NCBI GenBank assembly: GCA_003819815.1
Contig: RPQJ01000028.1
Coordinates: forward strand, 1 to 33,121
Direction: 5' to 3'
DNA: 33,121 nt
Origin: Lysobacterales bacterium
GTDB taxonomy: Bacteria; Pseudomonadota; Gammaproteobacteria; Steroidobacterales; Steroidobacteraceae
The first letter of the stretch is position 1. Each line of letters starts with the position of its first letter. Of this stretch, positions 1 through 33,121 are shown piece after piece. The notes beneath the pieces are model-generated. The model saw nothing but the letters and a program-made list of their open reading frames with translations, was not told the origin of the DNA and searched no databases. The position numbers were made by a program, and so were the translations under genes.

Positions 1-525
1 ATCGACCTGCAGTGGAAGGTGCTCCGGCAGACCGAGGCCGACCTCGGCCGGCGCTTCGAGAAGCCTGTGGGCTACGACGTCGTGCAAAAGTTCGTCGAGG
101 AACTGAAGCGCCCCGGGCGCCGGTTCGGCGCGGGCTTCTACGACTACCCGAAGGAAGGCAAGAAGCACCTGTGGGCGGGACTAGGGGAGATTTATCCCCT
201 CGCCGAGCGCCAGCCGGATGCGCAGGAGGCGATCAAGCGCCTGATGTACATCCAGGCGCTCGAGACCACGCGCTGCGTCGAGGAAGGAGTCGTCACGACG
301 CCCGGCGAGGCCGATCTCGGTTCCATCCTCGGCTGGGGATTCCCGGCGTGGACCGGGGGCACGCTGTCGTACATCGACACGATCGGCATCCGCGCGTTCG
401 TCGCCGAGTGCGACCGGCTCGCCAGGCGCTACGGCAAGCGGTTCAAGCCCTCGAAGTGGCTGCGGCAGCGCGCCGAGCGCGACGAGCCGTTCCACCCGGT
501 GCCGGGCGCGTCCCGCGCAGCGTGA
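1..525 (+). CDS. Multifunctional 3-hydroxyacyl-CoA dehydrogenase / enoyl-CoA hydratase (FadB/FadJ type), C-terminal part
   Basis: The reading frame is open from base 1, so the gene starts before the window; only about 174 C-terminal residues are present. The sequence matches the second C-terminal 3-hydroxyacyl-CoA dehydrogenase domain of FadB/FadJ-type trifunctional proteins: a stretch containing RFGAGFYDYP, then a helical segment with RCVEEGV, then the characteristic GWGFPAWTGG followed by a conserved helix (SYIDTIGIRAFVAECDRL). Family members hydrate trans-2-enoyl-CoA and oxidise L-3-hydroxyacyl-CoA with NAD in fatty-acid beta-oxidation. The catalytic and NAD-binding parts lie outside the window, so activity cannot be judged here. 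It fits the acyl-CoA theme of the rest of the window. A GTG at 19 could be taken for a start, but the frame upstream is open and coding-like. Whether it is FadB, FadJ or a paralogue for special substrates cannot be told. Confidence 0.85.
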   Translation: MDLQWKVLRQTEADLGRRFEKPVGYDVVQKFVEELKRPGRRFGAGFYDYPKEGKKHLWAGLGEIYPLAERQPDAQEAIKRLMYIQALETTRCVEEGVVTTPGEADLGSILGWGFPAWTGGTLSYIDTIGIRAFVAECDRLARRYGKRFKPSKWLRQRAERDEPFHPVPGASRAA

Positions 526-563
526 GCTCGCTCGCCCGCAACGGGGACGCGACGGCGGTTCCC

Positions 564-591
564 GCGTTGCTCCTCCAGCCGGAGGCAACGC
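564..591 (+). terminator. Hairpin downstream of the fadB-like gene
   Basis: GCGTTG (564-569) pairs with CAACGC (586-591), and CCTCC (572-576) pairs with GGAGG (581-585) around an AGCC loop, with a 2-nt bulge. It lies 38 bases after the stop codon. No run of T follows, so intrinsic termination is uncertain; it may be a processing or Rho-related structure. Confidence 0.3.
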
Positions 592-616
592 ACGATCAGC
601 CGGCACCGGCGGCTCC

Positions 617-740
617 CGCGTCGTTCCTGCCGCGGGGATGCATGCGCGGGGCCGTGCGCCGCAGGGACGCGGCGCCCGGAGCCTACACGGACGTACTTGC
701 GGCGTCCCCGCGCGTGCATCCCCGCGGCAGGAATGACGCG
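617..740 (-). repeat. Composite palindromic repeat, copy 1 (cloverleaf-like)
   Basis: Arms 617-654 and 703-740 form a 38-nt inverted repeat with 35 Watson-Crick pairs, two G-T pairs (623/734, 643/714) and one mismatch (652/705). Read on the minus strand, the middle forms two further hairpins. One has stem TAC/GTA and loop GTCCGT; the other has stem GCGCCGC/GCGGCGC and loop GTCCCT. Counting from 705 down to 652 gives a 54-nt core, 43 positions of which match copy 2 at 21690-21743. The arms of the two copies are unrelated. The element fills most of the 299-base gap between the fadB-like gene and the next gene; apart from this repeat and the preceding hairpin I see nothing else in that gap. A partial duplication of the arm end (GGCAGGAA, then again after 740) follows the element. 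Confidence 0.85.
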
Positions 741-824
741 GCAGGAACGCACATCAACACAGCAGCAACGAGCGCCAGCACTCCCGCCTGATCCACGCCG
801 ACCGCAGACCACGAGGAACGATCG

Positions 825-1790
825 ATGCCGATCCCCGCGAATTTCCGGAACCGCCTGAGCCTGCCGGTCATCGGCGCGCCGATGTTCATCGCCTCGACGC
901 CCGATCTCGTGATCGAGCAGTGCAAGGCCGGCATCGTCGGCTCGTTTCCCGCGTTGAACGCACGCCCGCAGGCGAAGCTCGACGAGTGGCTCACGCGCAT
1001 CCGCGAGGAACTCGCGGCCTACGCGGCCGCGAACCCGGGCGTCCCGGTCGCGCCTTACGCGGTGAACCAGATCGCGCACGTGAGCAACGACCGCCTCGCG
1101 CAGGACATGGAGACCTGCGTGCGCCACCAGGTGCCGCTCATCATCACGAGCCTGCGGCCGCCTCGGGAGATCGTCGAGGCGGCGCACTCCTACGGCGGGC
1201 TCGTGTTCCACGACGTCATCAGCGTGCGCCACGCGCGCAAGGCGGCGGAGCAGGGCGTCGACGGCATCATCGCAGTCTGCGCAGGCGCGGGCGGTCACGC
1301 GGGCATGGCGAGCCCGTTCGCGCTGGTCCGCGAGATCCGCCAGTTCTTCGGCGGCACGATCGTGCTGTCCGGCGCCATGAGCAGCGGTGCCGACGTGCTC
1401 GCCGCGCTCGCGCTCGGCGCCGACATGGCCTATATCGGCACGCGCTTTCTCGCGACGCGCGAGGCGAACGTGCTCGACGAGTACAAGCAGATGATCGTCG
1501 ACTCGACGTCGGACGACATCGTCTACACGTCGCTCTTCACCGGCGTGAAGGGCAACTACCTCAAGAAGAGCGTCGCCGCTGCCGGGCTCGACGGCGACAA
1601 CCTGCCCGAGGCCGACAAGTCGAAGATGAACTTCGGCTCCGGCGGCAACATGGAGAAGAAGGCGTGGCGCGACATCTGGAGCGCCGGGCAGGGCGCGGGC
1701 AACATCCACGAGGTGCTGCCCACGCGCGAGCTCGTCGCGCGCATGGTGCGCGAGTACGACGATGCCCGCCGCCTGGTCGGCGCGGCCTGA
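825..1790 (+). CDS. Nitronate monooxygenase-like FMN-dependent oxidoreductase
   Basis: A 321-residue TIM-barrel flavoprotein of the nitronate monooxygenase / 2-nitropropane dioxygenase family (class I-like). The N-terminus has the family GAPMF signature (residues 18-22) and GIVGSFPALN (37-46). AGAGGHAG (153-160) carries the probable catalytic His158, and the FMN-phosphate region includes LSGAMSSGADVLAALALGAD and the GTRFLAT segment. Known members oxidise alkyl nitronates, but many bacterial relatives have unknown substrates and some occur in acyl-CoA gene sets. The ATG at 825 is preceded by GAGGAA. It is followed after 10 nt by an SDR gene, so the two are probably co-transcribed. A beta-oxidation role is suggested only by context. 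Confidence 0.8.
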   Translation: MPIPANFRNRLSLPVIGAPMFIASTPDLVIEQCKAGIVGSFPALNARPQAKLDEWLTRIREELAAYAAANPGVPVAPYAVNQIAHVSNDRLAQDMETCVRHQVPLIITSLRPPREIVEAAHSYGGLVFHDVISVRHARKAAEQGVDGIIAVCAGAGGHAGMASPFALVREIRQFFGGTIVLSGAMSSGADVLAALALGADMAYIGTRFLATREANVLDEYKQMIVDSTSDDIVYTSLFTGVKGNYLKKSVAAAGLDGDNLPEADKSKMNFGSGGNMEKKAWRDIWSAGQGAGNIHEVLPTRELVARMVREYDDARRLVGAA

Positions 1791-1800
1791 GGAGAATGCC

Positions 1801-2562
1801 ATGAGCGACATGTTCGACCTCACCGGCCGCGTGGCGATCGTCACCGGCGCGAGCCGTGGCATCGGCGAGGCGATCGCGAAGGCTTACGCCGAGCGGGGCG
1901 CCCGCGTCGTCGTCTCGAGTCGCAAGCAGGACGGCTGCGAAGCCGTGGCCCGGTTCATCGTGGAGGCCGGCGGCGACGCGATCGCGGTGGCCTGCCACAT
2001 CGGCGAAATGGACGCGCTCGAGCGGCTGTTCGCGACGGTCGAGGAACGCTACGGCCGCCTCGACGTGCTCGTGAACAACGCGGCGACCAACCCCTACTAC
2101 GGCCACGTGCTCGACACCGACCTCGGCGCCTACCAGAAGACCGTCGACGTCAACGTGCGCGGCTATTTCTTCGCGTCCGTACTCGGCGGACGCCTGATGC
2201 GCAAGGGCGGCGGCGGGTCGATCGTCAACGTCGCGTCCGTGAACGCGATCCGCCCAGGGCCGCTGCAGGGGATCTACTCGGTCACCAAGGGCGCCGTGCT
2301 GAACATGACCAAGGTTTTCGCACGCGAGTGCGGGCCCGAGGGCATCCGCTGCAACGCGATCCTGCCGGGCCTCATCCGCACGAAATTCGCGGGCGCCCTG
2401 CTCGCGGACACCGAGCAGCTCGAGCACTACGTCGGCGGGAACCCGCTGAGGCGCGTCGGCGAGCCGCGCGACATCGCCGGCGCCGCCGTGTTCCTCGCCT
2501 CGGACGCCTCGTCGTACGTGACGGGCGAGTTCCTCGTGGTCGACGGCGGATTCCTGGTCTGA
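1801..2562 (+). CDS. SDR-family NAD(P)-dependent oxidoreductase
   Basis: A 253-residue classical short-chain dehydrogenase. The cofactor motif TGASRGIG is at 15-22, NNAA at 92-95, and the catalytic Ser146, Tyr159 and Lys163 (YxxxK) are all present. SSRK after the second strand (39-42) favours NADP over NAD. The frame extends upstream to 1762, but the ATG at 1801 sits behind GAGGAG and gives the usual N-terminus (DLTGRVAIVTG). It begins 10 nt after the nitronate monooxygenase-like gene. Relatives include 3-oxoacyl reductases and DHRS4-like carbonyl reductases; the substrate is unknown. Its stop lies only 4 nt from the end of gpmA on the other strand, leaving no room for a conventional terminator. 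Confidence 0.85.
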   Translation: MSDMFDLTGRVAIVTGASRGIGEAIAKAYAERGARVVVSSRKQDGCEAVARFIVEAGGDAIAVACHIGEMDALERLFATVEERYGRLDVLVNNAATNPYYGHVLDTDLGAYQKTVDVNVRGYFFASVLGGRLMRKGGGGSIVNVASVNAIRPGPLQGIYSVTKGAVLNMTKVFARECGPEGIRCNAILPGLIRTKFAGALLADTEQLEHYVGGNPLRRVGEPRDIAGAAVFLASDASSYVTGEFLVVDGGFLV

Positions 2563-2566
2563 GGGG

Positions 2567-3325
2567 CTATTTCTTCTTGGCCTCGGCCTGGCGCGCCACG
2601 GCCTCGGCGCGCGCCTTGACCGCCTCGGCATCGCCGAGATAGCGGCTCGAGATGCGCTCGAGCCGGCCGTCGAGCTCGTAGAGCAGCGGCACGCCGGTCG
2701 GGATGTTGAGCTCGACGATCGCCGAGTCCGACATCTTGTCGAGCATCTTGACGAGCGCGCGCAGGCTGTTGCCGTGCGCGGCCACGAGCACGTTGCGGCC
2801 CGCGGTCAGCTCCGGGGCGATGCGAGCGTTCCAGAACGGCATGACGCGCGCGAGCGTGTCCTTGAGCGATTCGCAGGCCGGCAGCTCATTCTCGGGTACG
2901 CCGGCGTAACGGCGGTCGAAGCGCGGATGCTGCGGATGGCTCGAATCGAGCGGCGGCGGCGGGATGTCGTAGCTGCGGCGCCAGACCTTCACCTGCTCGG
3001 CGCCGTGCTTCGCGACGGTCTGCGCCTTGTCGAGGCCCTGCAGCGCGCCGTAGTGCCGCTCGTTCAGGCGCCACGTGCGCTCGACGGGCAGCCACATCAT
3101 GTCCATCTCGTCGAGCGCCATCCAGAGCGTGCGGATCGCGCGCTTCAGCACGGAGGTGAATGCAAGATCGAAGGCGATGCCCTCGGCCTTGAGCAGCCGG
3201 CCGGCTTCGAGAGCCTCCTCGCGGCCCTGTGGCGAGAGATCGACGTCGATCCAGCCGGTGAACAGGTTCTCGAGGTTCCAGATGCTCTGGCCGTGACGTA
3301 GCAGTACCAGCTTGCCGGTGCTCAT
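2567..3325 (-). CDS. gpmA: 2,3-bisphosphoglycerate-dependent phosphoglycerate mutase
   Basis: Interconverts 3-phosphoglycerate and 2-phosphoglycerate in glycolysis and gluconeogenesis, in the cytosol. The 252 residues are the usual dPGM length. LLRHGQS carries the phosphorylated His11, [11 protein letters not shown] carries the acid/base Glu89, [10 protein letters not shown] matches the family, and [10 protein letters not shown] carries the second active-site histidine. The C-terminus ends in a short Lys-rich tail typical of the family. The start at 3325 gives the canonical N-terminus. It has its own upstream gap of 92 bases with a probable promoter, so it is probably separate from the glycosyltransferase gene upstream. 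Confidence 0.97.
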
Positions 3326-3357
3326 GGGACACGCGTCGGTTGCGGGGAGATGCGGGT

Positions 3358-3386
3358 GTTATAGCAACGCCGGCACGGCGCTGCCA
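3358..3386 (-). promoter_or_regulatory. Probable gpmA promoter
   Basis: On the minus strand TATAAC (3363-3358) is a good -10 hexamer, 32 bases before the gpmA ATG. A weak TGGCAG lies at the -35 position (3386-3381) with a 17-bp spacer. The assignment rests mainly on the -10 match within an otherwise very GC-rich gap. Confidence 0.45.
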
Positions 3387-3417
3387 GACGGGAAAAACGC
3401 AGGAACGCCCTGGGTCC

Positions 3418-4218
3418 TCAGCGCGGCGCGTGCCCGTCGAGCCCGGCCTCGCAGCGGGTCCGGCCGCTGCGGACGGTCTCCCGCCACTGCCGGCGATTCG
3501 CCTCGGCGGAGGTGCGGGGTGCGCGCGGGTGGTGCAGATGCCAGGCGGGCGCCGCCCAGAGCAGCGTCTGGCGACGGACCCCGGCATTTTCCAGGCGCGC
3601 GCAGAGTTCCTTGTCTTCGGCGCCCCAGCCGGTCATCGATTCGTCGAAGCCGTTGACCGCCACCAGGTCTTCACGCCAGAAGCCCTGGTTGCAGGCCTTC
3701 ACCGCGACGATACGGTTCGCCGCACCGCGCAGTGCCCTCGCAAGAGATGGCTGACGCCAGGCGTAGCTGCGGCGCAGGAAGCCCTGGCCGCGATCGAGCC
3801 ACGTGGGCAGCGGCGAGCCGGGCTCGAGCGCGCGCCGGGTCGCCGCCTCGTCGAGCGGGATGCGCACGCCCTGGCTGTAGTAGTCCGGCCTCGCAAGCGC
3901 GAGGTGGTCGAGGACGAACCGGGGATGCAGCAGCATGTCTCCGTCGACCAGGATCACGAAATCGCTCGTGCAGCCCGCGATCGCCACATTGCGGGCGCGA
4001 CCGGCGCGAAAGCCCTGGTGCGGTTGCCATGCGTGCCGGACGGGGTAGTTCACCGACGCGGCGTAACGGTGCACGACCTCGCCAGTCGTCGCACCGGACC
4101 CGTCGTCCGCGATCGCGAGCTCGTCCGGCGGACGACTCTGGGTTGCCACGCTTTCGAGCACGCGAGCGAGCGCGTCCGGGCGCTCGTACGTCGTGACGAC
4201 CAGCGCGCAGCGGGTCAC
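3418..4218 (-). CDS. Family 2 glycosyltransferase (GT-A fold)
   Basis: A 266-residue glycosyltransferase starting at a GTG (4218) that overlaps the stop codon of the glutamate dehydrogenase gene (GTGA). The N-terminus ALVVTTYERPDALARVLES is typical of GT2; DDGSG follows, and the metal-binding DxD equivalent is VDGDM. The C-terminal half contains GFDESMTGWGAEDKELCARL, the signature of the galactosyltransferase-like GT7C/chondroitin-polymerase subgroup. It lacks obvious transmembrane segments. The acceptor is unknown; surface polysaccharide is the usual role. The frame is open further upstream, but that part lies inside the dehydrogenase gene and is not protein-like. Coupling to a glutamate dehydrogenase gene is unexpected. 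Confidence 0.85.
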   Translation of the reverse strand: MTRCALVVTTYERPDALARVLESVATQSRPPDELAIADDGSGATTGEVVHRYAASVNYPVRHAWQPHQGFRAGRARNVAIAGCTSDFVILVDGDMLLHPRFVLDHLALARPDYYSQGVRIPLDEAATRRALEPGSPLPTWLDRGQGFLRRSYAWRQPSLARALRGAANRIVAVKACNQGFWREDLVAVNGFDESMTGWGAEDKELCARLENAGVRRQTLLWAAPAWHLHHPRAPRTSAEANRRQWRETVRSGRTRCEAGLDGHAPR

Positions 4219-7200
4219 CGTTCGGCGACGGCCAGCCGCCGCGCGTTCTGCAGCGCGACCGACAGCGACGCGAAGTCGACGGGCGCCTGCTGGGCGCGCA
4301 TGTCGGCGACGATCCCGCGGGCATGCACCGTCGCCGCGGCGTGCTTCTCGCTCCACGCCTGCACGGCCTTCGACGGATCCTGCTCACGGATTTCCTCGAG
4401 GACGCGCCGCGCCAGCGCCCGGTTCGCGTCGAACAGTGCCTCGCGGAGGCTGCCCCGCGCCACGGCATGCCAGTGGCCGTGGACGTCGAGCGCCTCGATG
4501 CGCGCCCGCAGCCAGTCGAACCCGAACGTCGCGGCCACTTCGAAGTAAGTCCGAGCGGCGGTTGCCACGGACACGCCGAGCCCCTCGGCGAGCTCGACTA
4601 TGTCGGGCGCGCTGTGCAGCGCCGGGCACGCCGCGATGTGCTTCGCGAGCGGGGCGGGCACCCCGCCCGACATGAGGTCGGCGGCGCGCGCGTCGAACGC
4701 CGAGCGCTCGAGCCCGTGCAGCCACTGCGGCAGCGCGGCGGAGAGCACCTCGATGCCCGGCCGCAGCCGGGCGACCTGCTTCTCGATGCCGAGCGCGCCC
4801 CGATGGCGCTGGATGAGCCAGTAGGTCACCTGCCGGATCAGCGCGAGCGTGTCCTGGGTCATCGAGTACTGCACGGCGGCGGGTACGCGGTTGTCGAGGC
4901 GCTCGATCTGCTGCCACAGGAGCCGGACCTCGAACGCCTCGCGTCCGATCGTGTACGCGCGTGCGACGGTCGCGGCGTCGGTGCCCGCGTCCTGCTGGGT
5001 GCGCGACACGAACGTGGGGCCCATCCGGTTCACGATGCTGTTCGTGGTCGCCGTCACGATGATCTCGCGGCGCAACCTGTGCTCGCCGAGCAGCTTCGAG
5101 TAGCGTCGCGCGAGGCGGTCGGGGAAGTAGCGATCGAGCTCGCGGCCGAGGTACGGGTCTTCGGGAACGTTCGACTGGATCAGCTGGCCGCTCAGCGAGA
5201 TTTTCGAATAGCTCTGCAGCATCGCGAGCTCGGGCCGCGTGAGGCCCTTGCCGGCCCGCTGGCGCTCCTCGATCTCCTCGGCGCTCGGCAGGTACTCGAG
5301 CGCGCGATCGAGCGTGCCCTCGAGCTCGAGCAGCCGGATGAAGTGGGCGTGCTCGCCGAGGCGGTCGACCGCCGTCGCCTCGAGCAGGCTGATCGCCTGG
5401 CTCTGCAGGTAGTTGTCGCGCAGGACGAGGTCCGCGACGTCGTCCGTCATCTGCGCGAGCAGTCGGTTGCGTGCTCCGCGAGTCAGCCGGGTGCGCCGCT
5501 GCACGACGTCGAGCAGGATCTTGATGTTGACCTCGTGGTCCGAGCAGTCGACGCCGCCGGAGTTGTCGAGGAAATCGGTGTTGACGCGGCCGCCGTGCAG
5601 CGCGTACTCGATGCGTCCGAGCTGGGAAAGCCCGAGGTTGCCGCCTTCGCCCACGACGCGGCAGCGCAGCTCGCGGCCGTCGACGCGGAGCGCGTCGTTC
5701 GCGCGATCGCCGATCGCGGCATTCGCCTCCCACGAGGCTTTCACGTACGTGCCGATGCCGCCGTTCCAGAGCAGGTCGACGGTCAGCTTCAGGATGGCCC
5801 GGATCACCTCGTGGGGCTTCGCGCGCGGCGTGTCGATGCCGAGCAGCGCTCGCGCCTGCGGACTGAGCGCGATCTCCTTCGCATCGCGCGGGAACACGCC
5901 GCCGCCCTTCGAGATCGTGCCCGCATCGTAGTCCGCCCACGAGGAGCGGGGCAGCGCGAAGAGGCGCTGGCGCTCCAGGAAGCTTCGGGCGGTGTCGGGG
6001 TCCGGGTCGAGGAAGATGTGCTGGTGATTGAATGCCGCCACGAGCCGGATGTGCGGCGACAGCAGCAGGCCGTTGCCGAACACGTCGCCGGCCATGTCGC
6101 CGATGCCGGCCACCGTGAAGTCCTGCGACTGGGTGTCGATCCCCATCTCGCGGAAGTGGCGCTTGACGCACTCCCAGGCGCCACGGGCGGTGATGCCCAT
6201 CTTCTTGTGATCGTATCCCGCGGAGCCGCCGGAGGCGAAGGCGTCGCCGAGCCAGAATTCGTATTCTGCGGCGACGGCGTTCGCGGTGTCCGAGAACGTC
6301 GCGGTGCCCTTGTCCGCGGCGACGACGAGATACGGGTCGTCCGGATCGTGCCTGACCGTGTCCCTGGGCGGCACGACGCGAGTGCCGGCGACGTTGTCCG
6401 TGAGGTCGAGGAGGCCGCGGATGAAGGTCTTGTAGCACTCCGTGCCTTCGCGCTGGATCTCGTCGCGAGCGCCCGTCGGAAGCCGCTTCGGCACGAAGCC
6501 ACCCTTGGCCCCCACCGGGACGATCACCGTGTTCTTGACGTTCTGCGCCTTCATGAGGCCCAGGATCTCGGTGCGGAAGTCCTCGCGCCGGTCGGACCAG
6601 CGCAGTCCCCCACGCGCGACCTTGCCCATGCGCAGGTGCACCCCCTCGACGCGGGGCGAATACACCCAGATCTCGAACATCGGACGCGGCTTCGGCAGCT
6701 CGGGCAGGCTCTTCGGGTCGAGCTTGAACGACAGGTACGGCTTCGGCGCACCGGCCGCGTCGAGCTGGAAGTGGTTGGTGCGCAGCGCCGTCGTGAGCAC
6801 TGCACGCAGCGCGCGCAGGATCCGGTCGTCGTCCGGGCTGCGCACGCGCTCGAGGGCTTCGTCGAGCTCCTCCGCGAGCGAGGCCTGCTGCGACTTGCGC
6901 CGGGCGTCGGGAAGCTTCGGGTCGAAACGCGCCTCGAAGGCCCAGGCGAGCCTCGCGGCGATGTCCGGGTTCGCCGCGAGCACGCTCTCCATGTAGCGCT
7001 GGCTGAACGGCAGCCCGGTCTGGAGCAGGTAGCGCCCGGCGGCGCGCAGCACGACGGCCTGCCGCCAGTCGAGGCCCGCCGCGAGCACGAGGCGGTTGTA
7101 TCCGTCGCTTTCGGCGCGTCCCTGCCAGACGGCGAAGAACGCTTCCTCGAAACGCAGGCCGACCTGCGCGGGATCGAGTTCACGACCGCCCGCATGGACG

Positions 7201-9038
7201 ACCTCGAGGTCCTGGATCCACGCCTCGCCGCCGTGGCCGTCCACGCAATAGGGGCGCTCGTTGAGGATCCGCAGGTCGAAGTTCTCGAGCAGCGGCAGCA
7301 GGTCCGACATCGCGATCGGCCCGCCGCGCCGATAGAGCCGCAGGTGCAGCGCCTGCCGGCCGCGCCGGCCGCGTTGCAGCGCGAGGCCGAGCGACTCGGG
7401 TTCGGACGAGAGCGCGCCGAGCTCCACCACGTCGGCGATCGCCTCGGCCGCGGTGAGGTCCTCCTGGTACGAGACCGGAAACGCACCGGCGAAGCGCTCG
7501 GCGAGGCTCTCGGCCGCGTCGGGCAGGCGCTGGCGCAGCTCGTCGCGCAGGCGGTCCTCCCACGTCCGCAGGGTCTCCGTGATGCGTCGCTCGATGCGAT
7601 CGACGTCCGCGGTGACGTTGCGCTCCGGGTTCGTGCGCACGAGCGTGTGCAGGCGCGCGAGCGCGGATTCCGAGATCTGCACCTGGGATTCGAGCGTCTC
7701 GCCACCGAGTTCCTCGATGAGGATCTGTTCGATGCGCTGGCGGGCCTGCGTGTTGTAGCGGTCGCGTGGGACGAACAGCAGGCAGGAAAAGAACCGCTGG
7801 TAGGGGTCGCGGCGCAGCAGCAGCCGCACGCGGCGGCGCTCGTACAGGTTCACGATGCTTCGGAATGCGCGCACGAGCTCCGGCACGCTCGCCTGGAACA
7901 GCTCGTCACGCGGATGCGCCTCGATCACGTGCATCAGCGCCTTGCCGTCGTGGCTCACGGGCGAGACGCCGATAACCTCGACGACGCGCTGCACCTTGTC
8001 CCGCAGCATCGGGATCGACCAAGGGCTCGCGCTGTAGGTGGCCGAGGTGAAGAGCCCGACGAAGCGCCGCTCGCCGACGACGCGCCCTTTCGAATCGAAC
8101 GTCTTCACACCGACGTAGTCGAGGTAGGTCGCGCGGTGGATGGTCGAGATGGAGTTGGCCTTCGTCACCACCAGCAGCGATGGCTCGCGCGCCTTGCGAC
8201 GGATTTCGCCGCGCAGCACCGTCACCTGCGGCTTCGGCCGCCCGGCACCGGTGCGCAGCAGGCCGAGGCCCGAGCGCGGGACGGGCGCGAGGCGGTCGGC
8301 CGTCGCGCCTCTCACGAGGCGATACTCGCGGTAGCCGAGGAATGTGAAATGATTGCCGGCGAGCCAGGACAGGAAGTCGCTCGCCTCGGCCGACTCCGCC
8401 CGCGTGATGCCCGGGACCTTGCCCTGCAGTTCGGCCGACAGGCTCCGGGCACGCTCGAGCATGCGCGGCCAGTCGTCGACCGCGACCCGCACGTCGGAGA
8501 GGATCGTCTCGATCCGTGCCTCGAGTTCGCCCCGCTTCGCATCCGTGGCGATGCGATCGACCTCGATGCGCTGCCAGGATTCGGCGATGCCTTCCGCCGC
8601 GTCGTCCTCGAGCAGTCTGCCGAGCCGGCCGTTACGGTCGCGCACCGCGCGGAAGAGGGGATGCACCATCGTGTGCAGCGACAGCCCGGATCCGTTCAGG
8701 ACCATGGCGAGGGAGTCGACCAGGAACGGCATGTCGTCGGTCACGACCTCGACCACGGTGTGCGGCGACGTCCAGCCGTCCTGCGCTATGGTCGGGTTGA
8801 ACACGCGCGCGAGCGCGCGGCCGGGGCGGCGTACGGTGCCGAACCGCAGGTGGCCGGCGGCCGCAACCGCGAGCGACGTCGGGTCGCTCGAGCGCAGATC
8901 GCCCTCGTCGACGCCCCGGTAGTAGTTCCGGACGAAGCCCTCGAGCGATACGGGCAGCCCTCGTGCCTTCGTCGTGCGGGCCTGCGCGGCTATGGCATCG
9001 ATCAGGCGCTGGCGCGCCGCCGGTATGGAGCCTGGCAT
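4215..9038 (-). CDS. gdhB: NAD-dependent glutamate dehydrogenase, large (GDH-180) type
   Basis: A 1607-residue protein of the bacterial GDH-180 family, which deaminates L-glutamate to 2-oxoglutarate and ammonium with NAD. This is a catabolic enzyme regulated by ligands such as arginine or aspartate in known members. The N-terminal half (about 1-640) holds the ACT-like regulatory region. The catalytic region includes RGGLRWSDR, LMKAQNVKNTVIVPVGAKGG (substrate-binding lysines), GIGDMAGDVFGNG and GGNLGLSQLGRIEYA. A long helical C-terminal domain follows. Length and motifs indicate an intact gene. The ATG at 9038 is preceded by AAGGAC. It has its own promoter and is translationally coupled to the downstream glycosyltransferase. 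It could regenerate 2-oxoglutarate from glutamate produced when branched-chain amino acids are transaminated (inference from context). Confidence 0.97.
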   Translation of the reverse strand: MPGSIPAARQRLIDAIAAQARTTKARGLPVSLEGFVRNYYRGVDEGDLRSSDPTSLAVAAAGHLRFGTVRRPGRALARVFNPTIAQDGWTSPHTVVEVVTDDMPFLVDSLAMVLNGSGLSLHTMVHPLFRAVRDRNGRLGRLLEDDAAEGIAESWQRIEVDRIATDAKRGELEARIETILSDVRVAVDDWPRMLERARSLSAELQGKVPGITRAESAEASDFLSWLAGNHFTFLGYREYRLVRGATADRLAPVPRSGLGLLRTGAGRPKPQVTVLRGEIRRKAREPSLLVVTKANSISTIHRATYLDYVGVKTFDSKGRVVGERRFVGLFTSATYSASPWSIPMLRDKVQRVVEVIGVSPVSHDGKALMHVIEAHPRDELFQASVPELVRAFRSIVNLYERRRVRLLLRRDPYQRFFSCLLFVPRDRYNTQARQRIEQILIEELGGETLESQVQISESALARLHTLVRTNPERNVTADVDRIERRITETLRTWEDRLRDELRQRLPDAAESLAERFAGAFPVSYQEDLTAAEAIADVVELGALSSEPESLGLALQRGRRGRQALHLRLYRRGGPIAMSDLLPLLENFDLRILNERPYCVDGHGGEAWIQDLEVVHAGGRELDPAQVGLRFEEAFFAVWQGRAESDGYNRLVLAAGLDWRQAVVLRAAGRYLLQTGLPFSQRYMESVLAANPDIAARLAWAFEARFDPKLPDARRKSQQASLAEELDEALERVRSPDDDRILRALRAVLTTALRTNHFQLDAAGAPKPYLSFKLDPKSLPELPKPRPMFEIWVYSPRVEGVHLRMGKVARGGLRWSDRREDFRTEILGLMKAQNVKNTVIVPVGAKGGFVPKRLPTGARDEIQREGTECYKTFIRGLLDLTDNVAGTRVVPPRDTVRHDPDDPYLVVAADKGTATFSDTANAVAAEYEFWLGDAFASGGSAGYDHKKMGITARGAWECVKRHFREMGIDTQSQDFTVAGIGDMAGDVFGNGLLLSPHIRLVAAFNHQHIFLDPDPDTARSFLERQRLFALPRSSWADYDAGTISKGGGVFPRDAKEIALSPQARALLGIDTPRAKPHEVIRAILKLTVDLLWNGGIGTYVKASWEANAAIGDRANDALRVDGRELRCRVVGEGGNLGLSQLGRIEYALHGGRVNTDFLDNSGGVDCSDHEVNIKILLDVVQRRTRLTRGARNRLLAQMTDDVADLVLRDNYLQSQAISLLEATAVDRLGEHAHFIRLLELEGTLDRALEYLPSAEEIEERQRAGKGLTRPELAMLQSYSKISLSGQLIQSNVPEDPYLGRELDRYFPDRLARRYSKLLGEHRLRREIIVTATTNSIVNRMGPTFVSRTQQDAGTDAATVARAYTIGREAFEVRLLWQQIERLDNRVPAAVQYSMTQDTLALIRQVTYWLIQRHRGALGIEKQVARLRPGIEVLSAALPQWLHGLERSAFDARAADLMSGGVPAPLAKHIAACPALHSAPDIVELAEGLGVSVATAARTYFEVAATFGFDWLRARIEALDVHGHWHAVARGSLREALFDANRALARRVLEEIREQDPSKAVQAWSEKHAAATVHARGIVADMRAQQAPVDFASLSVALQNARRLAVAER

Positions 9039-9071
9039 GTCGTTGTCCTTTTCGATCGATTGCCCCCGAGG

Positions 9072-9090
9072 CCGGGATTATAGATCCCGG
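9072..9090 (-). promoter_or_regulatory. Glutamate dehydrogenase promoter inside a perfect palindrome
   Basis: CCGGGAT (9072-9078) and ATCCCGG (9084-9090) form a perfect 7-bp inverted repeat with a 5-nt spacer. On the minus strand the consensus -10 TATAAT (9082-9077) sits inside it, 38 bases before the ATG. No good -35 is visible, so an activator or a dominant -10 is possible. The layout is that of an operator over the core promoter. Confidence 0.6.
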
Positions 9091-9108
9091 TCCGCCAGCC
9101 CGTCCGGC

Positions 9109-9660
9109 TCAGCGTGCGGGTCGGCGCCTTGCCGTCCGGTGCCTGCCCGTGGCTGCCTTCGCCGGCCCGGTCGCCGCGCCGCGCGCCGCCAGTTTCCGTG
9201 CCTTGTCGAACAGCGTCCTGAGCAGGACGTCGAGCCGCCCACGCTCGGTCGCATCGAGCCCGTCGAGCAGTTCCGCCTCGAACCGGAGCGCGAGCGGGGC
9301 GACCGCCCGGTAGACGGCGCCTCCCGCCGCGGAAAGCCGCAGGACCGAACGGCGGCGGTCCTCCCTCGACACGCGCCGACGGACGCGCCCGGCCCGCAGC
9401 AGGCGCGACACCGCACGGCTCACGGTCACCGCGTCCATGCGCGTGAGCGCTCCCACCTCGGCCGCCGAGATTCCCGGGTGCCGCGCGAGCACGGCGACGA
9501 CGCGCCACTCCGGGATGCTGAGGCCGTAGCGGTTGCGGTAGGCGAGCGCGATCGCGTCGCTCACCACGTTGCTGAGCACGGAGAGGCGGTAGGGCAGGAA
9601 GCTCTCAAGCTCGATGAGCGATGCGGAGTGCGACCGTGAATCTGGATCGGAGTGGGGCAT
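9109..9660 (-). CDS. MarR-family transcriptional regulator
   Basis: A 183-residue winged-helix regulator. The conserved LSIPEWRVVAVLARHPGISAAE (residues 47-68) leads into the recognition helix region MDAVTVSRAVSRLLRAGRVRRR (75-96). The wing DRRRSVLRLSAAG (101-113) follows. MarR proteins are usually dimeric repressors released by phenolic or acyl-CoA-type ligands. An odd feature is the C-terminal tail, from about residue 156 on, which is rich in Ala, Lys and Arg and could add nonspecific DNA contacts. It follows zapE by 28 nt on the same strand and lies immediately upstream of the glutamate dehydrogenase promoter, which carries a palindrome. Control of that gene is a reasonable guess but unproven. 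Confidence 0.88.
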   Translation of the reverse strand: MPHSDPDSRSHSASLIELESFLPYRLSVLSNVVSDAIALAYRNRYGLSIPEWRVVAVLARHPGISAAEVGALTRMDAVTVSRAVSRLLRAGRVRRRVSREDRRRSVLRLSAAGGAVYRAVAPLALRFEAELLDGLDATERGRLDVLLRTLFDKARKLAARGAATGPAKAATGRHRTARRRPAR

Positions 9661-9688
9661 TGGTCTCGGGTGCGAAGGCTCGGCGAGG

Positions 9689-10837
9689 TCAGGGCCGGTG
9701 CGGCCGGGCGAGGTACTCGTGGGACTGCATCTCGGCGAGACGGCTCCGCGTGCGCGCGAACTCGAATGCGAGCCGCTCGCCGCGGTACAGGCTGTCCGCA
9801 GGCGCGTGCGCCGACAGCACGAGCTTCACGTTGCGGTCGTAGAATTCGTCCACGAGCGCGATGAAGCGGCGCGCCGGATCGTTGCGGCCGTCTTCGAGGA
9901 CGGGTACGCCGGTGACGAACACCGTGTGGAAATCGCGGGCGATCTCGACGTAGTCGGCCGTGCCGCGCGGGCCCTCGCAGAGCGCTTCGAAGTCGAACCA
10001 GGCGACGTCGGCGGATTGCCGCCGCAGCGGGATCGGGCGCCCCTCGACGACGAGCGTCCCGCCGGTCGCACCCGGGCCGCCCGCGATCTCCTCGAACCGG
10101 CGGGCGAGCGCCGATTCGGCGTCGGGCCGGCCCGCGTCGAGGTAGAGCGGCGCCTTCTCGAGCTGGCGCAGGCGGTAGTCGCAGCCTGCATCCACGTTGA
10201 TGGTTTCGGTGCAGCGCTCGATCAGCGCGATCGCCGGAAGGAAGCGGCTGCGCTGCAGTCCGTCGCGATACAGTTCCGACGGTGGCGCGTTCGACGTGAA
10301 GACCAGCGTGGTGCCGCGGTCGACGAGCCCCGTGTAGAGGCCCGAGAGCAGCATCGCGTCCGTGATGTCGCTGACGTAGAGCTCGTCCAGGCACAGGACG
10401 CGCGCATCGCGGGCGATCTCCGCGGCAACCCGGTCGAGCGGCTCCTCGACCTCGCGGAGATCCCGCAGCCGCTCGTGGACTTCCTTCATGAAGCGGTGGA
10501 AGTGGTCGCGGCGACCGGGCACCGGCAGGTGCGCGTGGAATAGATCCATGAGGAAGGTCTTGCCGCGGCCGACCCCGCCCCACAGGTAGATTCCGCGTTC
10601 GCCGGGGTCGCGCTCGGCTCCGAGACGCTCCCGCAGCCGGGCGATGATGCCGCGCCGCGGGATCGCGCCGGGCTCGAGTCGCGACCGCAGGTCCTCGAGT
10701 CGTGCCACGGCCTGCAGCTGCGCTGCATCGGGCTGGTAGCCGTGACGCTCCAGCGCGTCGCGGTAGGCGCGCGTCAGCACCCCGCGCTCCGGGGCGCGCC
10801 GTGCCGCGGCCTCAGCCCGCGAGCTCGGGCCGGTCAC
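9689..10837 (-). CDS. zapE: Cell division protein ZapE (AFG1-like ATPase)
   Basis: A 382-residue AAA-type P-loop ATPase matching ZapE along its length. The Walker A motif GGVGRGKT is at 87-94, followed by [24 protein letters not shown], Walker [33 protein letters not shown] and a C-terminus ending [14 protein letters not shown]. In E. coli ZapE associates with the FtsZ ring and is needed under anaerobic or heat stress; eukaryotic AFG1/LACE1 acts in mitochondrial protein quality control. The GTG start at 10837 overlaps the acetoacetyl-CoA synthetase gene by 26 nt. A GTG about 19 codons inside is an alternative start outside that overlap. Its place between lipid genes is unusual and suggests co-transcription with them. 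Confidence 0.93.
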
Positions 10838-12758
10838 GGAAATGCTCGAGCGCCGCGGGGTTCGCGAGCGCGTCGGTGTTCTTGACCGGGCGCCCGTGGA
10901 TCACGTTGCGGACCGCGAGCTCGACGATCTTGCCGCTGATGGTCCGCGGGATGTCCGGTACCGCCACGATGCGCGCCGGTACGTGGCGCGGCGTCGCGTT
11001 GCGGCGGATCGTGTCGCGGATCCGCTGCTCGAGCGCCGCGTCGAGCGCGACCCCGGGACGCAGCCGCACGAACAGCACGACGCGCACGTCGTTGTCCCAT
11101 TCCTGGCCGACCGCGAGGCTCTCGAGGATCTCCTCGAGCTTCTCGACCTGGCGATAGATCTCGGCGGTGCCGATGCGCACGCCACCCGGGTTCAGCACGG
11201 CGTCCGAACGCCCGAGGATCACGAAGCCTCCGTGCTCGGTCTCGACCGCGTAGTCGCCGTGGCACCAGACCCCGGGGTAGCGCTCGAAATACGCCGCGCG
11301 GTACTTCGAGCCGTCGGCATCGCCCCAGAACCCGAGTGGCATCGAAGGGAATGCGGCGCTGCAGACAAGTTCGCCTCTTTCGCCGCGGACCGGCCGGCCC
11401 GCGTCGTCGTAGACCTCGGTCCGCATGCCGAGGCCGGGCGACTGGATCTCGCCGCGATACACCGGCAGCCACGGATTGCCGAGGCAGAAGCACGAGATGA
11501 TGTCGGTGCCGCCCGAGATCGAGGCGAGGTGCACGTCGGACTTGATCGCCGCGTACACGTAGTCGAACTGCTCCGGCGCGAGCGGCGATCCGGTCGAGAC
11601 CACCGTGCGCAGCGCGCGCAGGTCGAACGAGGCTGCGGGCACGCCGCCGGCCTTGTCGAGTGCGGAGAGGTACTTGGGGCTCGTGCCGAACATCGTCACC
11701 CGCTCGCGCTCCGCGAGCCGCCACAGCACGTCGCGGTCGGGCGCGAAAGGCGAACCGTCGTAGAGCACGAGCGTGCAGCCGCTCGCGAGCGCGCTCACGA
11801 GCCAGTTCCACATCATCCAGCCGCAGGTCGTGTAGAAGAAGAGCCGGTCGTCGGGCTTCAGGTCGACGTGCAGCACGTGTTCCTTGCGGTGCTGCAGCAG
11901 CGTGCCGCCGACCCCGTGCACGATGCATTTCGGCACGCCCGTCGTGCCCGACGAATACATGACGAAGAGCGGCGTCGCGAAGGGCACCCGGACGAACCCG
12001 GGCATCGTGCCGGGCGTGCCGAACTCGCGGTAGTCCACCGCGAAGGGCAGGGCAGCCGTATCCGGCGGGTCCTTCAGGTACGGGATCACGACGACGCGCT
12101 CGACCGACGGCAAGCGCTCGACAACGCCGCGCACCGCCGCGAGCGAGTCGATTTCCTTGCCGTTGTAGTGGTAGCCGTCCGCGGCGAACAGCACGCGCGG
12201 CGCAACCTGGCCGAAGCGGTCGAGCACGCCATTGAGGCCGAAGTCCGGGGAGCAGGACGTCCACGCGGCGCCGAGGCTCGTCGCGGCGAGCATCGCGACC
12301 ACGGCCTCGGGGACGTTCGGCACGAAGCCTGCGACGACGTCACCGGGCCCGATGCCGAGCGCGCGGAGTCCGGCGGCGACACGACCCACCTCGGCGCGGA
12401 GTTCGCGGTAACTCAGTTGTCGGCGGTCGCCGCGCTCGTTGGCGAACACCAGTGCCGGGTGGTCGTCGTCGCGGGCGAGCAGGTTCTCGGCGTAGTTGAG
12501 CCGCGTGTCCTCGAACCAGGTCGCGCCCGGCATGCGATCGCCGTCGCGCAGCACGGGGGCGCGTCCGGGAGTCCACGCCACGTCCGTGAACTCTGCCACC
12601 GCGGGCCAGAATCGCTCCCGCGCCTCGACCGACCAGCGCCAGAGGTCCGCGTAGTCCCCGTCCGGGGCCCCGTGGCGCGCGCGCGCGCAGGCCGCGAAGC
12701 GCGTCAGGTTCGAGCCGGCGACGCGAGTCGCCGGAGGCGACCAGATCGGCTCGTTCAT
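10812..12758 (-). CDS. aacS: Acetoacetyl-CoA synthetase
   Basis: An adenylate-forming enzyme of 648 residues, the usual length for acetoacetate-CoA ligase. It activates acetoacetate with ATP and CoA to acetoacetyl-CoA. The P-loop-like [10 protein letters not shown] is at 268-277 and GGTDI follows in the core. The C-terminal lysine motif ISGKIVE and the family-specific ending [14 protein letters not shown] are clear. The frame is open to 12899, but the ATG at 12758 gives the family N-terminus; the extra stretch lies inside the ETF-QO gene. It starts 4 nt after the ETF-QO stop, so coupling is likely. Together with the nearby thiolase it can salvage acetoacetate, for example from leucine breakdown, into acetyl-CoA. 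Confidence 0.96.
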
Positions 12759-12762
12759 GGCG

Positions 12763-14385
12763 CTACATGTTCTGGTAGTTCGGCCCGGACCCGCCTTCCG
12801 GCGTGGTCCACGTGATGATCTCGTACGGATCCTTGATGTCGCAGGCCTTGCAGTGCACGCAGTTCGCCGCGTTGATCTGCAGTCTGCGCCCGCCGGCACC
12901 GTCGTCGACCATCTCGTAGACGTGGGCCGGGCAGAAGTTCTGGCAGGGGTTGCCGTACTCGGCCGTGCAGCGGCTCACGCAGATGTTCGTGTCGAGTACC
13001 TTGAGGTGCACGGGCTGCGACTCTTCGTGGGTGTTTCCCGCGAAGAACACCGCGCTCACGCGGTCGCGCGGCTTGAGCGCGCGCTCGCCCCACGAGCGAT
13101 CGGGCGAGGCATGCTGGTCGAGCCGCTCGAGCGCGGACCAGTCCGCGTGGTTGCGGAGCGTCCACGGTACGTGGCCGCCCGTGAGCGTCTCGAGCGCGCC
13201 GTTCGCCATGCCGCCCCACAGGCCGAGGCGGAAGCCCGGCCGGATGTTGCGCACCTTGTAGAGCTCGAGGCCGCCGGGGGAGTTGCGCCAGCGGCGGTCG
13301 AACCCCGCGCTCGCGACCGTCTCGGCGATCTGCTCGGCCGCGCACACGCCCGAGCGCAGCGCCTGGTGCACGCCCTTGATCTTCGGCACGTTGAGCGTGC
13401 CGCCCGCGTCGCCCACGAGCACCGCGCCCGGCATTTCGAGCGTCGGCATCGACTGCCAGCCGCCCTCGACGATCGTGCGCGCGCCGTACGTCAGGAGTTC
13501 GCCGCCGTCGAGCAGCGAGCGGATCGACGCGTGGTTCTTGAACTGCTGGAACGCCTCGAACGGCTGGAAGCGCGGGTCGGCGTAGTCGAGGCCGACGACG
13601 AAGCCCACGTACACGCGGTCCTGGTCGAGATGGTAGAGGAAGCTGCCGCCGTAGGTGCCCTGGTCCATCGGGAAGCCGACGGTGTGCTGGATCAGGCCCG
13701 GCTCCACGCGTCCCGCCGGGAGCTGCCAGAGTTCCTTGAACCCGAGGCCGTAGGTCTGCGGCGACTTGCCGGCGTCGAGCCGGTAGCGCTTGATCAGCAC
13801 CTTCGAGACGCTGCCACGGCAGCCTTCGGCGAGCACGGTCACCCTGGCGCGGATCTCGGGGCCCGGCGCGAAATTCGGGCCCGGCGTGCCGTCCTTCTCG
13901 AGTCCCATGTCGCCGATGCGCACGCCCGCCACCGCCCCGTTGCCGTCGAAGACGGGGGCGGCAGCGGCGAAGCCCGCGAACACATCGCAGCCGGCGGCTT
14001 CGGCCTTGCCAGCGAGGTAGGAGACGAGGTTGCCGAGCGAAACGATGAAGTTGCCGTGGTTGTGCATCTGCGGTGGCGTCGGCAGCTTGTAGCGCTTCGT
14101 GCGCGTGAGCATCGCGAACTCGTCGCGCGCAGCCGGGACGCGGATGCCCTTGTATTCGTCGCGCCACTCCGGCAAGAGCGCGTCGAGCGGGCCCGGCTCG
14201 ATCACCGCGCCTGACAGCGCATGCGCGCCGGCGGCCGACGCCTTTTCGAGCACGCAGACGTTCAGGTCGGGCTTGAGCTGTTTCAGGCGTATCGCGCAGG
14301 CGAGGCCGGCGGGACCGGCACCGACCACGACCACGTCGTATTCCATGACGTCGCGTTCGATGTTCTCGAGGGCCTGTTCGGACAT
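12763..14385 (-). CDS. Electron transfer flavoprotein:ubiquinone oxidoreductase (ETF-QO)
   Basis: A 540-residue membrane-associated FAD and 4Fe-4S enzyme that passes electrons from reduced ETF, and hence from acyl-CoA dehydrogenases, to ubiquinone. The FAD dinucleotide motif GAGPAGLA is at 22-29. The C-terminal cluster ligands are one Cys near 485 (FCPAHVYE) and Cys509, Cys512 and Cys515 (CVHCKAC). The C-terminus matches the family ending [12 protein letters not shown]. It is full length. It is first in a leftward unit with acetoacetyl-CoA synthetase and zapE. A probable promoter lies 60 bases upstream. ETF subunit genes themselves are not in the window. Confidence 0.97.
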
Positions 14386-14444
14386 GGGTCACCTGTGGAC
14401 GTGAGCGGGCTGCGGGCACGGTCTCCCGCGCCCGCCGGTCCTCC

Positions 14445-14450
14445 ATTGTA
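14445..14450 (-). promoter_or_regulatory. Probable -10 element for the ETF-QO operon
   Basis: TACAAT on the minus strand matches the -10 consensus at five of six positions. It lies 59 bases upstream of the ETF-QO ATG in the 91-base gap after the HSD10-like gene. No convincing -35 is seen; the -35 position would fall around the end of the upstream gene. Confidence 0.45.
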
Positions 14451-14476
14451 GCGCTGCGGAGCCGACGGCCGCGCCG

Positions 14477-15244
14477 TCAGCGCGGGGCCATGCGGATCGC
14501 GCCGTCGAGGCGCACCGTCTCGCCGTTCAGCATGGGGTTCTCGACGACGTGGGCGACCAGCTGCGCGTACTCCGACGGCCGGCCGAGCCGCGGCGGGAAG
14601 GGCACCTGCCGGCCGAGGGATTCCCGGGCTTCCTCCGGCAGCGACGCCATCATCGGCGTCATGAAGAGCCCCGGCGCCACCGTGACGACGCGTATGCCAC
14701 TGCCCGCGAGCTCGCGGGCCATGGGCAGCGTCATGCCGACGATGCCGCCCTTCGAGGCCGCGTAGGCGACCTGGCCGATCTGCCCGTCGAACGCGGCGAC
14801 CGAGGCGGTCATCACGATGACTCCGCGCTCGCCGTCGGCGTTCGGCGAATTCGTCTGCATCGCAGCCGCGGCCGACTTGCACACGAGCAGCGTGCCGACG
14901 AGGTTGATCTCGACGACCTTGCGGAAGAAATCGCCCGGCATCGTGCCGTCCCTGCCGAGCATCCGCTTCGGCCAGCCGACGCCCGCGCAGTTCACCGCGA
15001 CGTCGATGCCGCCCATCGCGTGCACCGCGGCCGCGACCGCGCCGTCCACGGCAGCCTCGCTGGTCACGTCGCATTCGAGGTATCGGACGCGCTCGCCGAG
15101 CCGGTCCGCCGTGGCCGTCCCGGTGGCGGGGTTGACGTCGAGCAGCACGACCTGTCCGCCTGCCGCGGACACGGCCTCGGCCACCGCCTCGCCGAGGCCC
15201 GATGCGCCGCCCGTCACGATCGCCCGCGTGCTTCCGAGCCGCAT
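14477..15244 (-). CDS. HSD10-like 3-hydroxyacyl-CoA dehydrogenase (SDR family)
   Basis: A 255-residue short-chain dehydrogenase resembling type II 3-hydroxyacyl-CoA dehydrogenase / HSD17B10. The cofactor site is TGGASGLG (11-18), with LLDVN after the second strand, where Asp favours NAD. NCAGVGWPKRM, a Ser-Tyr-Lys triad with YAASKGG, and VTVAPGLFMTPM follow. The C-terminus NGETVRLDGAIRMAPR is strongly diagnostic of this subfamily. Known members oxidise 3-hydroxyacyl-CoAs, including 2-methyl-3-hydroxybutyryl-CoA of isoleucine breakdown. Its stop is 91 nt before ETF-QO and its start is 2 nt after the next SDR stop, so it forms a unit with the FabG-like SDR and thiolase. This is the strongest hint that the cluster handles branched acyl-CoAs. 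Confidence 0.9.
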   Translation of the reverse strand: MRLGSTRAIVTGGASGLGEAVAEAVSAAGGQVVLLDVNPATGTATADRLGERVRYLECDVTSEAAVDGAVAAAVHAMGGIDVAVNCAGVGWPKRMLGRDGTMPGDFFRKVVEINLVGTLLVCKSAAAAMQTNSPNADGERGVIVMTASVAAFDGQIGQVAYAASKGGIVGMTLPMARELAGSGIRVVTVAPGLFMTPMMASLPEEARESLGRQVPFPPRLGRPSEYAQLVAHVVENPMLNGETVRLDGAIRMAPR

Positions 15245-15246
15245 GG

Positions 15247-16008
15247 TCAGAGCCTCAGTCCGCCGTCAATGTCGATGCTGCGGCCGGTGTAGAAGTCATT
15301 CTCCGCGACGAAGACGGCGGCGTGACCGATCTCCTCGGGCAGGCCCAGGCGCCTGAGCGGGACCGGAGCGGTCACCTTGTCCAGCATCTCGGGCGGCATG
15401 CCTGCGAGCAGCTCGGTGCGCGTGAAGCCGGGCGCGATCGAGGCCGAGCGGATGCCGTAGCGCGCGAGTTCCTTCGCCCAGACGACGCTCATCGCGGTGA
15501 CGCCGGCCTTGGCGGCCGAGTAGTTCGTCTGCCCCGCGTTGCCTGCCTTCGAGATGCTCGCGATGTTGATGATGACCCCGCCGTTGCCGAGGCCGATCAT
15601 GCGCTCCGCGGCCTCGCGGCCGCACAGGAAGACGCCGGTCAGATTGACGTCGATGACCGCCTGCCACTGCTCGAGCCCCATCTTGCCCGTGACCTTGCCG
15701 TCCCTGGCCTTCACGAGCAGTCCGTCCTTGATGATGCCCGCGTTGTTCACGATCACGTCGAGCCGGCCGTGGTCCGCGACGATCGCGTCGAGCGCTGCGG
15801 CCACCTGATCCTCGCGCGCGACGTTGGCGACGTAGGTCCGCACGTCCACGCCGCGCCCTGCGAAGTCCGCGCGTGCCGCGTCGAGATCCGCGGCACCGAG
15901 GTCCACCAGTGCGACACGCGCGCCCTTCCCGGCGAAAGCCGACGCGATGGCCCGGCCGATCCCACGCGCGCCGCCGGTGACGGCGACGACCTTGTCCTTC
16001 AGCTGCAT
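15247..16008 (-). CDS. FabG-like SDR, 3-oxoacyl reductase / 3-hydroxyacyl-CoA dehydrogenase
   Basis: A 253-residue classical SDR with TGGARGIG at 11-18, NNAGI, a catalytic Ser in NIASISK, YSAAK (Tyr and Lys) and the C-terminal GGLRL typical of FabG-type enzymes. VDLGAADLD after the second strand, with Asp, suggests NAD use and hence an oxidative rather than biosynthetic role; this is inference. Two nucleotides separate it from the downstream HSD10-like gene and 22 nt from the upstream thiolase gene, so the three are surely co-transcribed. The exact substrate cannot be read from the sequence; acetoacetyl-CoA reductase is the main alternative. Confidence 0.86.
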
Positions 16009-16030
16009 TTGCGGTCCTCGGTGGTGCGTG

Positions 16031-17212
16031 TCAGTCGACGAGCTCGATGCAGATCGCGGTGGCTTCGCCGCCGCCGATGCACTGGGAGGCCACGCCGCGG
16101 CGCAGTCCGCGCCGGCGGAGTGCGTGCACGAGGGTCGTCACGAGCCGGGCCCCGGTCGCGCCAACCGGGTGGCCGAGCGCGCAGGCTCCGCCGTTGACGT
16201 TGACCTTCGCCAGGTCGAGCCCGAGGTCCTTCGCAGCGGCCATCGTGACGACGGCGAACGCCTCGTTGATCTCGTAGAGGTCGACGTCGGTGGTCTTCCA
16301 GCCAGCGCGGTCGAGCGCCTTCTGGATCGACGGCCCCGGAGCGATCGTGAACCACTCCGGCGCCTGGGCATGGCTCGCGTAGGAGACGATGCGCGCGATC
16401 GGCTTCAGGCCGCGCTCGCGGGCCGCGGCGGCGCTCGCGACCACGATGGCCGATGCGCCGTCCGAGATCGACGAGGACGAGGCCGCCGTCACCGTGCCGT
16501 CCTTGCGGAACGCGGGCTTGAGCGAGGGGATCTTGTCGATGTCGAGCGCGAACGGCGTCTCGTCCTGTGAGATGACCTGTTCGCCCTTGCGTCCCTTGAT
16601 CGTGACCGGGGCGATCTCGGCAGCGAAGTCGCCGTCGCGCACGGCCCGCTGGGCGCGACGGACCGACTCGGCGGCGAACGCGTCCTGGTCAGCGCGGGAG
16701 AAGCCGTAGCGCCCGGCCGTGTTCTCGGCGAAGCAGCCCATCGCCTGGCCGTCCCACGGGCTCTGCAGGCCGTCGTAGAACATGTGGTCGAGCACTTCGC
16801 CGTGTCCCATGCGGAAGCCCGCTCGTGCCTTCAGGAGCAGGTAGGGGGCATTGGTCATCGACTCGAGGCCGCCCGCGAGCGCGACGCCCACGTCGCCCGC
16901 GCGGATCTGGTCGCTCGCGAGCATCAGTGCCTTCATCCCCGAGCCGCACATCTTGTTGACGGTCGTCGCTGGCACCGAGGGAGCGATGCCCGCCCCGATC
17001 GCGGCCTGGCGCGCTGGAGCCTGGCCGACACCGGCGGGCAGCACGCATCCGAAGATCACTTCGTCGATCGCGTCCGTGGCGACGCCCGAATCCGCGAGCG
17101 CGCCGGCCGCGGCTGCGGCGCCCAGCTGCGGCGCGGTGACCGCGGCGAACATGCCCTGGAACGCGCCGATCGGCGTGCGGCGCGCGGCTAGGATCACGGG
17201 GTGGTCGGGCAT
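16031..17212 (-). CDS. Thiolase (acetyl-CoA C-acyltransferase family)
   Basis: A 393-residue thiolase that cleaves 3-oxoacyl-CoA with CoA, or condenses two acyl-CoAs. The nucleophile Cys89 lies in [27 protein letters not shown] and the C-terminal CIGGGEA, with the second active-site Cys, are all present. GEA instead of the common GMG after CIGG is seen in a subgroup of degradative acetyl-CoA acetyltransferases (from memory). It is first of three genes with two SDRs, giving the last two steps of a beta-oxidation-like route. A 162-base gap with a promoter-like sequence separates it from tetR upstream. Confidence 0.94.
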
Positions 17213-17284
17213 CGTCGGTCTCCCTGGTTATTGGTCTAGCGCCAGTCCGGTCGGGCCGGGCGGGTGTCGGGCGGCAACCGATCG

Positions 17285-17314
17285 AGTGTAATCCCGGCGC
17301 TTTTTGCAGTGCAA
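17285..17314 (-). promoter_or_regulatory. Probable thiolase promoter with an overlapping palindrome
   Basis: On the minus strand TTGCAC (17314-17309) and TACACT (17290-17285) are separated by 18 bp, a weak sigma-70-like promoter 73 bases before the thiolase ATG. The perfect 11-bp palindrome TTGCAGTGCAA (17304-17314) covers the -35 box and would be a natural operator. Confidence 0.4.
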
Positions 17315-17349
17315 GACGAGCCGGCGCCGTCCATGCAGGCGAAGGGAAG

Positions 17350-17369
17350 GCAGCCGTTGCGGCGGCTGC
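17350..17369 (-). terminator. Hairpin downstream of tetR
   Basis: GCAGCCG (17350-17356) and CGGCTGC (17363-17369) form a 7-bp stem with a 6-nt loop, 5 bases past the tetR stop. On the minus strand it is followed by CTTCCCTTCG, only a poor U-tract. It is a possible weak terminator between tetR and thiolase. Confidence 0.35.
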
Positions 17370-17374
17370 GTCCC

Positions 17375-18052
17375 TCAGGCCCGACGGCGGACCGCGCTCT
17401 TGTCCCGCGGCGCGAGCGCGTGCTCGAAGAAGTCGACGAACGCATCCGCGACTTCCGCGGGACCCAGCGGCTCGTGCTCGCGATACCAGTGGGCAATCCA
17501 GTTGAGAGCCCCCGCGATTGCGAAGGCGGCGAGCTTCGGGTCGAGCGGCTGGATCGATCCGTCCGCGATGCCCGAGCGCAGCAGCTGCCGGATGCCCTGG
17601 TCGATCTCCGACTTGAGCGCGTTGATTTCGCGGCGCGTCGCGGGTCCGAGGTCCTGGTCGTGTGCACGGACCATGCACCAGCCGTATTCGGAGGCCATTG
17701 CGGCGGCGTAGCCGCGGATCACGGACTTGAGGCGGTCGCGGCCGGTGCCCTCGAGCCGCACGGCTTCGTCGAGCGCCGCGCGGATCGGCTTCAGGCCCGC
17801 AAGGAAGCACTCGAACAGCAGCTGTTCCTTGTTCTCGACGTAGTAATAGACGGTTGGCTTGGTGACGCCGAGCGCGGCGGCGATGTCGTCGAGCGAGGCG
17901 TGGTGGAAGCCGCGTTCGTTGAACGCGCGGGCCGCGGCGCGGATCACCGCCTCGCGCTTCACGTCGTGGTCGCGCGGACGGCGGCGCGCGGACCAGGGAG
18001 AGCCGGCCGTGGTGGCGGCGTTTCGGGCGGGGGGGCGTCGAGGACCGGTCAT
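17375..18052 (-). CDS. TetR-family transcriptional regulator
   Basis: A 225-residue TetR-type repressor. The DNA-binding helix-turn-helix spans about 52-71 (SLDDIAAALGVTKPTVYYY) and is followed by NKEQLLFECF. The C-terminal ligand domain resembles those of acyl-CoA-responsive TetR regulators of fatty and branched-chain acid catabolism, but the ligand is not identifiable. The first 30 residues are Arg-rich and unlike the family core, so translation could start a little later, at the GTG near residue 31. It is divergent from icmF, with two palindromic operators between them, which points to autorepression and control of icmF. Confidence 0.9.
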   Translation of the reverse strand: MTGPRRPPARNAATTAGSPWSARRRPRDHDVKREAVIRAAARAFNERGFHHASLDDIAAALGVTKPTVYYYVENKEQLLFECFLAGLKPIRAALDEAVRLEGTGRDRLKSVIRGYAAAMASEYGWCMVRAHDQDLGPATRREINALKSEIDQGIRQLLRSGIADGSIQPLDPKLAAFAIAGALNWIAHWYREHEPLGPAEVADAFVDFFEHALAPRDKSAVRRRA

Positions 18053-18085
18053 CGGCTCGGGCGGGCGTGAAGGACGGTAGCATCC

Positions 18086-18129
18086 AGTCTACCGAAGGGT
18101 AGCTTTGTACTCAAGAGTAGCATTACACT
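18086..18129. promoter_or_regulatory. tetR-icmF intergenic operator pair and promoters
   Basis: Two 16-mers, 18088-18103 (TCTACCGAAGGGTAGC) and 18106-18121 (TGTACTCAAGAGTAGC), match at 12 of 16 positions. Each is an inverted repeat (CTACC/GGTAG, TACTC/GAGTA), with centres 18 bp apart. On the minus strand a tetR promoter runs TTGAGT (18114-18109), 17 bp, TAGACT (18091-18086), so both operators cover it. On the plus strand TACACT (18124-18129) is the best -10 for icmF, but no good -35 is seen. A TetR dimer on either site would block both directions. Confidence 0.7.
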
Positions 18130-18159
18130 CGGGTCCGACGACCAGCCGGGGAGAGACGC

Positions 18160-21100
18160 ATGGCCAGAGTCAAGACCGAGCAAGGCGCCGCCGACCGGCT
18201 GCCGGAATCCCATCCCGAGCAGGCGCCGCTGCGCTTCGTGAGCGCCGCGTCGCTCTTCGACGGCCACGACGCCGCGATCAACATCATCCGTCGCCTGCTG
18301 CAGGCGCACGGCGCGGAGGTCGTGCACCTCGGCCACAACCGCAGCGTCGCCGACATCGTGCGCGCGGCGATCCAGGAGGATGCCGACGGCATCGCCGTGA
18401 GTTCCTACCAGGGCGGCCACAACGAGTACTTCCGCTACATGGTCGACATGCTGCGCGAGCAGGGCGCGGGCCACGTGCGCATCGTCGTCGGCGGCGGCGG
18501 CACGATCGCCCCGCACGAGATCGAGGAACTCGAGGCCTACGGCGTCGAGCGGATCTATTCTCCCGAGGACGGCCGCCGTCTCGGGCTCGACGGCATGATC
18601 GAGGACGTCCTTCGGCGCGTGCAGGCCGTCACCCGGCCCGCGTTCGAATTCGGCCCGCTCGGACCGCGTGACCATGGCAGGATCGCCCGCACGATCTCCG
18701 CGCTAGAGCACGCCGAGGTGCCACCGTCCTTGCGCGATGCGCTGCGCAAGGCCGGCGCGAGGTCGCAGAGGCGGGCGCCGGTGATCGGCATCACCGGTAC
18801 GGGCGGCGCCGGCAAGTCCAGCCTCACGGACGAGCTGCTGCTGCGCTTCGTGCGCCATTTCCCGGACCGCAACGTCGCGGTGGTCGCGATGGACCCGACG
18901 CGGCGCCGCAGCGGCGGCGCGCTGCTCGGCGACCGCATCCGCATGAACGCGCTCGCGGCCGAGCAGGTCTTCATGCGCTCCCTCGCGACGCGGCGCCGCA
19001 ACCTCGCGACGAGCGCGGTGCTCGCGGACGTCCTCGACCTGCTGCGCTACGCGGGCTTCGACCTGATCGTCGTCGAGACCGCGGGCATCGGCCAGAGTGA
19101 CTCGGAGATCGTCGACGTCGTCGACGTGCCGATCTACGTGATGACGAGCGACTACGGCGCCGCGAGCCAGCTCGAGAAGATCGACATGCTCGACTACGCC
19201 GAGCTCGTCGCGCTCAACAAGTTCGAGAAGCGCGGCGCCGAGGACGCGCTGCGCGACGTGCGCAAACAGTGGCGCCGCAACCGGGTGGCGTTCCAGCTGC
19301 CGGACGAGGACGTGCCGGTGTTCCCGACGATCGCGAGCCGCTTCAACGATCCGGGCGTCAACCGGCTGTTCGCGGCACTCTGCCGCCGGCTCGACGAAAA
19401 GGCGGGCGAGGGCGGGCGGGGGTGGCCGGTCCAGGACCCGGGGCCGACGAAGCTCGTCGAACGCCATGCGCTCGTGCCGGCGCCGCGCGCCCGCTACCTG
19501 TCCGAGATCGCGTCGAACGGGCGTCACGTCCGCGACGAGCTGCAGCACCGGTCGGAAGCGGCGAGCCGCGCGAACAGCCTGCACGAGGCACTGCGTGCGC
19601 TCGACGATCCTGCGCTGCCTGCGCCGCTCGAGCGATATCCGGCCGACGCACTTGCGGACGCCGCGGATGCCTCGCGCGCCCGGCTGCGCGCCGCCTACAA
19701 CGATGCGATCGATGCGGTCGGGGCCGAAGGCATCGACCTGCTGCGGCAGTGGCCGGCCGTCGCGCTATCCGCGACCGACGACGAGTACGTCTATTCGGTA
19801 CGCGGCCGCGAGATCCGGGGCGGGAACTACACCGAGACGCTGAGCCACAACCGCGTGCCGAAGATCGCGGTGCCCAGGTACCGCGACTGGGGCGAGCTGC
19901 TGGCGTTCCTGCTCAAGGAGCACCTGCCGGGACATTTCCCGTACACCGCCGGCGTGTACCCGTACCGCCGCGAGGAGGAGGACCCGACGAGAATGTTCGC
20001 GGGCGAGGGCGGCCCCGAGCGCACCAACCGTCGCTTCCACCTGCTTGCGGCCGGCCACGGCGCCGCACGCCTCTCGACCGCTTTCGACTCGACCACGCTC
20101 TACGGCGAGGACCCGGACGAGCGCCCCGATATCTACGGGCGCATCGGCAACTCGGGCGTGTCGATCGCGACGCTCGACGACATGAAGAAGCTCTATTCCG
20201 GCTTCGACCTCTGCGCGCCGACGACGTCGGTGTCCATGACGATCAACGGTCCTGCGCCGATGATCCTGGCTATGTTCATGAACACGGCGGTCGACCAGCG
20301 CGTCGAGCGTCACCTGCGCGAGACGGGCCGCTGGGAGGAAGCGGAGCGGAGAATCGCCGTCATGTACCGCGACCGCGCCCGGCCGCGCTACGAAGGCGAA
20401 CTGCCGCCCGGCCACGACGGCTCCGGGCTCGGGCTCCTCGGCGTGACGGGAGACCAGCTGCTCGATCGAGAGACCTACGAGCGCATCCGCGCTGAGACGC
20501 TCTCGCAGGTGCGGGGCACGGTGCAGGCCGACATCCTCAAGGAGGACCAGGCGCAGAACACCTGCATCTTCTCGACGGAGTTCGCGCTCCGGATGATGGG
20601 CGACGTCCAGCAGTATTTCTCCGAGCGCAACGTCCGCAACTTCTACTCGGTGTCGATCTCCGGCTACCACATCGCCGAGGCCGGTGCGAACCCGATCTCG
20701 CAGCTCGCCTTCACGCTCGCGAACGGCTTCACGATCGTCGAGTATTACCTCGCCCGCGGCATGAGCATCGACGACTTCGCGCCGAACCTGTCGTTCTTCT
20801 TCTCGAACGGCATGGACCCGGAGTACGCGGTGATTGGCCGCGTCGCACGCCGCATCTGGGCGCGGGCGATGCGCGATCTCTATCGCGGCGGGCCGCGCTC
20901 GCAGATGCTCAAGTACCACATCCAGACGTCGGGACGCAGCCTCCACGCGCGGGAGATCCAGTTCAACGACGTCCGCACCACGCTGCAGGCCCTCTACGCG
21001 CTCTTCGACAACTGCAACAGCCTGCACACGAACGCATACGACGAGGCGATCACGACGCCCACCGAGGAGTCCGTGCGCCGCGCGGTGGCGATCCAGCTGA

Positions 21101-21612
21101 TCATCAACAAGGAACTCGGCCTCAACAAGACTCAGAACCCGTGGCAGGGCTCGTTCGCCGTCGACCAGCTGACGGACCTGGTGGAGGAGGCGGTGTATCG
21201 CGAGTTCGACCGCATCTCGGAGCGCGGCGGCGTGCTGGGCGCGATGGAAACCATGTACCAGCGCGGCCGCATCCAGGAGGAGAGCCTGTACTACGAGACG
21301 CTGAAGCACGACGGCCGGCTTCCGATCGTCGGCGTCAACACGTTCCTCGGCGCGGAGGACGCGAGCGAGATCCGCGAGGCCGAACTGATCCGGTCGACCG
21401 AGGAGGAGAAGCAGGCACAGGTGCATGCCGTCCGCGCATTCCTCGAGCGCAACGCCGACCGGCGCCCCGAGGCGCTGCATCGGCTGCAGGCAGCGGCCTC
21501 GAGTGGCGGCAACGTCTTCGGGGAGCTGATGGAGGCGGTCAAGGTCGCCTCGCTCGGCAGCATCTCGCACGCGCTCTACGCGGTCGGCGGGCAGTATCGG
21601 CGCAACATGTGA
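18160..21612 (+). CDS. icmF: Fused isobutyryl-CoA mutase (IcmF)
   Basis: A 1150-residue adenosylcobalamin enzyme that interconverts isobutyryl-CoA and n-butyryl-CoA; known homologues also act on isovaleryl/pivalyl-CoA. Domain order is as in IcmF. The N-terminal B12 domain (about 24-160) has Asp34 and His36 in DGHDAA and GGGG in VVGGGGTI. The MeaB-like G-protein chaperone has P-loop GTGGAGKS (213-220) and EKIDMLDYAELVALNKFEKRGA. The C-terminal mutase barrel starts near 560. FAGEGGPERTNRRF, MTINGPAP, SGYHIAEAGANP (with the catalytic His) and LKYHIQTSGRSLH are intact. The pocket Gln799 (before NTCIF) marks it as Icm rather than methylmalonyl-CoA mutase, but the pocket aromatic is Tyr600 or Tyr602, not Phe. 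A segment around 740-780 (GLGLLGVTGDQ) places it in the longer IcmF subgroup. The start has GGGGAGAG upstream. Confidence 0.96.
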   Translation: MARVKTEQGAADRLPESHPEQAPLRFVSAASLFDGHDAAINIIRRLLQAHGAEVVHLGHNRSVADIVRAAIQEDADGIAVSSYQGGHNEYFRYMVDMLREQGAGHVRIVVGGGGTIAPHEIEELEAYGVERIYSPEDGRRLGLDGMIEDVLRRVQAVTRPAFEFGPLGPRDHGRIARTISALEHAEVPPSLRDALRKAGARSQRRAPVIGITGTGGAGKSSLTDELLLRFVRHFPDRNVAVVAMDPTRRRSGGALLGDRIRMNALAAEQVFMRSLATRRRNLATSAVLADVLDLLRYAGFDLIVVETAGIGQSDSEIVDVVDVPIYVMTSDYGAASQLEKIDMLDYAELVALNKFEKRGAEDALRDVRKQWRRNRVAFQLPDEDVPVFPTIASRFNDPGVNRLFAALCRRLDEKAGEGGRGWPVQDPGPTKLVERHALVPAPRARYLSEIASNGRHVRDELQHRSEAASRANSLHEALRALDDPALPAPLERYPADALADAADASRARLRAAYNDAIDAVGAEGIDLLRQWPAVALSATDDEYVYSVRGREIRGGNYTETLSHNRVPKIAVPRYRDWGELLAFLLKEHLPGHFPYTAGVYPYRREEEDPTRMFAGEGGPERTNRRFHLLAAGHGAARLSTAFDSTTLYGEDPDERPDIYGRIGNSGVSIATLDDMKKLYSGFDLCAPTTSVSMTINGPAPMILAMFMNTAVDQRVERHLRETGRWEEAERRIAVMYRDRARPRYEGELPPGHDGSGLGLLGVTGDQLLDRETYERIRAETLSQVRGTVQADILKEDQAQNTCIFSTEFALRMMGDVQQYFSERNVRNFYSVSISGYHIAEAGANPISQLAFTLANGFTIVEYYLARGMSIDDFAPNLSFFFSNGMDPEYAVIGRVARRIWARAMRDLYRGGPRSQMLKYHIQTSGRSLHAREIQFNDVRTTLQALYALFDNCNSLHTNAYDEAITTPTEESVRRAVAIQLIINKELGLNKTQNPWQGSFAVDQLTDLVEEAVYREFDRISERGGVLGAMETMYQRGRIQEESLYYETLKHDGRLPIVGVNTFLGAEDASEIREAELIRSTEEEKQAQVHAVRAFLERNADRRPEALHRLQAAASSGGNVFGELMEAVKVASLGSISHALYAVGGQYRRNM

Positions 21613-21656
21613 CGTCGGCGGGATCGGCGAGTCGGGGGCCGCTCGAGGCTGCCGGC

Positions 21657-21776
21657 GTCCGGCGCCAGGGAAGGCAGACCTTTCCCGGGACGCCGTGAAC
21701 CCCTCCCTGGGGGCTCCGGGCGCGGCGTCCCTGCCGCGCACGGCCCGGGAAAGGTCTGCCTTCCCTGGCGCCGGAC
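21657..21776 (+). repeat. Composite palindromic repeat, copy 2 (cloverleaf-like)
   Basis: Arms 21657-21689 and 21744-21776 are a perfect 33-bp inverted repeat. The 54-nt core (21690-21743) is 80% identical to that of copy 1, with the same length and the same A-G mismatch at its border. It contains hairpin CCC/GGG with loop CTCCCT, linker GGCTCCGGG partly shared, and hairpin GCGCGGC/GCCGCGC with loop GTCCCT. The arms have no similarity to those of copy 1. It occupies the gap between the convergent icmF and plsC-like genes and could also stop transcription from both sides, though no T-run is present. Confidence 0.88.
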
Positions 21777-21787
21777 ACGAGCGGCAC

Positions 21788-22552
21788 TCACGCCGCCGAC
21801 GCCTCCCGCGATCCGCGCGTCTGGTCGGGCGCGAGGTCCGGCTCGTCGAGCCGCGAGAGGATCGCGCGCCGCGCGAGCACGCGCAGCTCGCTGGCGCTGC
21901 CTCCGGCCGGATGCGCCGCGATCGGCGTGAGCACCTCGACTCGGATGCGGCCCGGGCGCACCAGTATCCTGCGGTTCGGCATGGCGTGCCGCGCGCCGTG
22001 GATGACGACCGGAACCACCGGCATCCCGCCGCGGTCGGCGGCCGCGAAGGCACCGACGTGGAAGCGCTTGAGGCCCCGCTCGCCGTCGAACGTACCCTCC
22101 GGGAAGAACACGAGCGCCTGGCCGGATTCGGCCTTGCGCAGCACGCGCAGCGCATCGCGGCGGCGCCCCTGCTCGCTGTGGCGATCGACGAACTCCGAGC
22201 CGATGCGCCTGAGGAGATACCCCGCGACAGGCATCGAGGCGGCCTCGCGCTTGATCACGAACGTGAAGCGGGGCGGGAGCATCGCCTTCATCACGACACC
22301 GTCGAGATAGCTCGAGTGGTTCGCGACGACGACGCACGAGCCTGCCGGCAGGCATTGCGCGCCTTCGATCGTCACTCGAAGCCCGAGGATCACGAGCCCC
22401 GCGCGAGCGAGCCGGTGAGTGAGCGCGCGCCGCCCGTCGACCGTCGGCACGACGATCGCGAGCAGCGTCGCGACGACGAGGAGCAGGGTGAACGCGGCAA
22501 GCGCGAGAACGCCGTAGAGCGCACGGAACGCGCCGGCCAGCGGACGTAGCAT
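21788..22552 (-). CDS. 1-acyl-sn-glycerol-3-phosphate acyltransferase (PlsC family)
   Basis: A membrane-bound lysophosphatidic acid acyltransferase-like protein of about 254 residues that would make phosphatidic acid from acyl donors. An N-terminal hydrophobic segment (ALAAFTLLLVVATLLAIVV) precedes motif I, NHSSYLD (the NHx4D catalytic motif). Motif III, FFPEGTFDG, and motif IV, PVVPVVIHG, follow. It has the usual length. The ATG at 22552 is chosen; a GTG six codons upstream (22570) is the alternative, and neither has a clear ribosome binding site. The gene ends 11 bases from the palindromic repeat and is divergent from xerD. The true acyl acceptor could also be an ornithine or other lipid. 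Confidence 0.88.
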   Translation of the reverse strand: MLRPLAGAFRALYGVLALAAFTLLLVVATLLAIVVPTVDGRRALTHRLARAGLVILGLRVTIEGAQCLPAGSCVVVANHSSYLDGVVMKAMLPPRFTFVIKREAASMPVAGYLLRRIGSEFVDRHSEQGRRRDALRVLRKAESGQALVFFPEGTFDGERGLKRFHVGAFAAADRGGMPVVPVVIHGARHAMPNRRILVRPGRIRVEVLTPIAAHPAGGSASELRVLARRAILSRLDEPDLAPDQTRGSREASAA

Positions 22553-22598
22553 CGACGGTAGACCTCGCACGTCCGCGCACTTTGCCGTGCTTCCGGCA

Positions 22599-22645
22599 TT
22601 CTGTGAACTGGTTCCGGTTATGTTAATCCCTGCCGGGTTCTGTGA
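22599..22645. promoter_or_regulatory. Divergent plsC-xerD intergenic region with repeats
   Basis: Between the two divergent genes lies a relatively AT-richer stretch. It holds the near-palindrome AACTGGTTCCGGTT (22606-22619), followed at once by ATGTTAA. TTCTGTGA occurs twice, at 22599-22606 and 22638-22645. TATGTT (22619-22624) could be a -10 for xerD, but no -35 fits well. Promoters for both genes must lie here; exact sites are not clear. Confidence 0.3.
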
Positions 22646-22710
22646 GCGGTGTCACGACGCTTCGCGAGGGTGCGCTCCCATACTCGCCGCCACTGACGAT
22701 CCGAGGTCCC

Positions 22711-23658
22711 ATGAGTACAGCAGTGAAGAGCAGTGTCGTGGCGCGCGTCCAGCGCAGCGGCGGCAGGGCCCCCGGGCCCGGCCCGATCGACCGCTTCCTC
22801 GACGCGGTCTGGATGGAGCGCGGCCTCTCGCCGAACACGCTCGCGGCCTACCGCGCCGACCTCACGACCCTCGAGCGATGGCTCGACGAGCACGAGTCCG
22901 ACCTCGTAGGCGCCGGCCGCGGCGAACTGCTGCAATTCATGGCATCGAGGGTGCAGGCGGGCGCACGTCCACGTTCGACGGCGCGCCAGCTCTCGAGCTT
23001 CCGTCGCTTCTACCGATACATGGTCCGCGAGAACGTGCTCCGGGAGGACCCGACCGCGCAGATCGCGATGCCCAAGGTAGGACGGTCGTTGCCGCGGTCG
23101 CTCACGGAGGAGGAAGTCGAGGCCCTGCTGGCCGCTCCGGCCGTGAGCGACCCGCTCGGTCATCGCGACCGGACGATGCTCGAAGTGTTGTATGCGACGG
23201 GCCTCCGGGTCTCGGAGCTCGTGAACCTGAAGATCGGCGCCGTCAACCTGAACCAGGGCGTGCTCCGCATCGTCGGCAAGGGCGACCGCGAGCGACTGAT
23301 CCCGCTCGGCGAGGAAGCCGTGCAGTGGGTGCAGAATTTCCTGCAGGGTCCGCGCGTCGAGATCCTGCTCGAGCGCCAGACCGACTACCTGTTCCCGACG
23401 CGCCGCGGCGACCGCATGACCCGCCAGGCGTTCTGGCACATCATCAAGCGCTATGCCCGCAAGGCCGGCGTGCAGAAGGAACTCTCGCCCCACACGCTGC
23501 GGCACGCGTTCGCCACGCACCTGCTCAACCACGGCGCCGACCTGCGCGTCGTGCAGATGCTGCTCGGGCACAGCGACCTCTCGACGACGCAGATCTACAC
23601 GCACGTCGCGCGCGAGCGCCTGAAGGACCTGCACTCGCAGCACCACCCCCGCGGCTGA
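22711..23658 (+). CDS. xerD: Site-specific tyrosine recombinase XerD
   Basis: A 315-residue tyrosine recombinase that, with XerC and FtsK, resolves chromosome dimers at dif. All six active-site residues are present: Arg166, Lys190, His261, Arg264, His287 and the nucleophile Tyr296. The C-terminus LLGHSDLSTTQIYTHVA with LHSQHHPRG is XerD-specific rather than XerC-like. The frame is open to 22642, but the ATG at 22711 is chosen because GAGG lies 9 nt upstream and it removes a stretch of unlike sequence. The N-terminus still carries about 24 residues before the core-binding domain. dsbC follows, the same neighbour as in E. coli, so it is a housekeeping gene and not an island integrase. Confidence 0.97.
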   Translation: MSTAVKSSVVARVQRSGGRAPGPGPIDRFLDAVWMERGLSPNTLAAYRADLTTLERWLDEHESDLVGAGRGELLQFMASRVQAGARPRSTARQLSSFRRFYRYMVRENVLREDPTAQIAMPKVGRSLPRSLTEEEVEALLAAPAVSDPLGHRDRTMLEVLYATGLRVSELVNLKIGAVNLNQGVLRIVGKGDRERLIPLGEEAVQWVQNFLQGPRVEILLERQTDYLFPTRRGDRMTRQAFWHIIKRYARKAGVQKELSPHTLRHAFATHLLNHGADLRVVQMLLGHSDLSTTQIYTHVARERLKDLHSQHHPRG

Positions 23659-23695
23659 CCGCCGCGGCGGCGGTGGCGCCCCCGGGTCGCTCTGC

Positions 23696-23701
23696 TAGAC
23701 T
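23696..23701 (+). promoter_or_regulatory. Possible dsbC -10 element
   Basis: TGCTAGACT (23693-23701) reads as an extended -10 (TGn plus TAGACT), 77 bases before the dsbC ATG. The surrounding CTCTGCTAG..T.CGCGCCC pattern recurs in front of queA. No -35 is visible. It would allow dsbC to be expressed apart from xerD. Confidence 0.4.
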
Positions 23702-23778
23702 CCGCGCCCGGACCGCTGAACCGGGAGCCGTTCCCGCTGTCTGATCGGTCTCTACTGCCCAGCGCACGGACGGTTCGC

Positions 23779-24573
23779 ATGCGTCTTCCCCTGCTCACGA
23801 CCTTCGCTCTCACCCTCGTCGCCGCGCTTGCCGCGCCGTCCGGGGTTCTCGCCCAGGACAAGGCTGCAAAGCCTGCGGCAGCGACGCTCGCCGCGAAGAC
23901 CGTCGTGCCGGCCGACGTGCGTGCACGCGTGGTCGCGAAGATTCCCGGCGCCCGTCCCGAGGACGTCGCGGCGTCGCCGATCCCGGGCCTCTACGAAGTG
24001 ACGATGGGCGGCCTGATCGCCTACGTGAGCGCGGACGGCAAGTACCTGCTGAGCGGCAACGTCTACGACCTCGATACCCAGGTGAACCTCACCGCGTCCC
24101 GGCTCAATGCCGCGCGCGCCAAGGCACTCGCGGCCGCGCCGACGGACCAGATGATCATCTTCCCGGCTGCGAACCCGAAGATGACGGTGACGGTGTTCAC
24201 GGACATCGATTGCAGCTTCTGCCGCAAGTTCCACGGCCACATCGCGGACATGAACAAGGCGGGCGTGACGGTGCGCTACATGATGTTCCCGCGCACGGGC
24301 CCGGGCACGGAGTCGTGGCGCAAGGCCGAGGCGGTTTGGTGCTCGGCCGACCGGCGCGACGCGCTCACGCGGGCGAAGCGGGGCGAAGAGGTCAAGGGCA
24401 AGCCGTGCGCTGGCGCCACGTCGATCAAGACGCAGTACGGGATGGGCGAGGAGCTCGGCGTCGAGGGGACGCCGGCGGTGTTCACCCAGGGCGGCGACTA
24501 CGTCGGCGGGTACCTGACGGCCGACCAGCTCGTGCAGGTCGTGCAGCAGTCGCAGAAAGCCTCGACCCGCTGA
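23779..24573 (+). CDS. dsbC: Thiol:disulfide interchange protein DsbC
   Basis: A periplasmic disulfide isomerase of 264 residues. It has a clear Sec signal peptide with cleavage likely after VLA (residue 25), an N-terminal dimerisation domain with GLYEVTMGGLIAYVSADGKYLLSGN, and a thioredoxin-like domain with active site CSFC (145-148). The cis-Pro loop is GTPAVF, and a second Cys pair (WCSADRR and GKPCAG) corresponds to the structural disulfide of E. coli DsbC. CSFC replaces the E. coli CGYC. It follows xerD by 120 nt, a conserved gammaproteobacterial neighbourhood, and is convergent with fdxA. Confidence 0.94.
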   Translation: MRLPLLTTFALTLVAALAAPSGVLAQDKAAKPAAATLAAKTVVPADVRARVVAKIPGARPEDVAASPIPGLYEVTMGGLIAYVSADGKYLLSGNVYDLDTQVNLTASRLNAARAKALAAAPTDQMIIFPAANPKMTVTVFTDIDCSFCRKFHGHIADMNKAGVTVRYMMFPRTGPGTESWRKAEAVWCSADRRDALTRAKRGEEVKGKPCAGATSIKTQYGMGEELGVEGTPAVFTQGGDYVGGYLTADQLVQVVQQSQKASTR

Positions 24574-24615
24574 CGCGCCGGCCGCGCGCGGCCCGGCGGC
24601 GGTCCCGGGCCCGGT

Positions 24616-24939
24616 TCAGCGCTCGAGGAAGCCGAGCTTGCCCGTGCGGCCGTCCCAGTCCTTCGCGTCGGCGGGCGCTTCCTTCTTCTCCGTGATCACC
24701 GGCCACTGCTTCGCGAGTTCGGCATTGAGTGCCTTGAACTGCTGCTGATCGTCCGGCAGTTCCTCTTCGGAGAAGATCGCCTGCGCCGGGCACTCGGGCT
24801 CGCAGAGCGTGCAGTCGATGCACTCGTCCGGATCGATGACCAGCATGTTCGGCCCCTCGTGGAAGCAGTCCACCGGACACACTTCCACGCAGTCCATGTA
24901 TTTGCACCTGATGCAGTTTTCCGTGACGACGAAGGTCAT
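24616..24939 (-). CDS. fdxA: Seven-iron ferredoxin FdxA
   Basis: A 107-residue cytosolic ferredoxin of the Azotobacter FdI type, with one 3Fe-4S and one 4Fe-4S cluster. Two Cys motifs are visible: [18 protein letters not shown] near the N-terminus and [17 protein letters not shown]. The C-terminal extension ([11 protein letters not shown]...LGFLER) is characteristic of FdxA rather than short 8Fe ferredoxins. Electron partners are unknown. The ATG at 24939 lies 97 nt downstream of the Nudix gene on the same strand and has GGGAGCG upstream. Confidence 0.95.
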
Positions 24940-25036
24940 CGGCTCGCTCCCGGATCTTCAGAGATCTCGCAGCCCGGCCGGCCGGCCGGGGGACGCGCAT
25001 TCTGCCAAAGCAGGGCCTGACGCTGCAAAGAGACGC

Positions 25037-25585
25037 TCATCGGCCACCCGGCCGGCGCAGGTCGATCGCGGTGAAGTGGTGGCGCTCCTCACCGTCGCGC
25101 CGGTCCTCGAGGTAGCGGCGCAGGGCGAACTCGACGCTGCGGAACGCGATGTCCGCCCACGGGATCTCCGCTTCGTCGTAGAGCTCGACTTCCAGGCTTT
25201 CCTCGCCGACGCCATAGTCCGGATGGGGCAGCCGCGCCCGGAACGTCACGTGGACCTGGTCCGCGTGCAGGACGTGCACGACCGCCAGCAGCGAACCGAC
25301 CTCGACGTCCGCCATTGCTTCCTCGATCGATTCGCGCCGCGCGGCTTCCTGGGTCGTCTCGCCGTTCTCCATGAAGCCGGCCGGGATCGTCCAGTAGCCG
25401 CGGCGAGGCTCGATGGCGCGGCGGCAGAGCAGGATCCGGCCCTGGTGCTCGGGCACGCAGCCCGCGATGATGCGGGGATTCTGGTAGTGAACGGTGCCAC
25501 AGGCCGTGCAGACGTGCCGGGGGCGGTGGTCGCCCTCCGGTACCCGGATCGTCACAGGCTGGCCGCAGTGGGAACAGAAGTTCAT
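25037..25585 (-). CDS. Nudix hydrolase with N-terminal zinc ribbon
   Basis: A 182-residue Nudix protein whose N-terminus is a zinc ribbon (Cys4, Cys7, Cys26, Cys29). The Nudix box spans 70-92: Gly70, Glu76, Arg84-Glu85 and Glu88-Glu89 are present, but Met91 replaces the usual Gly. GYWTIPAGFMENGE is typical of this NudC-related subgroup, which often hydrolyses NADH or ADP-ribose derivatives; the substrate here is not identified. The ATG lies only 13 nt after the CCA end of tRNA-Leu on the same strand. It is therefore probably expressed from the tRNA transcript; AAGAG directly after CCA is the only ribosome-binding candidate. Confidence 0.9.
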   Translation of the reverse strand: MNFCSHCGQPVTIRVPEGDHRPRHVCTACGTVHYQNPRIIAGCVPEHQGRILLCRRAIEPRRGYWTIPAGFMENGETTQEAARRESIEEAMADVEVGSLLAVVHVLHADQVHVTFRARLPHPDYGVGEESLEVELYDEAEIPWADIAFRSVEFALRRYLEDRRDGEERHHFTAIDLRRPGGR

Positions 25586-25598
25586 CGCGAACGCTCTT

Positions 25599-25685
25599 TG
25601 GTGCCGGGAGAGGGAATCGAACCCTCACGATGTCGCCATCGCCGGATTTTGAGTCCGGTGCGTCTACCAGTTCCGCCATCCCGGC
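25599..25685 (-). tRNA. tRNA-Leu (anticodon CAA)
   Basis: An 87-nt class II tRNA with encoded CCA. The acceptor GCCGGGA pairs with TCCCGGC, followed by A and CCA. The D-loop region has GGCGGAACTGGTAGACGC. The anticodon stem CCGGA/TCCGG holds loop CTCAAAA, giving CAA, which reads UUG. A long variable arm (CGATGGCGACATCG) is present, and the T arm has GGTTCGATTCC. Confidence 0.97.
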
Positions 25686-25696
25686 ACGGGGCGGCA

Positions 25697-25780
25697 AGCT
25701 TACCCGATCGTCGTCTAGAGAGTTAAAAATCTATTAAAAACAAAGTAATAGACACTGATATTCGAGTGAATAATACGCAA
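25697..25780 (-). promoter_or_regulatory. tRNA-Leu promoter region with AT-rich upstream element
   Basis: A sharp AT-rich stretch (about 25720-25780) stands out in this GC-rich window. On the minus strand TTAACT (25726-25721), an 18-bp spacer and TAAGCT (25702-25697) form a plausible weak promoter, followed by a GC-rich discriminator and the tRNA. The A/T runs upstream (TTTTTAATAG, TTTGTTTTTAA) resemble an UP element. The remaining bases to 25850 hold no recognisable gene. Confidence 0.5.
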
Positions 25781-25851
25781 TCTCCTGCGGCTGGACGGCC
25801 CCGCGACACCGGAACCGTGACCTCCCCGCGTGCGTCCGGGACGGAACCCAT

Positions 25852-25857
25852 TACAAT
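25852..25857 (+). promoter_or_regulatory. Probable -10 element for the L,D-transpeptidase-like gene
   Basis: TACAAT matches the -10 consensus at five of six positions, 67 bases before the ATG. No clear -35 is present 17 bp upstream. Confidence 0.4.
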
Positions 25858-25924
25858 CCCCCCGGTCATAGCAGCGTCTCGTCGCCCGTGGGCGGCTCTG
25901 GTTCACCGCACGGAGAGTGCTCGC

Positions 25925-26635
25925 ATGCGACGACGGCCCTGGCCGACGCTGTTGATTCTTTTCGCGCTGGCCGGTCCGGCTGCCGCCGAAGCACCACTCG
26001 CCACCCAGCTCGCGGCGGCAGCACCCGCCGCCGATCCGCAGGTGATCACGCTCGCCACGCGCGCCGCGGAGTGCGCGCGCCGCAAGGGACTGCTCGAAGG
26101 GTTCCGCCACCTCGCCGTCATCGATTATTCGCGTCCGTCGACCGAGCCCCGCCTCTGGGTGTTCGACGTCGAGCGGCGGCGTCTCGTGTTCCAGGAGCTC
26201 GTCGCGCACGGCCGCAACACCGGCGAGAAGGCGGCCGAGCGCTTCTCGAACGTCGAGGGCAGCAAGATGTCGAGCCTCGGCCTGTTCCAGACCACCGAGA
26301 CGTACTACGGGTCGAACGGCTACTCGCTGCGCATGCGCGGGCTCGATGCAGGCTTCAACGACAACGCGCTCGCCCGCGCGATCGTCATGCACGGCGCGCC
26401 GTACGTGAGCGAGGCGATCGCGGAGCGCCTCGGCCGGCTCGGCCGCAGCTGGGGTTGTCCCGCCGTGCGCCAGGAAGTCGCCCGTACCGTGATCGATACC
26501 CTGAAGGGCGGGGCGCTGCTCTTCGCCTATTTCCCCGACCGCAAGTGGCTCAAGGAATCGCCGATGCTCCAGTGCGGAGACGCGGCGCCAGGCCGCGTGG
26601 CGGTCGCGCAGCCCGCAGGATCCACCCAGGGCTGA
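25925..26635 (+). CDS. Exported murein L,D-transpeptidase-like protein (YkuD_2 type)
   Basis: A 236-residue protein with a Sec signal peptide (RRRPWPTLLILFALAGPAAAEA) and a single catalytic domain of the YkuD_2 family. Family signs are FRHLAVIDYSRPSTEPRLWVFD, VAHGRNTGEKAAERFSN, the His156 segment IVMHGAPYVSE and the Cys178 segment RSWGCPAV. In related enzymes this Cys attacks peptidoglycan stem peptides, but this subgroup is little studied and activity is not established. The ATG at 25925 is chosen over the longer open frame because CGGAGAG lies upstream and the signal peptide starts here. It stands alone, ending before a strong hairpin. Confidence 0.86.
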   Translation: MRRRPWPTLLILFALAGPAAAEAPLATQLAAAAPAADPQVITLATRAAECARRKGLLEGFRHLAVIDYSRPSTEPRLWVFDVERRRLVFQELVAHGRNTGEKAAERFSNVEGSKMSSLGLFQTTETYYGSNGYSLRMRGLDAGFNDNALARAIVMHGAPYVSEAIAERLGRLGRSWGCPAVRQEVARTVIDTLKGGALLFAYFPDRKWLKESPMLQCGDAAPGRVAVAQPAGSTQG

Positions 26636-26642
26636 CCTTCCT

Positions 26643-26677
26643 GCGGCGGAGCCGGCCCGACGGCCGGGCTCCGCCGC
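26643..26677 (+). terminator. Strong GC hairpin between the L,D-transpeptidase gene and queA
   Basis: GCGGCGGAGCC (26643-26653) pairs perfectly with GGCTCCGCCGC (26667-26677). GGCC/GGCC inside adds four pairs around a CGAC loop, with one bulged G. It starts 8 bases after the stop codon. Only GCCTCTGCT follows, so the U-tract is poor, but the stem stability makes a termination or mRNA-protection role likely. Confidence 0.5.
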
Positions 26678-26682
26678 GCCTC

Positions 26683-26691
26683 TGCTAGCAT
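26683..26691 (+). promoter_or_regulatory. Extended -10 element next to the queA start (leaderless transcript likely)
   Basis: TGCTAGCAT provides TGn plus TAGCAT. The -10 ends 9 bases before the queA ATG, so transcription would begin at or within 1-3 bases of the start codon. No Shine-Dalgarno sequence precedes the ATG. Confidence 0.45.
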
Positions 26692-26700
26692 GCGCGCCCC

Positions 26701-28904
<2,204 letters not shown>

Positions 28905-28940
28905 GGGACCCTGACGGGGCCCGTTCACAGGAGTCCTTCG

Positions 28941-29270
28941 ATGGAGTGGTTGATTCCCACCGCCTTGGCACAGTCCGCCGGCGGCTCGCAGCCCAATGCC
29001 TTCGTACAGCTGCTGCCGCTCGTCCTCATCTTCGTCGTGTTCTACTTCATGCTGATCCGGCCGCAGGCCAGGCGCGCGAAGGAACACAAGGCCATGGTAG
29101 CGGCGCTCGGGGTCGGCGACGAGGTCGTCACGAGCGGCGGCATGCTCGGCAAGGTCACGGAGACCGGCGACCAGTTCCTGACCGTCGAGATCGCCGACGG
29201 CGTTCGGGTCAAGGTCCAGCGACACACGGTCGCGAGCGTCCTGCCGAAGGGCACGATCAAGACCGCCTGA
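28941..29270 (+). CDS. yajC: Preprotein translocase subunit YajC
   Basis: A 109-residue inner-membrane accessory protein of the SecDF complex. One transmembrane segment (VQLLPLVLIFVVFYFMLIRPQ) is followed by the family motif RPQARRAKEHKAMVAALGVGDEVVTSGG and a short cytosolic domain. The ATG is preceded by AGGAG. It is 19 nt from secD and follows tgt with its own promoter. Confidence 0.97.
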   Translation: MEWLIPTALAQSAGGSQPNAFVQLLPLVLIFVVFYFMLIRPQARRAKEHKAMVAALGVGDEVVTSGGMLGKVTETGDQFLTVEIADGVRVKVQRHTVASVLPKGTIKTA

Positions 29271-29289
29271 GTCCCGAGGAAACCTTCGC

Positions 29290-31149
29290 ATGCACAGTTA
29301 CCCGGCCTGGCGAGTCTGGCTGGTCGCGATCGTCGTGGCGCTCGGACTGCTGTTCGCGCTGCCGAACGTCTTCGGCGAGGCCCCGTCCCTGCACCTCTCT
29401 CGCGAGGACCGCGCGCCGTTCAACCCGGAGATGCGCGCAGCCGTCGAGGGCATCCTCGGCGCCAAGGGCGTGTCCGTCGACGCCGGGTGGCTCGAGGAGG
29501 ATCGCCTCGTGCTGCGCTTCGAGACACTGGAGCAGCAGGCGGCGGCACGAGCGGCGATCCGCGAGGCGGCGCCCGACGAATACCTCGTCGCGCTCTCGCA
29601 GGAATCGCGCATGCCGGGGTGGATGCGCGCCATCGGGCTGCGCCCGATGAACCTCGGTCTCGACCTGCGGGGCGGCGTCTACTTCCTGTACGAGGTCGAC
29701 GTCGCGGGTGCGGTGAAGCAGCTGATCGCGGGGATGGAGCGCGACTACCGCACGCTACTCCGCAACGAACGGATCCAGTACACCGGCATCGAGGCCCTCG
29801 GCAACGACGGCGTCCGCATCGAGCTCAAGAACGGGGCCGATGCCGACCGGGTGACCACGCTGCTGCGCCAGCGCGACCCGAACCTGCGCCTCGAGGCGGC
29901 CACGCTCGGCGAGGGCGGCTCCGTCACGGTCCGTCTGACGCCGGACCAGATCCGCCAGCGGCAGGACTTCGCCATCCAGCAGAACATCACGACGCTGCGC
30001 AATCGCGTCGACGAGCTCGGCGTGACCGAGCCGATCGTCGCCCGCCAGGGCGTCGATCGCATCACCGTCCAGCTGCCCGGAGTGCAGGACCCGAACGAGG
30101 CGCTGCGGGTGCTCGGTGCGACCGCAACGCTCGAGTTCCGCCTGGTCGACGACCAGAACGACGCGGTCCAGGCCGAGCAGACCGGCCGGGCGCCGCTCGG
30201 CTCGAGGCTCTACCAGCGCCGCGAGGGCGGGTCGGTGCTTCTGAAGCGCGACATGATCGTCTCGGGCGAGCAGCTCGTCGATGCGAGTTCCGGGTTCTCC
30301 GAGGGCCAGCCGGCGGTGTTCGTCACGCTCGACGCCCGGGGCGCCGCCGAGATGCTCGCGACCACGCGGGAGAACCTCGGCCAGCCGATGGCCGTCGTGT
30401 TCATCGAGAAGAAGCGGGTGGCCGAGGACCAGCCCTGCCGCGGGGTGCGGTCCGGCAACGAGTGCACCGAGGAGGAAGTCATCAGCGTCGCGACGATCCG
30501 CGGCGTGTTCAGCAGCAACTTCCAGATCACCGGGCTCCTCGCGGGCGAAGCGCGGGAACTCGCGCTGCTGCTGCGCGCGGGCTCTCTCGCGGCACCGCTC
30601 TACATCGTGGAGCAGCGCACCGTGGGCCCGAGCCTCGGCCAGGACAACGTCACGCGCGGCTTCCAGGCGCTGCTGATCGGCCTCGTCGGGATGTACATCT
30701 TCCTGATGGTCTACTACCGGAAGTTCGGAGTCGCGGCCGCGGTCGTGCTCTTCACGAACATGGTGCTGCTCATCGCGCTCATGTCGCTGCTGCAGGCGAC
30801 GCTGTCGCTGCCGGGCATCGCGGGCATCGTGCTCACGGTCGGCATGGCTGCGGACGCGAACGTGCTGATCTACGAGCGCATACGCGAGGAGTTGCGCAAC
30901 GGCATGAGTCCGCATGCCGCGATCAACGCCGGCTTCGACAAGGCGTTCTCGGCGATCGCGGACTCGAACATCACGACGCTCATCGCGGGCATCGTGCTCT
31001 TCACGTTCGGCACCGGGCCCGTCCGCGGGTTCGCCGTGACGCTGTGCCTCGGCATCCTGACCTCGCTGTTCTCCGCGATCCTTGGCAGCCGCGCGATCAT
31101 CCACCTGGTCTGGGGCCGGCGCCGCAGGCTCGAAGCGCTCCCGATCTGA
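29290..31149 (+). CDS. secD: Protein translocase subunit SecD
   Basis: A 619-residue RND-type membrane protein that, with SecF, uses the proton gradient to aid protein release on the periplasmic side. The first transmembrane segment (VWLVAIVVALGLLFALP) is followed by GLDLRGGVYFLYEV, a large periplasmic region with DELGVTEPIVARQG, then AGSLAAPLYIVEQRTVGPSLGQDN and five further helices containing GIAGIVLTVGMAADANVLIYERIREEL. It is full length. An extra Cys pair, Cys383 and Cys392, lies in the periplasmic domain within a short insert and could form a disulfide. GAGGA precedes the ATG; secF follows after 9 nt. Confidence 0.97.
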   Translation: MHSYPAWRVWLVAIVVALGLLFALPNVFGEAPSLHLSREDRAPFNPEMRAAVEGILGAKGVSVDAGWLEEDRLVLRFETLEQQAAARAAIREAAPDEYLVALSQESRMPGWMRAIGLRPMNLGLDLRGGVYFLYEVDVAGAVKQLIAGMERDYRTLLRNERIQYTGIEALGNDGVRIELKNGADADRVTTLLRQRDPNLRLEAATLGEGGSVTVRLTPDQIRQRQDFAIQQNITTLRNRVDELGVTEPIVARQGVDRITVQLPGVQDPNEALRVLGATATLEFRLVDDQNDAVQAEQTGRAPLGSRLYQRREGGSVLLKRDMIVSGEQLVDASSGFSEGQPAVFVTLDARGAAEMLATTRENLGQPMAVVFIEKKRVAEDQPCRGVRSGNECTEEEVISVATIRGVFSSNFQITGLLAGEARELALLLRAGSLAAPLYIVEQRTVGPSLGQDNVTRGFQALLIGLVGMYIFLMVYYRKFGVAAAVVLFTNMVLLIALMSLLQATLSLPGIAGIVLTVGMAADANVLIYERIREELRNGMSPHAAINAGFDKAFSAIADSNITTLIAGIVLFTFGTGPVRGFAVTLCLGILTSLFSAILGSRAIIHLVWGRRRRLEALPI

Positions 31150-31158
31150 GGCAACGGC

Positions 31159-32094
31159 ATGGAATTCTTCAAGAAGCAGACGAACTTCCGCTTCATGCCG
31201 CTGCGCAAGCGGTGGTATGCGATCTCGGGCATCCTGATCTTCGCGTCGCTCGCGCTGATCGCCGTCCGCGGCCTCAACCTCGGCATCGACTTCACGGGCG
31301 GAGTCGTGCTCGAGCTCAGCTTCCCGCAGGCCGCGAACCTCGACGAGGTCCGCGGAGCGCTCGCGACGGCCGGCCACGGCGACGCGACGGTGCAGAGCTT
31401 CGGGTCGGATCGCGACGTGCTCGTGCGGCTGCTGCCGAAGCCGGGCGAGAACACCGCGCAGGTGGGCCAGGACGTGCTCGCCGCGGTCGAGTCGACGGCG
31501 CCGGGCGTGCAGCTGCGACGCACCGAGGTCGTAGGCGCGCAGATCGGGGCCGAACTCGCCGAACAGGGCGCGCTTGCCGCGCTCTTTTCCTTCCTGCTGA
31601 TCATGGCGTACGTAGCGTTCCGCTTCCAGTGGAAGCTCGGCGTGGGCTCGATCATCGCGGCGCTGCACGATCCGATCCTGGTGCTCGGGTTCTTCGCGGC
31701 GACCCAGCTCACGTTCGACCTGCCGACGCTCGCCGCGATCCTCGCGGTCGTCGGCTATTCGCTCAACGACACCGTGGTCGTGTTCGACCGCATCCGCGAG
31801 CGTTTCGTGATGACGCGCAACCGGAGCCCCGCCGAGACCATCGACCTCGCGATCAACGACACGCTGTCGCGGACGTTGATGACGAGCGTCACGACGCTGA
31901 TCGCGGTCTTCTCGCTGCTCTTCATCGCCGGGGACGTTCTGCGCGGATTCTCGGTCGCGCTCGCCATCGGCGTGTTCGTCGGCACCTACTCGTCGATCTT
32001 CGTGGCGAGCTCGGTGGCGCTCGATCTCAAGCTTTCCGCCCGCGACCTGATGCCCGCCCAGCGGGAGAAGGGCGCGGTCGACGAAATGCCGTGA
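31159..32094 (+). CDS. secF: Protein translocase subunit SecF
   Basis: A 311-residue partner of SecD with six expected transmembrane helices. Family motifs are NLGIDFTGGVVLEL after the first helix, RRTEVVGAQIGAELAEQGALA, VVGYSLNDTVVVFDRIRE (with the conserved Asp) and SVTTLIAVFSLLFIAGDVLRGFS. The ATG follows GAGG, 9 nt after secD. The short 40-nt gap to the next gene has no visible terminator, so read-through into terC is possible. Confidence 0.97.
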   Translation: MEFFKKQTNFRFMPLRKRWYAISGILIFASLALIAVRGLNLGIDFTGGVVLELSFPQAANLDEVRGALATAGHGDATVQSFGSDRDVLVRLLPKPGENTAQVGQDVLAAVESTAPGVQLRRTEVVGAQIGAELAEQGALAALFSFLLIMAYVAFRFQWKLGVGSIIAALHDPILVLGFFAATQLTFDLPTLAAILAVVGYSLNDTVVVFDRIRERFVMTRNRSPAETIDLAINDTLSRTLMTSVTTLIAVFSLLFIAGDVLRGFSVALAIGVFVGTYSSIFVASSVALDLKLSARDLMPAQREKGAVDEMP

Positions 32095-32134
32095 CCCCGT
32101 CGCTGCGGCGGACCGGAGCCGGCGGAGCCCCCTG

Positions 32135-33115
32135 ATGGAACTCGTCTGGGGGGCTTTCCTCGCGTTCTTCCTGACGCTGCTCTTCCTCGACCTGAGCGTG
32201 CTGCATCGGGAGTCGGCGGAGCTCTCGGTCCGGCAGGCGCTCTTCTGGACCGGCGTCTGGGTCAGCGTCGCGATGTCGTTCACTGCCGTGATCTACGGCC
32301 TCTACGAGCACCGCTGGCTCGGGTTCGTGCCCGCCGCCGAGGTCGCGAGCGGCCACGACGCCGTCATCCTGTACGTGACCGGCTACCTGCTCGAGTGGTC
32401 GCTCTCGGTCGACAACATCTTCGTCATCGCGCTGATCTTTGCCTACCTGAGGATCCCGCCGCTCTACCAGTACCGCGTCCTGTTCTGGGGCATCGTCGGC
32501 GCGATCGTGCTGCGCGGCCTCATGATCATCGCCGGGGCCGCGCTGCTGCGGCAGTTCGACTGGATGTTCTACGTCTTCGGCGCGATCCTGCTGCTCTCGG
32601 CGCTCAGGATGCTGCGGGACGACGACGAGGATCGGGACTTCGGCACGAGCTTCCCCGCGCGCCTCGTCCGCCGGTTCGTGCCCGTCACGGAGGAACTCGA
32701 CCGGGCCCGGTTCTTCGTGCGCCGCGACGGCCGGCTGCACGCGACGCCGCTCTTCGTCGCGCTGGTGATGGTCGAGCTCACGGACGTCGTGTTCGCCGTC
32801 GATTCGATCCCGGCGATCCTCGCCGTCACGCGCGACCCGTTCATCGTCTTCACCTCGAACGCGTTCGCGATCCTCGGCCTGCGTTCGCTGTATTTCGCGG
32901 TGGCCGGGCTCATGGCGATGTTCCGCTACCTGAAGTACAGCCTGGTGCTGATCCTCGCGTTCGTCGGCGTGAAGATGCTGCTCGTGAACTTCTACCACGT
33001 GCCCAACCTGGTCTCGCTCGGCATCATCGTCGGGACGCTCGCCGGAGGCGTCGTCGCCTCGCTCTGGGCGACGCGCCGCGAAGAGGCCGCCGGCCGCGCG
33101 TCCGGGCCGCGCTGA
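32135..33115 (+). CDS. TerC-family integral membrane protein (Alx-like)
   Basis: A 326-residue polytopic membrane protein of the TerC/Alx family. Recognisable segments are EWSLSVDNIFVIALIFAYL and VELTDVVFAVDSIPAILAVT, whose acidic residues inside helices are thought to bind metal ions. FLDLSVLHRESAELSVRQAL near the N-terminus and FTSNAFAILGLRSLYF are also typical. Several members export manganese or protect secreted metalloproteins; the older label tellurium resistance is not supported by anything in this window. Length is standard. Seven or more hydrophobic segments are visible. It begins 40 nt after secF on the same strand and lacks a manganese riboswitch in that gap. Confidence 0.92.
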   Translation: MELVWGAFLAFFLTLLFLDLSVLHRESAELSVRQALFWTGVWVSVAMSFTAVIYGLYEHRWLGFVPAAEVASGHDAVILYVTGYLLEWSLSVDNIFVIALIFAYLRIPPLYQYRVLFWGIVGAIVLRGLMIIAGAALLRQFDWMFYVFGAILLLSALRMLRDDDEDRDFGTSFPARLVRRFVPVTEELDRARFFVRRDGRLHATPLFVALVMVELTDVVFAVDSIPAILAVTRDPFIVFTSNAFAILGLRSLYFAVAGLMAMFRYLKYSLVLILAFVGVKMLLVNFYHVPNLVSLGIIVGTLAGGVVASLWATRREEAAGRASGPR

Positions 33116-33121
33116 ACCCGC

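Follow-up and report, generated by a model that had tools for sequence, protein, structure and literature searches.

The window analysed here, a stretch of 33,121 nucleotides from a Lysobacterales genome, holds two copies of a structured repeat that is both real and widespread. It is most likely a palindromic element, mobile now or in the past, and the product that it conserves is predicted to be a dual RNA hairpin of CsrA/RsmA type. Each element consists of an outer stem, lineage-typical in length and almost free in sequence, topped by two small hairpins, which we call H1 and H2. On the sequence evidence given below, we think it probable that this is a TwoAYGGAY-like double hairpin, predicted to bind CsrA/RsmA, which has spread within palindromic and partly MITE-like repeats.

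Two copies in the window

The preliminary description of this DNA rested on two cores, at 652-705 on the minus strand and 21690-21743 on the plus strand. Direct comparison of the sequences agrees with it in detail: both are 54 nt long and identical at 43 of 54 positions, six of the 11 differences make up the three compensated pairs that it named, and the loop sequences that it quoted are present in both. We use 'core strand' for the strand on which these cores were described and 'RNA-sense' for its complement. A repeat search of the window matches the two cores over 60 nt in inverted orientation, with 82% complementarity, and reports a palindrome at each copy (arms of 42 and 45 nt). Both strands fold well below shuffled sequences, whether as DNA (z -9 to -13) or as RNA (z -8.6 to -11.9, with 0 of 200 shuffles equally good). 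The element is about 130 bp long here and comprises three helices, the outer stem measuring 36 bp in the first copy (about 616-741) and 39 bp in the second (about 21651-21782) when core-strand A.C oppositions, which are G.U on the complement, are counted as paired.

Copy 1 occupies 616-741 with the plus strand as its proposed RNA-sense (covariance model R1, described below, matches 625-732 on the minus strand at 104.2 bits). Its 36-bp outer stem joins a 5' arm at 616-651, unlike other copies in sequence, to a 3' arm at 706-741, and positions mismatched on the minus strand form G.T pairs on the plus strand. H2 (652-679, loop AGGGAC at 663-668) and H1 (681-703, loop ACGGAC at 687-692) are placed on the plus strand by sequence and alignment structure. 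Both are absent from the free minimum-energy plus-strand fold, and a fold with both exact hexaloops lies 1.8 kcal/mol above that minimum. The left neighbour of copy 1 is a plus-strand gene that ends at 525 and whose tested part has no Pfam match; on the right is a gene for a nitronate monooxygenase (825-1790, plus). Genes were called by a simple purpose-written script.

Copy 2 occupies 21651-21782 with the minus strand as its proposed RNA-sense (R1 match 21663-21770 on the plus strand, 112.8 bits). Read in that sense, its 39-bp outer stem has a 5' arm at 21744-21782 and a 3' arm at 21651-21689, both placed by folding and stem measurement. H2 (21716-21743, minus) presents the loop AGGGAC (21727-21732) exactly in the minimum-energy minus-strand RNA fold, and H1 (21692-21714, minus) has the loop AGGGAG (21703-21708) in the family register of the alignment structure. 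In the free minus-strand fold both hairpins form, H1 being shifted by one register to give a loop CAGGGA in which AGGGA is unpaired; forcing both exact hexaloops costs 7.1 kcal/mol over the free minimum. By sequence, an ANGGAX hexaloop set directly on a stem is present in both window copies. The neighbours of copy 2 are a methylmalonyl-CoA-mutase-type gene with MeaB and B12 domains on the left (18160-21612, plus) and an acyltransferase gene on the right (21788 upward, minus).

Size and distribution of the family

Used as a DNA query, the core gives 28 matches at E<0.001 in its own genome. The covariance-model search that the preliminary description had proposed was run with a model built from 18 own-genome copies (R1) and finds 33 copies in the 2.76 Mb, with E from 1.3e-20 to 5e-9; with the limit set at E 0.1 the search lists 34 rows, of which one is a copy matched on its other strand. 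Over 60 genomes, the own genome and its relatives, R1 matches at least 22 in a patchy distribution, with at least 52 copies in one. A second model, R2, built from 36 diverse copies, finds from 1 to at least 150 copies in each of 20 named genomes, among them at least 115 in Stenotrophomonas maltophilia D457, at least 124 in S. maltophilia SJTL3, at least 135 in Marinobacter azerbaijanicus and at least 149 in Methylotuvimicrobium buryatense. For M. buryatense, 68 R2 matches in 400 kb of a 5 Mb genome mean that 149 is an undercount and extrapolate to several hundred copies per genome. Copies thus occur in the own genome and in relatives, mainly between genes, and the further copies keep both inner stems, so that the dispersed or amplified repeat family suspected from the two window copies is borne out.

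The distribution extends well beyond close relatives. In an even sample of the class, at least 28 of 186 genomes, not counting the own one, have a match, and the H1 pattern recurs in at least 119 stretches of a one-genome-per-species collection, in genera that include Stenotrophomonas, Xanthomonas, Marinobacter, Microbulbifer, Rheinheimera, Moritella, Alteromonas, Sodalis, methanotrophs and others. The named groups among these stretches we take to be gammaproteobacteria, two being labelled Proteobacteria only. Two stretches of viral contigs also match the H1 pattern. No description of the dispersed family was found in the open-access literature, by topic or by sequence strings, among the matches listed.

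Several variants of the element were seen. Contigs C25, C83 and C127 of genome G000 (L020, L023, L019 and their partners) carry a shorter-core subfamily arranged as inverted pairs with common flanks. Some copies have an extra 40-80 nt or so (L236:18049-18592, L063:1702-1845): in D457 the L236 copy has each of its two loops broken directly after CATGG, and in the L063 copy the additional bases sit in the H2 region. Others are longer by match length (L235:16305-16490, L244:9171-9349, L259:13548-13731, L298:1591-1744), and two copies near contig ends, L009 (C72) and L016 (C104), have mismatched arms, as if core-recombined or misassembled.

Architecture and covariation

Across 20 aligned own-genome copies, mean identity is 0.87 in the core and 0.42 in the left arm, and arm complementarity is 0.92, two copies with unmatched arms having been set aside in the arm-identity alignment. 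An alignment of 36 copies, picked from R1 matches for near-equal length and without an extra base, has 44 pairs, at which 94.1% of cells are paired, against 59.7% in shuffled and 39-44% in slid alignments, and its covariation score is 0.845 against 0.213. Changes on both sides are seen in every one of the 27 outer pairs and in nine of the ten H2 pairs, the GCC/GGC foot of H1 being the only frozen helix. Cruder counts from the alignment are barely above shuffles (38 double-change pairs against 35.1; 109 extra pair types against 103.7). These covariation results and the compensatory changes uphold the earlier contention that selection acts on the folded form.

Stem length is characteristic of each lineage: 32-43 bp in 20 of 21 own-genome copies, the remaining one (length 1) being a register slip, and 22-29 bp, with a median of 26, in 48 copies from S. 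maltophilia. When RNA-sense sequences of 36 diverse copies were folded freely, 29 exposed two ANGGA sites and seven exposed one, a site being counted wherever it lay in the element if at least four of its five bases were unpaired.

The informative strand and its loops

The preliminary description had proposed that the folded form matters as DNA cruciform or as RNA; the folded form does matter, but the strand described was the complement of the informative one. Constraint at the RNA level leads one to expect tolerance of G.U on the functional strand, and an excess of A.C on the core strand is G.U on its complement. Such an excess is what we observe. Among the 94 copies of 125 with a clear register, core-strand arm pairs include 63 A.C and 14 G.T. 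Once 15 copies with poorly paired outer arms are dropped, leaving elements with at least 7/10 pairs, arm pairs 9-18, which took no part in setting the register, hold 36 A.C against 3 G.T, and A.C prevails in 25 elements against 3 for G.T (p 2.7e-5). The asymmetry holds over whole stems in D457 (14 A.C against 5 G.T), SJTL3 (14 against 4) and the own genome (10 against 4). Four further stretches, in which zero Cellvibrionaceae copies were scorable, give 34 against 3, a set weakened because it consists mostly of M. buryatense copies (28 against 2) with common descent.

On the complement strand both loops are ANGGAX hexaloops, within CANGGAYG in most copies. H2 has this form in 88 of 91 scorable hairpins (128 copies, 37 of them without a scorable hairpin); at the named loci H1 was fixed by the search pattern, and H2 is there the independent evidence. 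Of the 48 full-length matches in S. maltophilia, 47 have CATGGATG at H2, and H1 and H2 are both ANGGAX in the full-length matches taken from D457 (19 of 24) and SJTL3 (29 of 32). One form of H1, UACAGGGAUGUA, was found in many genera. Constraint within the loops is sharply uneven, with no change in 120 positions at A, G, G and A and nine changes in 60 at N and X (Fisher p 3e-5) among 15 orthologous D457/SJTL3 copies, from 16 aligned pairs. Passages of PMC4005645 describe N and X as the looped-out bases in RsmE complexes and an ANGGAX hexaloop seated directly on a stem as the high-affinity site, and excerpts of PMC7652899 give the CsrA SELEX consensus as RUACARGGAUGU, with mostly 6-nt loops. 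Wobble asymmetry, loop identity and the orientation of the related Rfam family together lead us to reject the core strand as the functional strand.

A different reading of the asymmetry must be weighed. G.T is the better mismatch in single-stranded DNA as well, and tolerance of it on one strand could reflect such DNA: the element would then be a signal in which a transposase or Rep-like HUH enzyme reads the hairpins, as at REP and IS200/IS605 ends, with the GGA loops supplying specificity and CsrA playing no part. We regard this as unlikely. The ANGGAX constraint fits Csr/Rsm contacts, and the element is matched by an Rfam family of a CsrA-related clan; its bearing on mobility is taken up below.

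The occurrence of csrA is compatible with a predicted CsrA/RsmA-binding hairpin. The gene is present in 20 of 20 named element-bearing genomes and in 27 of the 28 element-bearing genomes of the class sample, and is also present in 138 of the 158 without a detected element; because it is so common without the element, the co-occurrence is consistent rather than discriminating. One genome with at least nine copies (G234) gave no csrA match, and csrA was not found in the window's own assembly (86.8% complete; 3 of 9 in the genus).

Genomic context

Among the 33 own-genome copies, 15 lie between convergent genes, two between divergent genes, four in tandem contexts on the core strand and five in tandem contexts on the other strand, with one inside a called gene and six lacking a neighbour. 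These copies suggested an mRNA 3' element of fixed orientation, an idea that we set aside in view of the balance of tandem contexts elsewhere. In the orientation and pairing analysis, which took 117 of 130 R2 matches and left out the 13 weakest, single copies between tandem genes show no RNA-sense bias (21 against 17); at the named loci the counts are 32 against 29. This absence of bias weakens a simple role as an mRNA tail. Simple scores detect no enrichment of sigma-70 promoters or T-tracts beside the element, and on that ground we reject a promoter or terminator of its own.

It might still be supposed that the element is a bidirectional terminator or mRNA 3'-end stabiliser that acts through its long GC-rich stem, the loops being incidental. 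Behind an upstream gene that shares the core-strand orientation, the median distance from the stop codon to the start of the core is 80 nt, and in D457 none of 14 sites falls between divergent genes, compared with 33 of 124 gaps of at least 150 nt; both observations would suit such a role. However, 20 of the 59 M. buryatense sites have divergent genes on either side, the depletion lacks significance once the sets are pooled (28/128 against 190/684, p 0.19), T-tracts are not enriched, and a plain stem would not keep both loops while its own sequence ran free, all of which makes this explanation quite improbable. A general avoidance of divergent gene pairs is likewise discarded, being clear in D457 only, absent in M. 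buryatense and at p 0.19 in the pooled set.

Many copies occur as inverted pairs. Pairs are found at 10 of 14 D457 sites and 12 of 20 SJTL3 sites, there always in the '+-' arrangement on the core strand, and in S. maltophilia their starts lie about 250-340 bp apart. Marinobacter has pairs at 4 of 26 sites; M. buryatense has multiple copies at 9 of 59 sites in various arrangements; and in Cellvibrionaceae 8 of 10 sites are multiple, seven of them '+-'. Since paired copies are inverted, read-through would yield one antisense copy for every sense copy. The linkers of several S. maltophilia pairs (e.g. L233:3039-3185) contain a separate palindrome, GGGGTCAGATCCGTTTTCC...GGAAAACGGATCTGACCCC, between the two elements.

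Evidence bearing on mobility

Comparison of the two S. maltophilia strains gives a view of how sites change. Thirteen D457 sites have their flanks in the SJTL3 stretch as well, and all carry the element there, one at an ambiguous place. In the reverse direction, the flanks of 17 SJTL3 sites occur in D457; an element was detected at 12 of these places in D457, and the other five comprise one clear absence, one loop-inserted copy, one unrelated sequence and two ambiguous mappings. The site differing in presence between SJTL3 and D457 has no clean target-site duplication. At some orthologous sites arms or H2 have been swapped blockwise, and at one a two-pair compensatory change has occurred in an otherwise near-identical left element. 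Together, the swaps and the compensatory change indicate gene conversion as well as selection.

The blockwise swaps, which resemble gene conversion or replacement, could also be accommodated by a dead MITE family whose folding reflects mere inverted repeats and whose loops are conserved through recent spread and gene conversion. Yet the arms, the H2 stem and the N and X positions diverge freely, and A and GGA are held constant both inside single genomes and between many genera, so we consider this account very improbable indeed.

In M. buryatense the copies have a MITE-like setting. Terminal inverted repeat (TIR) strings accompany 40 of 68 copies, and the units, mostly 149-164 bp, have TIRs and TATA at both ends (L297-L316), with the element at the tip. 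The TATA ends are consistent with a TA target and a MITE family of TA type; the spacing of TIRs over the 400 kb revealed no autonomous partner. The preliminary description had suggested checking for a REP-associated transposase-like gene, and a link of this kind is not supported in the own genome: the assembly has one Y1_Tnp (RAYT-type) gene, on contig C75, with no element in the 3.3 kb around it and none of the 33 copies on that contig. The RAYT-type gene has a flanking inverted repeat of its own, GGGTTTAAGTTCCG / CGGAACTTAAACCC, at L031:1204-1217 and 2394-2407, unrelated to the element.

These observations cut both ways for a signal in single-stranded DNA. Dispersed copies without a gene-orientation bias, '+-' inverted pairs at 10 of 14 D457 sites, the TA-ended MITEs of M. 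buryatense and the SJTL3 copy missing from D457 would all be expected of it. Against this, no RAYT is linked to the element in the one genome searched, and the TIRs and TATA ends of M. buryatense suggest a TIR transposase rather than one that reads the apex.

A model and its implications

Our preferred reading is of a predicted CsrA/RsmA-binding double hairpin carried by mobile or once-mobile repeats. RNA from the complement of the first-described core strand would offer two ANGGAX hexaloops to a CsrA/RsmA dimer, and the element would spread as the apex of palindromic repeats, singly or in inverted pairs, and MITE-borne in one studied genome. A transcribed copy would become a long, rigid stem tipped by two CsrA/RsmA sites, and many transcribed copies could titrate the regulator or mark the transcript. 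We infer that copies are transcribed, bound by CsrA/RsmA and regulatory in effect, and that they have been placed by transposition.

CsrA/RsmA controls metabolism, motility and biofilm formation in gammaproteobacteria, and a small number of sponge RNAs are believed to determine how much of the regulator is free. A more ambitious scheme, which we advance tentatively, is that transposition has seeded genomes with tens to several hundred dual CsrA/RsmA aptamers, making up a distributed sponge that sets the free regulator and wires transcripts into the Csr/Rsm network, with the stems kept as a scaffold of defined length through gene conversion and selection. If at least 100 copies each carry two high-affinity sites, then CsrA/RsmA target lists and sponge models are incomplete, with Stenotrophomonas, Xanthomonas, Marinobacter and methanotrophs among the organisms affected. 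Were the model true, the orphan family TwoAYGGAY would gain a genome-wide biology, and the repeat would be a clear case of a mobile repeat bearing a regulator-binding RNA, in effect a mobile reservoir, distributed over the genome, of sites for a master regulator to bind.

Comparison with known systems

The nearest analogue is TwoAYGGAY (RF01731), which shares with the element an outer stem and two GGA-loop hairpins on the same strand as our RNA-sense. Passages of PMC2864571 list it for human gut, gammaproteobacteria and Clostridiales, excerpts of PMC4333381 give it as predicted to bind CsrA, and it belongs with RsmW to Rfam clan CL00106. Compared against R1 and R2 places, 13 of 25 RF01731 matches were comparable and all 13 fall on the proposed RNA strand, two above the cut-off among them. 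At that cut-off (43 bits), RF01731 finds only three places over 20 genomes (two in G072, one in G019), where R2 finds from 1 to at least 150 copies each in 16 of the 20. At E 0.001 it matches nothing in the window genome, nor does it match either window copy at E 1, and the E. coli genome used as a control likewise lacks a match. Neither the window's element nor 17 loci from other genomes yield any match at gathering score. An S. maltophilia copy (L126) scores a sub-threshold 33.1 bits with RF01731, no better than with several microRNA models, because long stems score generically. With the cut-off not reached and the L126 score this weak, we call the element TwoAYGGAY-like rather than a formal member. 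TwoAYGGAY loops are AYGGAY, which fits only part of this family, where N is often G or A; the window copies have AGGGAC, ACGGAC and AGGGAG. Dispersal, inverted pairs, lineage-typical stem length and a MITE context are all absent from the TwoAYGGAY descriptions compared, as far as those passages go.

The REP, BIME and REPIN sequences of GTAG and CGTC type are also dispersed, intergenic palindromes with inverted dimers, as extracts from PMC3733652 describe them. There they are single hairpins of 20-40 bp with a tag, the GTAG type accompanied by RAYT genes, whereas the element is far longer, at about 130 bp in the window, has three helices and lacks a linked RAYT in the own genome. Bacterial MITEs resemble it through the TIR-bounded units with TATA ends, in M. 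buryatense only; here the conserved part is the apex, and no such TIR was seen in the other lineages examined, the window genome included. The SELEX hairpins for CsrA mostly have four pairs or fewer in the excerpted text of PMC7652899, against longer H2 stems here. Finally, CsrB, CsrC and RsmX, Y, Z and W share hairpins with exposed GGA loops, according to passages of PMC4005645, PMC7652899 and PMC4333381, and are described in the last of these as sRNA genes with many sites each. The element departs from such sponge sRNAs in that no promoter signal was found and that its sites come two to a unit, in tens to hundreds of units.
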